A stretch of 64,000 bases of DNA. Origin: Acetobacter lovaniensis. Lineage in GTDB: Bacteria > Pseudomonadota > Alphaproteobacteria > Acetobacterales > Acetobacteraceae. The stretch is taken from the NCBI RefSeq assembly GCF_014207635.1, contig NZ_JACHIE010000002.1, positions 186,001 through 250,000 of the forward strand, in the 5' to 3' direction. Below the pieces are notes generated by a model. The model had not been told where the DNA came from. It did no database searches and saw only the letters and a program-made list of their open reading frames with translations. Shown one piece after another: positions 1-64,000 of this stretch. Position numbers and translations under genes: made by a program. Positions within the stretch are counted from its first letter, which is position 1, and the number at the start of each line of letters is the position of its first letter.

Positions 1-1398
1 GCCTTGGGTGGAATGCCACGCGCAATACCGGCGGCAACTCCACCATCAGGCACACCCCAACCCACCCCCACACTGCCCGAAGAGCAAGGTGCCGCCAGTC
101 AGGCCAGCCCCGCCCCCGACACAGCCGCCCCTACAGGTAACGCACTGGCTGAGGGTGGCAACACAACGGGCGACCTGCTCCGCTTTATCGTACTGGGGTT
201 ACTGGGCGGGCTGGTGCTGAACCTGATGCCCTGTGTTTTTCCCATTCTGGCGATGAAGGCGCTGGCCGTGGCCCGTATGGGCCAAAGCGAGCGCAAGCAC
301 CAAAAACAGAGTGCCATAGCGTACGCTGCCGGGGTTATTGCAGGTTTTACAGCCCTTGGCGCACTGGTCATGGCGCTGCGGGTTGGGGGGAGTGCTACGG
401 GTTGGGGGTTCCAGTTCCAGTCCACCGTGTTTGTGAGCATGATCACCTGGCTGCTGTTTGCCATGGCGCTCAACCTGCTGGATGTATTTGCCTTTCTCCC
501 CCCCGCTCTGGGCAATGCCGCCCCCCGCCAACACGGGCTTGCGCATGATGTGCTGACCGGCCTGCTGGCTGTGGTTGTGGCCTCCCCCTGCACGGCCCCG
601 TTCATGGGGGTTGCCATTGCTGGAGCCCTTGCAGGCCCGCCGCTTACCGGGCTGGTGGTGTTTGCGGCCCTTGGCGTTGGGCTGGCAGCCCCCTACGTGC
701 TGCTGGCCTTTAGCCCCGCACTGGCCAGCCACCTGCCGCGCCCCGGTGCATGGATGGACTATTTACGCCAGTTTCTGGCCTTCCCCCTGCTCGGGACCTG
801 CGTGTGGCTGCTCTGGGTTGCCACGGTAGAGGGAGGCGCCACAACAGTATTGCTGCTGTGTTCGGGCATGGTGTGTCTGGCGTTTGCTGCATGGGTGTAT
901 GGCATTGCCCAAAAGCGCCAGCGCCACATGGGCCACAGCCGGAGTTGCACGGCCCTGTATGGTGTGGCCCTGCTGGGGCTGCTGGGGGCCATGGCGCTGC
1001 TCCCTGCCCTGCAACAGCAGGCGGCACAGCAGCCCGGCACGGTGCAGGCTTTACCCAGCGGGACAGAGGCTTTTTCGCAAAAGCGGCTGGACGCCCTGCA
1101 TGCCGCCGGTAAACCCGTGTTTGTGGATATGACAGCGGCATGGTGCATTACCTGCCTAGTGAACGAGCGCGTGGCCCTGAACACCGATGCCACAAAAGCC
1201 GCCATGACCCGCTACGGCGTAACGGTCCTGCGCGGGGACTGGACCCGGCGAGACCCGGCCATAACGGCTTTTCTGCACGCGCATGGGCGCGACGGTGTGC
1301 CGTTTTATCTGTTTGTGCCCGCACAGGGTGATGCCGTGGTGCTCCCCCAGATTCTGACACAGGGACTGGTGCTCCGCACCATAACCCCCAAACCCTGA
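1..1398 (+). CDS. DsbD-type thiol:disulfide interchange protein, 5'-truncated by window edge
   Basis: C-terminal part of a DsbD-family reductase, which passes electrons from cytoplasmic thioredoxin across the membrane to periplasmic thiols. The frame is open from base 1, so the true start lies upstream. After a Pro/Ala-rich stretch come about eight hydrophobic segments. These include the two membrane-cysteine motifs, LMPCVFP (about residue 77 of the visible part) and ASPCTAP. A periplasmic thioredoxin-like domain follows with AAWCITC, the expected CxxC. The N-terminal DsbD alpha-like domain would lie outside the window. The family call is firm; the exact subtype (DsbD versus ScsB-like) is not. 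Confidence 0.85.
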   Translation, partial: ALGGMPRAIPAATPPSGTPQPTPTLPEEQGAASQASPAPDTAAPTGNALAEGGNTTGDLLRFIVLGLLGGLVLNLMPCVFPILAMKALAVARMGQSERKHQKQSAIAYAAGVIAGFTALGALVMALRVGGSATGWGFQFQSTVFVSMITWLLFAMALNLLDVFAFLPPALGNAAPRQHGLAHDVLTGLLAVVVASPCTAPFMGVAIAGALAGPPLTGLVVFAALGVGLAAPYVLLAFSPALASHLPRPGAWMDYLRQFLAFPLLGTCVWLLWVATVEGGATTVLLLCSGMVCLAFAAWVYGIAQKRQRHMGHSRSCTALYGVALLGLLGAMALLPALQQQAAQQPGTVQALPSGTEAFSQKRLDALHAAGKPVFVDMTAAWCITCLVNERVALNTDATKAAMTRYGVTVLRGDWTRRDPAITAFLHAHGRDGVPFYLFVPAQGDAVVLPQILTQGLVLRTITPKP

Positions 1399-1455
1399 GA
1401 GCGGCGGCACGGCTCCGGCCTGCACCAAGCCCCTGCCAGCAAAGCTGCGGAAGGC

Positions 1456-1791
1456 TTAATGCGTGGTGGAGGAAAACAGGTTGATGACCACCACACCGGC
1501 CAGAATAAGCGCGATGCCTGCAATGGCCGGGGCATCAAGCGTCTGTTTTAAAAACACCGCGCCAATAACCGAGATCAGCACAATGCCAACGCCCGACCAC
1601 AAGGCGTACACAACGCCTGCAGGCAGGGTTTTGAGCGGGATGGACAGGAAGTAAAACGCACACCCATAAGCCAGCAGGCTGATGGTCGCAGGCAGCCAGC
1701 GCGCAAACCCCTGAGACGCGGCAAGACAGGCCGTGCCAATCACTTCCGCCACAATGGCAATGCCCAACAGCAGCAGGGGTTTATGGGTCAT
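1456..1791 (-). CDS. Small multidrug resistance (SMR/EmrE-type) transporter
   Basis: Short integral membrane protein of about 111 residues with four hydrophobic helices, the size and topology of SMR drug/proton antiporters. Helix 1 contains the membrane glutamate (IVAEVIGT) that binds proton and substrate in EmrE. The YALWSGVG motif of helix 3 is also typical of the family. I chose the ATG at 1791; a GTG two codons upstream (1797) is an alternative. Its neighbour serS lies in the same orientation about 35 bp upstream, so it may be co-transcribed. Substrate (quaternary amine, guanidinium or polyamine) cannot be told. Confidence 0.85.
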   Translation of the reverse strand: MTHKPLLLLGIAIVAEVIGTACLAASQGFARWLPATISLLAYGCAFYFLSIPLKTLPAGVVYALWSGVGIVLISVIGAVFLKQTLDAPAIAGIALILAGVVVINLFSSTTH

Positions 1792-1827
1792 CCCCACAAA
1801 CCCGAAGCAGGGGTGGCACGCCAGACG

Positions 1828-3096
1828 TTATGCAATGCGCTCAAGACCACCCATATAGGGGCGCAGAACCTCCGGCACGGTTATGGACCCATCCTCGTTC
1901 TGGTAGTTTTCCATCACGGCAATTAAGGTACGCCCTACAGCCAGCCCGGAGCCATTGAGGGTATGCACAAACGCGGGGGCGCTACCGGCCTGCGCACGGT
2001 AGCGTGCATTCATGCGGCGGGCCTGAAAGTCGCGCGTGTTGGAGCATGACGAAATCTCGCGCCAGGCGTCCTGCCCCGGCAGCCAGGCTTCAAGGTCAAA
2101 CGTCTTGGCCGCGCCAAACCCCGTATCCCCCGCGCACAGCAGCATGCGACGGTAGGAAATGTTCAGTTTTTCCAGCACTACCTCTGCACAGCGGGTCATG
2201 CGCTCGTGTTCGGCGTCACTCTCCTCCGGCGTGGTCACGCTGACCATTTCCACTTTTTCAAACTGGTGCTGGCGCAGCATGCCGCGCACGTCCCGCCCGG
2301 AGGCCCCGGCCTCGCTACGGAAGCACTGGCTGAGTGCGGTCAGGCGCATGGGCAGGGCGGAGCCATCCACAATATCCCCCGCGACCGAAGCACTCAGCGG
2401 CACTTCGGCTGTGGGAATAAGCCAGCGACCATCCTCCGTTCTAAAGGACTGGTCGGCAAACTTGGGCAGCTTGTCGGTGCCGTACATGGCATCATCATTC
2501 ACCAGCACGGGCACCTGTGTTTCCGTGTAGCCATGCTCCGTGGTGTGCAGGTCGAGCATGAACTGGCCCAGAGCGCGCTCCAGCCGTGCCAGTGCGCCAC
2601 GCAGCACCACAAAGCGCGAGCCCGAAAGCTTGGCCGCCGTGGCAAAATCCATCTGGCCCAGAGCCTCGCCCAACTCAAAATGCTGTTTGGGGGCAAAAGC
2701 AAAGTCGGGTCTGGTGCCCCATGTCTGCACCACCACATTTGCGGTTTCATCCGGGCCATCAGGCACGCTCGGGTCCAGCCGGTTGGGCAGGGTGGCCAGC
2801 AGGCTGGTGGTCTGGTTGCCCAGAGTGTCCACCGTCTCCTTCAGCCCTTCCATGTCCGTGCGCAGGCAAGCGCCCTCGGCTTCCAGCCCGGCTGTGTCTC
2901 CCCCTGTGCGTTTGAGGGTGCCTATCTCCCGCGCAAGGGTTTTGCTGCGGGTCTGCTTGTCCTGCAAAAGGGTCTGGGCCTGCCGTTTTTCCTCATCCCA
3001 TGCAAGAAGCTGCGCAGAGACGGGGGCCATGCCCCGGCGCGCCAGATCTGCATCAAACGCCGTGGGGTCGGCTCTTAGGGCGCGGATGTCATGCAT
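1828..3096 (-). CDS. serS: Seryl-tRNA synthetase
   Basis: Class II aminoacyl-tRNA synthetase charging tRNA-Ser (and tRNA-Sec). The 422-residue length is normal. The N-terminal 25-100 region is the charged helical tRNA-binding arm. Class II motif 2 is visible as CFRSEAG (about 258-264) followed by the QHQFEKVE segment, and motif 3 as [10 protein letters not shown] near 385-395. It lies 3 bp downstream of tatC on the same strand, so it is probably the last essential gene of the scpA-scpB-tatB-tatC-serS operon, a recurrent alphaproteobacterial order. Confidence 0.97.
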
Positions 3097-3099
3097 GGA

Positions 3100-3921
3100 T
3101 CAGGGAACCTCCTGCTCGGGGTTGGTCGTATCCGCCAGCGGCCGTTTAGGCTCGATCAGGCGGGCACACAGAATGGAAATTTCGTAAAGCAACACCAGCG
3201 GCACAGCCAGACCGAACTGGGTAATGGGGTCGGGCGGCATAAAAATGGCCCCAAGCACAAACGCGCCTACAATGGCGTAGCGGCGGAACTTGCGCAGCAT
3301 GGCGGAGGTCACAATACCCACACGGGCAAGCAGGCTGAGCACCACCGGCAGTTCGAATGCAATGCCAAACGCCATGATCATCTTCATGACCAGAGACAGA
3401 TATTCCGACACCTTGGCCTGAAGTTCGATCTGTACCTGATCGCCCCCCGCACCCGGCGTCTGGAACGACACAAAAAACCGCCATGCCACAGGGAAAATAA
3501 AGTAATACGCCAGCGCTGCCCCGGCCACGAACAGCACAGGCGTTGCGATTAGGAACGGCGCAAAAGCCCGTTTTTCCGAGCGGTAAAGCCCCGGCGCAAT
3601 AAACATCCACGCCTGTATGGCCACGATGGGAAAAGACAAAAACGCCGCCCCGAACAGGGCCACCCGGATATAGGTAAAAAACGCCTCGTACAGTGCGGTA
3701 TAAATCAGATGGGGCTGTTCCCCCCGCTGGCGCATGATCTCGCCTAACGGACGGGCCAGAAAGAGGTAAATATCACCCGCGTAATGATAGCACAGGGCAA
3801 AGCACACAATAAACGCCGCCCCCGACCACAGCAGGCGGCGGCGCAGCTCCAGCAGATGCTCCAGCAGAGGCATGGGCTGATCGTGGATCGGGTCTTCCTG
3901 ATGAGGGGCGTTATCGCTCAT
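3100..3921 (-). CDS. tatC: Twin-arginine translocase subunit TatC
   Basis: Polytopic inner-membrane core of the Tat pathway, which exports folded cofactor-containing proteins with RR signal peptides. It has six hydrophobic segments in 273 residues. The signal-peptide-binding N-terminal motif PLLEHLLELRRRL, the periplasmic FIAPGLYRSEKR block and the PPDPITQ loop are all recognisable. Its start overlaps the tatB stop by 4 bp (ATGA), indicating translational coupling. In acetic acid bacteria several periplasmic oxidoreductases need Tat, which fits the pqq genes nearby. Confidence 0.96.
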   Translation of the reverse strand: MSDNAPHQEDPIHDQPMPLLEHLLELRRRLLWSGAAFIVCFALCYHYAGDIYLFLARPLGEIMRQRGEQPHLIYTALYEAFFTYIRVALFGAAFLSFPIVAIQAWMFIAPGLYRSEKRAFAPFLIATPVLFVAGAALAYYFIFPVAWRFFVSFQTPGAGGDQVQIELQAKVSEYLSLVMKMIMAFGIAFELPVVLSLLARVGIVTSAMLRKFRRYAIVGAFVLGAIFMPPDPITQFGLAVPLVLLYEISILCARLIEPKRPLADTTNPEQEVP

Positions 3922-4676
3922 ACCTGCGGGTCCGTTGTCGTGCTGGCGGGTCCATGTGCTGCCGTAACGGCCTGCGTTCTATTCTCTGCCTCTTCCTCCG
4001 CTGGCTCCGCGCCCGCTGGTGCGGGCTGCTCTGGCGTGGAGGGTGATGCAACGGTCTGCTCCGTACCACCGGGCTGGTCCTCCAGCCCGGCAATAACGCC
4101 GGGGGCCACGCTATGGCCTGCATGCATAAGCCGCACGGGAGGGAGGATGGCAGGTGGATGCAGCCGGTCCTGCTCACGCAGGATGCGGCGCACGATAATG
4201 GGGGGCAGTTCGGGAGGGGCACTGTCCACCTGCCGGTCCTGCACACTCTCCTGCCATGCCGGGGCGGAGCCGTAGTGCTCATGGCCCATAGGCGTGGTGG
4301 CGTAGTCCGCTGTTGCGGGGGCGGGGCTTGCCGAGCGGGGTATGGCATCCAGCGCTCTGGGGCCGGAGGGGACAAAACGCTCGGTTACCGGCGGGGCGGA
4401 TACAGCCCTGTTCAGGCTGCCATCGCCATCCAGCGCCTTCATGATCCGGCCACGCACGTTCAGGTTTTTCAGGTCCCGCACATGCCCGCTCACCTCGGAC
4501 AGGTCAGCCTCGCGCACCACCTCATCAAGCTGGGACTGGAACTCGCTGGCCAGCGCACGGGCTTTTTTAATGCCTTTTGCAAGCCCGCGAATAGCAACCG
4601 GCAGGTCCTTGGGGCCAATAACAACCAGAGCCACCGCGCCGATCAGGGCGAATTCCGACCATGCAAAATCAAACAT
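3918..4676 (-). CDS. tatB: Twin-arginine translocase subunit TatB
   Basis: TatA/B-family protein with one N-terminal membrane helix (about residues 8-22), the IGPKDLP hinge, an amphipathic helix to about residue 60, and a long Pro/Ala-rich cytoplasmic tail. The long tail, the position directly before tatC and the glutamate in the first helix (SEFALIG) favour TatB over TatA. The 252-residue length is long because of the low-complexity tail. No separate tatA lies in the 74-bp gap to scpB, so TatA must be encoded elsewhere or this protein doubles for it. Confidence 0.88.
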   Translation of the reverse strand: MFDFAWSEFALIGAVALVVIGPKDLPVAIRGLAKGIKKARALASEFQSQLDEVVREADLSEVSGHVRDLKNLNVRGRIMKALDGDGSLNRAVSAPPVTERFVPSGPRALDAIPRSASPAPATADYATTPMGHEHYGSAPAWQESVQDRQVDSAPPELPPIIVRRILREQDRLHPPAILPPVRLMHAGHSVAPGVIAGLEDQPGGTEQTVASPSTPEQPAPAGAEPAEEEAENRTQAVTAAHGPASTTTDPQV

Positions 4677-4750
4677 ACCAAGCCCCGTTCACGCCCACCC
4701 CATGCACCCCACAACATAGTCCTGCAACACAGTCAGGGCGTGCATCTCTA

Positions 4751-5512
4751 TCACGGACCATCGGGGGCGGGAACCGCAACCTGTGCAACCTGCTCATCTG
4801 CCGTGCCGGGTGCAGGCCGAACTTCTGTCTCTTCCCCGGCCTGCTCCGGGGTATCACCCGGAGAGTGCGCGCCCTCATCAGACTCCTGCCCCGCGGCCTG
4901 AAACGCCATAGCCGACTGAGGCAGCCCGCCCTCCCCCGGATTTTGGGGCACATCTACCATAAGCTCCTCACGCCGTGGCATGTCGGAGAGTGCACGCAGG
5001 CCAAAATGGCGCAGAAAATCAGCCGTGGTGCCCCACAGGACCGGCCTGCCCGGTACCTCCTTGCGACCACGCGGGGCAATCAGTTCCGCTTCGATCAGGG
5101 TATCAAGCACATTCTGCCCAAGGCTTACGCCTCGAATTTCTTCTATTTCCACACGGGTGCAGGGCTGGTGGTAGGCAATAATGGCCAGTGTTTCCATCAC
5201 CGCGCGGGGCAGCCGCCTTGGCCGCTCCAGCACGCGGGTTAACAGTGGCGCCAGATCGGGGGCGGTACGGAACTGCCAGCCACCGGCTACTTCTACGGGG
5301 AACACGCCCCTGCCCTCGTAACGGCGGCACAGTTCGGCCAGAACGGCCGCCACAAAAGCCCCCAGGTCTTCCTCCTCCGTGGGCATGATCTGCCTGCCTT
5401 CCAGCAGGTCTGCCAGACGGCGGGCACTCACGGGTTCGGTCGAGGCAAAAATAAGGGCTTCGGCCAGCCTTACGGCCTCATCCGGCACAGTCAGGGGGGC
5501 GGGGGTGGTCAT
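4751..5512 (-). CDS. scpB: Segregation and condensation protein B
   Basis: Winged-helix subunit of the SMC-ScpAB condensin complex that compacts and segregates the chromosome. The start of the protein (EAVRLAEALIFASTEPVS) and the ITRVEIEEIRGV-like segment are characteristic of ScpB, as is its 4-bp overlap with scpA upstream. At 253 residues it is longer than typical ScpB (about 190) because of an acidic, Pro/Glu-rich C-terminal tail of about 60 residues that looks disordered. Confidence 0.93.
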   Translation of the reverse strand: MTTPAPLTVPDEAVRLAEALIFASTEPVSARRLADLLEGRQIMPTEEEDLGAFVAAVLAELCRRYEGRGVFPVEVAGGWQFRTAPDLAPLLTRVLERPRRLPRAVMETLAIIAYHQPCTRVEIEEIRGVSLGQNVLDTLIEAELIAPRGRKEVPGRPVLWGTTADFLRHFGLRALSDMPRREELMVDVPQNPGEGGLPQSAMAFQAAGQESDEGAHSPGDTPEQAGEETEVRPAPGTADEQVAQVAVPAPDGP

Positions 5513-6495
5513 GCGTCCTGCTTCTTTTCTCTGATGTGCCTATCTCTGGTGTGCCCAGGCGTGGCGTCCTCTGCGGGGATGGGGTCTTCCTCCGCTTCGG
5601 GCTGCGGGTCTGTGGTCTCTGCCTGCTCATGCGGGCGGAGCATGATCTGGCCAAAGATTTCATCCTGCCGCAGTTCAAGCCGCCCGGTCTTGGCCAGTTC
5701 CAGCCCTGCGATCAGGGTACCAGCCATGGCGGCGCGGCGCTGGCGCAAGGCATCCTCCCCCTCCGCCTGACCGGGCAGGCTGTCGGGCAGAAAAGCGTCC
5801 AGCGTGCTCCAGCCCGGTGGGGTTTCACCCAGCAGGCGGGTCAGCCTGCTCAGCGCATCCTGCACAGTCCAGAACCGGATCGTGCGGGGAGCGTAAATCC
5901 GCCTGCGTGCGGTGCGCCTGACACAGGCAAGGTAAGCCCGCATAAGCTGGGCCATATCCAGCGCCAGACCGGAACGGTCCACCTCCACCAGACTTTCGGG
6001 CAGGCCACGGGCAAACACATCACGCCCAAGGCGGGGCCGCACATCCAGCCAGCGGGCCAGCTCGCCCATACAGGCCAGTTCTATCAGCCTTTCCTGCAAC
6101 AGTTCGGCGGCTTCCTCCCCCTCCATGGCCAGTTCATCATCGGCAGGGAGCAGCAGGCGGGATTTGAGCCATGCCAGCCACGCGGCCATAACCAGCCAGT
6201 CCGCCGCCAGTTCCAGCCGGACACGGCGGGCATTTTCCACCACAGCCAGATACTGTTCGACCAGTTGCAGGATGGAAATCCGGGCGAGATCCACCTTTTG
6301 CGCCCGCGCCAGATCGAGCAGAAGGTCCATTGGCCCTTCAAACCCCTCCAGCCGCAAAAGCGGTACACGCGGCACGTGGTCCTGCACCGCATCATGCGGT
6401 GCAGTGGTTTGCAGGTCTGCCGGTTGATGGGCAGGAGGGGACTGTGTGCCCTCCCCTGCCGGATGCACAGTCTGGGTTTGCATCAGGCGTTCCAC
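5509..6495 (-). CDS. scpA: Segregation and condensation protein A
   Basis: Kleisin-family subunit bridging SMC heads in bacterial condensin. The diagnostic N-terminal segment LEGFEGPMDLLLDLARAQKV occurs about 50 residues in, after a poorly conserved extension. The C-terminal winged helix ends in a charged tail. The annotated ATG gives 328 residues; the extension rich in His/Gln/Pro suggests the true start could be slightly downstream. It is translationally coupled to scpB (4-bp overlap). Usual alphaproteobacterial neighbour nagZ is not present; the SPOR gene lies directly upstream. Confidence 0.93.
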   Translation of the reverse strand: MERLMQTQTVHPAGEGTQSPPAHQPADLQTTAPHDAVQDHVPRVPLLRLEGFEGPMDLLLDLARAQKVDLARISILQLVEQYLAVVENARRVRLELAADWLVMAAWLAWLKSRLLLPADDELAMEGEEAAELLQERLIELACMGELARWLDVRPRLGRDVFARGLPESLVEVDRSGLALDMAQLMRAYLACVRRTARRRIYAPRTIRFWTVQDALSRLTRLLGETPPGWSTLDAFLPDSLPGQAEGEDALRQRRAAMAGTLIAGLELAKTGRLELRQDEIFGQIMLRPHEQAETTDPQPEAEEDPIPAEDATPGHTRDRHIREKKQDA

Positions 6496-6503
6496 AGGTG
6501 GCG

Positions 6504-7538
6504 TCAGGGACGCACCACCATGCAGGCCATACCACGCTCACGCACCGAAGAGCAGAAATCCTTTGCATCCGCCACGGCACCAAAGCCCAGCACGCGCAGA
6601 CGGTAGAACGTGGCGTTATTCTGCTCGGTGCGGACAAAAGCGGGGGTCACACCGCCAAACAGGGTTGGGTAACGGGTTTTAAGCCGTGCCCATTCCTTCT
6701 GGGCTTCTGCCTCGGTTTGCAGGGCTGCCAGTTGGACCTGATATTTGCCCCCTGCCGTGCCACGTGGAACGGTTGCGGCTTTTTTGGCAGCGGGTTTGGC
6801 GACAGGAGCAGCCTCTTCCTCCCCATCGGAAGCATCATCCGTGGGGACGGGCGCTTCCTTGAGTGCTTCGGGGGCTGCGGCCTCGGCTGCGGGAGCTGCC
6901 GTCCCCTGCGCGGGCAAGGTAGCGGAGGGCACGGGTTTAAGGGCCGCACCATCGGCCTGCGCGCCCCCCTGCGCCACGGGTCCGGGCGCTGGAGCGGCAG
7001 AGGCAGGAGCAGGAGCAGGAGCAGCCGGAGCTGTCGCACCCGCTGCCGGAGTGGTCCCCGCACTATCTCCCGTTATGGGGGCGGTGGCCCCGGCGGGGGA
7101 GGCAGGGGCTGGCTGACCACCATACTGGGCGGCAAGCGCTGCGGGGTTGGGCTGCTCCGGTGCTGGCACGGGGTGCCCCTGCGGGTTTGCCTCCGCATCG
7201 GGCAGGGCCAGCGTATCAAGCTGCATACCACCCGGATCAACCGGCTTGGTGCGCATGGCAACCGGGGGTGGCCCCATCACGGGAATACCGCTCTGGTGGT
7301 GGCCCAGCACCGCCCAGCCGCCAATACCCAGCACCAGCAGCCCACCCAGCCCGGCAGCACCGTAGGCCAGCCGCCGTGTGCCGGACTCACTGCCCAGAAA
7401 GCTGGTGAACAGATCCATCAGCCTGCTGCCTGTTGCCGAGCCCGTGGCGGGTCTGTCGTCATAATCCATGCTCATGCGCTCACGCGCACGGCTGATCCGT
7501 TCTTCCACCGTAGAGCTGGGGCGGTCATCCTCACTCAT
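6504..7538 (-). CDS. SPOR-domain membrane protein
   Basis: Single-pass inner-membrane protein of 344 residues. A charged cytoplasmic N-terminus is followed by one membrane helix at about residues 57-80. Then comes a long Pro/Ala-rich periplasmic linker with several Ala/Pro/Gly low-complexity blocks. The C-terminal SPOR domain (starting near GGKYQVQLAAL) is about 75 residues. SPOR domains bind denuded septal peptidoglycan, so a cell-division or cell-wall role is likely. The gene starts within the argS stop codon (TGATG-type one-base overlap), so expression is coupled to argS. Confidence 0.85.
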   Translation of the reverse strand: MSEDDRPSSTVEERISRARERMSMDYDDRPATGSATGSRLMDLFTSFLGSESGTRRLAYGAAGLGGLLVLGIGGWAVLGHHQSGIPVMGPPPVAMRTKPVDPGGMQLDTLALPDAEANPQGHPVPAPEQPNPAALAAQYGGQPAPASPAGATAPITGDSAGTTPAAGATAPAAPAPAPASAAPAPGPVAQGGAQADGAALKPVPSATLPAQGTAAPAAEAAAPEALKEAPVPTDDASDGEEEAAPVAKPAAKKAATVPRGTAGGKYQVQLAALQTEAEAQKEWARLKTRYPTLFGGVTPAFVRTEQNNATFYRLRVLGFGAVADAKDFCSSVRERGMACMVVRP

Positions 7539-9337
7539 CAGCGCATTTCCTCCACCGGGTCCACACCCATCACCGCAAGGCCGGAGCGGATAACCGCCGC
7601 CGTAGCCGCCACAAGGGCCAGACGCGCACGCGTGGCTTCCACCGCACCGGCCTGCAGGAACCTCAGGGACGCATCATCACGCCCACGGTTCCACAACGCA
7701 TGAAAATCACCCGCCAGTTCGGCCAGATAGAACGCAATACGGTGCGGCTCCCGCGCAAAGGCCGCGGATTCCACCATACGCGGCCATTCAGCCAGACGGC
7801 GCACCAGAGCCATTTCCGCGTCCGAGGTCAGGCTGTCCAGCGTGGCGGTGGCAAGGGCTGCGTTGTCCACTGCGCCATAAGCCCCTTCTTCTGCGGCACT
7901 GCGCAGCACGGAGCGGCAGCGGGCATGAGCATACTGCACATAAAACACGGGGTTATCGCGCTGCTGGGCCACCACAAGGTCCAGATCAAACTCCATCTGG
8001 GCATCGCTCTTGCGGGTGAGCATGGTAAAGCGCACGGCGTCACGCCCGACTTCGTCAATCAGGTCCCGCAGGGTAACGAACGTGCCTGCACGCTTGGACA
8101 TTTTGACCGGCTGACCATCACGCAGAATATGCACGATCTGGCACAGCAGCACTTCCAGCGGTACGGTATCCCCCGTAAGGGCCTTTACGGCGGCCTTCAT
8201 GCGTTTGACGTAACCGCCATGGTCCGCACCCCACACGTCAATCATGACCTGTGCGCCACGGGCGACCTTGTCCATGTGGTAGCCAATATCGTTGGCAAAG
8301 TAGGTGTTGGTGCCATCCGACTTGCGTAGCGGGCGGTCCACATCATCCCCAAAGCCGGTGGAGCGGAACAGGAGCTGTTCGCGCTCCTCCCAGTCTTCTG
8401 GCAGCTTGCCTTTTGGGGGCTCCAGCACACCGTTATACAACAGGTCGGCCTTGGCCAACTGGTCTATGGCGGCATCGGTTACGCCACGGGCCAGCACATC
8501 GGCCTCGGACGAAAACACATCGTGGTGCACGCCAAGGGCTGCGAGGTCTTCCTTGATCGCGCCCAGCATATGGGTCACGGCAAAGCCGCGCACGGTTTCC
8601 AGCCATGTTGCGGCCGGGGCTGGCAGGGGTGCTCCGTCCACGTCCACTTCGGCCAGCTTGTTGCCAAACTCCGCTGCCAGTGCCTCACCCACAGGAATAA
8701 GGTACTCGCCCTGATATTGCAGGCCACCGGGGGCAAGGGCCGAAAAATCGTCCTGCGTCACTTTGGTGCCCAGCACCTGCAGGTAGCGCCAGTACGCCGC
8801 CCATGCCAGCGCCTTGACCTGATTCCCCGCATCGTTGATGTAGAATTCCTTGGTCACGTCAAACCCGGCCTTGGCCATAAGATTGGCCAGTGCATCGCCC
8901 ACCACGGCACCACGGCAATGGCCGACATGCATGGGGCCGGTGGGGTTGGCGGATACGTATTCCACATTCACCCGCACCCCCTTGCCTGCTGTGGACTGGC
9001 CATAGGCCTCACCCACAGTCAGCACCACGGGCAGCACTGCCCGCAGCACGGCGGGTTGCAGGGTGATGTTGACAAAACCCGGCCCGGCGGCCGCCACGGC
9101 GGCAATGCCTTCCACCTTTTGCAGGGCGCTGACCAGATCAGCCGCAATATCGGCCGGTTTGCGGCGCGCAGCCTTGGCCAGCAGCAGGGCGGCGTTTGTT
9201 GCCATGTCCCCGTGCGCGGGGTCACGTGTGGGGGTCAGTTCCACACGGGCCAGCGTTTCCTCCGCCACGTCGGGCAACAGTTCGCGCACAACGGCCAGAA
9301 CATGATGACGGTAACGCTGGAAAACACACTCGGACAT
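7538..9337 (-). CDS. argS: Arginyl-tRNA synthetase
   Basis: Class I synthetase charging tRNA-Arg. The HIGH-type motif is visible as MHVGHCRG after SANPTGP, and the KMSKS-type loop as VKMSKRAGTF. The N-terminal Add1 domain and the C-terminal anticodon-binding helical domain complete a 599-residue protein, normal for the family. I chose the ATG at 9337 (MSECVFQRY) rather than an upstream in-frame ATG at 9388, because the extra 17 residues do not look like family sequence and overlap the end of dgt. Confidence 0.96.
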   Translation of the reverse strand: MSECVFQRYRHHVLAVVRELLPDVAEETLARVELTPTRDPAHGDMATNAALLLAKAARRKPADIAADLVSALQKVEGIAAVAAAGPGFVNITLQPAVLRAVLPVVLTVGEAYGQSTAGKGVRVNVEYVSANPTGPMHVGHCRGAVVGDALANLMAKAGFDVTKEFYINDAGNQVKALAWAAYWRYLQVLGTKVTQDDFSALAPGGLQYQGEYLIPVGEALAAEFGNKLAEVDVDGAPLPAPAATWLETVRGFAVTHMLGAIKEDLAALGVHHDVFSSEADVLARGVTDAAIDQLAKADLLYNGVLEPPKGKLPEDWEEREQLLFRSTGFGDDVDRPLRKSDGTNTYFANDIGYHMDKVARGAQVMIDVWGADHGGYVKRMKAAVKALTGDTVPLEVLLCQIVHILRDGQPVKMSKRAGTFVTLRDLIDEVGRDAVRFTMLTRKSDAQMEFDLDLVVAQQRDNPVFYVQYAHARCRSVLRSAAEEGAYGAVDNAALATATLDSLTSDAEMALVRRLAEWPRMVESAAFAREPHRIAFYLAELAGDFHALWNRGRDDASLRFLQAGAVEATRARLALVAATAAVIRSGLAVMGVDPVEEMR

Positions 9338-9377
9338 AGACGACTCAACCCCGTAATTGGTGCAGCAAACGCGTTTA

Positions 9378-10568
9378 TCAGCCTGCAACGGCCAGGTCCG
9401 TCAACCGCCTATGTTCTTCCATGGCGTATCGATCGGTCATGGAAGCCACGTAATCCGCCACGGTGCGGTGCACGGCTGCCTTATCTTTATCCCCCACACG
9501 CTGCTGCCATTCGGCTGGCAACAGGTTGGGCGACTCCGTAAGGGTGGAAAACAGCTCCCCCGTGACGTGGCGGGCCTTGTGGGTCATGCGGTTGACCCGC
9601 CAGTGCCTGTACAGCTTGGCAAACAGGAACTTGCGGATCCCCTTATTGGCCTCATCCATGGCGGGGCCAAAGGCCACAACGGGCGCACTGGCGGCACGAA
9701 TATCCTCAACACTGCGCGGGGCCAGATCAGCCAGCCGCGCGCGTGTGCACACCAGCACATCGGTCACCAGAGCATGAATGACACGGCGCACCATTTCGTG
9801 CCGGATACGCTGGTGGGTGCGGGTGTCGGTTTTTGGCAGGTCTGCCGCCAGTGCGCGGGCTTCGGCCAGAGCCTGCCCGACCAGTGGCACATCCACCAGA
9901 TCATCCAGCGACAGCAGACCGGACTTTACGCCATCATCCAGATCATGCCCGTGGTAGGCAATGTCATCCGCCAGAGCGGCCACCTGTGCCTCGGCCGAGG
10001 CATAATCGTCCAGTTCCAGCGGGAACAGCGCATCCACCTCCGCCAGTCTGGCGGATGGCCTGCGCACGGGGCCATTGTGCTTGGCCAGCCCTTCCAGCGT
10101 CTCCCATGTCAGGTTCAGGCCATCAAACGCCAGATAGCGCCGCTCCAGCAGCATGACCTGCCGCAGCGCCTGCGCGTTATGGTCAAACCCGCCATACTCC
10201 TGCATGCGCGCGGCAAGTGCGTCCTCCCCCGCATGGCCAAAAGGGGTGTGGCCAAGGTCATGCGCCAAGGCCACGGCCTCGGTCAGGTCCTCATCCAGCC
10301 GCAGGTAGCGGGCCATGGAGCGGGCCACCTGCGCCACTTCCAGAGAATGGGTCAGCCGTGTGCGGAAAAAATCGCCCTCGTGGTTGATGAACACCTGCGT
10401 TTTATACTGCAAACGCCTGAATCCGGAGGAATGCACCACCCTGTCCCGGTCGCGCTGCCAGGGGGAGCGGGTCAGGGATTCGGGCTCCGCGTGCAGGCGC
10501 CTGCCACGCCCCTCGCCGGGCTGCACGGCATAGGGCATCAACTCATCGCGTTGTGTGGCTTGCAGCAT
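9378..10568 (-). CDS. dgt: dGTP triphosphohydrolase-like HD-domain protein
   Basis: HD-superfamily phosphohydrolase that splits dNTPs into deoxynucleoside and triphosphate, tuning dNTP pools. With the ATG at 10568 it has 396 residues. The metal ligands are visible as RLTHS (about His74) and LAHDLGH (about His103-Asp104). The family hallmark FRRLQYKTQVF is near residue 50 and the DIAYHGHD-type motif occurs later. A GTG at 10607 could add 13 residues. Divergent from erpA, an arrangement common in alphaproteobacteria; followed by argS. Confidence 0.92.
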   Translation of the reverse strand: MLQATQRDELMPYAVQPGEGRGRRLHAEPESLTRSPWQRDRDRVVHSSGFRRLQYKTQVFINHEGDFFRTRLTHSLEVAQVARSMARYLRLDEDLTEAVALAHDLGHTPFGHAGEDALAARMQEYGGFDHNAQALRQVMLLERRYLAFDGLNLTWETLEGLAKHNGPVRRPSARLAEVDALFPLELDDYASAEAQVAALADDIAYHGHDLDDGVKSGLLSLDDLVDVPLVGQALAEARALAADLPKTDTRTHQRIRHEMVRRVIHALVTDVLVCTRARLADLAPRSVEDIRAASAPVVAFGPAMDEANKGIRKFLFAKLYRHWRVNRMTHKARHVTGELFSTLTESPNLLPAEWQQRVGDKDKAAVHRTVADYVASMTDRYAMEEHRRLTDLAVAG

Positions 10569-10705
10569 TCCGCACCTCCTGACCTGTCCGGGCGGCACAA
10601 TGCCCACGAACCATGCCCCCTGATCTTAGGCTATTGGAGGAAAGTTGACCATTGGACGCGTCTTGCCCCTTCAAACCTGCACGCGGGCGGATTATCTATG
10701 GGGGT

Positions 10706-11077
10706 ATGATACAGCCAGCCCCCATTTTTTCCGTCTCCGACTCCGCTGCCAACCGCATTGCCAGCGTTATCGCCAAAAAACAGGCCAGTGCCACCAGCGG
10801 GCAGGAAGCCCCGGTTGCCCTGCGCGTAGCGGTGGAAGCAGGGGGGTGCAACGGGTTCCAGTATCAGTTCATCCTCACCCCGCCCGGCGGGCTGGCCGCT
10901 GATGACGTGCGCATAGAAAAAAACGGCGCACTGGTGGTTGTGGACCCGACAAGTCTGGACCTGCTGGCCGGGGCGGAGCTGATGTTTGAGGACAAGCTGA
11001 TGGGGGCACATTTTGCCGTGGCCAACCCCAATGCGGCGTCCTCCTGCGGGTGCGGCACGAGCTTTTCCCTCGCATGA
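10706..11077 (+). CDS. erpA: A-type iron-sulfur carrier (ErpA/IscA family)
   Basis: Delivers Fe-S clusters to target apoproteins. 123 residues from the ATG at 10706. The three invariant cysteines are at about 48 (EAGGCNGFQY), 114 and 116 (SSCGCGTSF). I chose this ATG rather than one 54 bp upstream because the homologous part begins at FSVSDSAANRI. The stop overlaps the xth start (ATGA). ErpA versus IscA cannot be separated with certainty; the position opposite dgt supports ErpA. Confidence 0.92.
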   Translation: MIQPAPIFSVSDSAANRIASVIAKKQASATSGQEAPVALRVAVEAGGCNGFQYQFILTPPGGLAADDVRIEKNGALVVVDPTSLDLLAGAELMFEDKLMGAHFAVANPNAASSCGCGTSFSLA

Positions 11078-11859
11078 AAATCGCGACATGGAACATCAAC
11101 TCGGTGCGTCTGCGGCAGGATCTGGTGCTGGACTGGCTGGCGCGCGAACAGCCCGATGTGCTGATGTTGCAGGAAATCAAATGCGAGACGCATCTGTTCC
11201 CCTCCGAGGTTTTTGCACAGGCAGGCTACCGCAGCGCCGTTGTGGGGCAGAAATCCTATAACGGCGTAGCCACACTGGTCCGTGGGGATTTTACGGTCAC
11301 AACCGAGCATCTGCCCGGCTTTACCGACCCTGCCGCCCGGTATGTGGAGGTTTGCACCCAAGGGCTGGTGCTGGGCAACCTGTACCTGCCCAATGGCAAT
11401 TCCGGCGCGGAGCAGGGGTACGCCTCCAAGCTGGAGTTTCTGGCAGCACTCACCGCGCGCGCACAGGGTTTTTTGCAGCAGGATACGGACTTTGTGCTGG
11501 CGGGGGATTACAACATCTGCCCCACCCCCGAGGACTGCGCCCCCGGTGCACTAGCCCCGGAGGACGCCCTTGTGCGTCCGCAAAGCCGGGCAGCATGGCG
11601 GCAACTGCGCTGGCTGGGCCTGACCGACGCCCTGCGCGCCCTGCACCCCCACGGTGCGGCCTATACGTTCTGGGACTATCAGGCCGGAGCATGGCCACGG
11701 GACAGCGGGTTGCGGATCGACCACATGCTGCTCTCCCCCCGTGTGGCCGAACGCCTGCAAACAGCACAGCCCGACCGGGAGGAACGCGGCAAGGAGCGCC
11801 CGTCCGACCACGTGCCGCTTATTGTCACGCTGGAAAATGGCGCCCACACACCCGGCTAG
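11074..11859 (+). CDS. xth: Exodeoxyribonuclease III (AP endonuclease)
   Basis: Exonuclease III family Mg-dependent nuclease for base-excision repair of abasic sites. 261 residues beginning MKIATWNINSVR, the canonical family start. The metal-binding glutamate is in MLQEIK (Glu34), the GDYNICPT block carries catalytic Asp/Asn residues, and SDHVPL near the C-terminus holds the catalytic Asp-His pair. The start codon overlaps the erpA stop by 4 bp. The downstream GNAT gene starts inside its 3' end, so erpA-xth-GNAT form a tight operon. Confidence 0.95.
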   Translation: MKIATWNINSVRLRQDLVLDWLAREQPDVLMLQEIKCETHLFPSEVFAQAGYRSAVVGQKSYNGVATLVRGDFTVTTEHLPGFTDPAARYVEVCTQGLVLGNLYLPNGNSGAEQGYASKLEFLAALTARAQGFLQQDTDFVLAGDYNICPTPEDCAPGALAPEDALVRPQSRAAWRQLRWLGLTDALRALHPHGAAYTFWDYQAGAWPRDSGLRIDHMLLSPRVAERLQTAQPDREERGKERPSDHVPLIVTLENGAHTPG

Positions 11860-12442
11860 GCCCACAGGTCCAACGGGCAACCCTGCCGCGGGTGCCCACC
11901 TGCCCTGCACCATCCGCCCCGCCTGTCTGGCGGATGCCCCGCACCTGCCAGCACTGGAGCGCGACGCCGCACAGGCCTTTGCCACCATACCGGGACTGGC
12001 CTGGCTGGCCGGGGGTGATGTGCTCCCCCTTGCCGAACATACCGCCAGCATAGCAGCACAAGCCTGCTGGGTTGCGGCCAGTGCTGCGGGGCCGCTGCTG
12101 GGGTTTGTCACAGCACGCCCTTACGGGCCGGACCTGCATATTCAGGAAATGTCGGTCACGCGGGCGGCACAGGGCCAGGGGCTGGGCCGCCGCCTGCTGC
12201 ACGCCGTGTGCATAGAAGCACAGAAGCGGGGATTGCTGCGCGTAACACTCACCACGTTTGTCAACGTGCCATGGAACGCGCCATTCTATGCCTCGGCCGG
12301 GTTTTGCCATGTCCCCCCTGCGGCACTGGACGCACGGCTGGCCAGCATACTGGCGCATGAGCACGCCACCGGCCTTGCCGCAATACCCCGCTGCGCCATG
12401 CAGTATGCTGTCCCTGCAACGGCTGAATATGTTTCAAAATGA
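11837..12442 (+). CDS. GNAT family N-acetyltransferase
   Basis: About 201 residues from the ATG at 11837, which overlaps the xth 3' end by 23 bp. The GNAT acetyl-CoA-binding motif A is seen as RAAQGQGLGRRLLHAV, preceded by the beta strand IQEMSV. The PFYASAGF segment is also typical. The first 25 residues are Pro/Thr/Gly-rich and may not be part of the fold, so a later start is possible. Substrate unknown. Confidence 0.78.
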   Translation: MAPTHPARPTGPTGNPAAGAHLPCTIRPACLADAPHLPALERDAAQAFATIPGLAWLAGGDVLPLAEHTASIAAQACWVAASAAGPLLGFVTARPYGPDLHIQEMSVTRAAQGQGLGRRLLHAVCIEAQKRGLLRVTLTTFVNVPWNAPFYASAGFCHVPPAALDARLASILAHEHATGLAAIPRCAMQYAVPATAEYVSK

Positions 12443-12638
12443 AACAGTTGCGCCGCTCAAAGCGGGCATGCGCCATCACACTGCCGTGATAAGGCCGTGC
12501 CTTCCCCCCTTATGGCGGTACCAGCCCTTGCACGTTTGTTTTTTTTCATCACACTAACCATGCTCTGACGCACCGCACGTACCTGCGATGTGTGGCTGCG
12601 TTTTGTGCACACCACACCCAATGCCAAGGAGAAACATC
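12443..12638 (+). promoter_or_regulatory. Leader region of the pqq operon
   Basis: Non-coding 196 bp between the GNAT gene and pqqA. It must contain the pqqA promoter; a TTGCAC hexamer followed by a T-rich tract around 12530-12550 is a candidate -35, but no convincing -10 is visible. A clear Shine-Dalgarno AAGGAG (12626-12631) sits 7 nt before the pqqA ATG. Confidence 0.4.
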
Positions 12639-12719
12639 ATGGCCTGGAACGCACCGAAAGTGACGGAAATTCCGTTGGGCGCAGAAATCAACAGCTATGT
12701 CTGCGGTCAGAAAAAATAA
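12639..12719 (+). CDS. pqqA: PQQ precursor peptide PqqA
   Basis: A 26-residue peptide, substrate for pyrroloquinoline quinone synthesis. The conserved Glu16 and Tyr20 (in AEINSY) that PqqE crosslinks are both present at the expected positions, and the start MAWNAPKV is typical. It is preceded by AAGGAG with 7-nt spacing. Followed by a 20-bp perfect palindrome and an intrinsic terminator before pqqB, which would give pqqA transcript in excess over the enzymes. Confidence 0.97.
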   Translation: MAWNAPKVTEIPLGAEINSYVCGQKK

Positions 12720-12738
12720 GAGAGGGCATGCCCTCTCT
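12719..12738 (+). repeat. Perfect 20-bp palindrome at the pqqA stop
   Basis: The 20 bases beginning at the last base of the pqqA stop codon read identically on both strands (core GAGGGCATGCCCTC). It can form a hairpin with essentially no loop, or act as a dyad protein-binding or RNA-processing site. It directly precedes the terminator-like hairpin at 12741-12790. Confidence 0.8.
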
Positions 12739-12740
12739 CA

Positions 12741-12790
12741 GCCGTCAGGCGGGTTGGTGCCTCACCGGCTTTCCCCCTGACGGCTTTTTT
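12741..12790 (+). terminator. Intrinsic terminator/attenuator between pqqA and pqqB
   Basis: Nine-base arms (12741-12749 GCCGTCAGG and 12776-12784 CCTGACGGC) flank a 26-base loop and are followed by six T residues (12785-12790). It lies between pqqA and pqqB, so partial read-through would set the ratio of precursor peptide to enzymes. Confidence 0.8.
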
Positions 12791-12806
12791 GTTTAGAAAG
12801 CGTCGT

Positions 12807-13718
12807 ATGCTTGATATTGTCGTCCTTGGCGCAGCCGCTGGTGGCGGTTTTCCGCAATGGAACTCCAACGCCCCTGCCTGCCGCCGCGCCCGCGCGGGTG
12901 ACCCCGCAGCCCCCGCCCGCACACAGGCCTCCATAGCTGTTAGCGGGAATGGCACGTCGTGGTACGTGCTGAATGCCTCCCCCGACCTGCGGACCCAGAT
13001 CAACCAGACCCCCGACCTGCACCCGCGCACCGGCCTGCGCTCCACCCCCATTGCCGGGGTTGTGCTGACCAGTGGGGAAATTGACGCCATTACCGGCCTG
13101 CTCACCCTGCGCGAGCGGCAGGCGTTTGAGCTGTATGCAACGCAGCCGGTGCTGGACCAGCTGGACGCCAACCCCATTTTTACAGCGCTCGACCGCACAC
13201 TGGTGCCCCGTCTGCCCATGGTGCTTGATCGCCCGATTGCTCTGGACCCACCGGGCTTTTGCATCACCCCGTTTTCCGTTCCCGGCAAAGTCCCCCTTTA
13301 TGCCGAAAAAGCGGAAAACCCGGCCGAAATCATGACGAATGGTGAAACCATCGGGTTGGAAATAACCGATGGTACCGCCCGCGCCCTGTTCATTCCCGGC
13401 TGCGCGATGATGACGGATGAACTGCGCGCCCACATTCAGGGAGCCGACGCCGTATTTTTTGACGGCACGCTCTGGACGGATGATGAAATGGTGCGCGCGG
13501 GCCTTGGCAGCAAAACCGGCCACCGCATGGGCCATATGTCCCTCGCCGATCAGCCCGATGGCACGTTCTGCGCTTTTGCGGATTTGAATGTGACCCGCAA
13601 AATCCTCATCCACATCAACAATTCCAACCCTGTTCTGCTGGCCGACAGCACCGAGCGCCAGCAGGCCGAAGCCGCGGGCTGGGAAGTGGCCTTTGATGGC
13701 ATGAAGGTAAGATTATGA
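12807..13718 (+). CDS. pqqB: PQQ biosynthesis protein PqqB
   Basis: Metallo-beta-lactamase-fold protein, a proposed iron-dependent oxidase acting in PQQ synthesis. 303 residues from the ATG at 12807 (MLDIVVLGAAAGGGFPQWN, the diagnostic PqqB start). An upstream in-frame ATG at 12789 overlaps the attenuator T-tract and is not used. The segment GAAAGGGFPQWNCNCP-like is here FPQWNSNAPAC. It overlaps pqqC by 4 bp. Confidence 0.96.
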   Translation: MLDIVVLGAAAGGGFPQWNSNAPACRRARAGDPAAPARTQASIAVSGNGTSWYVLNASPDLRTQINQTPDLHPRTGLRSTPIAGVVLTSGEIDAITGLLTLRERQAFELYATQPVLDQLDANPIFTALDRTLVPRLPMVLDRPIALDPPGFCITPFSVPGKVPLYAEKAENPAEIMTNGETIGLEITDGTARALFIPGCAMMTDELRAHIQGADAVFFDGTLWTDDEMVRAGLGSKTGHRMGHMSLADQPDGTFCAFADLNVTRKILIHINNSNPVLLADSTERQQAEAAGWEVAFDGMKVRL

Positions 13719-14455
13719 CAGACCGTATTCTCACCCCCGATGAACTGGAAGCCGCCCTGCGCGCCATTGGCGCCGAGCGCTACCACAACCTGCACCCCTT
13801 CCACCGTGCCTTGCACGACGGCAGGCTGAACAAAGGGCAGGTGCAGGCATGGGCGCTGAACCGCTATTACTATCAGGCCAGTATTCCCGCCAAGGATGCT
13901 TCCCTGCTGGCCCGCCTGCCCACCACGGAACTGCGGCGTGAATGGCGGCGCAGGCTGGAAGACCATGATGGCACACAGCCCGGCACGGGCGGTGTTGCCC
14001 GCTGGCTCAAACTGACCGATGGCCTCGGGCTGGACCGTGCGTATGTGGAATCACTCGAAGGGCTGCTGCCCGGCACGCGCTTTGCCGTGGAAGCCTATGT
14101 GCAGTTCGTGCGGGAACGCTCCATTCTGGAAGCCATTGCCTCTTCCCTGACCGAGCTGTTCTCCCCCACCATTATCAGCGAGCGGGTTGCGGGCATGCTC
14201 GGCAACTACGATTTTGTCACCGAGGAAACACTCGCCTACTTCAAGCCCCGGCTCACGCAGGCCCCGCAGGATTCCGCCTTTGCGCTGGCCTATGTGCGCG
14301 AGCACGCCCGTACGGCAGAGCAGCAGACAGCGGTGCTCAACGCGCTCAGGTTCAAATGCAACGTGCTGTGGTCCATGCTGGACGCACTGGATTACGCCTA
14401 TGTGGTTCCCGGACATGTTCCCCCCGGTGCATTCCGCCCAGGCCCGCAGGCATGA
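13715..14455 (+). CDS. pqqC: Pyrroloquinoline-quinone synthase PqqC
   Basis: Cofactorless oxidase performing the final ring closure and eight-electron oxidation to PQQ. 246 residues, all-helical TENA/PqqC fold. Characteristic segments include RYHNLHPFHRALHDG near residue 20, RYYYQASIPAKD near 50 and the EDHDGTQPGTGGV block. Start overlaps the pqqB stop and the stop overlaps pqqD, so pqqB-E is translationally coupled. Confidence 0.97.
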   Translation: MTDRILTPDELEAALRAIGAERYHNLHPFHRALHDGRLNKGQVQAWALNRYYYQASIPAKDASLLARLPTTELRREWRRRLEDHDGTQPGTGGVARWLKLTDGLGLDRAYVESLEGLLPGTRFAVEAYVQFVRERSILEAIASSLTELFSPTIISERVAGMLGNYDFVTEETLAYFKPRLTQAPQDSAFALAYVREHARTAEQQTAVLNALRFKCNVLWSMLDALDYAYVVPGHVPPGAFRPGPQA

Positions 14456-14748
14456 CCGAGGCCACTGGCCCAACCTTATGCGAGACGACCGTGCCACGCT
14501 TTGCGCGTGGCACCCGCCTGCACTATGACCGCGTGCGGGAGGTCTGGTTTATTCAGGCCCCCGAGCGCGCTTTTCATGCCGATGCCATTGCCGCCGAAGT
14601 GCTGCAACTGGTGGATGGCGCGCGCCCGCTCCACACCATTATAGACCTGCTGGCCGAAAAATTTGCCGCCCCCCGCGCCGTTATTGCGCAGGACGTTCTG
14701 GCCATGGTGGCAGAACTGGCCACAAAGCAGGTGCTGCTGCCCGCATGA
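14452..14748 (+). CDS. pqqD: PQQ biosynthesis peptide chaperone PqqD
   Basis: RiPP recognition element protein of 98 residues that binds the PqqA leader and presents it to PqqE. The family features are visible: [15 protein letters not shown] at the start, then ILLYPE-like WFIQAPER, and the helix LDLLAEKF near residue 68. The ATG at 14452 overlaps the pqqC stop (ATGA), and the pqqD stop overlaps pqqE in the same way. PqqD and PqqE are separate here, not fused. Confidence 0.95.
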
Positions 14749-15833
14749 GTGCGCCCCCTCCCCCCATGAGCCTGCTGGCGGAGCTTACCCACCGCTGCCC
14801 CCTGCAATGCCCCTACTGTTCCAACCCGCTTATGCTCGACCCCAGAACGCAGGAACTGAGCACCACGGAATGGCAGCGTGTGCTGGACGAGGCGGCGCTG
14901 ATGGGCGTGTTGCAGGTGCATTTTTCTGGCGGGGAGCCAATGGCTCGCCCCGACCTGCCAGAACTTGTGCGCCACGCAGCACAGGCTGGCCTGTATTCCA
15001 ACCTGATCACCTCTGGCGTACTGATCCGCCAGGACACACTGCGCGCTCTGGCCGATGCGGGGCTGGACCATATCCAGCTCTCTTTTCAGGACGTGGACCC
15101 CGCCAGCGCGGACCGCATTGCCAACATGGCAGGCGCACACGCCAAAAAGCTGGAAGCAGCACGCCTGATTACCGCAGAGGGTCTGCCGCTCACGCTCAAT
15201 TTTGTCATCCATCGCCAGAATGCAGAGCGTGTGCCCGCCATGCTGGAACTGGCCGAACAGCTTGGCGCCAGACGGGTGGAAATTGCCCATACCCAGTATT
15301 ATGGCTGGGGCCTGCTCAACCGCGATGCTCTCCTGCCCGACCGTGCCCAGATAGAGGCCACGACCGAAGCCGTAGCCGCAGCCCGCACCCGGCTGGCAGG
15401 GCGCATGAGCATAGATTTTGTCACCCCCGATTATTACGAGGACCGGCCCAAACCCTGCATGGGCGGCTGGGGCCAGCGTTTTTTAAACATTACCCCCACA
15501 GGCAAGGTGCTCCCCTGCCACGCGGCGGAAACCATTCCCGACATCACCTTCCCCAATGTGCGCGAGGCAGGTCTTGCCGCCATATGGGAGGATTCCCCCA
15601 TTTTTAACCTGTTCCGCGGCACGGAATGGATGCCCGAGCCCTGCCAGTCCTGCGCGTTCAAGGAGGAAGACTGGGGGGGCTGCCGCTGTCAGGCACTGGC
15701 GCTGGCTGGCAAGGCGGATGCGGCAGACCCGGTCTGCCACAAGGCCCCCGATCACAAACAGGTCACGCAGGCTATTGCCCAGCGCCCCCAAACGCCGCCC
15801 CCCTTCCGCTACAGGCGCTTCGGGAACGCCTGA
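14745..15833 (+). CDS. pqqE: PqqA peptide cyclase PqqE (radical SAM)
   Basis: Radical SAM/SPASM enzyme that links Glu16 and Tyr20 of PqqA. The CX3CX2C cluster motif is at Cys18, Cys22 and Cys25 ([12 protein letters not shown]). Auxiliary-cluster cysteines are seen in [15 protein letters not shown] and the C-terminal [17 protein letters not shown] and DPVCHK segments. 362 residues, normal. Last gene of the pqq operon; no pqqF/G protease follows, which is usual in acetic acid bacteria. Confidence 0.97.
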
Positions 15834-16034
15834 AGCAAAAAGGGTTTTTACAAAACCTGCCACCACCTGACCTAAACAGCACCATAGCCACCACATGCAG
15901 GCTCAGGATATGCGAACGAATTGCATCGCAGCCGCACTTATGGCTAAGAGGCACCAGTAACCCGCTCGGACCCGAGCACCCCACCATTTGCCCGGGCCGC
16001 ATGGCCCCACACCCCGGCCAAGGCGACCAACCCC

Positions 16035-16982
16035 ATGCACCACCCAGCCGCACAGCATAACCTTGGCAAAGGCATTGCCTGCGGTGTTGGGGCGGGCGCG
16101 TTATGGGGGCTGGTTTTTCTGGCCCCCGAGCTGATCCGCAACTTCAGCGCGCTGGAAATGGCCTGTGGCCGCTACGTGCTGTACGGCCTGTTTGCCGCCC
16201 TTATGGTTGCACCACGCTGGCAGGTGCTCAGCCATACCGTAAGCCTGCGCACATGGTGGACGCTGAGCTGGCTCTCCTTTGCGGGGAATACGGCTTATTA
16301 TGTGCTACTCTCAAGTGCTGTCAAAAACGGGGGCATTACCAGCACCACTCTTGTGATCGGCTTTTTGCCCGTGCTGGTGACACTGGTTGGCAGCCGCGAC
16401 AAGGACGCCCTGCCCCTGCGCCAGCTTTTACCTTCCATCCTGCTATGCCTGACCGGGGCTGCGTGCATTGGCTGGCAGGCCATGCATACGCATGCCCATT
16501 CTGTGGCCCGCGCGCCTTTTCTGGGCTTGCTCTGCGCTGTAGCGGCCCTTGGCTCATGGACACTTTATGCCGTGGGAAATAGCCGCGCGCTCGTGCGCCA
16601 GCGGCATTTTTCCGCCCATGACTGGAACCTGCTGACCGGGCTTGCCACTGGCGCCCAGAATGTGATCCTGCTCCCCCTTGCCCTTCTGCTGGACAGCACA
16701 GCCCACGGGCTGGAGCAGTGGCGCAACTTTGCACTGGTGAGTGCGGGCGTTGCCCTGCTGGCCTCCATTGCAGGCAACGCGCTATGGAACAGAATGAACC
16801 AGCTCCTCCCGCTGACACTGGTGGGGCAGATGATTCTGTTCGAAACCCTGTTTTCCCTCTGCTACGGCTTCATATGGGAGCGGCGGCTCCCCAGCGGGAT
16901 GGAAACACTGGCCTTTGGCTGTGTGGTGCTGAGCGTATTGCTGTGTGTACGCGCCCACCGCAAACCGGCAACCCCCGCGTAA
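16035..16982 (+). CDS. EamA/DMT-superfamily transporter
   Basis: Ten hydrophobic helices in 315 residues, with the two-fold EamA repeat (first half ALWGLVFLAPELI..., second half LGLLCAVAALGSWTLYAVGN). Members export or import metabolites such as amino acids, nucleosides or drugs; the substrate cannot be deduced. It starts 200 bp after pqqE, so it probably has its own promoter. The 15834-16034 gap shows only a weak imperfect hairpin near 15839. Confidence 0.83.
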   Translation: MHHPAAQHNLGKGIACGVGAGALWGLVFLAPELIRNFSALEMACGRYVLYGLFAALMVAPRWQVLSHTVSLRTWWTLSWLSFAGNTAYYVLLSSAVKNGGITSTTLVIGFLPVLVTLVGSRDKDALPLRQLLPSILLCLTGAACIGWQAMHTHAHSVARAPFLGLLCAVAALGSWTLYAVGNSRALVRQRHFSAHDWNLLTGLATGAQNVILLPLALLLDSTAHGLEQWRNFALVSAGVALLASIAGNALWNRMNQLLPLTLVGQMILFETLFSLCYGFIWERRLPSGMETLAFGCVVLSVLLCVRAHRKPATPA

Positions 16983-17101
16983 CTCCGTGCTGCCTCCGCT
17001 TTTTGCCTGCCGGGCCAACGCGCACCCCAGTCTGCTTTTCCCCTGCTATTTCTATTACCTGGCGCATGTATTAGGTTGCGCCGCATTGTAACCACGGGGG
17101 G

Positions 17102-17464
17102 ATGACCATGAGCGACGAACACAAATGCCCGCAATGCGGCTGTGAACATATTTATCAGGATGGCGAACTGTGGGTCTGCCCCGAATGCGCACATGAATGG
17201 AACGAATTCTCCGCCGGTGCAGCGGATGCGGAGGCAGGCGGTTCTGGCGTTATCCATGATGCCAACGGCAACGTTCTGGCTGACGGAGACACCATTACAG
17301 TCACCAAGGACCTGAAGGTCAAAGGGTCTTCTCTGGTGGTGAAAAGCGGCACCAAGGTCAAGAACATCAAACTGGTCGATGGCACGGACGGCCACAATAT
17401 TGCGTGCAAAATAAGCGGCATCGGGGCCATGAACCTGAAGTCGGAATTTGTAAAAAAATCCTGA
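17102..17464 (+). CDS. yjdM: YjdM/PhnA-like zinc-ribbon protein
   Basis: Small soluble protein of 120 residues with an N-terminal zinc ribbon: CPQC at Cys9/Cys12 and CPEC at Cys26/Cys29. A C-terminal beta domain ([18 protein letters not shown], then DLKVKGSS) typical of the YjdM family follows. Despite the older name PhnA it is not known to be a phosphonate hydrolase. Two in-frame ATGs (17102, 17108) are possible starts. Confidence 0.92.
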
Positions 17465-17610
17465 CCTTCTGCGCAAGACCTTCAATCATCCTCTACCGGC
17501 CTGGAAGCACCGGATGCCATATGAGGTATCTGAAGGACCATACAGCACAGAAGTATGCCGCGCCTACGCACTGGCCGGGCCAATGTCTTGCTGCGTTTTG
17601 CGCCTATGCC

Positions 17611-17645
17611 CAAAACAAAACAGCCTGCCCTTATGGGGCAGGCTG
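17611..17645 (-). terminator. Intrinsic terminator downstream of the ferritin-like gene
   Basis: Arms 17621-17630 (CAGCCTGCCC) and 17636-17645 are perfect complements with a 5-base loop. On the minus strand the hairpin is followed by a TTTTGTTTTG tract (17611-17620), so it ends the transcript of the gene at 17672-18685. Confidence 0.85.
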
Positions 17646-17671
17646 CATGTAAACCACGACAGGCAAAAAGC

Positions 17672-18685
17672 TCAGACGGCTTTTTTACCGTTGGCCTTGA
17701 AAATACCCGATGTAAATTCCCACACCCGACCCACATTGCGGATCACCTTGGCAATGGCGGGGGTTGTGGTCGGGCGCAGCAGGCGCGGGTCATACCCGGC
17801 AAAGCGCCGGTCATCTTCTTCCAGACACAGTTCCATAAAGTCCGGCAGGCTGATCTGGATGTTGGTCACTTCCTTGGTGCCGGTTACGGTAAAGTTGTTG
17901 TCCTGCGTATGGACCTGCCCGCTATCGTCCACCGTGCGGGCAAGGCTCATGCGTTCGTAGGCCAGAAAGCCCCAGACAGCCCATACTTTTGCCTCAAAGA
18001 ACGGGCGACGCCACCACGGCATAACCGCGCGATACCAGGCCAGCCAGTTGGCAAAGAGCAGGATATGGCGGCATTCTTCCTGCATGATCGGCTCGAACGT
18101 GTCGGTCAGGGCTTCGGGGAAATAGCCCGAACGCTTGGCCAGTTCGAACATGCCAAACGCAAAAAAGCTGTCCACGCATTCCGAAAAACCGGTGACCAGA
18201 TAGGCCCATTCCACGTCCTTCGGCTCCACATACGGGGGCTCGGGGGCCATGGGAATGTTGTAGGCCGCCACCATTTTGGCCAGCACTTCCTTATGCCGGT
18301 TTTCTTCCCACGCATTGCGCGAGATGGCGTCCTTGACATCAGGATCGGTAACAAGGCGGGCATAGGCGGCCATGCGCAGGCGGGCCTTGCCTTCGGTCTG
18401 CACGGCAATATCCCAGATGGGCAGGGAGGTCACGCGGTGCAGGGTTTCGGGGTCGAGCTTGGGCCAGTCAATGACAGATGGCTTGTACGGGTTGAACGTG
18501 TCGCGGAACATGGCCGCGAGGGCACGCTTGTGCTCTTCCGAACCCGGTTTGAGCGGCCCGCGAATGGGGCTCAGCCAATGCCGCGCGCGGAAATCCGCTT
18601 CGACCACAGCCTCGGCATTAGGGGGTGCTGGAAGGTCATCCATACTTTCCGGCAGATGGGAGTAAATATCGCTCAGAGAACCCAT
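17672..18685 (-). CDS. Ferritin-like diiron protein of unknown function
   Basis: 337-residue soluble protein not assigned to a named family. It shows the complete four-helix diiron signature: Glu98, then Glu128-x-x-His131 (ENRH), Glu169, then Glu204-x-x-His207 (ECRH). The spacing of one Glu and one ExxH pair per helix hairpin is what ferritin-like oxidases and oxygenases use. An acidic/proline-rich N-terminus and a C-terminal 100-residue extension are unassigned. It has its own terminator and sits alone between yjdM and clpP. An oxidase, desaturase-like or N-oxygenase role is possible but unproven. Confidence 0.7.
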   Translation of the reverse strand: MGSLSDIYSHLPESMDDLPAPPNAEAVVEADFRARHWLSPIRGPLKPGSEEHKRALAAMFRDTFNPYKPSVIDWPKLDPETLHRVTSLPIWDIAVQTEGKARLRMAAYARLVTDPDVKDAISRNAWEENRHKEVLAKMVAAYNIPMAPEPPYVEPKDVEWAYLVTGFSECVDSFFAFGMFELAKRSGYFPEALTDTFEPIMQEECRHILLFANWLAWYRAVMPWWRRPFFEAKVWAVWGFLAYERMSLARTVDDSGQVHTQDNNFTVTGTKEVTNIQISLPDFMELCLEEDDRRFAGYDPRLLRPTTTPAIAKVIRNVGRVWEFTSGIFKANGKKAV

Positions 18686-18815
18686 GTGAGGAACCCGTTA
18701 TCTGGGGACCTCCCCTTTTTGCAACCGGCCCTGACTGGCTGGAACGTCGGAAGGTCCAATAAACCTGAAACATGCCGCCATCCCCATTGCCGGGAATGGC
18801 GACGACGCCTCCGTG

Positions 18816-19499
18816 TTAGTGCAGATCAGCCAGCTTAGAAATGATCTTGGTCACTAAACCGTACTCTATCGCTTCTTTTGCGGACATCCAGTAGTTGCGG
18901 TCCGTGTCCTTGACGACCTTTTCGTAAGGCTGGCCCGTTTCACGCGCAAAAAGATGGTTCAGGCGCTCGCGCATTTTAATGATCTCGCGCGCTTCGATAT
19001 CAATATCGGTTGCCGGGCCACGCACGCCACCCATGGGCTGGTGCAGCAGAAAACGCGTGTTGGGCAGGCAGAATCGGCGGTCCTTGTGACCTGCGGCAAA
19101 AATAAGCGCGCCAGCAGAAGCCACCCAGCCCGTGCCGATCATGTTGACCGGAGCAATCGAATCGACAAAGCGGATCATGTCATGGATCGTGTCGCCACTT
19201 TCCACGTGCCCGCCGGGGGAGTTGACGTACACATCAATCGGCTTGTCGGATTCACCGGCCAGTGCAAGCAGGCGGCCAGTTACGTCGCGCGCGACCTTGT
19301 CGTTTATCCCGCCAAAAATAAGCACCTTACGCTGCTTGAACAGCTTGTGCTCCAGTTCGCCCTGCGGGGCGCCAGAGGACTTGCCTTCCTCTTTTTCGGG
19401 GATTTCCGGGGTTTCCGGTTCATCGTCCAGCCTGATGGCGTTACGGGAGAAGATGCCCGTCATTGCTGTCTCCGCACATTGTTCCGTATCAGTGTTCAT
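18816..19499 (-). CDS. clpP: ClpP-like serine protease, divergent with N-terminal extension
   Basis: ClpP-family peptidase of 227 residues from the ATG at 19499, which has AAGGGA just upstream. The catalytic triad is intact: Ser129 in WVASAGA, His153 in LLHQPMGG and Asp198 in KDTDRN. It differs from housekeeping ClpP in having about 50 extra acidic N-terminal residues and KQRKVLIFGGINDKVA where ClpP has the usual propeptide and IIFLG start. No clpX/clpA neighbour is present. It may be a second ClpP paralogue of the type seen in alphaproteobacteria. Confidence 0.82.
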   Translation of the reverse strand: MNTDTEQCAETAMTGIFSRNAIRLDDEPETPEIPEKEEGKSSGAPQGELEHKLFKQRKVLIFGGINDKVARDVTGRLLALAGESDKPIDVYVNSPGGHVESGDTIHDMIRFVDSIAPVNMIGTGWVASAGALIFAAGHKDRRFCLPNTRFLLHQPMGGVRGPATDIDIEAREIIKMRERLNHLFARETGQPYEKVVKDTDRNYWMSAKEAIEYGLVTKIISKLADLH

Positions 19500-19626
19500 T
19501 CCCTTATCCTGCGCTGCCCGAACGTGCCTGCCAAGGGGCAATCATGCGCTCTCTCGCCACGGGGGAGGGAAAAGGGTAAGGTGCGGGACAATTTTATATC
19601 AGGTTTTTCGGAGCATTCCCCCCGCC

Positions 19627-20652
19627 ATGCAGCAGCCCCCTCTGGAGCAGAAGCCGACCAGCCGGACCCACGCCCCCCGGCCAGACCGCTTTTTGCAGGC
19701 TGCCAGCATGGCTGCTCTTGTCGCACTGGGTGGCACACTGAGCGCCTGCCAGCACCGCGACGCCATAGATACGGCTCTGGACTGGTCACGCGGCATGCGC
19801 GGCGGAGCCATTGCCGCGCAACGCCCCCCACCACCCGGGCGCTACGACCCCTACCCCAAAGTGGGCCTGACCCCGACGGATGTGCCCGAAGTGCCCTCCC
19901 CCGATGCGCGCGCCCTGTTAAGCGAACAGCTGACCCGCGACCGCAACCTGACCTACCGGACCGTGGCCGCCAACGGGACCATGATCCCCAACATTCCGCC
20001 CCCCCCCAATGCAGGCGGCAGAACCAGTGCGCAAAAGGCCCAGCCGACCCTGCCCGCAGGCGTAAGCGGCGCGATTATGGATGCAGCCGACAGCGCCCCC
20101 CAGCCCGTGCGCGCCCCCCTGCGTTCGGCCGTATCCAGCCTGCCAGCAGGCACCGTGGCCTCCTCCCCCGCGCCGGAGGAAGCCGAGGCGGAAGTGGCCA
20201 TGCCCGAAGTGCACAAAAAAGCGGATATTCCCGAATTACGCCCCGACCAGATTCCGCAGATACCTCAAACCCCGCCCACGGCCCCCAGCTTCCCCGGTTT
20301 TGATGTCCCAACGGATGCAAACCTGCCCGATGCCGTACGCCCCAACTATGACCTGACCGATATAAAAGGGACGGCCTTCCATTTTGTGCCCCAGTCCGAC
20401 CAGCTATCCAGCGGGCAGGACGCGGCGCTGGCCAGAATTGTGCAGAAATGGCCAAACGGCCCCCTGACCATTCGCGGGTTTGGTGATGCCGCATCCATGA
20501 GCCCGCAGGATCAGGCCGACGCCGTGCGCCTTGGCCTGCTGCGGGCCCAGCGCCTTGCGGTGGAACTGAGCAGGCTGGGTATTCCCTCCAGCGCCATAAC
20601 CGTGCGCGGCGATGCCTTTGGCACGGGGGCAAAGGTGGTTACCCCGCCCTGA
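19627..20652 (+). CDS. OmpA-like domain lipoprotein
   Basis: Probable outer-membrane lipoprotein of 341 residues from the ATG at 19627. A hydrophobic segment ends in the lipobox LSAC (Cys41), followed by a long Pro/Ala-rich linker. The C-terminal part (about 240-341; FVPQSDQLSSGQDAALARI, RAQRLAVELSRLGIP) resembles an OmpA/MotB-type peptidoglycan-binding domain. A longer reading frame extends upstream to 19132 but overlaps clpP antisense. The signal peptide's charged region is unusually long (about 22 residues before the helix). Divergent from clpP. Confidence 0.75.
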   Translation: MQQPPLEQKPTSRTHAPRPDRFLQAASMAALVALGGTLSACQHRDAIDTALDWSRGMRGGAIAAQRPPPPGRYDPYPKVGLTPTDVPEVPSPDARALLSEQLTRDRNLTYRTVAANGTMIPNIPPPPNAGGRTSAQKAQPTLPAGVSGAIMDAADSAPQPVRAPLRSAVSSLPAGTVASSPAPEEAEAEVAMPEVHKKADIPELRPDQIPQIPQTPPTAPSFPGFDVPTDANLPDAVRPNYDLTDIKGTAFHFVPQSDQLSSGQDAALARIVQKWPNGPLTIRGFGDAASMSPQDQADAVRLGLLRAQRLAVELSRLGIPSSAITVRGDAFGTGAKVVTPP

Positions 20653-20818
20653 TCCCCCGCGCATACCCCTTCTGCTCCGCCCGGCATGCGGTAAAAACGC
20701 GCCCTCACGGTGGTTTTGCATCCAGAGGAGTTGCCTGTTCCATTCAGGCGATTACTATGCTCACTCCCTTCATCCTACAGGGGCTATGTTCCCTGTCCTT
20801 TCAGAGCACCCAAAGTCC

Positions 20819-22054
20819 ATGACCGAAGAGTTCCATCGCATCCGCCGCCTGCCGCCCTATGTGTTCGCCTCTGTCAATCAGGCCAAGGCAGCAGCGCGCG
20901 CACGGGGCGAGGATATTATCGACCTTGGCATGGGCAACCCCGATACCCCCACCCCGCCCCATATTGTCAGCAAGCTGATTGAAACGGTGAACGACCCACG
21001 CTCGCACCGTTACTCGGTCAGCCGTGGCATTCCCGGCCTGCGCAAGGCCGTGGCGGGGTATTATGACCGGCGCTTCAACGTCAAACTCAACCCCGACAGC
21101 GAAGTGATTGTTACCCTTGGCTCCAAGGAAGGGCTGGCCAATCTGGCCTCCGCCATAACCAGCCCGGGGGACACCATTCTGGTGCCCAACCCGTCCTACC
21201 CCATTCACCAGTTCGGGTTTATTATTGCGGGCGCGTCCGTACGCTCTATCCCCGCCACCCCGAACGAGGACATGCTGCGCGCACTGGACCGTGCGGTGCG
21301 CCACTCCGTGCCCAAGCCCACGGCGCTGATTGTCAACTTCCCCTCCAACCCCACGGCGTATCTGGCTGATCTGGATTTTTACAAGGAACTGGTCGCCTTT
21401 GCCCGGCGTGAGGAAATCTGGATTCTGTCCGACCTTGCCTATGCCGAAATCTATTTTGGCGATCTGGTGCCTCCCTCCATTCTGGCCGTGCCGGGGGCGC
21501 GTGACATTGCGGTGGAATTTACCTCGCTGTCCAAGACCTATTCCATGGCTGGCTGGCGCGTGGGCTTTGCCGCAGGCAACGAACGGCTGATTTCCGCACT
21601 CACCCGCATTAAGTCCTATCTGGACTACGGGGCGTTCACCCCCATTCAGGTCGCAGCCGTAACCGCGTTGAACGGCCCGCAGGACTGCGTGGCCGACCTG
21701 CGCAACCTGTATAAGGAACGGCGCGACGTGCTGATCAAGGGCCTGCATTCCGCCGGATGGGACGTCCCCTCCCCCGAAGGGTCCATGTTTGCATGGGCTC
21801 CCATTCCCGAACCCTTCCGCGAGATGGGGAGTGTTGCCTTCTCCAAACTCCTGCTGGAAGAAGCCGGTGTTGCCGTAGCACCGGGCCTTGGGTTTGGTGA
21901 ATATGGTGATGACCACGTCCGTATCGGGCTGGTGGAAAACACCCACCGCCTGCGGCAGGCCCTGCGCTCCATCAAGGGCTTCATGGCCGCCCATGGCGTC
22001 AAGGCCCCTCCCTCCTCCAACCCAGCCTCAAAACCGGAGTCTGTTACACCGTGA
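20819..22054 (+). CDS. alaC: Class I/II PLP aminotransferase (AlaC-like)
   Basis: Fold-type I aminotransferase of 411 residues, close to the alanine-forming AlaC/aspartate aminotransferase group often next to hom in alphaproteobacteria. The start MTEEFHRIRRLPPYVF is diagnostic. Other motifs are DLGMGNPDTPTPPHI, the PLP-phosphate region GSKEGLANL, and the Schiff-base lysine in SLSKTYSMAGWRVGF. An in-frame ATG at 20786 is an alternative start with AGGGG too close (2 nt). Stop overlaps hom by 4 bp, so the two are coupled. Confidence 0.88.
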   Translation: MTEEFHRIRRLPPYVFASVNQAKAAARARGEDIIDLGMGNPDTPTPPHIVSKLIETVNDPRSHRYSVSRGIPGLRKAVAGYYDRRFNVKLNPDSEVIVTLGSKEGLANLASAITSPGDTILVPNPSYPIHQFGFIIAGASVRSIPATPNEDMLRALDRAVRHSVPKPTALIVNFPSNPTAYLADLDFYKELVAFARREEIWILSDLAYAEIYFGDLVPPSILAVPGARDIAVEFTSLSKTYSMAGWRVGFAAGNERLISALTRIKSYLDYGAFTPIQVAAVTALNGPQDCVADLRNLYKERRDVLIKGLHSAGWDVPSPEGSMFAWAPIPEPFREMGSVAFSKLLLEEAGVAVAPGLGFGEYGDDHVRIGLVENTHRLRQALRSIKGFMAAHGVKAPPSSNPASKPESVTP

Positions 22055-23364
22055 CATCCTGTTCCTCTTCTTCTCCTCTTCGTCTTGGCATTGCCGGGCT
22101 CGGCACGGTTGGCGCGGGCGTTATCAAACTGCTGCGGGCCAATGCGGACCTGCTGAGCACACGGGCTGGCCGCCCGCTGGAGGTTGTGGCCGTTAGCGCG
22201 CGCGAGCGCACGCGCGACCGTGGGGTGGATGTGTCCGCCCTGCGCTGGTACGACAACGCCGCCGATCTGGTAAACGACCCCGATGTGGACGTGGTGGTGG
22301 AACTGATTGGCGGGGCAGAAGGCACCGCCCGTACGCTGGTCGAAGCAGCTCTTAAGGCTGGCAAACCTGTGGTTACCGCCAACAAGGCGCTACTGGCCCT
22401 GCATGGCTCCACCCTTGCCCGCCTGAGTGCTGACAACAACGCCCCCCTGCTGTTTGAAGCAGCGGTTGCTGGCGGTATTCCCGCCATTAAAACCGTGCGC
22501 GAAGGACTGGCAGCGGACCGCCTGCTGCGCGTGGGCGGTATTCTTAACGGCACCTGCAACTACATCCTCACCGTCATGCGCGAGACGGGCAAGGATTTTG
22601 CAACCGTGCTCAAGGACGCGCAGGACCTCGGCTACGCCGAAGCCGACCCCTCCACCGATGTGGACGGGCTGGACGCAGCCCACAAACTGACCATTCTGGC
22701 GGGTCTGGCCTTTGGTCAGCCCGTAGCGTTTGACAGTGTGCATGTAGAGGGCATCCGCCGCATTGGTGCGGTGGACCAGAGTTTTGCCCGCGCCCTTGGC
22801 TACCGGATCAAGCTGCTGGGTCTTGCCAGCATGACCGATGCCGGGCTGCACGCCCGCGTAACCCCCTGCCTTGTGCCCCAGCAGGCGCCGCTGGCGCAGG
22901 TGGATGGCGTCTTTAACGCCGTGGTGGCGGAAGGCGAGTTTGTTGGCCGGATCATGATCGAAGGACGCGGGGCCGGTGCTGGCCCCACGGCCAGTGCGGT
23001 CACGGCGGATCTGGTGGATATTGCCCGTGGCAACACCATTGCCGTGTGGGGCGTGCAGACCAGCACCCAGCCCCCGCTGCGGGCCTGCCCCATTTCCAGC
23101 GGGGAAGGTGCCTTCTACCTGCGCCTGATGGTGGAAGACCGCCCCGGCGTTATTGCCGACATTACCGCCATCCTGCGTGATTGTGGCGTATCGCTGCGCA
23201 GCATGCTCCAGCACCCGGCGGAAAATGACAGCACGCCTTATGTTCCCCTTGTTCTGGTCACACATCGGACATCCGAGGCGGCTATGCAGGACGCCGTCAC
23301 CCGGATTGACGCTTTGACTGTTGTGACAGACTCCACAGTTGTGATCCGGATCGAGGCTGCCTGA
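22051..23364 (+). CDS. hom: Homoserine dehydrogenase
   Basis: NAD(P)H-dependent reduction of aspartate semialdehyde to homoserine on the way to threonine and methionine. 437 residues: an N-terminal Rossmann fold (GLGTVGAGVIKLL), the active-site region VVTANKALLALHG, the catalytic domain (GGIPAIKTVREGL, GILNGTCNYIL), and a C-terminal ACT regulatory domain (LMVEDRPGVIADITAIL) for threonine feedback. Coupled to alaC by a 4-bp overlap; glpX follows after 54 bp. Confidence 0.97.
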   Translation: MTSCSSSSPLRLGIAGLGTVGAGVIKLLRANADLLSTRAGRPLEVVAVSARERTRDRGVDVSALRWYDNAADLVNDPDVDVVVELIGGAEGTARTLVEAALKAGKPVVTANKALLALHGSTLARLSADNNAPLLFEAAVAGGIPAIKTVREGLAADRLLRVGGILNGTCNYILTVMRETGKDFATVLKDAQDLGYAEADPSTDVDGLDAAHKLTILAGLAFGQPVAFDSVHVEGIRRIGAVDQSFARALGYRIKLLGLASMTDAGLHARVTPCLVPQQAPLAQVDGVFNAVVAEGEFVGRIMIEGRGAGAGPTASAVTADLVDIARGNTIAVWGVQTSTQPPLRACPISSGEGAFYLRLMVEDRPGVIADITAILRDCGVSLRSMLQHPAENDSTPYVPLVLVTHRTSEAAMQDAVTRIDALTVVTDSTVVIRIEAA

Positions 23365-23418
23365 AGCAACCCGCCAGCCCCGCCCGATCAATTGTGTAAT
23401 TAAGGATCCCGCTTTCTC

Positions 23419-24417
23419 ATGTCTGATTCTATTGGCCCCTCTCCTTTCGTTGTTTCCGACCGCAATCTGGCTCTTGAGCTGGTGCGCGTGACCGAAGCGG
23501 CGGCCCTTGCCTCTGCCCGCTGGACGGGCCGCGGCCGTAAGAACGATGCAGACGGTGCCGCGGTGGAAGCCATGCGCATTGCCTTTGACACCGTGGCCAT
23601 TGATGGCACCGTGGTCATTGGCGAGGGCGAAATGGACGAAGCGCCCATGCTCTATATTGGCGAGAAAGTGGGCTCCGGCGGCCCGGCCATGGACATTGCC
23701 GTGGACCCGCTGGAAGGCACCAACCTGTGCGCAAAGGACATGCCAAACGCCATTACGGTGGTGGCACTGGCCGAACGCGGCAACTTCCTGCACGCACCCG
23801 ATGTGTACATGGACAAGATTGTGGTTGGCCCCAACCTGCCCGCAGGTGTGGTGGACCTTGAAAACACGATTGAAACCAACCTGAAGAACCTTGCCAAAGC
23901 CAGAGGCAAAAGCGTGCAGGACCTGCTGCTGTGCACGCTCGACCGCGAACGGCACGAGGAAATGATTGCCCGCGCCCGTGCAGCCGGTGCCCGTGTGCGC
24001 CTGCTGAGCGATGGCGACGTAGCCGGTGGCATTGCTGCCTGCCTCGATAGCAGTCAGGTCGATATTTACGTCGGCTCCGGCGGTGCGCCCGAAGGGGTGC
24101 TGACCGCCGCCGCCGTGCGCTGCGTGGAAGGCCAGATGCAGGGCCGCCTGCTGTTTGAAGATGATGCCCAGCGCGAACGCGCCCAGAAGATGAACCCCGG
24201 CAAAAACCCCGACCGCAAGCTGGACCTGCATGATATGGCAGCAGGCTCGGTGCTGTTCTCGGCCACTGGGGTCACCACCGGTGCGCTGCTGCGCGGCGTG
24301 CGGCAGTACCCGCATCAGGCGGTGACGCACTCGCTGGTCATGCGTTCCAAATCTGGCACGTCCCGCTTTATTGAAGGGCACCACAACTTCAAAACCAAAA
24401 CATGGACGCCGCAATAA
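23419..24417 (+). CDS. glpX: Class II fructose-1,6-bisphosphatase
   Basis: GlpX-type phosphatase of 332 residues for gluconeogenesis and pentose regeneration. Metal-binding and catalytic motifs are GEGEMDEAPMLYIGE (about residue 70) and DPLEGTNLCAKD (about 95). The motif GGAPEGVLTAAAVRC is also conserved. In bacteria lacking phosphofructokinase, as many acetic acid bacteria do, this is a key hexose-phosphate enzyme. The alaC-hom-glpX-recJ order is conserved in related alphaproteobacteria. Confidence 0.96.
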   Translation: MSDSIGPSPFVVSDRNLALELVRVTEAAALASARWTGRGRKNDADGAAVEAMRIAFDTVAIDGTVVIGEGEMDEAPMLYIGEKVGSGGPAMDIAVDPLEGTNLCAKDMPNAITVVALAERGNFLHAPDVYMDKIVVGPNLPAGVVDLENTIETNLKNLAKARGKSVQDLLLCTLDRERHEEMIARARAAGARVRLLSDGDVAGGIAACLDSSQVDIYVGSGGAPEGVLTAAAVRCVEGQMQGRLLFEDDAQRERAQKMNPGKNPDRKLDLHDMAAGSVLFSATGVTTGALLRGVRQYPHQAVTHSLVMRSKSGTSRFIEGHHNFKTKTWTPQ

Positions 24418-24435
24418 CAGGCGTTTTTTAACCCC

Positions 24436-26271
24436 ATGCTCTCGACCGCATCACCAGAGGGGGCGCACGCCCCCACCCCGGCCGCAACACCAGCCGTGCT
24501 CAATGTGGAGCACAGCGTGAACGCACGACGCTGGTCCTGGCGGGAGGGAGCAGACAACCCGACCACCAACCGGCTGGGGGCCGCACTGGCCCAGCAGCTT
24601 GGCATACCCGAAATTGTGGGCCGCCTGCTAGCCATGCGCGGAGTCAGCCCCGAGCATGCACCGCATTTTCTGGCCCCCACCCTGCGCGCCCTTATGCCCG
24701 ACCCGTCCTGCCTGACGGATATGGACAAAGCCGCCGCCCGCATGGCGCAGGCCGTACAGGCGGGGGAAACCATAGGTATTTTTGGCGATTATGACGTGGA
24801 CGGCGCATGCGCCAGTGCCGTGCTGGCCGCTTTTTTTGAACAGCTTGGCTGCTCCGTACTCACCCATATTCCCGACCGCATGACCGAAGGGTATGGCCCC
24901 AACCTGCCAGCACTTGAGGCCCTGGTGGCCCAGGGCGCCAAACTGCTGGTCTGTGTGGACTGTGGCACAGCCTCTGCCGATATTCTGAACCAGCTTGCAG
25001 GCAAGGTCGATGTGGTGGTGCTGGACCACCACAAGTCGGAAGATGCCCTGCCAGCCATTCTGGCCACGGTTAACCCCAACCGGGCGGACTGCTCATCGGG
25101 TCTTGGGCATATCTGCGCTGCGGCACTGAGTTTTCTGGCCACTGTTGCGACCAGACGCACCCTGCGCGAGAACGGTTTTTTTAACGCAAACCACCCCCAG
25201 CCCGACCTGCGCCCCCTGCTGGACCTTGTTGCGCTGGCCACGGTGTGTGACGTCATGCCCCTGCAAGGGGTCAACCGCCTGTTTGTGGCCGAGGGGCTAA
25301 AGGTTATGGCGGCCCGGCAGCGTGTAGGGGTTGCCGCCCTGCTTGAAATTGCAGGTGTCAGCAAAGCGCCTGATGCGTTTTCGTGCGGGTTTGCGCTGGG
25401 GCCGCGCATTAATGCGGGCGGACGCATAGCCGAAGCCGCACTTGGCCTGCGCCTGCTCCGCTGCCCGGATGTGCATGAAGCAAAGCAGATGGCCGAGCGG
25501 CTGGACGCCGTCAACCGCCGCAGGCAGGATGTGGAAGCCGATATTCTGGACCGCGCCATGGAGCAGGCCGCAGAGCAGAAGGACGCTGGCCACGGCGTTA
25601 TTCTGCTCGCTGGCAAGGACTGGCACCCCGGCGTCGTGGGGATTGTGGCAGGGCGCATAAAAGAACGCTTCAACCGCCCCGCTCTTGTTGGCGCGCAGCA
25701 GGAGGACGGAAGTATAAAAGGCTCTGGCCGCTCGGTTGCCGGGCTGGACCTTGGTACGGTCATTATTGCCGCACGTCAGGCCGGGCTGCTTAAAACGGGG
25801 GGCGGGCACGCCATGGCTGCGGGCTTCTCGCTCCATGCAGACAGGCTGGCGGAGTTCCACTCTTTTCTCGATACCCGCCTGCCACAGGCGGCGGAACTGC
25901 CGCCCACCGTGGACCTGACCATAGATGCCGTTGTGGCCGTAACCGGGGCCACGGCAGAACTGGCGACCGACATGGCAGCCCTGGCCCCCTTTGGCGCAGG
26001 CAACCCCGAACCACTGATTGCACTGCCCAATGTGCATATTGTCCGCACCGACCGCATAGGGCGGGACAGCAACACCCTGCGGGTGCTGATCCGCGCCAGC
26101 AATGGCAGCAGGCTCAAGGCACTTCTGTTCAAGGCGGATAACAACCCGCTCGCCGTTGTGCTGGAGGATGCAACGCGCCCCGCCCTGCATCTGGCAGGCT
26201 ACCTGCGGGCAGAAAGCTGGAACGGGCGCACGGACGCCACATTTTTTGTTCAGGACGTCGCCCGCGCCTGA
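24436..26271 (+). CDS. recJ: Single-stranded-DNA-specific exonuclease RecJ
   Basis: 5'-3' ssDNA exonuclease for recombination and repair. DHH-family motifs appear in order: IFGDYDVDGACA (motif I), VDCGTAS (II), LDHHKSE (III), then the DHHA1 domain with GGGHAMAAGFSL. The C-terminal OB domain follows. 611 residues, normal. It begins 18 bp after glpX and ends facing rpoH, with a 7-bp tandem repeat array in the convergent gap. Confidence 0.95.
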   Translation: MLSTASPEGAHAPTPAATPAVLNVEHSVNARRWSWREGADNPTTNRLGAALAQQLGIPEIVGRLLAMRGVSPEHAPHFLAPTLRALMPDPSCLTDMDKAAARMAQAVQAGETIGIFGDYDVDGACASAVLAAFFEQLGCSVLTHIPDRMTEGYGPNLPALEALVAQGAKLLVCVDCGTASADILNQLAGKVDVVVLDHHKSEDALPAILATVNPNRADCSSGLGHICAAALSFLATVATRRTLRENGFFNANHPQPDLRPLLDLVALATVCDVMPLQGVNRLFVAEGLKVMAARQRVGVAALLEIAGVSKAPDAFSCGFALGPRINAGGRIAEAALGLRLLRCPDVHEAKQMAERLDAVNRRRQDVEADILDRAMEQAAEQKDAGHGVILLAGKDWHPGVVGIVAGRIKERFNRPALVGAQQEDGSIKGSGRSVAGLDLGTVIIAARQAGLLKTGGGHAMAAGFSLHADRLAEFHSFLDTRLPQAAELPPTVDLTIDAVVAVTGATAELATDMAALAPFGAGNPEPLIALPNVHIVRTDRIGRDSNTLRVLIRASNGSRLKALLFKADNNPLAVVLEDATRPALHLAGYLRAESWNGRTDATFFVQDVARA

Positions 26272-26280
26272 GCGGCCCTC

Positions 26281-26314
26281 CCCTGTGCTGGCACAGGGTG
26301 ACACAGGGTGACAC
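26281..26314 (+). repeat. Small hairpin and 10-bp direct duplication after recJ
   Basis: A 7-bp stem (26281-26287 with 26292-26298) directly follows recJ, without a T-tract. It runs into two tandem copies of CAGGGTGACA (26295-26304, 26305-26314). This may be a weak recJ terminator; the duplication suggests a slippage-prone strip that continues in the heptamer array downstream. Confidence 0.6.
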
Positions 26315-26345
26315 ACCACGCACCAGACATAATGACACCAGATAC

Positions 26346-26446
26346 GGCTTGTGGCTTGTGGCTTGTGGCTTGTGGCTTGTGGCTTGTGGCTTGTGGCTTG
26401 TGGCTTGTGGCTTGTGGCTTGTGGCTTGTGGCTTGTGGCTTGTGGC
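26346..26446 (+). repeat. Heptanucleotide tandem repeat (GGCTTGT) x14.4
   Basis: Fourteen perfect copies of GGCTTGT (26346-26443) plus GGC, with no mismatches, in the convergent gap between recJ and rpoH. Because the unit is 7 bp and lacks stops, all frames stay open, producing spurious repeat reading frames on both strands. Perfect identity suggests recent expansion by strand slippage and length variability between strains. Confidence 0.97.
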
Positions 26447-26502
26447 CCCACATGCCCCCCGCATTACTGTGTGTAAAGCGGGTGCGAACACCACAGGGGG
26501 GA

Positions 26503-27387
26503 TTATTCCCCCTGTGCGGCGCTGCGACGGGCTGCGATTTCCTGCTTCATGGCGTCCTGCACTTTTTCGAACGCGCGCACTTCAATCTGGCGCACCCGCT
26601 CGCGGGAAATGCCGTAGTCATGGGCGAGTTCTTCCAGCGTTGCCGGGTCATCCTTGAGGCGACGTTCGGTAAAGATGCGGCGTTCACGCTCGTTCAGGGT
26701 TTCGAGTGCTGTGGCAAGCAGTGCCTTGCGACCCGACATTTCCTCATTTTCGGCGTAAACTTCTTCCTGATTAACCTGATCGTCCACCAGACGGTCCTGC
26801 CACTCACTTTCCTGATCCGCTTTAAGCGGGGCGTTCAGGCTGTGGTCAGGTGCCGCCATGCGGCGGTTCATGTCCACCACATCCTGCTCGGACACACCAA
26901 GGGATGTGGCGATCTTGTTGACCTGTTCGGGCTGGAGGTCACCATCATCAATCGCCTGCATCTGCCCTTTAAGGCGGCGCAGGTTGAAGAACAGCTTTTT
27001 CTGGGCCGCCGTTGTGCCCATTTTGACCAGGGACCAGCTATGCAGGATGTATTCCTGAATGGCAGCGCGGATCCACCACATGGCGTAAGTAGCCAGCCGG
27101 AAGCCTTTTTCGGGGTCAAAGCGGCGTACGGCCTGCATCATCCCCACATTGCCTTCGCTGATCAGTTCATTGATCGGCAGACCATAACCCCGGTAGCCCA
27201 TGGCAATCTTGGCAACCAGACGCAGGTGGGATGTCACCAGCCGATGGGCTGCCTTGACATCCCCCTGATCGCGCCATTTGCGTGAAAGGGTGAGTTCTTC
27301 TTCTGGCGTAAGCAGGGGATATTTGCGAATTTCCTGAAGGTACCTTGAAAGATTGCCTTCAGGCCCAACATCAATGACGGAAGCCAT
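26503..27387 (-). CDS. rpoH: RNA polymerase sigma-32 (heat-shock) factor
   Basis: Sigma-70 family factor of 294 residues directing heat-shock promoters. It starts at the ATG at 27387 (MASVIDVGPEGNLSRY), with GGAAGGAG upstream. Region 2 is clear (AHRLVTSHLRLVAKIA, ELISEGNVGMMQAV, FRLATYAMWWIRAAI). The RpoH box lies at QKKLFFNLRR and region 4.2 ends in GISRERVRQIEVRAF. A 319-bp leader separates it from rluD. A GC-rich inverted repeat covers the stop codon (26492-26515). Confidence 0.97.
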   Translation of the reverse strand: MASVIDVGPEGNLSRYLQEIRKYPLLTPEEELTLSRKWRDQGDVKAAHRLVTSHLRLVAKIAMGYRGYGLPINELISEGNVGMMQAVRRFDPEKGFRLATYAMWWIRAAIQEYILHSWSLVKMGTTAAQKKLFFNLRRLKGQMQAIDDGDLQPEQVNKIATSLGVSEQDVVDMNRRMAAPDHSLNAPLKADQESEWQDRLVDDQVNQEEVYAENEEMSGRKALLATALETLNERERRIFTERRLKDDPATLEELAHDYGISRERVRQIEVRAFEKVQDAMKQEIAARRSAAQGE

Positions 27388-27601
27388 GATTTGAGTACTC
27401 CTTCCTGAGATGGAAACTCCCTCGGATGCATTTGGTTCCTGTTCCGTTAACAGGTGCATCCAGACTTGCAGCGGCGAGTCCCATTACCCGATGGAAAATT
27501 ACGACGGCCCTTGCATCTACCCTCGACATGAGCAGCAGAGACCAAAGACCCCTTCCCGCTTTACGGAAAAGTGAGCGGTATGAACCCAGAAGGTGCGCCT
27601 G
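27388..27601 (-). promoter_or_regulatory. rpoH leader region
   Basis: No gene lies here. This stretch between the rluD terminator and rpoH must hold the rpoH promoter and 5' leader. The Shine-Dalgarno GGAAGGAG is just inside the start. I could not recognise a convincing -35/-10 pair or a defined RNA thermosensor by eye. Confidence 0.4.
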
Positions 27602-27631
27602 AAAAATACACCCTGTCAAGAAAACAGGTGT
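27602..27631 (-). terminator. Probable rluD terminator
   Basis: Read on the minus strand, ACACCTGT pairs with ACAGGGTGT (one bulged G; plus-strand 27608-27616 and 27624-27631). An ATTTTT tail follows (27602-27607). It would end the rluD transcript before rpoH, giving rpoH its own promoter. Confidence 0.55.
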
Positions 27632-27707
27632 GGATGGTAGCAAAACTGCCACAGTTAGAAGACCATAGCGGTCCCCTTTAACGCAGACTCGGAGCGGCCC
27701 TGCGCCA

Positions 27708-28742
27708 TTACGAATCGCTCAGGGCCTGTTCCAGTTCCTGCATGTCGAGCGGCATTGGAGTTTCAAACAGCAGGTGTTCGCCCGTTCTGGGGTGGGTAAA
27801 GCCCAGCCGCGCCGCATGGAGCGCCTGACGGGGGAAGTCCAGCCCGGCTCCCTTGCCCGCCGGGGACAGGCCGCGGGCCGCGGCAGGCACGCGCCGCAGG
27901 TAGAGCGGGTCCCCCATAAGCGGGTGGCCATTGGCCGAAAAATGCACCCGGATCTGGTGCGTGCGCCCGGTTGCCAGCTTGCACGCGACAAGGGCGGCCG
28001 AAGCACTGAACACCCTGAGCGTGCGGTAATGGGTCAAGGCCCATTTGCCACCATGGGTAACCTGCGCCATGCGTTTGCGGTCGCGCTTGTCGCGGCCTAT
28101 TGCGCCTTCATAATCCCCCTCCGCAGGGGTGGGTACCCCCCAGCAGAACGCCAGATAGGCACGGTCTATGCGGCGGGCGGCAAAATCATCCGAGAGCGCC
28201 AGATGCGCTTTTTCCGTTTTGGCAACCACCATAACGCCCGACGTATCCTTATCCAGCCGGTGTACAATGCCGGGGCGGCGCTCCCCGCCAATGCCCTTAA
28301 GGCTATCGCCGCAATGGGCGATCAGGCCGTTGACCAGCGTCCCCGTCTCGTTCCCCGGTGCGGGGTGGACCACCAGCCCGGCGGGCTTGTCCAGCACGAT
28401 CAGGTCGTCATCTTCATACAGGATGTTAAAATCCATGGCCTCGCCCTGCGGGGTGGCGGGGGCTGCGGCGGGCAGGTCCAGCACCACCACCATTCCTGCC
28501 CGGACCGGCGTGGCAGGTTCACGCAGCACCACGCCATTGCACAGGAGGTTCCCGCCCTCGATCAGCCCTTTAATACGTGAGCGCGAAGGGGCTCCGGGGC
28601 AGGTGGATAAAAACCGGTCCACCCGCTCGCCCGCCTGCGCGGCCTCCACCGTAAAGGCCAGCGTGGTGCCGTGGGTAGGGGCCAGGCCGGGCGCGGCTTC
28701 GCCTTGAGGGGGAACTGTGTGTGCCAAACCCGTTTGTCTCAT
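27708..28742 (-). CDS. rluD: RluA-family 23S rRNA pseudouridine synthase (RluD-like)
   Basis: Converts specific uridines of 23S rRNA (helix 69 for RluD) to pseudouridine. 344 residues: an N-terminal S4 RNA-binding domain (ERVDRFL...SRSRIKGLIEGG) and a catalytic domain with HRLDKDTSG, catalytic Asp164. The ATGRTHQIRVH motif is also present. The rpoH-rluD pairing is common in alphaproteobacteria. A start a few residues downstream cannot be excluded. Confidence 0.9.
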   Translation of the reverse strand: MRQTGLAHTVPPQGEAAPGLAPTHGTTLAFTVEAAQAGERVDRFLSTCPGAPSRSRIKGLIEGGNLLCNGVVLREPATPVRAGMVVVLDLPAAAPATPQGEAMDFNILYEDDDLIVLDKPAGLVVHPAPGNETGTLVNGLIAHCGDSLKGIGGERRPGIVHRLDKDTSGVMVVAKTEKAHLALSDDFAARRIDRAYLAFCWGVPTPAEGDYEGAIGRDKRDRKRMAQVTHGGKWALTHYRTLRVFSASAALVACKLATGRTHQIRVHFSANGHPLMGDPLYLRRVPAAARGLSPAGKGAGLDFPRQALHAARLGFTHPRTGEHLLFETPMPLDMQELEQALSDS

Positions 28743-28910
28743 TCACGCTTACTGGGTGGAATTGCGTGTACAAAGCCTGCTTGCAGGCCGTGCGTCAAGC
28801 AGCAGGATAAACCACCAGCCCTGCCTGCGGCATGGTCTGCGCATCTTTTGGTGTGTCCATACGCCGTGCCCCCTTGCCCTGCGCCATATACGGCGGAATA
28901 GTGTGCGGGT

Positions 28911-29960
28911 ATGACCCACTACCCCGCCATTGCCCGCTCCTACCAGACCGCCCTGCGCCACCGCAGCCTTGTACTGGCCGGGCTTGTAGGCGTGCTGGCC
29001 TTGTCTGTCCTGCTGGATTGCGCGATGGGGCCAGCCGAGCTTTCCCCCACAACAATACTCCATGCCATTTTTGCCCCTGCCGGAGTGGATGAGCAGACAA
29101 GCCTGATTATCTGGCAGATCCGCCTGCCCTACGCGCTTATGGCGGCCTGCGTGGGGGCTGCACTGGGGCTGGCAGGGGCGGAAATGCAGACAATTCTGGC
29201 CAACCCGCTGGCCAGCCCGTTTACGCTGGGCCTGTCCGCCGCCGGGGCGTTTGGCGCATCCCTTGCCATTGTGCTGGGCTGGCACGTAGCACATGTGCCC
29301 GACATGTGGCTGACCGCGGGGAGCGCTTTTGTCTGCGCGGCCCTGTCTGTATGGATTCTGGACATGCTGGTACGGCTGCGCCAGGGCGGTACGGGCACGG
29401 TTATCCTGTGCGGGGTGGCACTCGTGTTTTCGTTTCAGGCGTTGGTTGCCCTCATGCAGTTTGTGGCGAACGAGGACACCCTGCAAAATCTGGTGTTCTG
29501 GACCCTTGGCAGTCTGACCCGCGCAACATGGGGCACGCTTGGCCTGCTGGCCGGGGCTCTGGCCTGTATCCTGCCATTTTCGCTCCGGGCCGCATGGCCA
29601 CTTACCACCCTGCGTATGGGGGAGGACCGGGCCGCAAGCCTTGGGGTGGATGTGCCGCGCCTGCGCCGCGCGGCCTTGCTGCGCATAAGCCTTTTATGCG
29701 CGCTGGCCGTAGCCTTTGTGGGAGTTATTGGCTTTATCGGGCTGGTGGCCCCCCATATCGCCCGCCGCCTTGTGGGGGAGGACCACCGATTTTACCTGCC
29801 TGCCAGCCTGTTGAGCGGGGCGTTCATTCTCTCCCTCGCAGCCCTTGTCGCGCGGGTGCTGGTGCCCGGGGTTGTGGTGCCAACAGGTATTGTAACCGCT
29901 CTGGTGGGCATACCGTTTTTTCTGGTCATTGTGCTGCGCCGTGGGGAAGGGTTGCCATGA
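28911..29960 (+). CDS. FecCD-family iron/cobalamin ABC transporter permease
   Basis: Integral membrane protein of 349 residues with about ten helices, of the BtuC/FecCD type that imports ferric siderophores, haem or cobalamin. Signature segments are RLPYALMAACVGAALGLAGAE, NPLASPFTLGLS and FIGLVAPHIARRLVG (coupling-helix region). It overlaps the ATPase gene by 4 bp. No substrate-binding protein gene is adjacent, so substrate cannot be assigned. No cobalamin riboswitch or Fur box was recognised in the 168-bp gap upstream. Confidence 0.9.
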   Translation: MTHYPAIARSYQTALRHRSLVLAGLVGVLALSVLLDCAMGPAELSPTTILHAIFAPAGVDEQTSLIIWQIRLPYALMAACVGAALGLAGAEMQTILANPLASPFTLGLSAAGAFGASLAIVLGWHVAHVPDMWLTAGSAFVCAALSVWILDMLVRLRQGGTGTVILCGVALVFSFQALVALMQFVANEDTLQNLVFWTLGSLTRATWGTLGLLAGALACILPFSLRAAWPLTTLRMGEDRAASLGVDVPRLRRAALLRISLLCALAVAFVGVIGFIGLVAPHIARRLVGEDHRFYLPASLLSGAFILSLAALVARVLVPGVVVPTGIVTALVGIPFFLVIVLRRGEGLP

Positions 29961-30751
29961 CTGCCCCTGTGCCAGCCGGGCTGACACTGCATAACCTGAC
30001 TGTGCGTTACGGGCGCAAATCCGTACTCTCTGAACTGGATGCAGGGCCGTTCCCCCACGGGGCGGTCTGTGCCGTTCTTGGCCCCAATGGCAGCGGCAAA
30101 TCCACCCTGCTGCGCGCTACAGGGGGGCTCCTGCACGCCACAGGCACACTCATGCTGGATGGGGTGGACCTTACCCCCCTGCCCCGGGCCCAACGGGCGC
30201 AGCACTGCCTGTACCTGCCCCAGACCCTGCCAGAGCCCGTGCGCCTGAGCGTGCTGGATGCCATGCTGGCCGCCCGCCACGCCATAGGCAGGCAGGGCAA
30301 CACCAGCACGGCAGCGGACATAGACGCCGCCATGGCCTGTCTGGCCGATGTGGGCATTGCCCAGCTTGCCACGCGAAGCCTGCATGAACTCTCCGGCGGG
30401 CAGCGCCAGCTTGCTGGGCTGGCGCAGGCCCTTGGCCGCAAACCCCGCGCCCTGCTGCTGGATGAACCCCTGAGCGCGCTTGACCCGTACTACCAGCAGA
30501 CCGTTATGGCCCTGATCCGGCGTGAGACCGCACAGCGTAATCTGATCACCCTGATTGTGCTGCATGACCTGAACATGGCACTCAACCAGTGCGATCTGGC
30601 CTGCCTTTTGCACAATGGCCATATTCTGGCCTACGGCCCTCCGGCGGAAGTTTTAACCCCCGAACACCTGCGCACCGTGTACCGGATTGATGCACGGGTG
30701 GATACAGGGCGGGACGGGCAACGCTTCATCAGCACCGCAGGTGTGGTGTAA
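29957..30751 (+). CDS. FecE/BtuD-type ABC transporter ATP-binding protein
   Basis: ATPase partner of the preceding permease, about 264 residues from the ATG at 29957. Walker A GPNGSGKST, Q-loop in LYLPQTLPEP, signature LSGGQRQ, Walker B ALLLDEPLSALD and the H-loop VLHDLNMAL are complete. The longer in-frame extension upstream lies within the permease gene and is not used. Its end is only 6 bp from the convergent selO end. Confidence 0.92.
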   Translation: MTAPVPAGLTLHNLTVRYGRKSVLSELDAGPFPHGAVCAVLGPNGSGKSTLLRATGGLLHATGTLMLDGVDLTPLPRAQRAQHCLYLPQTLPEPVRLSVLDAMLAARHAIGRQGNTSTAADIDAAMACLADVGIAQLATRSLHELSGGQRQLAGLAQALGRKPRALLLDEPLSALDPYYQQTVMALIRRETAQRNLITLIVLHDLNMALNQCDLACLLHNGHILAYGPPAEVLTPEHLRTVYRIDARVDTGRDGQRFISTAGVV

Positions 30752-30757
30752 CGCCCC

Positions 30758-32224
30758 TTACGTGCCACAATAGGTATAGGGTACCACCTCGTCAGGTGTG
30801 GGTGGTGCTGTGTAGCCTTCCATGCCCGGCTGCTCCACATAAGGGGTGGCCAGCACGCTCAGCATTTCCCTGAATGGTGCGTAATCGTGCTGTTTTACGG
30901 CGGCCTGAATCATGGCCTCCACCTTGTGGTTGCGTGGAATATAGCACGGGTTGACCTGCTGCATGGCGCTGGCACGGGCGGCATAGTCCGCACTCCCCTG
31001 CTGCGCCACACGGGCGCGCCAGCGGGCCAGCCACGGGCTGGTACTGGCAGGCAGCCCGGCTGGCAGGCCGGGACCGCGCAAAGCCTCTTCATGACTGAGA
31101 GCGCGGAAGGTGTTGGTCATGTCCATCTTTTCCGCCTCCATGTGGTCCAGCAGGGTTTTGAACAGGGTTTCATCCCCCTCATCATCCCCCACCAGCCCCA
31201 GCTTTGCGCGCATGCCAGCAAAATAGGCTGCATGAAAATGCAGATGGAACGCCTCCAGCGCCTGCTGGGCCAGACTGATGGCCTGCCCATCCTCCTCCGC
31301 CAGCAGAGGGAGCAGGGCCTCGGCAAAACGGGTCAGGTTCCACAGGGCTATGGTCGGCTGGTTGGTATAGGCGTAACGGCCACGCTTATCTATGAAGCTG
31401 AACACGGTGGCCGGGTTGTAGGTGTCCATAAAGGCGCAGGGGCCGTAATCTATGGTCTCGCCCGATATGGCCATGTTGTCGGTGTTCATGACCCCATGAA
31501 TAAAGCCGACCAGCATCCACTGCGCCACAAGGGCCGCCTGCGCCGCCACCACAGCCTGTAGCAGCGCCACATAGGGCTGCGCGTCCTGTGCCGCCTGCGG
31601 GTAAAGACGGGCAATGGCGAAATCGGCCAGAGCGCGCAGGCCCTGCGTGTCCTGCCGGGCGGCAAAGAACTGGAACGTACCAACGCGGATATGGCTGCGC
31701 GCCACACGGGCCACAATGGCACCGGGCAAGGGTGTTTCACGGTAAACGCGCTCACCCGTTGTCACGGCGGCCAGCGCGCGGGTGGTGGGGATGCCAAGGG
31801 CTGCCATGCTCTCGCTCAACAGGTATTCGCGCAGGACAGGACCAAGGGCGGCCCGGCCATCCCCACTGCGTGAATAGGCTGTGGGGCCGGAGCCTTTGAG
31901 TGCAATTTCGCGCATATGCCCGTTGCGGTCCTCAACCTCCCCCAGAAGCAGGGCGCGGCCATCCCCCAGCTGAGGGGAAAAATGGCCGAACTGGTGCCCC
32001 GCATACACGGTTGCCAGCGGGTCCATGCCCTGTGGTATCTGGTTGCCTGCCAGCATGGCCAACCCTTGTGGCCCGGCCAGCCATGCCGCATCCAGCCCCA
32101 GTTCTGCGGCCAGTGGCATGTTCAGGGCAATCAGCTCAGGCCGGGCAACCGGGGTGGGCTGCGTGCGGGTATAAAAGCTGGAGGGCAGCGTTGCATAACC
32201 CTGCCGGATAGAAGAATGAGGCAT
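30758..32224 (-). CDS. selO: Protein adenylyltransferase SelO (YdiU)
   Basis: Pseudokinase-fold enzyme that AMPylates proteins on Ser/Thr/Tyr and is linked to redox homeostasis. 488 residues from the ATG at 32224, preceded by AAGGTGG. Conserved blocks include QFGHFSPQLGDGRA, ALKGSGPTAYSRSGDGRAALG, GVMNTDNMAISGETIDYGPCAFMD and the C-terminal NPCYIPRNHKVE. A cysteine lies three residues from the C-terminus (YCGT), the place of the redox-active Cys/Sec of the family. Confidence 0.93.
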   Translation of the reverse strand: MPHSSIRQGYATLPSSFYTRTQPTPVARPELIALNMPLAAELGLDAAWLAGPQGLAMLAGNQIPQGMDPLATVYAGHQFGHFSPQLGDGRALLLGEVEDRNGHMREIALKGSGPTAYSRSGDGRAALGPVLREYLLSESMAALGIPTTRALAAVTTGERVYRETPLPGAIVARVARSHIRVGTFQFFAARQDTQGLRALADFAIARLYPQAAQDAQPYVALLQAVVAAQAALVAQWMLVGFIHGVMNTDNMAISGETIDYGPCAFMDTYNPATVFSFIDKRGRYAYTNQPTIALWNLTRFAEALLPLLAEEDGQAISLAQQALEAFHLHFHAAYFAGMRAKLGLVGDDEGDETLFKTLLDHMEAEKMDMTNTFRALSHEEALRGPGLPAGLPASTSPWLARWRARVAQQGSADYAARASAMQQVNPCYIPRNHKVEAMIQAAVKQHDYAPFREMLSVLATPYVEQPGMEGYTAPPTPDEVVPYTYCGT

Positions 32225-32488
32225 TGTTACACCACCTTGCAAAAAAGCTCTGACACTCTGGCGCGGGGCTCCAGCCCTGCCGCAGCCGCACAACACACAG
32301 GAGCGGACCACATACGCCATGGTTTGCACCTGTCTGGCACAGACACGGCGAACATGATAGGAAAGAGCTTAACCGGGCCACCGGAAGGCTGCCTTATGGC
32401 ATGCCTGAAGCAACAGAATGAACCCGTACAATCGGAGCAACCAGGCCCCTGGTCCCCACACCAGCGCCGCGGAAAACGCGAGAACAGC

Positions 32489-33592
32489 ATGACCACCGTA
32501 GCCGACAACATTGCCTTCAAGATCACCCGCAAAACGGATGGCACCCCCGCCGCCGAGCGTGAAAGCCTGGTCGCCAACCCCGGTTTTGGCCGCGCTTTTA
32601 CCGATCACATGGCTGTTGTTACCTATACGGAAGGCAAAGGCTGGCATTCGGCCGAAATTCTGCCCCGCCAGCCGCTCATGCTCGACCCCGCCGCCTCCGT
32701 ACTGCACTATGCGCAGGAAATCTTTGAAGGCATGAAGGCTTACCGCGCCCCCAATGGCGGCGTGCAGCTCTTCCGCCCCGAAGCCAATGCCCGCCGGTTC
32801 CAGAAATCGGCCGAACGCATGGCCATGGCCGAACTGCCCGAAGACCTGTTTCTGGAAGCCGTGACCCAGCTGGTCAAAATCGATCAGGACTGGGTTCCCG
32901 CACCCGAGGTGGGCACGCTTTACATCCGCCCCTTCATGATTGCGACGGAAGCAGCCCTTGGGGTCAAGCCTGCCTCCGAGTTCAAGTTCATTGTCATTGC
33001 CTGTGCGGCGGGGGAATACTTCTCCAAGGATGCCGGTCCGGTTTCGGTCTGGGTGGAAACGGAAACCGTGCGCGCCTCCCGCGGGGGCACGGGCACAGCC
33101 AAATGCGGCGGCAACTACGCCGCCAGCCTGACCGCACAGATGGAAGGCAAGCACCACGGCTGCCAGCAGGTTCTGTTTCTGGACGCGGAAGAACGCCGCT
33201 GGCTGGAAGAAATGGGCGGCATGAACGTGATGATGGTGTTTGAAGACGGCACCCTGCTGACCCCCCCGCTGGAAGGCGGCACCATTCTGCACGGCATTAC
33301 GCGTGACAGCCTGCTGACACTGGCGCGCGATGCGGGGCTGAATGTCAAGGAAGAGCGCTACGCGCTTGACCAGCTTTTTGCCGATGCCAAATCCGGCAGA
33401 CTCAAGGAAGTGTTCGCCTGCGGCACGGCGGCTGTTGTGTCCCCCATCGGGGCGTTCAAGAGCAAGACGGATAGCTGCACCATCAACAACAATCAGGTGG
33501 GTGACGTCACGGCAAAGCTGCGCCAGAAGCTGTGCGACATCCAGTTTGGCCGCGCGGCTGACCCACATAACTGGATCAGCACCGTAGCGTAA
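32489..33592 (+). CDS. ilvE: Branched-chain amino acid aminotransferase
   Basis: Fold-type IV PLP enzyme of 367 residues that interconverts Leu/Ile/Val and their 2-oxo acids. The length and segments YAQEIFEGMKAYR, GTLYIRPFMIA, GTGTAKCGGNYAASL (near the PLP lysine) and FACGTAAVVSPIG fit the eukaryote-like BCAT subgroup. The ATG at 32489 is chosen; the upstream in-frame stretch is antisense to selO. It is followed by a strong terminator. Confidence 0.94.
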   Translation: MTTVADNIAFKITRKTDGTPAAERESLVANPGFGRAFTDHMAVVTYTEGKGWHSAEILPRQPLMLDPAASVLHYAQEIFEGMKAYRAPNGGVQLFRPEANARRFQKSAERMAMAELPEDLFLEAVTQLVKIDQDWVPAPEVGTLYIRPFMIATEAALGVKPASEFKFIVIACAAGEYFSKDAGPVSVWVETETVRASRGGTGTAKCGGNYAASLTAQMEGKHHGCQQVLFLDAEERRWLEEMGGMNVMMVFEDGTLLTPPLEGGTILHGITRDSLLTLARDAGLNVKEERYALDQLFADAKSGRLKEVFACGTAAVVSPIGAFKSKTDSCTINNNQVGDVTAKLRQKLCDIQFGRAADPHNWISTVA

Positions 33593-33617
33593 GGCCACCT
33601 CAGGGCACCCTGCTCAG

Positions 33618-33645
33618 ACACCCCGGTCTTTGCCGGGGTGTTTTT
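33618..33645 (+). terminator. Intrinsic terminator after ilvE
   Basis: A 9-bp GC-rich stem (ACACCCCGG at 33618-33626, CCGGGGTGT at 33633-33641) with a 6-base loop is followed by a T-tract (33641-33645), 26 bp after the ilvE stop. Confidence 0.92.
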
Positions 33646-33750
33646 GTCCAGCCCCCCGGCAGAGATGCTGGACAGACCGGCCCAAGCGGCATATCCCCAG
33701 AACATGCTTGCTTTTTTACCCGCCCTCCCCTGCACACGGTTCCCCCAGCC

Positions 33751-36567
33751 ATGACCAACACGCCGCATCTGGTTCTTGTGGATGGCAGCGGCTTTATTTT
33801 CCGCGCTTTTCATGCCCTCCCCCCCATGACCAACCCCGAAGGGGTGCCGGTCAATGCGGTTTATGGCTTTACCAACATGCTGGCCCGCCTGCTGCGCGAC
33901 CATGTGGGCACGCATCTGGCCGTGCTGTTTGATGCAAGCCGCCAGACCTTCCGCTCCGAAATTTACCCCCAGTACAAGGCTCACCGCCCCGAACCACCGG
34001 AGGACCTGCGCCCCCAGTTCAGCCTGATCCGGGATGCCACGCAGGCTTTTAACGTCCCCGGCATAGAACTGCCGGGCTGGGAGGCGGACGACCTGATTGC
34101 CTCTTACGCAGTGGCCGTGCGCAAAATGGGGGGCACCTGCACCATTATTTCCTCCGACAAGGATCTGATGCAGCTTGTGGGGCAAGGCGTGTGCATGCTT
34201 GACCCCATCAAGCAGACCCCCATAGGCCCGGTGGAAGTGGAAACCAAGTTTGGTGTCCCGCCCGAAAAAGTGGTGGATGTGCAGGCCCTTATGGGCGACC
34301 CGACGGATAACGTGCCCGGCGTGCCCGGCATTGGCCCCAAGACGGCCTCTGCCCTGATTAACGAATTCGGCACGCTGGAAAACGTGCTGGCCAGCGCCCC
34401 GGACATGAAAAAATCCAAAAAGCGGGACATGCTGATCGAGCATGCACAGGCGGCCCGCCTTTCGCTCCAGCTGGTCACACTGGCAACGGACGTACCCCTG
34501 CCCGTACCGTTAGAGGAACTGGCCACGCGCGAGCCGGACACGCTGGTACTGGCCGACTGGCTGGACAGCATGGGCTTCCGCTCCGTCATGTCCCGCATGG
34601 GTATGGGCAGCCCGGCTGGCGCACATGCCCACCGCGCCGCCCGTGCCTCCGCCCATGCCAGCGCAAACGGGCAGGACACCCCCAACCCGGCCCAGACAGC
34701 CCCGGCCCAATCCACCGGCCCGGCCGACCTGCTGAGCACGCCCTATGCGGAGTACGAAACCGTGCGTACCGCCGAGGCCCTGCAAAAATGGGTCAGCATG
34801 GCGCAGGAAGCAGGTGTATGCGCCGTGGATACGGAAACCGACGGGCTGGACCCGCTGGCCGCCAGCATGCTCGGCTTTTCCCTTGCCACCGCGCCCGGCA
34901 AAGCCTGTTACGTGCCCGTGCGGCACGAGGGCACGCTGGAAGCCCTGACCGGCGAACAGCTTGACGCCACACAGGCGCTGAATCTGCTGCGCCCGCTGCT
35001 GGAGGACAGGAGTGTTCTCAAGGTCTTCCAGAACGCCAAGTTCGACCTGCTGGTGCTGGACCACGCAGGCATAGACCACACCAGCATTGCGCCGGTGGAT
35101 GACACAATGCTGATCTCCTACAGCCAGTCTGCCGGGCTGCATGGGCAGGGCATGGATGAGTTGTCTGCCCTGCACCTCAACCACACGCCCATAACGTATG
35201 ACAGCGTAACCGGCACGGGCCGTAACCGTATTCCCTTTGCCATGGTGCCGGTGGAAAAAGCCACCACCTACGCCGCCGAGGACGCAGACGTCACCCTGCG
35301 CCTGTGGCATGTGCTGCACCCCACCTTGCGCACCAACAAGGCTCTGGCCCTGTACGAGCAGGTGGAGCGCCCTCTGGTGCAGGTGCTTGCTACCATGGAA
35401 AAAAACGGCATTGCAGTGGACCGCGCGGAACTGACCCGCCTTTCCGCCGATTTTGAAAGCCGCATGAAAAACATGGAACAGGGCATTTACGCCGCGGCTG
35501 GCCGGGAGTTCAACATTGCCTCCCCCCGCCAGCTTGGTGAAATCCTGTTTGATGAAATGGGACTCAAGGGCGGCAAACGCGGCAAGGCCGGGGCGTGGAG
35601 TACGGATTCCTCCGTATTGCAGGACCTCGCCGATCAGGGCCACGACCTGCCGGTACGCGTGCTGGAATGGCGGCAGCTTGCCAAGCTCAAATCCACCTAT
35701 ACGGATGCCCTGCTCAAGCTGACCAGCAAGGAAAGCCGGGTCCATACCTCGTTCCAGATGGCCATTACCACCACGGGCCGCCTGTCCTCCTCCGACCCGA
35801 ACCTCCAGAACATTCCTGTCCGCACGGAGGAAGGCACACGCATCCGTCAGGCATTTGTGGCCCCGGCCGGGCGCAGGCTGATCTCGGCCGACTATTCCCA
35901 GATCGAACTGCGGCTGCTGGCCGATGTGGCCAACATTCCCACCCTGCGTGAAGCCTTTGAACTGGGGCAGGACATTCACGCCCGCACGGCCTCCGAAGTG
36001 TTCAACATCCCGCTCGAAGGCATGGACGCCCTGACCCGCCGCCGCGCCAAAGCCATTAACTTTGGGATTATTTACGGCATTTCCGCCTTTGGGCTGGGCA
36101 AGCAGCTTGGCATTCCCGCAGGGGAGGCCAAAAGCTACATAGATGCCTATTTTGCCCGTTACCCCGGCATCCGGGATTACATGGAGCAGATCAAGGCCGA
36201 AGCCCGCACCAACGGCTATGTCATGACCCCGTTTGGCAGACGCTGCTATGTACCGGGCATTCATGAAAAAAGTGCCGTGCGCCGCCAGTATGCGGAGCGG
36301 CAGGCCATTAACGCCCCCCTTCAGGGTGGTGCTGCGGACATTATCAAGCGCGCCATGGTGCGCCTGCCCGAAGCGCTGAAGGCCGCAGGGCTGGACAGCG
36401 CACGCATGCTGCTACAGGTCCATGACGAACTGCTGTTTGAAGTGGATGCAGAGCAGGCCAGTGCCGTGGCCGAAAAAGCCAAGGCCATTATGGAAGCAGC
36501 GGCACAGCTCAAGGTGCCGCTGGTAGTAGAAACAGGCATTGCCCAGAACTGGGCGGAGGCACACTGA
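33751..36567 (+). CDS. polA: DNA polymerase I
   Basis: Repair and Okazaki-fragment polymerase of 938 residues with all three domains. The N-terminal 5'-3' exonuclease shows LVDGSGFIFRAFHALPP, GWEADDLIAS and GVPGIGPKTA. A 3'-5' exonuclease follows with intact DTETDGLDP. The family A polymerase has SADYSQIELRLLA (motif A), RRRAKAINFGIIYGIS (motif B) and VHDELLFEV (motif C). Proofreading residues appear retained. The next gene starts 3 bp downstream. Confidence 0.97.
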   Translation: MTNTPHLVLVDGSGFIFRAFHALPPMTNPEGVPVNAVYGFTNMLARLLRDHVGTHLAVLFDASRQTFRSEIYPQYKAHRPEPPEDLRPQFSLIRDATQAFNVPGIELPGWEADDLIASYAVAVRKMGGTCTIISSDKDLMQLVGQGVCMLDPIKQTPIGPVEVETKFGVPPEKVVDVQALMGDPTDNVPGVPGIGPKTASALINEFGTLENVLASAPDMKKSKKRDMLIEHAQAARLSLQLVTLATDVPLPVPLEELATREPDTLVLADWLDSMGFRSVMSRMGMGSPAGAHAHRAARASAHASANGQDTPNPAQTAPAQSTGPADLLSTPYAEYETVRTAEALQKWVSMAQEAGVCAVDTETDGLDPLAASMLGFSLATAPGKACYVPVRHEGTLEALTGEQLDATQALNLLRPLLEDRSVLKVFQNAKFDLLVLDHAGIDHTSIAPVDDTMLISYSQSAGLHGQGMDELSALHLNHTPITYDSVTGTGRNRIPFAMVPVEKATTYAAEDADVTLRLWHVLHPTLRTNKALALYEQVERPLVQVLATMEKNGIAVDRAELTRLSADFESRMKNMEQGIYAAAGREFNIASPRQLGEILFDEMGLKGGKRGKAGAWSTDSSVLQDLADQGHDLPVRVLEWRQLAKLKSTYTDALLKLTSKESRVHTSFQMAITTTGRLSSSDPNLQNIPVRTEEGTRIRQAFVAPAGRRLISADYSQIELRLLADVANIPTLREAFELGQDIHARTASEVFNIPLEGMDALTRRRAKAINFGIIYGISAFGLGKQLGIPAGEAKSYIDAYFARYPGIRDYMEQIKAEARTNGYVMTPFGRRCYVPGIHEKSAVRRQYAERQAINAPLQGGAADIIKRAMVRLPEALKAAGLDSARMLLQVHDELLFEVDAEQASAVAEKAKAIMEAAAQLKVPLVVETGIAQNWAEAH

Positions 36568-36570
36568 CCC

Positions 36571-37194
36571 ATGACACCCGCAGGAAAACGCATTGCCCTG
36601 ATCAGTGTGGGTATTCTGGCTCTTGCCGGGGGCGGTAGCCTGCTGGCCACCAAGCTGGCACTCAGGCACAGCATTACCCTTAATTCCTACGGTAACCCCG
36701 TTGGGGGCTCCTTCCGCCTGATGGACGCCACAACCGGCACCATGACGGACAAGAGCTTTCAGGGCCGGTGGATGCTGGTGCTGTTCGGGGCGACCCATTG
36801 CGGGCAGGACGCATGCACCCCTGCCCTACAGGCCATGTCCGCCGCCATGGATGAGGTTGATCCGGGCAAGCGCAAGATGGTTATTGTTTTTGTCAGTCTG
36901 GACCCCGACCGGGACGATGCCGAGCGCCTGCGCCAGTATGGCGAGAGCATAAGCCCCCGCGTGGTGGCTGGCACGGCAGCCCCTTTTGCTCTGGCTGATC
37001 TGGCGAAGGAATACCATGCACCGGTTGAAAAAATGAGTGACCCGGAATGGGATTATGCCATGCGCATGTCCCCCCTGTTTGTGGTCATGGACCCGCAGAC
37101 ACGCTACCGGGGCACCATAGATGCGCAGGCTGACAAAGCCAGTATGACCGCAAACCTGCGCCAGATCATGGCGGCGGATGCTCCGGCCCCCTGA
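36571..37194 (+). CDS. Sco1/SenC-like thioredoxin-fold protein with altered metal site
   Basis: Membrane-anchored (hydrophobic residues 8-28) thioredoxin-fold protein of 207 residues resembling Sco1/SenC, which deliver copper to CuA of cytochrome oxidase. The Sco motif normally reads CxxxC; here the cysteines are Cys77 and Cys82, four residues apart (THCGQDACTP). Where Sco proteins have the copper-binding His before the FIYLMD-like strand, this protein has Met166 (RMSPLFVVMD). It may be a thiol oxidoreductase or use a different copper geometry. It is probably co-transcribed with polA. Confidence 0.7.
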   Translation: MTPAGKRIALISVGILALAGGGSLLATKLALRHSITLNSYGNPVGGSFRLMDATTGTMTDKSFQGRWMLVLFGATHCGQDACTPALQAMSAAMDEVDPGKRKMVIVFVSLDPDRDDAERLRQYGESISPRVVAGTAAPFALADLAKEYHAPVEKMSDPEWDYAMRMSPLFVVMDPQTRYRGTIDAQADKASMTANLRQIMAADAPAP

Positions 37195-37252
37195 TCAGGC
37201 TCCCCCGCCTTAACTTCTGTTCTGTGTTCCTGCAGGTCTGTTCCGTCGCCCC

Positions 37253-38017
37253 ATGCCGCTATCCCCCTCCGCCATAAGTGCTTCGGCGCGCTTTTATACC
37301 TCCCTGCTGGTAACAGGAGGGGTTTTTGTGGTGCTGGACGCAGGGGCGTTCGTGCTGCGCCATACCATGCCCGAAGGGGCACGCCGCAGGCGTGTGGCCC
37401 GGCGCTGGCTGTGCACCATGGCCAAGATGGCCGTAAGCTACCTGCATGCCGCCGGTATTCTGGACTGTGACATGGCGGAAGTGGCGGCCATTGCCCAGCG
37501 CCGGAACCTTGTACTGGTTGCCAACCACCCTTCCCGGCTGGACTGCCTGCTGCTGGCCGCGGCCATGCCGCATATGGTGTGCGTGACCAAAGCCTCCATA
37601 TGGGAGCGGGGCGTGCTGGGCAGCACTCTGCGCACCGCAGGCTATGTGCGGCACGATACGTTGCTCAGGATTATTGGCCCGGCATCCCAGGCATTGCATG
37701 AAGACTGCCAGCTTCTGCTGTTCCCCGAAGGAACACGCTCCCGCGCTGGCGCAGAGCCCGGCCCGGTGCAGCCCGGCTTTGCCGCCATTGCCCAGCGCAC
37801 ACGCTCGGACGTGCAGGTGGTGCTGATAGAAACACCATCACCCTATCTGTCACAGGGCTGGCCGTTTTTAAAACGCCCTCCCCTGCCCATGCGCTACAGT
37901 ATAAAGCTTGGACCGCATTTTGCCGCCCCCAAACGGGACGAGGCCAGCGGGCGGGCCCTGATTGAAGCCGTGGACAACTGCTTCAGGTCCTCCCCGCAGG
38001 GCGGGGAGGGTTTTTGA
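37253..38017 (+). CDS. 1-acyl-sn-glycerol-3-phosphate acyltransferase-like (PlsC family)
   Basis: Lysophosphatidic acid acyltransferase-type membrane-associated enzyme of 254 residues. The HX4D catalytic motif is NHPSRLD, and FPEGTRSR is the glycerophosphate-binding motif. An N-terminal hydrophobic segment (about 12-35) would anchor it. Acyl acceptor not certain: lysophospholipid, lyso-ornithine lipid or hopanoid-type acyl transfer are possible. The last codons form the arms of an intrinsic terminator. Confidence 0.82.
   Translation: MPLSPSAISASARFYTSLLVTGGVFVVLDAGAFVLRHTMPEGARRRRVARRWLCTMAKMAVSYLHAAGILDCDMAEVAAIAQRRNLVLVANHPSRLDCLLLAAAMPHMVCVTKASIWERGVLGSTLRTAGYVRHDTLLRIIGPASQALHEDCQLLLFPEGTRSRAGAEPGPVQPGFAAIAQRTRSDVQVVLIETPSPYLSQGWPFLKRPPLPMRYSIKLGPHFAAPKRDEASGRALIEAVDNCFRSSPQGGEGF
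37989..38015 (+). terminator. Intrinsic terminator embedded in the acyltransferase 3' end
   Basis: Perfect 9-bp stem (37989-37997 with 38001-38009), 3-base loop, then TTTTT (38011-38015). The stop codon of the acyltransferase is 38015-38017, so the hairpin lies wholly inside the coding sequence (encoding roughly SSPQGGEGF). Confidence 0.85.
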
Positions 38018-38023
38018 ACACGC

Positions 38024-38941
38024 CTAGTAGATTTCTGGAATAATCATGTTTCCAGGTGTAGGCAGGCGTTCATAGTCCGCATGATGCACACGCGGGGGTA
38101 GGGCGACCTCGGGGTGAGACACAGGCTGGTAAGGCACCTGTGCCAGAAGATGGTTGATGCAGTTCAGCCGTGCGCGCTTTTTATCCACCGCCTGCACAAC
38201 CCACCACGGGGCCTCGGCAATGCTGGAGCGCTCGAGCATGGTTTCCTTGGCTTTGGTGTAGGATTCCCACCGGCGGCGGCTCTCCAGATCCATCGGGCTG
38301 AGCTTCCACTGCTTAAGCGGGTCTTCTATTCTGGCACGGAAGCGGGCTTCCTGCTCATCATCCGTGATGGAGAACCAGTATTTGACAAGCTGGATGCCAC
38401 TGCGCACCAGCATGCGCTCAAACTCTGGCACGGAGCGGAAGAACTCCTCGTATTCCTCATCCGAGCAGAACCCCATGACCCGTTCCACACCAGCACGGTT
38501 GTACCAGCTACGATCAAACAGAACGATCTCGCCCGCAGCGGGAAGCTGGGCTACGTAACGCTGGAAGTACCACTGTGTTTTTTCGCGGTCTGTGGGAGCG
38601 GGCAGCGCAGCCACACGGCAGATGCGCGGGTTGAGCCGCTGGGTAATGCGCTTGATCGCCCCACCCTTGCCTGCGGCATCGCGCCCTTCAAACAGCACCA
38701 CCAGACGGTGGCCTGTTTCCTTCACCCAGTCCTGCAAACGCACCAGTTCGCCCTGCAGGCGGACCAGCTCGCTAAAATAGGTGTGGCGGAAGCCGCGGTC
38801 AGACACGGAGGCCTCACCCCCCAGTCCCTCTTCCTGCAATTCGAGTTCGATCTCTTCATCCAGATCGTCAATGATCTCCTGCCGGATACGCTCGCGTTCA
38901 CGCTCGGCGGCAGAAAGGCTGTTCACATTGGCATCAGACAT
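38024..38941 (-). CDS. ppk2: Polyphosphate kinase 2
   Basis: PPK2-family kinase that uses polyphosphate to make nucleoside di- or triphosphates (or the reverse). 305 residues from the ATG at 38941. Walker A is FEGRDAAGKGGAIKR, the lid/Walker B region is LFDRSWYNRAGVERVMGF, and the RRWESYTKAKETM block is present. An acidic N-terminal extension of about 50 residues precedes the domain. It lies downstream of the phosphate transporter pit on the same strand, linking phosphate uptake with polyphosphate use. Confidence 0.94.
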   Translation of the reverse strand: MSDANVNSLSAAERERERIRQEIIDDLDEEIELELQEEGLGGEASVSDRGFRHTYFSELVRLQGELVRLQDWVKETGHRLVVLFEGRDAAGKGGAIKRITQRLNPRICRVAALPAPTDREKTQWYFQRYVAQLPAAGEIVLFDRSWYNRAGVERVMGFCSDEEYEEFFRSVPEFERMLVRSGIQLVKYWFSITDDEQEARFRARIEDPLKQWKLSPMDLESRRRWESYTKAKETMLERSSIAEAPWWVVQAVDKKRARLNCINHLLAQVPYQPVSHPEVALPPRVHHADYERLPTPGNMIIPEIY

Positions 38942-38973
38942 GATCTTGCCTTCGCAGTTTGGCAGAAACAGTG

Positions 38974-39000
38974 TCTGGCGTGGTGCATAACCACGCCAGA
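38974..39000 (-). other. Intercistronic 11-bp hairpin between pit and ppk2
   Basis: Perfect 11-bp inverted repeat (38974-38984 with 38990-39000) and 5-base loop in the 70-bp gap. In the sense direction (minus strand) the hairpin is followed by CACTGTTTC, a poor T-tract, so it is more likely a partial terminator or RNA-processing/stability element. On the plus strand six T residues follow after a 6-nt gap, at 39007-39012. Confidence 0.75.
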
Positions 39001-39011
39001 GCGGCGGTTTT

Positions 39012-40625
39012 TTAGAAAATGTGGCGGAACACCACATACAGCACGCCACTGATCAGCATGGCGGCAGGCAGGGTGGTAATCCATGCCATGCCCATGGCAC
39101 GCAGGGTGCCCCACTGCAAGCCACCACCACCGGCAGCCATTGTGCCAGCCACACCGCTGGAGAGGATATGCGTGGTGGAAACCGGCAGGCCATACCCTTC
39201 GGCCAGACCAATGGTGCCCATGGCCACGAACTCGGCGGAAGCACCCTGAGCGTAGGTCAGGTGGCTTTTGCCAATTTTTTCACCCACGGTCACAACAATG
39301 CGCTTCCAGCCGACCATGGTGCCAAGACCCAGAGCAACGGCCACCGCAATTTTAACCCACACAGGAATAAAGCGTGTGCCTGCGTTAAGCTGCTTCATGA
39401 ACTTGGCGAGTTCGCTGTCTTCTTCCGCGCTAAAGCTTGTTCCCTTGCCCATGTTGTGAATGGCTTCCGCCACCAGATACATGTCGGTACGCACGTTGGG
39501 TACGGTTGCTGCGGGGATTTCGTGCAAGGAGTGGTACCCACTTACGGCCTGCGCAATATCAGCCGACAGGACGGAGAGTGCGGCATACACTTCTGGGCGG
39601 GCTACGGATTTGACGCGCAGCGCATCTGTTACCTGCGCGCGGGCTTCTTCCGCCGTGGGCTGCCTGAGCATGGGCTGGGCATGCACGTCAAACACATGGG
39701 CGGCCTGCTGTGCGGTTTCCACAAAGCCGGGCATCATGCTGTCAGGCATGGCGCGGTTCAGGGCGTAGGCGGTAGGCGCAGCACCAATCAGGATCAGCAT
39801 GATCAGGCCCATGCCCTTCTGCCCGTCATTGCTGCCGTGGAAGAAGGAAACGCCCGTGCAGGTGCCAATCAGTAGACCACGGATCCACAGAGGAGGCGGG
39901 GCATCGCCTTCAGGCGCACGGTAGAGGGCGGCATTGCGCACCACCACCCGCAGCACCATGAACAGGCCCGCGGCAAGAATAAAGCCACACAGGGGGCTGA
40001 ACAGCAGGGCGGAAAACACCTTTTTAACCTGCATCCAGTCCACGCCATACAGCGCGCTGCCAGAAGGCGACATAAGCTGATTTGCAAGACCCACACCCAG
40101 AATGGAGCCAACCAGAGCGTGGGACGAACTGTTGGGAATACCCAGCGCCCATGTAGCCAGATTCCACACAATGGCGGACAGCAGCAGGGCAAAGATCATG
40201 GCATGGCCAGCACCACTGCCCACCTGCAGGATCAGTTCCACCGGCAGCAGCGTTACAACACTATACGCCACCGCCCCCGATGAGGTCAGAACCCCAAGCA
40301 GGTTCCACATACCAGACCAGACTACCGCAACCAGTGGCGGCAGGCTGTTGGTGTAAATAACAGTGGCGACCGCATTGGCCGTATCGTGAAAACCGTTTAC
40401 GAATTCAAAGCCCAGAGCAATAAGCAACGCCAGAGCCAGCAGGGCGAAGGCCCCGGTTGCTATGCCACTGGTACCAACAGCGTGCAGGTCAGCCAGCACG
40501 CTGTAACCAACAAACGCCAGAGCTGCTGCAATCACTCCCAAAAAGAACATGCGGAAAGCCTGATGCTCCCCTTTACGCATATTCGGACGTCCTCCAACCG
40601 GAGAACTCAGCATTGTATCTGACAT
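39012..40625 (-). CDS. pit: PiT-family inorganic phosphate transporter
   Basis: Low-affinity phosphate (metal-phosphate)/proton symporter of 537 residues from the ATG at 40625. The two PiT signatures are visible: GFEFVNGFHDTANAVATVIYT near residue 55 and the C-terminal GYGLPVSTTHILSSGVAG. FFHGSNDGQKGMG is the second GANDVANA-like motif. A long central hydrophilic loop of about 150 residues splits the two halves. No Pho box was recognised upstream. Confidence 0.95.
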   Translation of the reverse strand: MSDTMLSSPVGGRPNMRKGEHQAFRMFFLGVIAAALAFVGYSVLADLHAVGTSGIATGAFALLALALLIALGFEFVNGFHDTANAVATVIYTNSLPPLVAVVWSGMWNLLGVLTSSGAVAYSVVTLLPVELILQVGSGAGHAMIFALLLSAIVWNLATWALGIPNSSSHALVGSILGVGLANQLMSPSGSALYGVDWMQVKKVFSALLFSPLCGFILAAGLFMVLRVVVRNAALYRAPEGDAPPPLWIRGLLIGTCTGVSFFHGSNDGQKGMGLIMLILIGAAPTAYALNRAMPDSMMPGFVETAQQAAHVFDVHAQPMLRQPTAEEARAQVTDALRVKSVARPEVYAALSVLSADIAQAVSGYHSLHEIPAATVPNVRTDMYLVAEAIHNMGKGTSFSAEEDSELAKFMKQLNAGTRFIPVWVKIAVAVALGLGTMVGWKRIVVTVGEKIGKSHLTYAQGASAEFVAMGTIGLAEGYGLPVSTTHILSSGVAGTMAAGGGGLQWGTLRAMGMAWITTLPAAMLISGVLYVVFRHIF

Positions 40626-40769
40626 GAAAGCACCCTGCGCAGAAAAAGATGAGCGCAAGATAAAACTCTTTTTATTCAGGTTGCGTTAAGAAATTGTGAA
40701 ACAAAAATCCCTTTCCCATCAACTCTATAATCTAAATATCACCCCTATTGGTGCAGTATTGAAACAAAT

Positions 40770-41351
40770 TCAGCGCTCATCCTGCGCAATCCATTTTGTT
40801 TCCTGCGGGGGGTGCCATTGGGCCAGCCCGTCCAGCAGGTCTTCGGGTGTCTGGCCAACCTGCAAAATGGCTCTGTGCGCGGGTTTAAGAAAACCTTCCG
40901 CCACCACGTGGTCCAGAAACGTGCCGAGCGTGCTGTAAAACCCGTTGACATTCAACACACCGCAGGGTTTGGCGTGGTTGCCAAGCTGGGTCCATGTCCA
41001 GACCTCGAACAGTTCCTCCAGAGTGCCAATGCCGCCGGGCAGGGCAATAAAGGCGTCGGACATATCCGCCATAAGGGCTTTGCGCTCGTGCATGGACCCT
41101 ACAATCCGCAGGTCCTCCAGCCCGTTATGCGCCACCTCCCGCGCGACCAGTGCCTGCGGGATAACGCCCGTAACCTGCCCGCCACCAGCCAGCACGGCAT
41201 TGGCCACAGCCCCCATAAGCCCGACCGAAGCCCCCCCATACACCAGCCCTATGCCGCGCCGGGCCATAAGCAGGCCAAGCTGCTCTGCCGCATGCCGGTA
41301 AGCAGGCCCACGCCCGGCACTGGAACCACAAAAAACACAAATCCGTCGCAC
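40770..41351 (-). CDS. LOG-family protein (TIGR00730-type Rossmann fold)
   Basis: 193-residue protein with the [13 protein letters not shown] motif and an N-terminal [10 protein letters not shown], defining the LOG family of nucleoside 5'-monophosphate phosphoribohydrolases. Plant and some bacterial members release active cytokinins; in most bacteria the physiological role is general nucleotide hydrolysis. Divergent from dctA across 256 bp in which I saw no further gene. Confidence 0.9.
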
Positions 41352-41607
41352 GACCGCTTATTCCCCCCGTAAACCCCGGTGCATGATGCGCCCATTCCGC
41401 CCGCGCACGCACAGGTGCGGGGGCGAACATACAACAGTGTCGTTTTTTTCATGCCCCGGATAAGGGGACAACCCTTTCCAAACTGCAACAAGTGGGAGTA
41501 GCCTACCCCCTGCTTACACCGAGAGGCTTGATATAACAGAATAACTTTTCGCCAACGCCCATTGCGGACGCCAAAACAAAAACAATAAAAACAGAAAGAT
41601 AACCAGC

Positions 41608-42903
41608 GTGCTTCCCTCTACTGCTCCCCTTTCCAGTTCACACCAGCGGTTCCTTTATCTTCAGGTTCTCGTAGCCGTGGCGGCAGGTATTCTTGTCGGC
41701 GCCCTGTTCCCCTCCGTTGCAACGTTGCTCAAACCGTTGGGAGACGGGTTTGTCAAACTGATCAAAATGGTCATTGCGCCAGTTATCTTCCTGACTGTCA
41801 GCACCGGCATCGCAGGCATGGCGGACCTTAAACAGACCGGCCGCGTGGCGGGTAAGGCCATGCTGTATTTCCTGTGCTTTTCCACGCTGGCACTGGCTGT
41901 GGGCATGGTGGTGGCCAATATCGTGCGCCCCGGCGCTGGCATGCACATCCACCCGCAAAGTCTGGACAGCGCCTCTGTTGAGCAGTTTGTGCAGGCAGCG
42001 CACGGCCATTCCTTTACCGACTTCCTGCTCCAGATCATTCCCTCCACCACGGCGGGGGCTTTTACCTCGGGCGAGATCCTGCAGGTACTTCTGGTCGCCA
42101 TTCTGTTTGGCATCAGCATGGCGCAGATGGGTCAGGCGGGGGAAACTGTGCTGAACCTGTTCCGCAGCCTGACGGAAATGGTGTTTGGCGTGGTCCGGCT
42201 GGTTATGTATCTGGCACCAGTGGGCGCATTCGGGGCCATGGCATTTACCGTGGGCAAGTTTGGCCTTGGCTCCATTGTGCATCTGCTCGGGCTGGTGCTG
42301 ACCTTTTATTTTACCGCAGGCGTGTTTGTGCTGGTTATTCTGGGTATTGTTGCCCGGCTGGCGGGCTTCAGCATTCTGCGGCTTCTGGTGTTCCTCAAGG
42401 AAGAACTGCTGATTGTGCTGGGTACCAGCTCGTCCGAATCAGCCCTGCCGGGGCTTATCAGCAAGCTTGAGCAGGCCGGGTGCAAGCCGGGCATTGTGGG
42501 GCTGGTGGTGCCTATGGGCTATTCCTTCAACCTTGATGGCACCAATATCTACATGACCCTTGCAGCCCTGTTTATTGCGCAGGCAACAGACGTGCATCTG
42601 GGTTTTGGTGAACAGCTTGCCCTGCTGCTTGTGGCTATGGTCAGCTCCAAGGGAGCTGCGGGGGTTACAGGGGCAGGCTTTATTACACTGGCGGCCACCC
42701 TGTCCGTTGTACCAAGTGTGCCGGTGGGGGGTATGGCGCTCATACTGGGGATTGACCGGTTTATGTCCGAGTGCCGCTCGCTCACCAACCTTGTGGGCAA
42801 CGCCGTGGCGACCATTGTCGTAGCCCGGTGGGAAAACGCACTAGATACGGAGCAGCTCAATAAAACCCTGCATGCCTCCCCGAAGGGCATGCCTTCCGCC
42901 TGA
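41608..42903 (+). CDS. dctA: C4-dicarboxylate/cation symporter (DctA family)
   Basis: DAACS-family secondary transporter of 431 residues taking up succinate, fumarate or malate with protons or sodium. Membrane segments and signature motifs are complete: [13 protein letters not shown], the serine-rich loop [13 protein letters not shown] and [19 protein letters not shown] start is used (41608). The C-terminus [20 protein letters not shown] is diagnostic of DctA. It stands alone with its own leader. Confidence 0.92.
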
Positions 42904-43009
42904 CCGCACGACCGCACGGCCTCCCTCCCAACGGAAGGCTTCTACAGGCTGGGAAAAACTGGCAGGGATAGCACATGGCGACGCGGAACTGACACGCCGC
43001 CAGCACCGG

Positions 43010-44458
43010 TCAGGCCGATGCGCCGGGGGGAACGCCTGCGTTGCCGGATGGGGCTGACTGGTAAAATACCTGTATGGGCAGCCCTACACCCCTTGCGCAC
43101 AACCCCGCAGCAAGCTGGTTGTGCCGCGCCACCAGCCCGTGCAGGTCCAGCCGGGCAAAATATCCGTCCTGTATCAGAACATTCCCGTTAACCATGCTCA
43201 TGGAAACCTGCGTGGGGGAGCAGAACACAAGGGCTGCCACCGGGTCGGTCTGGGCACCGGCATGGGCCAGACCGCGCACATCAAACGCAACAATATCCGC
43301 CGCCATGCCCACGGCAATCTGGCCAATATCATCCCGCCCCAGCACGGCCGCACCACCCCGCGTGGCAAGGGCCAGTGCATCCCGCGCGCTCATCATCCCC
43401 GGTGTTTGCGGGGTTTCGGGGAGCAGGCGGGAGAGCAGCATGGCCTGCCGTGTCTCACCCAGCAGGCTGGCCCCATCGTTGGAGGCGGAGCCATCCACCC
43501 CCAGCCCCACACGCACACCCGCTGCCTGCATCTGCCGCACCGGGGCGATCCCCGATGCCAGCCGCATGTTGGAACACGGGCAATGCGCGACACCTGTTTG
43601 CGTGCGGCCAAAACGGGCCATGCCATCCGCGTCCAGCTTTACACAGTGCGCGTGCCAGACATCGGCCCCGACCCAGCCCAGTGCTTCGGCATATTCTGCC
43701 GGGGTCTGGCCAAAGCGCTCGCGGCTGTAGCTGACATCATGCTCATTTTCGGCCAGATGCGTGTGCAGCATGGTGCCTGTGGCACGGGCCAGCATTGCCA
43801 TGTCCCGCATAAGCTCCCGGCTGACCGAAAAAGGCGAGCACGGTGCGCCCGCGACCCGCAGCATGGCAAGGGGTTCGGGGTCATGGTAGGTTTCGATCAG
43901 GCGTTGCGTGTCGCGCAGAATATCGGCCTCACGCTCCACCAGCGCATCGGGTGGCAGGCCACCCTTGCTCTCCCCCACGCTCATGGCACCACGGCAGGCA
44001 TGGAAGCGCATGCCCATGGCAAAGGCGGCTTCTATCTGGTCATCCAGCCTGCACCCGTTGGGAAAGATGTAGAGATGGTCACTGGTTGTGGTGCAGCCTG
44101 AAAGCAGCAGTTCCGCCATGGCCGTGCGGGTGGAGACCTGCACCATCTCCGGTGTAAGCCCCGCCCAGATGGGGTAGAGCGTCTTAAGCCAGCCAAACAG
44201 GGAGGCATCCTGTGCCTGCGGAATAACCCGTGTGAGCGACTGGTACATATGGTGGTGGGTGTTCACCATACCCGGCAGCACCACATGGCCCTGCAGGTCT
44301 ATAACGTGGTCAGCGCCGGGCGGGGGCGCAACCTGCCCCCCACCCAGCGCCACAATCTGCCGCCCTTCTACCAGAACCCACCCGTTTTCCAGTTCGGTGC
44401 GTGCGTCATCCATACACACCAGTCTGGTTATGTTTGTGAGCAAAGTGCGGCGTGGCAT
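43010..44458 (-). CDS. 8-oxoguanine deaminase-like amidohydrolase
   Basis: Zinc amidohydrolase of 482 residues closest to 8-oxoguanine deaminases and TrzN/AtzB-type aminohydrolases. The HxH metal motif is at His68-His70 (NTHHHM). Further ligands lie in THLAENEHD, WHAHCVKL and the catalytic-Asp motif LGVDGSASNDGASLL, which matches the 8-oxoguanine subgroup. It would make urate (from 8-oxoguanine) for the adjacent ureide pathway. It follows the TonB receptor gene with a hairpin and then CAGGAG. Guanine or S-triazine-like substrates remain possible. Confidence 0.82.
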   Translation of the reverse strand: MPRRTLLTNITRLVCMDDARTELENGWVLVEGRQIVALGGGQVAPPPGADHVIDLQGHVVLPGMVNTHHHMYQSLTRVIPQAQDASLFGWLKTLYPIWAGLTPEMVQVSTRTAMAELLLSGCTTTSDHLYIFPNGCRLDDQIEAAFAMGMRFHACRGAMSVGESKGGLPPDALVEREADILRDTQRLIETYHDPEPLAMLRVAGAPCSPFSVSRELMRDMAMLARATGTMLHTHLAENEHDVSYSRERFGQTPAEYAEALGWVGADVWHAHCVKLDADGMARFGRTQTGVAHCPCSNMRLASGIAPVRQMQAAGVRVGLGVDGSASNDGASLLGETRQAMLLSRLLPETPQTPGMMSARDALALATRGGAAVLGRDDIGQIAVGMAADIVAFDVRGLAHAGAQTDPVAALVFCSPTQVSMSMVNGNVLIQDGYFARLDLHGLVARHNQLAAGLCARGVGLPIQVFYQSAPSGNAGVPPGASA

Positions 44459-44471
44459 GCAAACTCCTGTA

Positions 44472-44492
44472 ACGCCCGGCAGAACCGGGCGT
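44472..44492 (-). other. Hairpin between TonB receptor and deaminase genes
   Basis: Perfect 8-bp GC stem (44472-44479 with 44485-44492) in the 50-bp intercistronic gap. On the minus strand TTACAGGAG follows, containing the Shine-Dalgarno of the deaminase gene, and there is no T-tract. It is more likely an mRNA stability or coupling element than a terminator. Confidence 0.65.
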
Positions 44493-44508
44493 GTTGCTGG
44501 CGGATACC

Positions 44509-46956
44509 TTAGAAGGACGTGGACACGGAACCTACCATGGTAAAGCGTGGCTCCACCATGAAGGAGTTGCCATAACCCAATCCACCCGTGCTGCTACCGC
44601 TGCCGCTCCACACCGGGTGCGAGTTCAGGTCACTCCCCCGGTAAACAGCCCCCATGGCCCCCGTGCGGACGATAGACCCGGTCAGGTTGGTAAAGTTCAG
44701 CTTGAACGTAGGCGATTTGAGGAAACCAAACGGCTTGAAGTGATAGCCGAGCGAGAGCGTGTTGGTCACATACCCCGGAATACGCTGGTCGTCGGCAATG
44801 CTGACAGACTGCGGGCCGGTATAGTGCACGGAACCGTTCGCAAAAAACCCTTTATAGGTATAGGTCAGACCAAAGTTTGCCATAACCCGCGGGGCCATGA
44901 TGGCCTGCGTGCCCTTGGAGTGGATCATCGTATTGTCGTTGGGATCATACACGTTGCTATCCTGCGTAGCGTGCAGATACTCGACCGACGCATACGGGCT
45001 GAAGCCATGGTAGGACGTGCCCGCGATCATGAAGTCGAACCCGCGCATGGTCTGGCCACCGATGGACATGGGTTTGAACTGGTTCATCCCCATATACTGG
45101 TCCACAATACGGTTTGTAACGTTGTAGTTGAAGAAGGACATATCAACCATAACGTATTTGTTGTGGTAGCGGTAACCCAATTCTTCCTTGATGGAATACT
45201 GGTTTTTGGGAATGGGTGTCCCCGCGTACAGCCAGCCCAGATCGGTGGCACTTGGCTGACGGTAATCCCCCTCCGCGTTCACGTAAATCTGGTTGTTCTC
45301 GTTAATCTGGTAGCTGATGGACAGCTGAGGCAGAGGCTCGGTTGTATTCGCGCCCGAGTTGGAGCCGGTCGGGTGGTTTGTATTCCCCATCCAGCCATTA
45401 TTCCAGGTGTTGGACATGACAAACTTGAACCCGGCATTGATCAGCAGGCGGTTGTTCAGGTAGCGCGACTGGTTCTGGATAAACAGCGAGTGCAGTTCAT
45501 ACCCTGCGGTCTGGCCGAAAGTGGAACCAACCAAATGTGCAGACGCAGTAGGGCCAGAGGCTGCCCCATTGGCCAGAGTTGTTGCGGTTGGGTAGGACTG
45601 AATGGTCTGGTTGTTTTCGTACCAGTAACCAAAGCTCAGGTGGTTGTGCTTATCAATATCATACCCAAGTTTGGCGACCACACCGACCTGTCGCGCCTCA
45701 TTTTCCAAAAAGTAGTTGGTCATGTTGGTACCAGATGGCACGGCCTGACCCGTTGACGCATAGTTCCCGCCTACGAGGCTATTTGTCACAGGGTTTGTAT
45801 AACCGGCCACCCCACCGGGGGAGGCATCCCAACCCTGCCCGAAGCTGAAATAGGGCTGGATGTCGAATGTCAGCTTTTTGGGCAGAACAATATGCACGGG
45901 AGCGGTCAGGAAAATCTCGTTCCAGTGGTCGTTATTGTTGCGCCAGTAATTGACATCCTGCGGGTTGGCAGAGCGGCCATAGCCTTGGCCCGTGTGCTTG
46001 TATTGGGAGAACTGCTCCGCGGTCGGGTAGTTGTCGATCACGAAATCTTCGGAGTTCCATGACAGGAACAGATGGGCGTTGGACCCGTTGTCCCAGTCCT
46101 TGCGCACGCCAAAATCGATATGTTTGCGCTGGTTGCTGCCTGCGCCCATCCAGCTCCGGTCATGCGTGTTGGAGAACGAGAAAAAGCTCTTGATCCCGGT
46201 CCTGCCGATCTCGCCGGATTCCAGACGGATGAACTCGCGCGAGAGGTTGTTGGTGCCGTAGGAAAAATCGACCATGCCGCCCATTTTTTCGGACGGCAGA
46301 TGCGTGCGCGAGTTCAAGACCCCACCTGCGGCGGACATCACCGGCAGGTCACGCGCGGCACTGCCGGGGGTGACGCTGACTTCATCCAGATTTTCCGAAT
46401 CAATGTCTTCGGTCAGGTATTTGGCAGCTGCGGCCGGTGCACCATCCACCATGAGCGCCATATCAAGGTCTGTCAGCCCGCGTGACTGGATGGACCCGCC
46501 CTGCATCCCCGATGCATCGGGGGTCATGACGTTCAGGCTGGGCAGGTTCTTGACCAGATCAAGCGGTGTGGAGGTGGGGCTGCGCATATTGATGTAGTCT
46601 TTGGTCACAGTCTGCACCGCATGAGGGGCCACTTCCAGACGCATCATGCCACCACCGCCTGAGCGGGCCGTACGGTTGGATGCAACCGATACTTCCTCTG
46701 CGCCACCAGCCTGCACCGATTTGTTGGCTGGCACGGCATGGGCATGCCGGGCCGATACCCTGGCGGCCGGAGCATGCCCTGCCTTGCCAGCAACCGGCAC
46801 GCTCTGGCCAGCCGTGGCGGCAAAAGTCTGCCCCACACCCTGCACGCTGGCGCAGAGACCGGCAACACAGGCCAGACAGGTCAAGGTCGCAAGGCGCTGC
46901 CGATAGGTCAGGGATGAACCGACAGAACGGCGAGGGAGAAAAAATCGGGAAGGCAT
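44509..46956 (-). CDS. TonB-dependent outer-membrane receptor
   Basis: Outer-membrane active transporter of 815 residues from the ATG at 46956. The order is a signal peptide (about 35 residues, ending near ASVQG), a plug domain (near residue 95: TKDYINMRSPTSTPLDLVKNL) with the MQGGSIQSRGLTDLDMALMVDG region, and a 22-strand barrel ending in an aromatic residue (STSF). The cargo is unknown; next to the deaminase and opposite the ureide operon, a purine, allantoin or chelated nitrogen compound is suggested, but iron-siderophore uptake is the default for the family. Confidence 0.9.
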   Translation of the reverse strand: MPSRFFLPRRSVGSSLTYRQRLATLTCLACVAGLCASVQGVGQTFAATAGQSVPVAGKAGHAPAARVSARHAHAVPANKSVQAGGAEEVSVASNRTARSGGGGMMRLEVAPHAVQTVTKDYINMRSPTSTPLDLVKNLPSLNVMTPDASGMQGGSIQSRGLTDLDMALMVDGAPAAAAKYLTEDIDSENLDEVSVTPGSAARDLPVMSAAGGVLNSRTHLPSEKMGGMVDFSYGTNNLSREFIRLESGEIGRTGIKSFFSFSNTHDRSWMGAGSNQRKHIDFGVRKDWDNGSNAHLFLSWNSEDFVIDNYPTAEQFSQYKHTGQGYGRSANPQDVNYWRNNNDHWNEIFLTAPVHIVLPKKLTFDIQPYFSFGQGWDASPGGVAGYTNPVTNSLVGGNYASTGQAVPSGTNMTNYFLENEARQVGVVAKLGYDIDKHNHLSFGYWYENNQTIQSYPTATTLANGAASGPTASAHLVGSTFGQTAGYELHSLFIQNQSRYLNNRLLINAGFKFVMSNTWNNGWMGNTNHPTGSNSGANTTEPLPQLSISYQINENNQIYVNAEGDYRQPSATDLGWLYAGTPIPKNQYSIKEELGYRYHNKYVMVDMSFFNYNVTNRIVDQYMGMNQFKPMSIGGQTMRGFDFMIAGTSYHGFSPYASVEYLHATQDSNVYDPNDNTMIHSKGTQAIMAPRVMANFGLTYTYKGFFANGSVHYTGPQSVSIADDQRIPGYVTNTLSLGYHFKPFGFLKSPTFKLNFTNLTGSIVRTGAMGAVYRGSDLNSHPVWSGSGSSTGGLGYGNSFMVEPRFTMVGSVSTSF

Positions 46957-47298
46957 GGTGAAGTCTCCCAAAAGCAGAAGCTGGAGCAGGGATAAAAGCG
47001 GCGGGTCAGGCATTATCGCGGCGTGTTCCCCAGCCGGTTACCTCAGGCGGGGGATGTTCCGAAACGCTGCCCATGAACGATACGATTCCGATATATAATT
47101 GCGAGTTCCCTTTCTCACAAAATAAAAAAAAGCACTTTCTCATTGCTTTTTTCAGCACGGGGGCCGCGCTCAATTTTGCAACGCGAAATTGCCTTTTTTG
47201 CTTTTGGGAGAACGGACCAAATCCGTCTATGATTACCAGACCACGCCAGCAGCTCTGGCAAAACCCGATCAGGCATTTGCATACCAAGGACAGAACCA
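46957..47298. promoter_or_regulatory. Divergent regulatory region between TonB receptor and allantoate amidohydrolase
   Basis: No supported gene in about 340 bp. It contains the receptor promoter (47092-47120), a weak inverted repeat flanked by T and A tracts (about 47128-47152) and the leader of the rightward operon. The base composition is AT-rich around 47090-47215. Confidence 0.5.
47092..47120 (-). promoter_or_regulatory. Sigma-70-like promoter of the TonB receptor gene
   Basis: On the minus strand, -35 TTGTGA (47115-47120), a 17-bp spacer and -10 TATATA (47092-47097) match the sigma-70 pattern. The start would be about 130 bp upstream of the receptor ATG. Confidence 0.6.
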
Positions 47299-47475
47299 AT
47301 CACCCAGACCCCGCCCTTCCCCCAAGGCCCGGCAGAGGCCAGCAAAAAGGACTCCCGTCCGGTCAACCGGTGTGACCACCTTGGCGCACACCCTTTTTCC
47401 GACACGCAGGACGGTCTTTTTCGGGCTTACCTGTCCCCTGCCCATGCCGCCACCTGCAAACAGGTTACCCTGTGG

Positions 47476-48606
47476 ATGCACGAGGCAGGCATGACCACCC
47501 GCACGGATGCGGCAGGCAACCTGATCGGCCGTTACGAAGGGCAGGCCCCCGGTGCCCCAGCACTCCTTATCGGCTCACATCTGGACAGCGTGCGTAATGC
47601 GGGCCGTTATGACGGCACGCTGGGTGTCATGCTGGGCATAGAGGTCGTGGCCCATCTGGCCGCTCAGGGTGAACGCCTGCCTTTTGCCATCGAGGTCATC
47701 GGGTTTGGGGATGAGGAAGGCTCGCGCTTCCCTACCTCCATGCTTACGTCACGCGCGGTGGCAGGCACGCTTGACGCCCTCCCCCTTGACACGGTGGATG
47801 CCAGCGGCACCACCTTGCATGATGTTCTGCGCCAGAATGGTCTGGACCCCGCCCGCTACCTTGAAGCAGCCTACAGACCCGAACAGGTTGTCGCTTATCT
47901 GGAAGCCCATATAGAGCAGGGTCCCGTGCTGGAAACCGCCGGGCTGGGTGTTGGCGTGGTCACGGCCATTGCCGCGCAATACCGCTTCAAGGTGAGCATA
48001 CAGGGTGTGGCGGGCCACGCCGGCACCATGCCCATGTCCTTGCGGAAGGATGCGCTGGCCGCAGCCGCACAGGCCATGGTGGCCATCGAACGCATTGGTG
48101 CAAATGGCCCGCCCGATCTGGTGGCAACCGTTGGCCAGTTGCATGTCGGCCCCGGTGCCAGCAACGTTGTGCCCGGCCAGACCACCTTCAGTCTGGATAT
48201 CCGCGCAGGCACAGCGCAGGTGCGCGACCAGGCCACCACCCGGATTTGCGAAGCCTTGCAGAACATTGCAGACGAACGCGGCGTGGACCTGAGCATTGAA
48301 CTCCAGAACGACCTGCCCGCCACCCCCTGCAACCCCGCACTAACGGCCTGCCTTGCGGCATCCGTCACCCGCATAACCGGGCAGGCGGCGCACCATCTGG
48401 TCAGCGGTGCGGGGCATGATGCCATGGTCATGGCGGCCCTGACCCCGGTGTGCATGCTGTTCCTGCGCTGCCATCAGGGAATCAGCCACAACCCCGCAGA
48501 AGCCGTGCGGCATGATGATGCCCATACGGCTTTTCTGGTCATGCTGGATTTCATACGCGCATTTGCCACCACAACCGCACACAAACCAACGGAGTTTTCT
48601 GCATGA
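47476..48606 (+). CDS. Allantoate amidohydrolase-like M20 hydantoinase/carbamoylase; N-terminus probably extends to 47299 with no standard start
   Basis: Zinc/manganese-dependent amidohydrolase of the AllC/N-carbamoyl amino acid hydrolase family. It would convert allantoate to ureidoglycine. Metal-site motifs are present: IGSHLDSV, RYDGTLG, GDEEGSRF, EAHIEQGP and ISHNPAE. From the first in-frame ATG it has 376 residues, short for the family. The frame continues upstream with family-like sequence (AHPFSDTQDGLFRAYLSPAH, then WMHEAGM) back to about 47299. The only well-placed initiation site there is AAGGA (47286-47290), 8 nt before an ATC codon. The true product is probably about 435 residues. 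The stop overlaps pucG by 4 bp. Confidence 0.85.
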   Translation: MHEAGMTTRTDAAGNLIGRYEGQAPGAPALLIGSHLDSVRNAGRYDGTLGVMLGIEVVAHLAAQGERLPFAIEVIGFGDEEGSRFPTSMLTSRAVAGTLDALPLDTVDASGTTLHDVLRQNGLDPARYLEAAYRPEQVVAYLEAHIEQGPVLETAGLGVGVVTAIAAQYRFKVSIQGVAGHAGTMPMSLRKDALAAAAQAMVAIERIGANGPPDLVATVGQLHVGPGASNVVPGQTTFSLDIRAGTAQVRDQATTRICEALQNIADERGVDLSIELQNDLPATPCNPALTACLAASVTRITGQAAHHLVSGAGHDAMVMAALTPVCMLFLRCHQGISHNPAEAVRHDDAHTAFLVMLDFIRAFATTTAHKPTEFSA

Positions 48607-49829
48607 GTTCCACGTTTTTCCGGCAGATTGACCCACCCCAGCGGATGTTGATGGGCCCCGGCCCCATTAACGCGCATCCGCGTGTGCTGCGCGCCATGTC
48701 GGCTGACATGCTGGGCCAGTTTGACCCGGAAATGACAGAGTACATGAACGAAACCATGGCTCTGTACCGTCAGATTTTCATGACACGGAACCAGTGGACC
48801 TTTCTGGTGGACGGCACGGCCCGCGCAGGGATTGAGGCGGCTCTGGTCTCCCTTGTGGAACCGGGCGATAAAATCCTGCTGGTGCGGGCCGGGCGTTTTG
48901 GCCTGCTGCTTTCCGAAATTGCAGAGCGCATCGGGGCGGAAATCTGCGCACTCGACCTGCCATGGGGGCAGGTAGCCACGCTGGAACAGATTGAAGACGC
49001 ACTGAAAACCCACAAACCGGAAGTGTTCGCCTGCATTCATGGTGATACCTCCACCACCATGGCCCAGCCCCTGGAAGGGGTTGGAGAACTCTGCCGCAAA
49101 TACAACGTGCTTTCTTACACGGATGTTACCGCAACGCTGGGCGGCATGGCCATTAACACGGATGTGTGGGGGATTGATGTAGTCTCCGGCGGGTTGCAGA
49201 AATGCATGGGCGGGCCCCCCGGCTCCGCCCCCATAACCGTGTCGGACCGGGCGGCGGAACACATTATGGCCCGCCGCCATGTGGAAGCAGGAATCCGGGC
49301 CGAAGGCACGGCCAATGGCAACCGGGCACGCATTTTGTCCAACTACTTCGATCTGGCCATGGTCATGGATTACTGGTCGGAAAAACGCCTCAACCACCAT
49401 ACCGAGGCCACGACCATGCTCTACGGCGCGCGAGAAGCCGCCCGCATTGTGCTCGAAGAAGGTCTGGATGCCCGCTTTGCCCGCCACGCACAGGCCAGTG
49501 CATGCCTGATTGCGGGGCTGCGCGCCATGAACCTGCGCATTTTTGGGGATGATGCCCACCGCATGACCAACGTAACCGGTGTGTGGATCCCCGATGGTGT
49601 GGATGGCGAGGCCATACGCACCCGCATGCGCGATGATTTTGGCATAGAAATTGGCACGGCCTTTGGCCCACTGGCAGGCCGTATCTGGCGCATTGGCACC
49701 ATGGGGTACAATGCCGTCAAACATAAGGTGCTGTTAACTCTTGGCGCGCTGGAAGCCTGCCTTGCTGCACAGGGCCACACCCTGCCCCGTGGTGCGGCCG
49801 TGGACGCCGCACTGGCCGAATGGCCATAA
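48603..49829 (+). CDS. pucG: Ureidoglycine-glyoxylate aminotransferase (PucG-like)
   Basis: Fold-type I aminotransferase of 408 residues. PucG transfers the amino group of (S)-ureidoglycine to glyoxylate, giving glycine and oxalurate. GPGPINAHPRVLRAMSADMLG is the family start. The internal Schiff-base lysine is Lys200 in SGGLQKCMGGPPG, as in alanine-glyoxylate-type enzymes. The adjacent allantoate amidohydrolase supplies its substrate and the following HpxZ/HpxX/AtzE genes process oxalurate, which argues for PucG rather than a generic serine-glyoxylate aminotransferase. Confidence 0.88.
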   Translation: MSSTFFRQIDPPQRMLMGPGPINAHPRVLRAMSADMLGQFDPEMTEYMNETMALYRQIFMTRNQWTFLVDGTARAGIEAALVSLVEPGDKILLVRAGRFGLLLSEIAERIGAEICALDLPWGQVATLEQIEDALKTHKPEVFACIHGDTSTTMAQPLEGVGELCRKYNVLSYTDVTATLGGMAINTDVWGIDVVSGGLQKCMGGPPGSAPITVSDRAAEHIMARRHVEAGIRAEGTANGNRARILSNYFDLAMVMDYWSEKRLNHHTEATTMLYGAREAARIVLEEGLDARFARHAQASACLIAGLRAMNLRIFGDDAHRMTNVTGVWIPDGVDGEAIRTRMRDDFGIEIGTAFGPLAGRIWRIGTMGYNAVKHKVLLTLGALEACLAAQGHTLPRGAAVDAALAEWP

Positions 49830-49862
49830 CCCCAAGGCCACCCGCAAAAGGACGGCACGCGC

Positions 49863-50267
49863 ATGACATTGGATGACGCCCAGACCATCCTCGCACTCAC
49901 GCACTGCTCGGACCAGTACGAACGCGCACTGGCCGAAAACGATGTGGCCGCGCTGGACGCCCTGTTCTGGCAGGGGCCACAGACCGTGCGCTACGGTGTG
50001 GGGGAAAACCTTTACGGCGCGGAAGAAATTGCCGCCTTCCGCCGCAACCGCACAGGTGGCTCGCCCCCGCGCACCATGTTGCGCCGCGCCATAACCCCCA
50101 TTGGCACTCAGGCGGGGGTTGTCAGTCTGGAATTCCGCCGCATCGGCTCCACCCGCACGGGTCGGCAGATGCAGACATGGATCAACACGCCCGATGGCTG
50201 GAAAATTCTGGCGGCCCATGTATCCATCATGGCCGAACAGCCAGAAACCGAACGCCCCACACTGTAA
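49863..50267 (+). CDS. hpxZ: Oxalurate catabolism protein HpxZ / AtzH-like (DUF3225)
   Basis: 134-residue protein of the NTF2-like DUF3225 family. It starts with LALTHCSDQYERALAENDVAALDALFW and contains RYGVGENLYGAEEIAAFR. Homologue AtzH acts in 1,3-dicarboxyurea deamidation in the cyanuric acid pathway; HpxZ is required for oxalurate use in enterics. It lies 33 bp after pucG with AAGGA upstream. It probably assists the downstream amidase in ureide breakdown. Confidence 0.9.
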   Translation: MTLDDAQTILALTHCSDQYERALAENDVAALDALFWQGPQTVRYGVGENLYGAEEIAAFRRNRTGGSPPRTMLRRAITPIGTQAGVVSLEFRRIGSTRTGRQMQTWINTPDGWKILAAHVSIMAEQPETERPTL

Positions 50268-50282
50268 GGAAAGGAGCATGCC

Positions 50283-50471
50283 ATGACCACGCCTCCCTTC
50301 TCTGATGAGGTTCTTGTCGCTGCCCGTGCGCAGGCCATGGATCTTGACCTCCCCCCGGCCTGTATTGCTGGCGTGATTGTCAACACCCGCCTATTGCAGA
50401 ACTATGCAGCCCTTGTAAGGGATTTTCCACTCCCCGACACATGCGAACCAGCGGGAGACTACACACCATGA
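50283..50471 (+). CDS. hpxX: HpxX / AtzG-like small subunit (DUF4089)
   Basis: 62-residue protein of the DUF4089 family. AtzG, the homologue, forms a complex with the amidase AtzE. Helical segments PPACIAGVIVNTRLLQNYAALVRDFPLP match the family. The start at 50283 is set by AAGGAG 6 nt upstream; a closer ATG (50278) would give a two-codon peptide. The stop overlaps the amidase start (ATGA), consistent with stoichiometric subunit production. Confidence 0.88.
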   Translation: MTTPPFSDEVLVAARAQAMDLDLPPACIAGVIVNTRLLQNYAALVRDFPLPDTCEPAGDYTP

Positions 50472-51817
50472 CCCGCTTTGCAAGCGCACTGGGTATTGCG
50501 CAGGACATCCGCACAGGCAAACGCAGTGCGGCCTCCGTCATGCAGTCGGTGCTGGCTACCATCAACCAGCATGATGCCGCCATTCACAGCGTAACCCACC
50601 TGTTTGCACAGCAGGCCATGGAGCAGGCTCAGGCAGTGGATGCCCTGCTGGCCCGCAAAAAACCCCTGCCCCCGCTGGCCGGTGTGCCTTTTGGGGTCAA
50701 GGACCTGTTTGACATTCAGGGCCATGTCACCACCGCAGGTTCCATTGTGCTGCGCAATACTCCCCCCGCCACGCAGGATGCCACCATTGTGGCCCGCCTG
50801 CGCGCAGCCGGAGCCATTGCCGTTGCCACACTCAACATGGATGAATTTGCCTACGGTTTTGCAACCGACAACGCCCATTACGGCATAACCCGCAACCCGC
50901 ACGATACAAGCCGTATGGCCGGTGGGTCCTCCGGCGGGTCGGCGGCCGCTGTTGCTGCCGGTTTTTTACCGCTCACACTGGGGACAGACACCAACGGGTC
51001 CATCCGTGTACCGGCATCATTATGCGGGGTATGGGGGTTAAAACCCACATTCGGCCGCCTCCCGCGGGAGGGGGCCTATCCTTTTTCCGCCAGTCTGGAC
51101 GTAGTGGGGCATTTTGCCGGAACGCTGGATGACCTTATGGCCGCCTTTTACATCATGGCGGACACACCAGCCGAACCCGAACCCCAGACCCTGCGCGCCG
51201 CATGCCTTGGCGGCTGGTTTGCGCAGAACCTCAGTCCCGCCCTTGCTGCGGCCATAGGCCGGGTCTGCCAGCATCTTGGTCTGTCAGGCAGTGTGGAACT
51301 GCCACAGATACCAACTGCCCGGGCTGCATCCTTCCTGATTACAGCGGCAGAAGGTGGCACGCTTCACCTGCCCCGCCTGCGCGCAGCGGCGGAGGAATAC
51401 GACCCCGCAACCCGCGACCGGCTTCTGGCTGGCGCCATGCTGCCTTCCAGCACCTATGTGCAGGCACAACGCTTCCGCCGCTGGTTCCGCCGGCAGGTGC
51501 ATGCCATGTTTGAAGAGGTGGATGTGCTGATTGCTCCTGCCGTTATGTGCGAAGCCCCCCGACTGGATGACCCCACCATCATGGTTGACGGCAAACCGGC
51601 CTCCGCCCGTGCCAATCTGGGCCTGTACACACAGCCTATCAGCCTGCCCGGCCTGCCCGTACTCTGCCTGCCGCTCAGGAACACCGGTACCCTGCCTCTG
51701 GGCCTGCAACTGGTAGCGGCTCCCGGGCGCGAGGCGGCCCTGTTCAGTCTGGCACGCAAGCTGGAACAGGCTGGTCTGGCCGGACGCTGCCCTCTTGAGG
51801 CGCAACAGGCTGCGTAA
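50468..51817 (+). CDS. atzE: AtzE/HpxY-family amidase (amidase signature)
   Basis: Amidase-signature hydrolase of 449 residues. The Ser-cisSer-Lys triad is intact: Lys78 (GVKDLFD), Ser154/155 (GGSSGGS) and Ser178 (GTDTNGSIRVP). TIGR02715-type (AtzE) enzymes hydrolyse 1-carboxybiuret, and HpxY-type relatives act in oxalurate use. With hpxZ and hpxX upstream it forms the AtzE-AtzG-AtzH-like set, here coupled to allantoate/ureidoglycine enzymes. HpxW (oxamate amidohydrolase) is not in the window. Confidence 0.88.
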   Translation: MTRFASALGIAQDIRTGKRSAASVMQSVLATINQHDAAIHSVTHLFAQQAMEQAQAVDALLARKKPLPPLAGVPFGVKDLFDIQGHVTTAGSIVLRNTPPATQDATIVARLRAAGAIAVATLNMDEFAYGFATDNAHYGITRNPHDTSRMAGGSSGGSAAAVAAGFLPLTLGTDTNGSIRVPASLCGVWGLKPTFGRLPREGAYPFSASLDVVGHFAGTLDDLMAAFYIMADTPAEPEPQTLRAACLGGWFAQNLSPALAAAIGRVCQHLGLSGSVELPQIPTARAASFLITAAEGGTLHLPRLRAAAEEYDPATRDRLLAGAMLPSSTYVQAQRFRRWFRRQVHAMFEEVDVLIAPAVMCEAPRLDDPTIMVDGKPASARANLGLYTQPISLPGLPVLCLPLRNTGTLPLGLQLVAAPGREAALFSLARKLEQAGLAGRCPLEAQQAA

Positions 51818-52114
51818 AAAACACAACTCCATCCCCAGACCCGTTATCAACCGCGCACCGGCAGCAACACCGTGCCCCCAACGGATAAACCCTTGCGTTG
51901 TTATTATGACCAAAAGACTATCCGTTAACCTGAGCAACTCTTGGAGACGCAAAAATTAATTTGCATAATCTGGTAAAATTACTCAGCCATCATCCATATA
52001 ATATATATAAATCAATGATTTGGTAGAAAAATCAAGCTTCTCTCTATTGAGAAACGTTTGAGAAAGTGCCGGATTTTTACTCCGGCAGAAAACGTAGGTG
52101 TCTTAGTGGCTGTT

Positions 52115-52183
52115 ATGAAAGTCCATTACCGGCCAAAAACCTTGAGTCATACTAACGTCATTTACCGAATAAATGGCAGTTAG
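52115..52183 (+). CDS. Tiny reading frame of unknown status (22 residues)
   Basis: ATG to TAG, 22 codons with many basic/aromatic residues (MKVHYRPKTL...). It lies immediately before the terminator at 52199-52235, and only a weak Shine-Dalgarno precedes it. No family recognised; could be a leader peptide, a fragment of a lost gene, or chance. Confidence 0.15.
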   Translation: MKVHYRPKTLSHTNVIYRINGS

Positions 52184-52198
52184 CTGCGCTCATAAAAA

Positions 52199-52235
52199 CA
52201 ACCTGGTTGAGTCTTAACTCAACCAGGTTGTTTTT
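52199..52235 (+). terminator. Strong hairpin with T-tract, possible bidirectional terminator
   Basis: A 14-bp perfect stem (52199-52212 with 52217-52230) and 4-base loop are followed by TTTTT (52231-52235). The other side is preceded by AAAAACA, so it could also work on the minus strand. It does not immediately follow an annotated gene; the amidase stop is about 380 bp upstream. Confidence 0.85.
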
Positions 52236-52306
52236 CATTTAGTCGATGGGAGTAGCCAACCCCTCTTGCTGGCCTCATTTTGCAACCATTCAATGATACC
52301 TCTAAG

Positions 52307-52329
52307 TGTTTAGTCTCAGGATTTGCTGG
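52307..52329 (+). repeat. Left inverted repeat of the IS481 fossil
   Basis: 23 bp beginning TGTTTAGTC, with 3 mismatches against the reverse complement of 53293-53315. Confidence 0.85.
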
Positions 52330-52362
52330 TGTAATATTTTCACATGAGTGGAAGGAAGCCTT

Positions 52363-53320
52363 ATGGGACAGATACGTCACAGGAGCGCTACGACCACGCA
52401 CGCCATGCGAGCGGCAATACAATGATCACAGGCTTCGCTCACGGCACTGAGTGAGGAGTTCGGGATCAACCCGAAAACGGTAGCAAAGTGGCGGCGACGC
52501 CAGAGTGTTGAGAATCTGTAGACTGGTCCCAGAGAGCCGCGCTCAACTGTCCTGTCCGAGACGGACGAAGCGATGATCATGGCTTTTCGTTGGCACACTT
52601 TACTGCCTCTGGATGATGACCTTGATGCTTTGCAGGCCAGTTCCCGCATCTGACATGCTCAGCGCCGCATTGCTGTCTTCAGCGTCAGGAAATTTCACGC
52701 CTACCTGACATTGAAGGGGACAAACTGACGCGACAGCGCTTCAAACCCTATCCGATCGGGTTCTTCACATTGATATTGCCGAAGTTCAGACTGCCGAAAA
52801 AAAGCTTTACCTTTTCGTCACCATAGACCGCACAAGCAAGTTTGCAGTGACGCAACCAGAGGACAAAGCCAACAGACGAACGGCCTGAAAATTTCCCGAA
52901 TATCTTCTGCGCATCGTTCCCTATCGGATACGGACCATGCTGACCTACAACGGCATCCAGTTCGCCGAGCAACTCCGCAACCAAGACGCGACTTGGTCAG
53001 GTTCCATGCGTTTCGACATGATCTGCGAAGCCAACGGGATCAAGCATAGCCTGACAAAGCCCAATCATCCCTGAACCAACGGGCAGGTCGAGCGGATGAA
53101 GCGTACGATCAAGGAAGCAATCGCCCAATGTTTCCATTACGACAATCACGAGCAGTTGAGGACGCACCCCAATGACTTCATCGCGACCTATAACTTCGCG
53201 CGAAGGCTCAAGACCCTGAACGGTCTTATACTCCACGAATACATCTGCAAAACCCGGACTTCAGAACCAGAAAAATTCATCATCAATCCAAGCCATCAAA
53301 TCCCGGGACTAAACAATTAG
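52363..53320 (+). pseudogene. IS481-family transposase remnant
   Basis: Starts MGQIRHRSATTTHAMRAAIQ, then stops at TGA (52423). A second nonsense codon (TAG) follows QSVENL. Frames shift near 52640-52650 and at about 52770 (FFTLI versus the expected HIDIAE). Two more TGA codons follow (after NRRTA and after TKPNHP). The DDE site is also damaged: the TDNG motif reads TYNG. The last 74 codons (VERMKRTIKEA to HQIPGLNN) are still open. Not functional. Confidence 0.9.
53293..53315 (-). repeat. Right inverted repeat of the IS481 fossil
   Basis: 23 bp whose reverse complement begins TGTTTAGTCCCGGG. It overlaps the last codons of the transposase remnant, as in other IS481-family elements. Confidence 0.85.
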
Positions 53321-53533
53321 CCAGCATTCCCTGAAACAATCAGGAACAGCCATTCAGGGTCAGCGCAAGACAAAATATATTTATCTGTATACTACAAACC
53401 GGTTGTCTTTATTTGAACCAGCCCCCCACACACACAGATCTTCCAATTAAACTATTTTAATTTCCAACGGCTTAGCAGATTCAGGCGCAATAACAGTTTT
53501 CACCGCCGTGCCCACACTCCATATGTTACAAAA

Positions 53534-54457
53534 TTACACCAAAGCCTTGGTCAGTTGTGGCACCACATCGAACAGGTCTCCCTCAATCGCATAATCCGCA
53601 ATCTGGAAAATGGGAGCATCTGGGTCTTTATTAACAGCCACAATTACGCGGCTATCCTTCATGCCAGCCAGATGCTGAATGGCACCGGAAATGCCAAAGG
53701 CCAGATACAGTTCCGGCGCAACAATTTTACCTGTTTGGCCAATCTGATAGTCATTCGGCACAAACCCAGCATCCACTGCAGCACGCGATGCGCCAATGGC
53801 GGCCCCCAATGCGTCGGCCAATGGTTCAAGAATTTTAAATTTCTCTTCGCTTTGCAAACCTCGTCCACCAGAAACTACAACCCGAGCGGTTTCCAGATCC
53901 GGACGTTCTGAAACTGATAGATGTATTGCAATAAATGTGGAAACCACAGATTCCGGCACAGAAGCAGCAACCTCAATAACAGCTGCCTCTCCTGTAAACG
54001 GTGCGGCGTCAAACGCGGCACTCCGAACCGTCAGAACCTTTTTCTTGTCACGGGATTGCACTGTTGCCAGAGCATTCCCTGCATAAATGGGACGAACAAA
54101 CGTATTGGCATTCACAATACAAATAACATCCGGTATAGGCTGCACATCCAGCAGTGCCGCAACACGCGGCAATACATTTTTGCCGAGTGTGCCAGCAGAA
54201 GACAAAATATAATCATAACCAGCAGCAAGAGAGACAATAAGGGCAGCCAGAGGCTCTGCCAACTCATGAGCATAACATGGGTCTGTCGCGTGCAGAACTT
54301 TGGAAATTCCCCCAATGCTGGCTGCGGCTTGAGCAACGGCATGTCCCCCTGTTACCAGCACATGGACATCACCCAACCGAGTTGCAGCCGTTACGGCACT
54401 AAGCGCCGCTTTTTTTATCTGACCATCTTCATGGTCTAGCAATACCAGAGAAGTCAT
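53534..54457 (-). CDS. etfA: Electron transfer flavoprotein alpha subunit
   Basis: FAD-binding subunit of ETF, which collects electrons from FAD dehydrogenases. 307 residues; the C-terminal FAD domain shows [48 protein letters not shown] and the end segment [19 protein letters not shown], all diagnostic. It is last in a leftward operon hisC-like, FAD dehydrogenase, hutD, oxygenase, etfB, etfA, with 2 bp to etfB. No ETF-quinone oxidoreductase gene lies in the window. Confidence 0.95.
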
Positions 54458-54459
54458 TG

Positions 54460-55209
54460 TCAGATCACCTTTTGTTCATAGCGGAGGTGTTCGACCAGTT
54501 CACTTACCGAGCCTACCCTAACACCAGCAGAACGCGACGGTGGAGCCGTCACAGAAACAATGCTCAAGCGAGATGCAACATCCACCCCAAGGCTTCCGAC
54601 ATCAAGTGTTTCAAGCGGTTTTTTCCGCGCCTTCATAATATTAGGCAATGAGGCATAGCGTGGCTCGTTCAAGCGCAGATCCGCCGTAATAACGGCTGGA
54701 AGCCTGAGAGAAATCTCTTGCGTGCCCCCATCAATTTCTCGGCTGACATGGACCTGACCCGCAACCATATCTACCTTACCCGCAAACGTGCCCTGCCCCC
54801 AACCCAACAAACCAGCGAGCATCTGACCGGTTGCATTCATGTCATCATCAATGGCCTGTTTGCCAAGAATAACCATGCCGGGTTTTTCTCTCGCAACAAG
54901 AACCTTGAGCAGCTTGGCAATACCCAGTGGTTCGAGGTTTTCTTCAGAAAGCACAAGAATAGAACGGTCCGCACCCATTGCCATAGCAGTCCGGAGGGTA
55001 TCCTGCGCCTGCTGCACGCCAATGGATACCGCCACAACCTCCGTCGCAACTCCTTTTTCCTTCAGACGCACAGCTTCTTCCACTGCAATTTCATCAAAAG
55101 GATTCATGGACATCTTGATGCCTTCGGTTTCCACACCGCTGCCATCAGTCTTCACTCGAGGCTTTATATTGTAATCTACAACCCTTTTAACCGGGACTAG
55201 AATTTTCAT
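54460..55209 (-). CDS. etfB: Electron transfer flavoprotein beta subunit
   Basis: AMP-binding partner of EtfA, 249 residues. [14 protein letters not shown] is the canonical start. [18 protein letters not shown] and [23 protein letters not shown] follow, and the ETF beta signature is near [31 protein letters not shown]. Its start overlaps the stop of the oxygenase gene by 4 bp. Placement inside a catabolic operon suggests a dedicated acceptor for the FAD-linked dehydrogenase upstream rather than the general fatty-acid ETF. Confidence 0.95.
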
Positions 55210-56162
55210 GATATTTTTTTCTTTTGTGAGTCACTGATACGCCCCATGATATATGCCCCCGCTGTAACAGGAGCATAATGAGACGCTTGTGTTTCAGGCA
55301 AACCCAGATCGTGCGGGTCAATAATCGCACCAAAATCAGGATCGTAAAATGTAGCTATGGAAAAGCGCTCTTTTCCTGATTTGTTTAAAACACGATGCAT
55401 GTTTGACCGGTACCGATCATTGGACCAGCGACACAACAGATCACCAATATTAATAACTAAAGTACCAGGAATTGGCACCGCAGACACCCATTCGTTCTGT
55501 AAGTTCTGCACCTCCAGACCACCGGTATCATCCTGCCACAATAATGTAATGCACCCATAATCAGTATGGGGCGCAACGCCATAGGTTATACTTTCGGATT
55601 CAGGGCACGCTTCCGCAGGCGGGTACCAGATTGCCTGAGTCCGCTGCAATGGATAATGATATTTTTTTTCGAAAAAACTGCTGTCCAAATTCAAGGAATT
55701 TGCAACTGCTTTCAAAAGTACCTGACCACATGCACCAACTGCCTTATAATACTCTAAAAATGCCTCCCGAAAAGCCGGACGGCCTTCTGGCCAGATATTG
55801 GGACCTTGCAACTCGTTTTGTGGTAGCGATTGTCCAGATGCAGGAGGAAATTCAGGACCAATCTGGTAAAATTCCTTACAATCCGGATGATCCGCACCGT
55901 ACATAATGGTACGGTTGAGAGCATTAAACCCACGCACTGCCTGCTTGGGCCGGTAGCGGTCTTTTTCAGAAAGCGGAAGATGGAAAAAATCCAACGCCTG
56001 CTTTTTTAACTCTGTTATACAGTTCTCAGAAATTCCATGATTTTTTATATAACAAAATCCAGATGACACAAACGCATCATGAATCTGCTTTCCCACCAAG
56101 ACATCATCGCCTTCACGGGCTGGAGCAAGATCAATAACGGGAATAAAGTTATCTTGCGTCAT
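55206..56162 (-). CDS. 2-oxoglutarate/Fe(II)-dependent oxygenase, IPNS-like
   Basis: Non-haem iron oxygenase of 318 residues in the isopenicillin N synthase/ethylene-forming enzyme-like family. Iron ligands are His199 and Asp201 (APHTDYG) and His256 (SNMHRVL); Arg266 in ERFSIATF would bind the 2-oxoglutarate carboxylate. The N-terminal DIOX_N-like start IPVIDLAPA and [11 protein letters not shown] are typical. All catalytic residues are present. Substrate unknown; the operon suggests an amino- or hydroxy-acid derivative. Confidence 0.85.
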
Positions 56163-56206
56163 GTTCTTATCTTATCCCTTTTCTTGAACATAGAACTCTC
56201 AGAATT

Positions 56207-56791
56207 TTATGTTCTTATGTAATATAAGGAGCTTTCTTCTTCCATCGGTTCCAGAACAGTGTTCTGCACAGTTTCAGATGTGCAATACCAAACTGCTCCT
56301 GCCGTAACAGAGTGTTCCACACCTCCTGAGCACATGATCCAGCGTCCTGTTGAAGGAAACAAAAAATAATTATTTTTTGTTTGACCAGTGTTCCGGATAG
56401 AAAATCTTTTTTGATGCAGAACAAAATCCTCTTTCTGCTCTGCATGTCCTGAATGGCGAAGCATCAGATTCAGGGCCCGCACAGCCCCACTCGGACATGA
56501 CGACAACACCTCGTCCTCCCCGGCAAACACATACGGCTCGCAAAATGCTTCAAGCGTATGGCACCATGCTCCGGTCTTTTCACGCAGGACAAGTGCGCCC
56601 CTGCCAAGAAGTGCGATGGAACGTTGCCAGCCAGCAAAAGCAGAAAATGGCGCATCGTACAAAAGATCGGCAACACTCAGCCGCCACGCAGGCAAAGTGT
56701 GCGTGTTATCCTCTGCGATAATCCGCGTTACACCCTGACCATTGCGCCACGGCATAGCGGTTACATGTGTAAAAAGACGCCGCTGCCACAT
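56207..56791 (-). CDS. hutD: HutD family protein
   Basis: Cupin-like HutD/Ves-family protein of 194 residues. The N-terminus TAMPWRNGQGVTRIIA followed by WRLSVADLLYDAPFSAFAGWQR matches the HutD signature (PWKNGGGxTREIA, WRxSIA). HutD of Pseudomonas is a histidine-utilisation accessory thought to restrain hut overexpression. It starts within the stop codon of the FAD dehydrogenase gene (TGATG overlap). No hutH, hutU, hutI or hutG is present. Codon use is AT-richer than upstream genes. Confidence 0.85.
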   Translation of the reverse strand: MWQRRLFTHVTAMPWRNGQGVTRIIAEDNTHTLPAWRLSVADLLYDAPFSAFAGWQRSIALLGRGALVLREKTGAWCHTLEAFCEPYVFAGEDEVLSSCPSGAVRALNLMLRHSGHAEQKEDFVLHQKRFSIRNTGQTKNNYFLFPSTGRWIMCSGGVEHSVTAGAVWYCTSETVQNTVLEPMEEESSLYYIRT

Positions 56792-58176
56792 CAGTTAACC
56801 GGGTCCGGCAGCATTTTACCGGGATTAAGAATATTGTTGGGATCAAAGCTCGCTTTAAGCATCCGCATAACATCCAGCGCATCACGCCCATGCTCGCGTT
56901 CCATAAACTCCTTTTTGCCCAAGCCAACACCATGTTCACCGCTACACGCCCCGCCAAGAGAAAGCGCACGACCAACTATTTTACGATCCAGCTCAAGCGC
57001 ACGCTCCAGCCCATCGTCTTCAGGAGGCACAAGAATAACCGTATGGAAATTCCCATCCCCCACATGGCCCACAATCGGCGCAATAAGACCGGATTCCTCA
57101 ATATCGTGCTTGCAACCAGCAATTAGTTCTGTCAACGCGGAAACAGGTACAACCGCATCTGTTGCAATGCCACGATGGTGAGGACGGTAAGCAAGACAAG
57201 CCCAAAACACATTATGTCGCGCCTTCCACAGTTCGTTCCGTTCTTCTGGGTTATTGCTCCACATAAACCCCTTGCCATTATTGTCAGCAACAATTGCCTC
57301 CATCGTTTCCACCTGCTCACGCACAGCAGCAGGAGCACCATGGAATTCAAAAAACATGGTTGGCAAAACTTCATAACCAGTCAACTTAGAATACTGGATA
57401 CAGGCATCCATCTGCACTTCATCCAGCAACTCCATCCGCCCGATCGGAAGACCGATTTGCATAGTGGTCACGGCTGTATTAACGGCATCTTCCAGTCGGT
57501 CAAACTGGCAGACCGCCGTGGCTATGGCTTCTGGCAATCCGTGCAGACGTAGCTGCACTTCCGTAATAATACCAAGAGTGCCTTCCGAACCAACAAACAG
57601 GCGTGTCAGGTCATAACCCGTTGCAGATTTGCGCACACGTCCACCTGTACGAACAATACGCCCATCTGCCAGAACAACCGTAAGGCCGAGTGCATTTTCC
57701 CGCATGGTGCCATACCGCACAGCAGCCGTACCTGATGCACGCGTGGCGCACATGCCGCCAAGCGTTGACTCGCCTCCTGGATCAACCGAAAAGAACAGCC
57801 CCGTATCGCGCAGGTAAGCGTTCAACGCGTGCCGCGTAACACCTGCCTCCACCCGACAATCCAAGTCCTCTGCATTAAGCTCGACAATCCGTGTCATGCG
57901 GGAAAGATCAAGGCTAATCCCCTGCTCGCTCGGCGTAACATGCCCTTCCAGTGAGGTGCCACCGCCAAACGCCACCACAGGCACGCCATGCTGATTACAC
58001 GTCCGCAAGACTGCAGAAACCTCTTGCGTGCTTTCCGCAAAAATGACTGCACCGGGCAAACATGCTGGCTGCCACCCCTCACCATGCGCATGATGGTCAC
58101 GCATGGCCTCGCTGCGGGAAATACGGTCCCCAAACATTTCAGCCAAATCGTTTAAAGCATGTTCAAGCGCAGCCAT
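56791..58176 (-). CDS. FAD-linked 2-hydroxyacid dehydrogenase (LDHD/GlcD-like)
   Basis: VAO-family flavoenzyme of 461 residues oxidising a D-2-hydroxy acid to the 2-oxo acid. The PCMH FAD domain shows VVAFGGGTSLEGH, DPGGESTLGGM and SEGTLGIITEVQLRL. The C-terminal domain shows GHVGDGNFH, GEHGVG and the final NPGKMLPDP. No N-terminal signal. LDHD and D2HGDH relatives in mitochondria pass electrons to ETF, which fits the etfBA genes in the same operon. The side chain oxidised cannot be told. Confidence 0.87.
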   Translation of the reverse strand: MAALEHALNDLAEMFGDRISRSEAMRDHHAHGEGWQPACLPGAVIFAESTQEVSAVLRTCNQHGVPVVAFGGGTSLEGHVTPSEQGISLDLSRMTRIVELNAEDLDCRVEAGVTRHALNAYLRDTGLFFSVDPGGESTLGGMCATRASGTAAVRYGTMRENALGLTVVLADGRIVRTGGRVRKSATGYDLTRLFVGSEGTLGIITEVQLRLHGLPEAIATAVCQFDRLEDAVNTAVTTMQIGLPIGRMELLDEVQMDACIQYSKLTGYEVLPTMFFEFHGAPAAVREQVETMEAIVADNNGKGFMWSNNPEERNELWKARHNVFWACLAYRPHHRGIATDAVVPVSALTELIAGCKHDIEESGLIAPIVGHVGDGNFHTVILVPPEDDGLERALELDRKIVGRALSLGGACSGEHGVGLGKKEFMEREHGRDALDVMRMLKASFDPNNILNPGKMLPDPVN

Positions 58177-58215
58177 AACTAACTTTCCTGATCAGAAAAC
58201 GAGCAACCTGTTGGA

Positions 58216-59349
58216 TTACAGAACTAAATCAGCCAGAGCCCGCAGCATTATGTTATTTTCCTCAGGCAAACCGATGCTTATGCGAATCCAGTTTTCAAAA
58301 CCTGCTTCCTTCCAGGGCTTTATGATAATGCCCCGCTCCAATAATGCCGTGGACAGCTTGTCAGCCAGCATGGGAGTACGAACAAAAACAAAATTCGTCC
58401 ATGTAGGAGCAACAAACAGTCCTTGCGTAACAAGAAGCTGCACCACCCGTTCTCTTTCTGCAACGGTTTTGCTTACACAGTCCTGCATATATGCGGTATC
58501 GGCCAGTGCGGCACATGCAGCCACCTGCGCAGGCATGTTGGTATTGAATGGATCACGCACACTATCCAACGTAGCCGTAACATCAGCCGAAGATGTCAAA
58601 GCATAACCAATACGCAAAGCCGCCAGACCATACGCCTTTGAGAAAGTGCGCAGAATAATCCACGGCCGCGCCTGTTTTTCCAAAATAGCGCGCGCATCAG
58701 GATAATCTGGGTCTTGTTCCGCATATTCCCGGTAGGCTTCGTCCACCACAATCAACGTGTCAGGCGGGCATGCTTCTATCAGCGCGCGCAGAGCCTCACC
58801 CGTCATCATGCATCCGACCGGATTGGAGGGATTGGCGAACATGAGAAGTTTGGTGGGCTGATGCACCGCCGCCAGCATTGCTGCATAATCAAACGTAGCT
58901 TCAGCAGTAATAGGTACTGCATCAACTACAGCCCCCATCATGCGTGGACAAATCTCGTGCAGACCGAAAGCGGGCCTAACAGTAACAACCCGATCTCGGG
59001 GAGAAAGATAGGCCTCGGCAATCATCCGAATAATCTGCTCGGACCCGTTGCCAACCAGAACGCGATCATGCGCAATGCCACAGGTCTTAGCAATATCGGA
59101 GCGCAATGTTGCGGCTCCGGCATCGGGATAACGCCCCAAACGACCCATCAGCACATCCCATCCGGATTTTACCAGATCAGAAGGCCCATATGGATTTTCA
59201 TTACTACCAAGTTTGACAATATTTTTAAGGCCATAGCGCCGCTGGACTTCCTCTTCTGAAAGACCAGAATTATAGCGCGGCAACCCGGAGACCTCTGGTC
59301 GACATAATGGCTGCCGAGCCAATAGCGAAAGAGCCACAGTGTCTGACAT
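58216..59349 (-). CDS. hisC: HisC-like histidinol-phosphate/aromatic aminotransferase
   Basis: Fold-type I aminotransferase of 377 residues with the HisC pattern: LGSNENPYGPS near the start, GSEQIIRMIAEAYL, FANPSNPVG, VDEAYREYA and Schiff-base Lys238 in TFSKAYGLAALRIGY. It heads the leftward operon, with AGGAGG about 9 nt upstream. Since it is not with his genes and sits with hutD and a 2-oxo-acid-producing dehydrogenase, it probably transaminates a histidine- or aromatic-type 2-oxo acid in catabolism rather than making histidine. Confidence 0.83.
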   Translation of the reverse strand: MSDTVALSLLARQPLCRPEVSGLPRYNSGLSEEEVQRRYGLKNIVKLGSNENPYGPSDLVKSGWDVLMGRLGRYPDAGAATLRSDIAKTCGIAHDRVLVGNGSEQIIRMIAEAYLSPRDRVVTVRPAFGLHEICPRMMGAVVDAVPITAEATFDYAAMLAAVHQPTKLLMFANPSNPVGCMMTGEALRALIEACPPDTLIVVDEAYREYAEQDPDYPDARAILEKQARPWIILRTFSKAYGLAALRIGYALTSSADVTATLDSVRDPFNTNMPAQVAACAALADTAYMQDCVSKTVAERERVVQLLVTQGLFVAPTWTNFVFVRTPMLADKLSTALLERGIIIKPWKEAGFENWIRISIGLPEENNIMLRALADLVL

Positions 59350-59385
59350 CGTGAAGAAACCTCCTGCCTAACGTGGTAGGCCTCA

Positions 59386-59414
59386 TTAATGTATAGACAT
59401 GTTATGGCTGTAAA
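59386..59414 (-). promoter_or_regulatory. Candidate promoter of the leftward operon
   Basis: Minus-strand TTTACA (59409-59414), 17-bp spacer, CATTAA (59386-59391). The -10 is weak. The operator-like TGTCTATACA lies mostly in the spacer and overlaps the -10 by two bases, mirroring the rightward promoter. Confidence 0.35.
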
Positions 59415-59593
59415 GAGCAAAAATCTGCCATTCTCCAATTCAATGACTGATTTCATCACTACTCATCGCAAAAATGACAGAAAACCGGGAAAATATTACA
59501 CTGTCAAAACGACAATGAAAAAGTCTTAATATACCAGCAAAGTCTGCATTCCCGGCAAAGTCTCCAGCGCGTCGCACGTCAGCACGTTTCTGC

Positions 59594-59623
59594 TTGACCG
59601 TCAGTGTACATACAACGTATGGT
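59594..59623 (+). promoter_or_regulatory. Candidate promoter of the rightward operon with internal operator
   Basis: TTGACC (59594-59599), 18-bp spacer, TATGGT (59618-59623). The perfect TGTA-N2-TACA site (59605-59614) lies within the spacer, where a repressor would block polymerase. The phyH-like start is 26 bp downstream. Confidence 0.5.
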
Positions 59624-59648
59624 TTTGATATCGGAACGTAAGGAAAAA

Positions 59649-60473
59649 ATGCTTATGGCACTTCCTATATCTCCACCCATATTAGACGAAATGACGGTTC
59701 GTACTTTTCAGGCCGAGGGTGTAACCATTGTACGTGGCGCCTTTACTGACTGGATAGAACCTTTGCGCGCGGGTCTGGCTGCTACCATGGCTGCTCCTAG
59801 CCCTTTGGAGCGCTCCTACCACCCGGAAGGGTCTGCTCCTTTTTTTCAGGATCTATGCAACTGGCAACGCATTCGTCAGTTCCGGGACTTTGTTGAAAAA
59901 TCCTCGGCTGCCCAGATCGCTGCACAGCTTATGGAATCGCAGGAAGTCCGCTTTTTCCATGACCATGAACTTGTCAAAGAACCCGGCACGACCCTGGTTA
60001 CACCCTGGCACCAGGACAGTCCGTATTATTGTGTGACAGGCGACAAAACACTCAGCCTGTGGATTCCTCTGGACCCTGTCTCCAAGGCACAATGTCTGGA
60101 ATGTGTTGCAGGCTCACACCTATGGGGTGTCACCCATCGTCCTCGTCGCTTTGATGGTTCACGTCTTTATGAGAATGATACAATGCCCGAAATGCCGGAT
60201 ATTGATACAGACCGTGATGCCTATGCCATTCGGAGTTGGGATATGGCGCCAGGCGACGCCATCGCATTTGACTTTCGCATGATTCATGGCGCACCCGCTA
60301 CTACTGACAGCACGCAAAGACGACGCGTCTTTTCAGCCCGATGGGTAGGAGACAACGCACGCTTTGCAGACCGTGCCGGCAAAGGGTCTCCTCCATTTTC
60401 GCATGTTGTCCTGAAAGAGGGAGACCTTTTGGATGGTCCAGACTTTCCCTTGATTTACAAAGCTATTTCCTAA
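59649..60473 (+). CDS. Phytanoyl-CoA dioxygenase (PhyH)-family Fe(II)/2-oxoglutarate oxygenase
   Basis: 274 residues from the ATG at 59649, set by AAGGA 6 nt upstream. The iron triad is His121, Asp123 (TPWHQDSPYY) and His213 (MIHGAP); an Arg in QRRRVFSARW would hold 2-oxoglutarate. PhyH-family enzymes hydroxylate acids, amino acids, betaines or phosphonates, not only phytanoyl-CoA. As first gene of the uptake operon it probably starts degradation of the imported compound. It is unrelated in sequence to the IPNS-like oxygenase of the opposite operon. Confidence 0.85.
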   Translation: MLMALPISPPILDEMTVRTFQAEGVTIVRGAFTDWIEPLRAGLAATMAAPSPLERSYHPEGSAPFFQDLCNWQRIRQFRDFVEKSSAAQIAAQLMESQEVRFFHDHELVKEPGTTLVTPWHQDSPYYCVTGDKTLSLWIPLDPVSKAQCLECVAGSHLWGVTHRPRRFDGSRLYENDTMPEMPDIDTDRDAYAIRSWDMAPGDAIAFDFRMIHGAPATTDSTQRRRVFSARWVGDNARFADRAGKGSPPFSHVVLKEGDLLDGPDFPLIYKAIS

Positions 60474-60497
60474 TCAATACGAGGAGGAGGGATTGGC

Positions 60498-61388
60498 ATG
60501 AAAAACTATTATCTTTTTTTGCCCCGTATCCTTCTTCTTGCGGGTTGCATGGCGTTCACCTCCGTGATGTGCGCCCCCGCACAAGCGGATTGCCTGGATG
60601 ACATTCATAAAGCGGGTGTTCTTACGGCAGGCAATGCCTTGTTGGGCGCGCACCCTTCCCTTTGGCAGGAAAAAGACGGCACTTATCACGGCATTGATGC
60701 CGACCTTTTGCAGGAACTGGCAAAACGTCTGGGGATTCCACACTGGCAATTTATTATTACCGAATGGACCTCTCTGATCCCCGGACTGAAAGTAGGTCGA
60801 TGGGATATTGTGCTCTCTGACCAGACCATTACTGAAGAGCGCATGTTTTATGCGCATATTGCCTACTCTCACCCCTATTTTCTGCTTTATGACCGTATTA
60901 TTGTGCTCGGAAACTCACCCTTGCACACTGTGGCGGATCTTAAAAATGCAACCTTAGGGTCCGTTTTAGGCACAACCGATTCCCTTACGGCGCATTCTCT
61001 GGTTGACAGAGGACTGGCTGCGAAAGTCAGTGAGTTTAATACATTTGGTGACCCCTTTGTCGCGCTCAAAAATGGCCAAATCGACGCCATTGTCGTTGAT
61101 CAGGCAACATTGCAGTCTCAAAAAGAACATTTTGCAGACCTTCGCACCTTAGGACCACCACTTTTTTACGACGCCAAACCGGCGTGGAAAGAAGCACAGG
61201 CCAAAGCCCACTATAAACTCGGCAGTGAAGGTGTTGTAGTGCGCGGCAACTGCCCGCGCCTATTGGACGAGATTAACCACGCCATGGACAACATGAAGCA
61301 GGACGGCACCATCCGCACAATTTTAAAGCGCTACCATGTTTGGGAAGCGCTTGAAGACCACCTTACCCAGAACGAACAGACGGAGTAG
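60498..61388 (+). CDS. Amino-acid ABC transporter substrate-binding protein (SBP_bac_3)
   Basis: Periplasmic binding protein of 296 residues. A signal peptide (about 30 residues, cleavage after APAQA) precedes mature sequence. The family-3 pattern follows: GVLTAGNALLG, GIDADLLQELAKRLG, WDIVLSDQTITEERM, ADLKNATLGSVLGTTD and FVALKNGQIDAIVVDQ. An excellent AGGAGGAGGG Shine-Dalgarno precedes it. With the permease and ATPase downstream it forms a polar amino-acid-type importer. Confidence 0.9.
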   Translation: MKNYYLFLPRILLLAGCMAFTSVMCAPAQADCLDDIHKAGVLTAGNALLGAHPSLWQEKDGTYHGIDADLLQELAKRLGIPHWQFIITEWTSLIPGLKVGRWDIVLSDQTITEERMFYAHIAYSHPYFLLYDRIIVLGNSPLHTVADLKNATLGSVLGTTDSLTAHSLVDRGLAAKVSEFNTFGDPFVALKNGQIDAIVVDQATLQSQKEHFADLRTLGPPLFYDAKPAWKEAQAKAHYKLGSEGVVVRGNCPRLLDEINHAMDNMKQDGTIRTILKRYHVWEALEDHLTQNEQTE

Positions 61389-61393
61389 AATAG

Positions 61394-62110
61394 ATGTCTG
61401 TTTTTTGGTCTGAAGCACAGGAATATTTCCCATTTTTGTTAGTGGGAGCCAAAGTTACTCTTGAACTCTCTCTTATCAGCATGCTGGGAGGTATGGTTCT
61501 GGGTTTTTTAGCAGCCATTGGTCGCCTATCAGAAAGGCGTTTTATACGCTGGCCCTTGGAAGTCTATGTGGAAATATGGCGCGATACTCCGCTTATTGTA
61601 CAGCTTTTACTCATTTACTTCTCACTGCCTGAATTTGGTATTGTTCTTTCTGGGTTCTGGGCGGGTGTTCTGGGCCTGACCTTAAATTTGTCAGCTTATC
61701 TTTCGGAAGTCTATCGTGCGGCCATTATGGCCGTTGACCCTGGACAAAGAGCGGCGGCAATCTCTTTGGGCATGTCACCTTTTCAAGAGTACCGCAGGCT
61801 TATTATGCCACAGGCTTTTGTCGCCTGCCTCCCCACACAGGGCGGATATTTTATTGCGCTACTCAAAGACTGCTCTTTGGTTTCCTTTATTTCGGTCAAT
61901 GAACTCCTGCGTCATGCAACCATTGTCATATCCAATACATTTGACAGCATGAACATATATCTGATGGTTGCCGTAATCTACTTCTGCATGAGTTTTGCCA
62001 GTGCGCGTTGTGTCGGTTGGCTGGAACGCACCCTGACCCCTGAACGCAGAAAAACAGTGGGCGTAAAACCGATCATGTCGGAACTGGCAGAAGAGGATAA
62101 CACCTTATGA
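61394..62110 (+). CDS. Polar amino-acid ABC transporter permease (HisM/GlnP type)
   Basis: Integral membrane protein of 238 residues with about five helices and the EAA loop AAAISLGMSPFQEYRRLIMPQAF. The His/Glu/Gln/Arg TRAP-type N-terminus FLLVGAKVTLELSLISMLGGMVLGF is typical. It starts 5 bp after the binding-protein gene and overlaps the ATPase gene by 4 bp. A single permease gene implies a homodimeric channel. Confidence 0.9.
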   Translation: MSVFWSEAQEYFPFLLVGAKVTLELSLISMLGGMVLGFLAAIGRLSERRFIRWPLEVYVEIWRDTPLIVQLLLIYFSLPEFGIVLSGFWAGVLGLTLNLSAYLSEVYRAAIMAVDPGQRAAAISLGMSPFQEYRRLIMPQAFVACLPTQGGYFIALLKDCSLVSFISVNELLRHATIVISNTFDSMNIYLMVAVIYFCMSFASARCVGWLERTLTPERRKTVGVKPIMSELAEEDNTL

Positions 62111-62889
62111 GCCGTGCACCCTCTCCCGTTCTTCATCTTGAGCAGGTCTATAAATCCTATGGAGAAACGACTGTTTTACGCGGTGTTGACCTGAAGGTTT
62201 TCCAAGGTGACGCTGTTTTTCTGATCGGTCCCAGTGGCGGAGGCAAATCAACCCTCTTACGCTGCATCAATTTTCTTGAATACCCAGATGCCGGAACCAT
62301 TACTGCTCTAGGGGAAAAGCTTTGCAGCCAGAACCGCACTCATTTTGAAATTGCTCCAGAAAAAACACTGCGCCATGCACGAGCCCGCATGCCCATGGTT
62401 TTTCAGCAATTCAACCTGTTCTCACATCAGACCGTGTTGGAAAATGTTATGGAAGGCCTCATAACCGTTAAAAAAATTCCACGGCTGGAGGCTATGACTT
62501 TGGCACGTACGGCACTTGACCGTGTTCACATGCTCCAAAAACAGAACAATTATCCAGATCAACTATCCGGCGGACAAAAACAACGCGTAGCGATCGCCCG
62601 TGCACTGGCCATGGACCCACCTGTTATTTTGTTTGACGAGCCAACCAGTGCGCTTGATCCAGAACTGGTCAGTGGCGTGCAGGCCATTATACAGGACCTT
62701 TCCGCGCAGGGGCTGACTTTGCTGGTAGTCACCCATGATCCCGCTTTTGTACAGTCCACAGCCCATACAGTCTGTTTTTGTGGTGATGGCTACATTCTGG
62801 AAAGCGGCACGGTGAATGATATTTATGGCAATCCTCGCAACGAGCGCGTACGTAAATTCGTTCAATCTTCAGGTATCCAGCGTGTCTGA
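62107..62889 (+). CDS. Polar amino-acid ABC transporter ATP-binding protein
   Basis: ATPase of 260 residues of the GlnQ/HisP group. Walker A GPSGGGKST, Q-loop VFQQFNLFSHQT, signature LSGGQKQRVAIARAL, Walker B VILFDEPTSALDPEL and H-loop VVTHD are complete. The insert GEKLCSQNRTHFEIAPEKTL between Walker A and the Q-loop resembles HisP-type ATPases. Start overlaps the permease stop. Confidence 0.93.
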   Translation: MSRAPSPVLHLEQVYKSYGETTVLRGVDLKVFQGDAVFLIGPSGGGKSTLLRCINFLEYPDAGTITALGEKLCSQNRTHFEIAPEKTLRHARARMPMVFQQFNLFSHQTVLENVMEGLITVKKIPRLEAMTLARTALDRVHMLQKQNNYPDQLSGGQKQRVAIARALAMDPPVILFDEPTSALDPELVSGVQAIIQDLSAQGLTLLVVTHDPAFVQSTAHTVCFCGDGYILESGTVNDIYGNPRNERVRKFVQSSGIQRV

Positions 62890-62994
62890 TTCTCTTGTTT
62901 TTATTTCGATAAAGAAACATGATAGCGCTCTCGTAACCATACTCCAGCAAGCAAGCGCACACTCTCAGACGCACACGGCATTCAGGACCCAAGC

Positions 62995-64000
62995 ATGACT
63001 TTAAACCAGACCAATGCACACGCCCCTGCCAGTGCTGCAACCATAGAACAGCGCACGATTTACCCCATCCCTCATTCTGAACGCATGGGGCATCCACGTG
63101 ACCTGTTTTCTGTGTGGTTTGGCACTAACACGACCATTCTTACCGTTATTACGGGAGCACTGGCGACAATCATGTTCCAGCTCCCTCTCACAGCGGCCTG
63201 CGTGGCCCTGCTCCTAGGTAATCTGGTCGGGGGCGTTTTTATGGCTCTGCATGCAGCGCAGGGACCACGTCTTGGCGTGCCACAAATGGTGCAAACATGC
63301 GGGCAGTTCGGCTCAATGGGTGCCGTTCCCATGATCTTGCTTGTTGTGTTCATCTATGTCGGATTTTCGGCTTCGAATCTTGTTGTAGGAGGAGAAGGAT
63401 TTCAACTAGCCTTGCCCTGGCTAGGTTACACAGGCGGAGTGCTGGCCGTTACCATACTCTCGGCTTTTCCTGCATTCTGGGGTTACAGAACCATCCACAC
63501 CATTACCAAGCTCATATCCTGGAGTTGTGGCATCGCGATTATATGGGCTCTTGTTTGCATTTTTGGTAACACGCAAGCTTATGTGCTTCTGGGCAGTTTT
63601 GGCCATACCTCATTGTCTGGCTTTATGGGGGCTGTGTCGGTTGCGGCTCTCTGGCAACTGGCTTATGCGCCTTACGTTTCCGATTATTCACGTTACCTGC
63701 CTAACAGCAAACAGGGGGCACGACATGCTTTCCACGCCACCTACTGGGGATCAGCGCTCGGCACACTTCTGCCTATGTTTCTTGGAGCCATACTCGGCAT
63801 CATCACTCCAAGAGGCAATGAAGTCCTACCTACGCTCATGCAGTATCTTGGTGGGTCTGGCTCCCTGATCATGACCATGCTTGTCATTGGTATTACAGTC
63901 GCCAACGGCATGAGCATTTATTGCGGAAGCCTGTCATCACTCATGCTGCTACAAATGTTCTACCCTAAAAGTCACTTTGGCGTACGGACACGTATTGCTG
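62995..64000 (+). CDS. NCS1-family permease (cytosine/purine/allantoin type), 3'-truncated by window end
   Basis: The frame opens at the ATG at 62995 and is still open at base 64000 (335 codons). It encodes a multi-helix protein with the family signature near PRLGVPQMVQTCGQFG, and LWQLAYAPYVSDYSRYLP later. NCS1 carriers move nucleobases, allantoin, hydantoin or related heterocycles with Na or H. It lies 105 bp after the ABC ATPase, same strand. Pseudomonas hut loci also contain an NCS1-like permease, which supports an imidazole or related heterocycle as cargo. Confidence 0.85.
   Translation, partial: MTLNQTNAHAPASAATIEQRTIYPIPHSERMGHPRDLFSVWFGTNTTILTVITGALATIMFQLPLTAACVALLLGNLVGGVFMALHAAQGPRLGVPQMVQTCGQFGSMGAVPMILLVVFIYVGFSASNLVVGGEGFQLALPWLGYTGGVLAVTILSAFPAFWGYRTIHTITKLISWSCGIAIIWALVCIFGNTQAYVLLGSFGHTSLSGFMGAVSVAALWQLAYAPYVSDYSRYLPNSKQGARHAFHATYWGSALGTLLPMFLGAILGIITPRGNEVLPTLMQYLGGSGSLIMTMLVIGITVANGMSIYCGSLSSLMLLQMFYPKSHFGVRTRIA

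Follow-up and report, generated by a model that had tools for sequence, protein, structure and literature searches.

Candidate HutC operators in a divergent dioxygenase and aminotransferase gene island of Acetobacter lovaniensis

Gene content of the island

The window analyzed here is a 64-kb stretch (C2:186001-250000) of the 3.46-Mb genome of A. lovaniensis. Its intergenic region 59350-59648 is flanked by a leftward HisC-like aminotransferase gene on one side and a rightward gene for a PhyH-family dioxygenase on the other (Table 1). The leftward operon contains hutD, as proposed in the initial annotation, together with genes for a FAD-linked 2-hydroxyacid dehydrogenase (FADox) and a second dioxygenase (2OGD) whose closest match is an entry named 2-oxoglutarate-dependent ethylene/succinate-forming enzyme. 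The PhyH protein is closest to MysH both in sequence (27-28% identity) and in fold (model pLDDT 90.6). Its residues H121, D123, H213, R224 and R225 are invariant in all 15 aligned sequences; by family assignment, they would supply the HxD...H iron triad and the 2-oxoglutarate-binding arginine.

The electron transfer flavoprotein genes at the end of the leftward operon have only partial matches in A. pomorum (L107). None was found beside 2OGD in nine relatives with the island (L068-L076) and in A. thailandicus (L109); two further records, L067 and L108, end before this part of the operon would be reached.

Table 1. Genes, candidate operators and the predicted promoter of the island, in window coordinates.
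Feature	Position	Strand	Evidence or remark
Electron transfer flavoprotein alpha subunit (EtfA)	53534..54457	-	best match electron-transfer-subunit family, 164 bits, below cutoff 600
Electron transfer flavoprotein beta subunit (EtfB)	54460..55209	-	PF01012
Fe(II)/2-oxoglutarate dioxygenase, DIOX_N type (2OGD)	55206..56162	-	family and homologue search
HutD	56207..56791	-	PF05962, 93.6 bits
FAD-linked D-2-hydroxyacid dehydrogenase (FADox)	56791..58176	-	PF02913, PF01565; closest solved relative D-lactate dehydrogenase LDHD, 8jdc, E 4e-137
HisC-like aminotransferase, first leftward gene	58216..59349	-	TIGR01141, 292 bits, cutoff 276.55; NF003496, 495.7, below cutoff 540
Left candidate HutC operator TGTATAGACA	59390..59399	.	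one mismatch to TGTA-N2-TACA
Sigma70-type promoter TTGACC-18-TATGGT	59594..59623	+	right operator overlaps; TTGAC invariant in 11/11
Right candidate HutC operator TGTACATACA	59605..59614	.	exact consensus; inside 18-bp spacer of rightward promoter
PhyH-family Fe(II)/2-oxoglutarate dioxygenase, MysH-like, first rightward gene	59649..60473	+	PF05721; MysH, E 3e-27
Polar amino acid ABC transporter substrate-binding protein (SBP)	60498..61388	+	TIGR01096, 89.9 bits, below cutoff
ABC transporter permease	61394..62110	+	family search
ABC transporter ATPase	62107..62889	+	family search
NCS1-family permease	62995..64000, continues past window end to C2:250461	+	PF02133, 154.7 bits

Candidate operators and promoters

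Two candidate HutC operators are present in the intergenic region. The right site is the perfect TGTA-N2-TACA that had been claimed for this position, and the left site, also as claimed, carries a single mismatch. The consensus named in the initial annotation agrees with the description for Pseudomonas, where both HutC binding to TGTA-N2-TACA and its release by urocanate are reported as experimental results (PMC12977541). The right site is the sole exact TGTANNTACA in the window, where 0.21 would be expected. Because 18 of 100 shuffled windows have at least one exact TGTANNTACA, a single exact match alone is weak evidence, and we rejected it as stand-alone proof. In the complete genome, exact sites occur at five places. 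Three of the other four fall within open reading frames, and one (C30:7309) lies outside the listed frames; its contig has frames resembling a recombinase and an integrase, as judged from their translations rather than by family search.

The promoter scan identified TTGACC at 59594-59599 and TATGGT at 59618-59623, so the right site does lie within the 18-bp spacer described in the initial annotation. The scan gave two promoter-like sites versus a mean of 1.0 in shuffled sequences and thus proves nothing alone; as stand-alone proof it was rejected, since it hardly beats chance. The right operator begins 5 bp after the -35 hexamer TTGACN in 11 of 11 genomes, and in all 11 it is located between the -35 and -10 elements, a placement able to block RNA polymerase. 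The left site had been described as lying similarly inside an opposite promoter. This is not supported: the scan gives no minus-strand promoter, and no -35 element occurs at a fixed distance from the left site across the 11 genomes. On these grounds we rejected the view that the left site repeats the layout seen on the right.

Both sites contain the GT-N4-AC motif described for the HutC subfamily of GntR regulators; the left one, GTATAGAC, fits GTMTAKAC exactly, and the right one, GTACATAC, deviates from it at the centre (PMC4494728). Between GT and AC, the right operator has ACAT here and ACAG in relatives. The core of most hut promoters is TATATA, and because the centre of the right operator departs from it, the affinity of this site may differ.

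HutC and the hut cluster

A genome search for a GntR/HutC homologue identified hutC at C2:262587-263315, 12.6 kb beyond the window end. The protein matches the NCBIfam model TIGR02018, 'histidine utilization transcriptional repressor HutC', with 261.5 bits against a cutoff of 220. It has an N-terminal GntR winged helix (PF00392) and a C-terminal UTRA domain (PF07702), both over cutoff, and the closest solved structure is HutC 2pkh. The adjacent genes are hutH, hutU, hutG, hutF and hutI, all of which score over the cutoff of an equivalog model. A genome search for GntR-type HTH domains gave four; UTRA follows only in HutC, which is the one protein returned by a genome search for that domain.

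The one-mismatch form TGTATATACC precedes both hutI and hutU of this genome. In the hutI promoter, TTGACT-18-TATGGT, the operator again occupies the spacer, 4 bp after the -35 element, compared with 5 bp in the PhyH promoter. A third island site, CGTATGGACA, with two mismatches, lies outside the window before a TonB receptor gene, 5 bp after TTGACC. The listed ATG of this gene overlaps the operator, so that the true start is probably further downstream. Counterparts of this site were marked in 9 of 11 genomes; one record (L069) is cut at the edge, and in L071 none was marked, though the matrix listing gives TGTCTATACG at L071:164. The gap between the NCS1 and TonB genes (L002 2462-2892) is longer than in G272 and has sequence absent there, possibly the remnant of an insertion.

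Conservation in related genomes

We searched 299 genomes of the family for PhyH and for HutC. PhyH proteins of at least 60% identity were found in 21 genomes besides the source genome, and the regions of all 21 were examined. The same divergent island adjoins hut genes and hutC in 10 of the 21 (L067-L076), which belong to five genera; the L067 record is cut inside FADox, with HutD and 2OGD out of view. In seven (L077-L083), PhyH accompanies hut genes or a HutC-like gene but the arrangement differs, and four (L084, L085, L086, L101) have PhyH without hut or HutC-like genes in the available piece. Among the matches listed, the closest named PhyH is that of A. pomorum (88%).

HutC-like matches (E < 1e-20) are present in 19 of the 22 genomes with a close PhyH, versus 60 of 277 others. 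Within the genus, no match to HutC or PhyH was found in G117, G169 and G210. G030 and G242 lack PhyH and match HutC only weakly, and in G295 HutC is present but PhyH is not.

Both sites are retained with at most one mismatch in all ten relatives with the island, and they also occur in the records named A. pomorum, A. senegalensis and A. thailandicus. In several relatives the left site is replaced by TGTATATACA or CGTATATACA. When the 11 regions are aligned, the invariant columns include seven of the ten left-site bases and nine of the ten right-site bases, together with TTGAC and the TA of the -10 element. Invariance is thus concentrated in the operators and the -35 and -10 elements, and most of the remaining region has diverged.

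Matrix search and linkage to hut genes

A positional matrix was trained on hut-promoter sites of HutC loci without the island. Of 14 such loci (L087-L100), 13 contributed 19 sites in all, 16 being distinct, and L099 contributed no site. As training sites were chosen by at most one mismatch to the consensus, the matrix is seeded with it and is not motif-blind. Among the 63,991 window positions, the 10-bp matrix ranks the left site first (15.2 bits) and the right site second (14.8), and the next position scores 9.8. The 12-bp matrix gives the same two ranks. With a 16-bp matrix the left site is first and the right site fourth; this version overfitted its flanks, and the 10- and 12-bp versions were used instead. 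The two sites never occurred together in 20,000 first-order Markov randomizations of this intergenic region.

Linkage was scored in a set made of the best 80 loci of the PhyH contig scan and the loci of the relatives. After removal of two duplicates (L110 and L118), 105 of 107 loci were scored, with neighbours judged within the DNA available per locus, since some contigs are short. HutH, HutU or HutI is nearby in 33 of the 105 loci listed. Searching the 350 bp upstream of PhyH gave a site scoring 11.9 bits or more in 19 of these 33 hut-linked loci, which are not independent because 14 of the 19 share the same island. Without HutH, HutU or HutI, 3 of the 72 loci listed have an upstream site, and all three (L083, L116, L127) are near a HutC-like gene; with L128, which has no site, they make up the four listed loci whose only such neighbour is HutC-like. 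Among the 68 listed PhyH loci that lack both kinds of neighbour, hut and HutC-like, none has an upstream site reaching 11 bits. Weak one-mismatch strings, below 11 bits, occur upstream of PhyH in four loci away from hut genes (L122, L148, L166, L181). An earlier rule at 11 bits had given 21 of 37 versus 2 of 70; it missed a contig-cut HutH (L107) and weaker HutC-like proteins (L083).

Among the hut-linked loci listed, 14 of 33 lack a site directly upstream. Seven of them (L078-L082, L111, L161) have a site of at least 15 bits elsewhere between the genes of the locus, one (L140) has a site of 11.8 bits elsewhere, and in the other six no site scores above 10.

Vreelandella, Variovorax, Reyranella, Zavarzinia and a Rhizobium MAG have the same operators among differently arranged genes. 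In Vreelandella sedimenti (L111, L195), PhyH, an aminotransferase, an ABC transporter, FAD and FMN dehydrogenases, HutH, 2OGD and HutD are found in another order; TGTATATACA lies between HutH and 2OGD and also precedes SBP and HutF. The FADox and SBP of this species are 32% and 23% identical to their island counterparts. Two HutC-like genes (L195 4191-4907 and 16558-17244) flank the module, about 12 kb apart, possibly a split of the control of hut and island genes.

Comparison with known HutC systems

According to the description of the Pseudomonas hutU and hutF promoters (Phut), they resemble the present locus in the TGTA-N2-TACA core, in an operator placed over promoter elements and in hutC lying among hut genes; the protected region at P. 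aeruginosa hutU overlaps a sigma54 site, whereas here the operator is within a sigma70-type spacer (PMC12977541). Unlike in Pseudomonas Phut, the operators here precede genes for dioxygenases, an aminotransferase and hydroxyacid dehydrogenases.

The HutC regulons reconstructed for 113 proteobacterial genomes share the hut core and HutD with this locus, as well as ABC, TonB-dependent and COG1457 (purine/allantoin-type) transporters, which are taxon-specific members there (PMC5343134). A word search of the main text of that study returned no dioxygenase, oxygenase, aminotransferase, imidazol, Acetobacter or Rhodospirillales. The HutC protein and its operator are well known; what the sites here would bring into the histidine regulon is a conserved enzyme module.

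Regulatory model

It is highly likely that both sites are HutC operators that co-regulate the island with the hut genes. The initial annotation had suggested HutC-type repression of the island, and the suggestion is strengthened by the regulator gene, the sites kept in 10 of 10 relatives with the island and the one-mismatch forms before hutI and hutU. We infer HutC binding and repression here from the gene, the sites, their spacing, conservation and co-occurrence, all read from sequence; repression of the island is very probable, and release by urocanate is proposed by analogy with Pseudomonas.

In the proposed mechanism, a HutC dimer on the right site would, without inducer, cover the -35/-10 spacer and keep RNA polymerase off the PhyH-ABC-NCS1 operon. 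A second dimer on the left site would turn off the leftward aminotransferase-FADox-HutD-dioxygenase operon. HutC would also repress hutI-hutC and hutU-hutH-FMNdh via the TGTATATACC sites. Histidine, whether supplied or made by the island, would be converted to urocanate through HutH, and urocanate would free HutC from DNA, so that all units are switched on together.

Could another regulator with a GT-N4-AC preference bind the island sites, leaving HutC confined to hutI and hutU? Such a division would agree with the three further GntR-type HTH proteins of the genome and with a right-site core unlike the hut core. It seems very unlikely, since none of the three matched the UTRA family, strong upstream sites are found only near hut or HutC-like genes among the loci listed, and three members of the genus have no match to either HutC or PhyH. 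Chance matches, kept merely through inheritance of the intergenic region, would suit the frequency of exact matches in shuffled windows but are rejected because of the site conservation, with invariant columns on the operators, -35 and -10 in an otherwise diverging region, and because of the linkage to hut and HutC-like genes, with operators recurring in other gene arrangements.

Possible function of the island

Under HutC control, the enzyme set would belong to the histidine regulon, so that its substrate would be sought among imidazole compounds and its inducer could be predicted. The island plausibly feeds imidazole compounds into the hut pathway. With moderate confidence, we propose that HutC governs a conserved, as yet unnamed front-end that turns a non-histidine imidazole compound into histidine or urocanate; its content would be two Fe/2OG dioxygenases, D- and L-2-hydroxyacid dehydrogenases, an aminotransferase, HutD, and outer- and inner-membrane uptake. 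EtfA and EtfB may take the electrons of FADox. The recurrence of the module in another gene order in the gammaproteobacterium Vreelandella is more suggestive of a discrete, new pathway than of genes shuffled locally. HutD, described as a hut protein of unknown function as of 2016 (PMC5343134), gains a recurrent set of partners to examine.

One tentative possibility is the salvage of D- and L-imidazolelactate, in which FADox (D) and FMNdh (L) would yield imidazolepyruvate, the HisC-like enzyme would convert it to histidine, and HutH would act next. The kinship of FADox to LDHD points this way, as does FMNdh, a member of the L-2-hydroxyacid family encoded outside the window after hutH. The aminotransferase is HisC-like, the next most similar protein of the genome (at C5) is just 29% identical to it, and the enzyme set recurs in Vreelandella. 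Imidazolelactate salvage leaves both dioxygenases unexplained, however, and six loci (L077-L082) have PhyH beside hut genes without the aminotransferase or dehydrogenases; the dehydrogenases could also act on other 2-hydroxyacids. Older work by Coote and Hassall is said to concern imidazolyl-lactate degradation by Pseudomonas.

Alternatively, the dioxygenases might free histidine by oxidative cleavage of an N-substituted form such as N-methylhistidine or an opine-like conjugate. We consider this rather unlikely. It draws on the similarity of PhyH to MysH, for which hydroxylation and destabilization of a glycine substituent are predicted (PMC10510106), on genomes where PhyH alone accompanies the hut genes and on the TonB receptor present here; an identity of 27-28%, however, does not transfer the substrate. 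The open-licence literature searched gave nothing on point linking imidazolelactate or methylhistidine catabolism to hut genes, and among the titles listed for phytanoyl-CoA dioxygenase with HutC none concerned HutC regulation.

In SAR116 and other alphaproteobacterial records (L120, L122, L123, L125), PhyH homologues occur near a homologue of the FMN hydroxyacid dehydrogenase (about 30% identity) with no hut gene mapped, hinting that the pairing of these two enzymes is wider than histidine.

Other catabolic genes are found in the same region as hut. At window positions 49863-51817, a gene for HpxZ (146.5 bits, cutoff 135) adjoins one for an AtzE-family amidohydrolase (600.9, cutoff 461), by family assignment a predicted oxalurate-type purine catabolism pair. 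Beyond the hut cluster (L003 2304-14217; C2:269-281 kb), the translated frames resemble xanthine dehydrogenase, a xanthine/uracil-type permease, a polysaccharide-deacetylase-type protein and a guanine-deaminase-like amidohydrolase, suggesting a regional nitrogen catabolism cluster.
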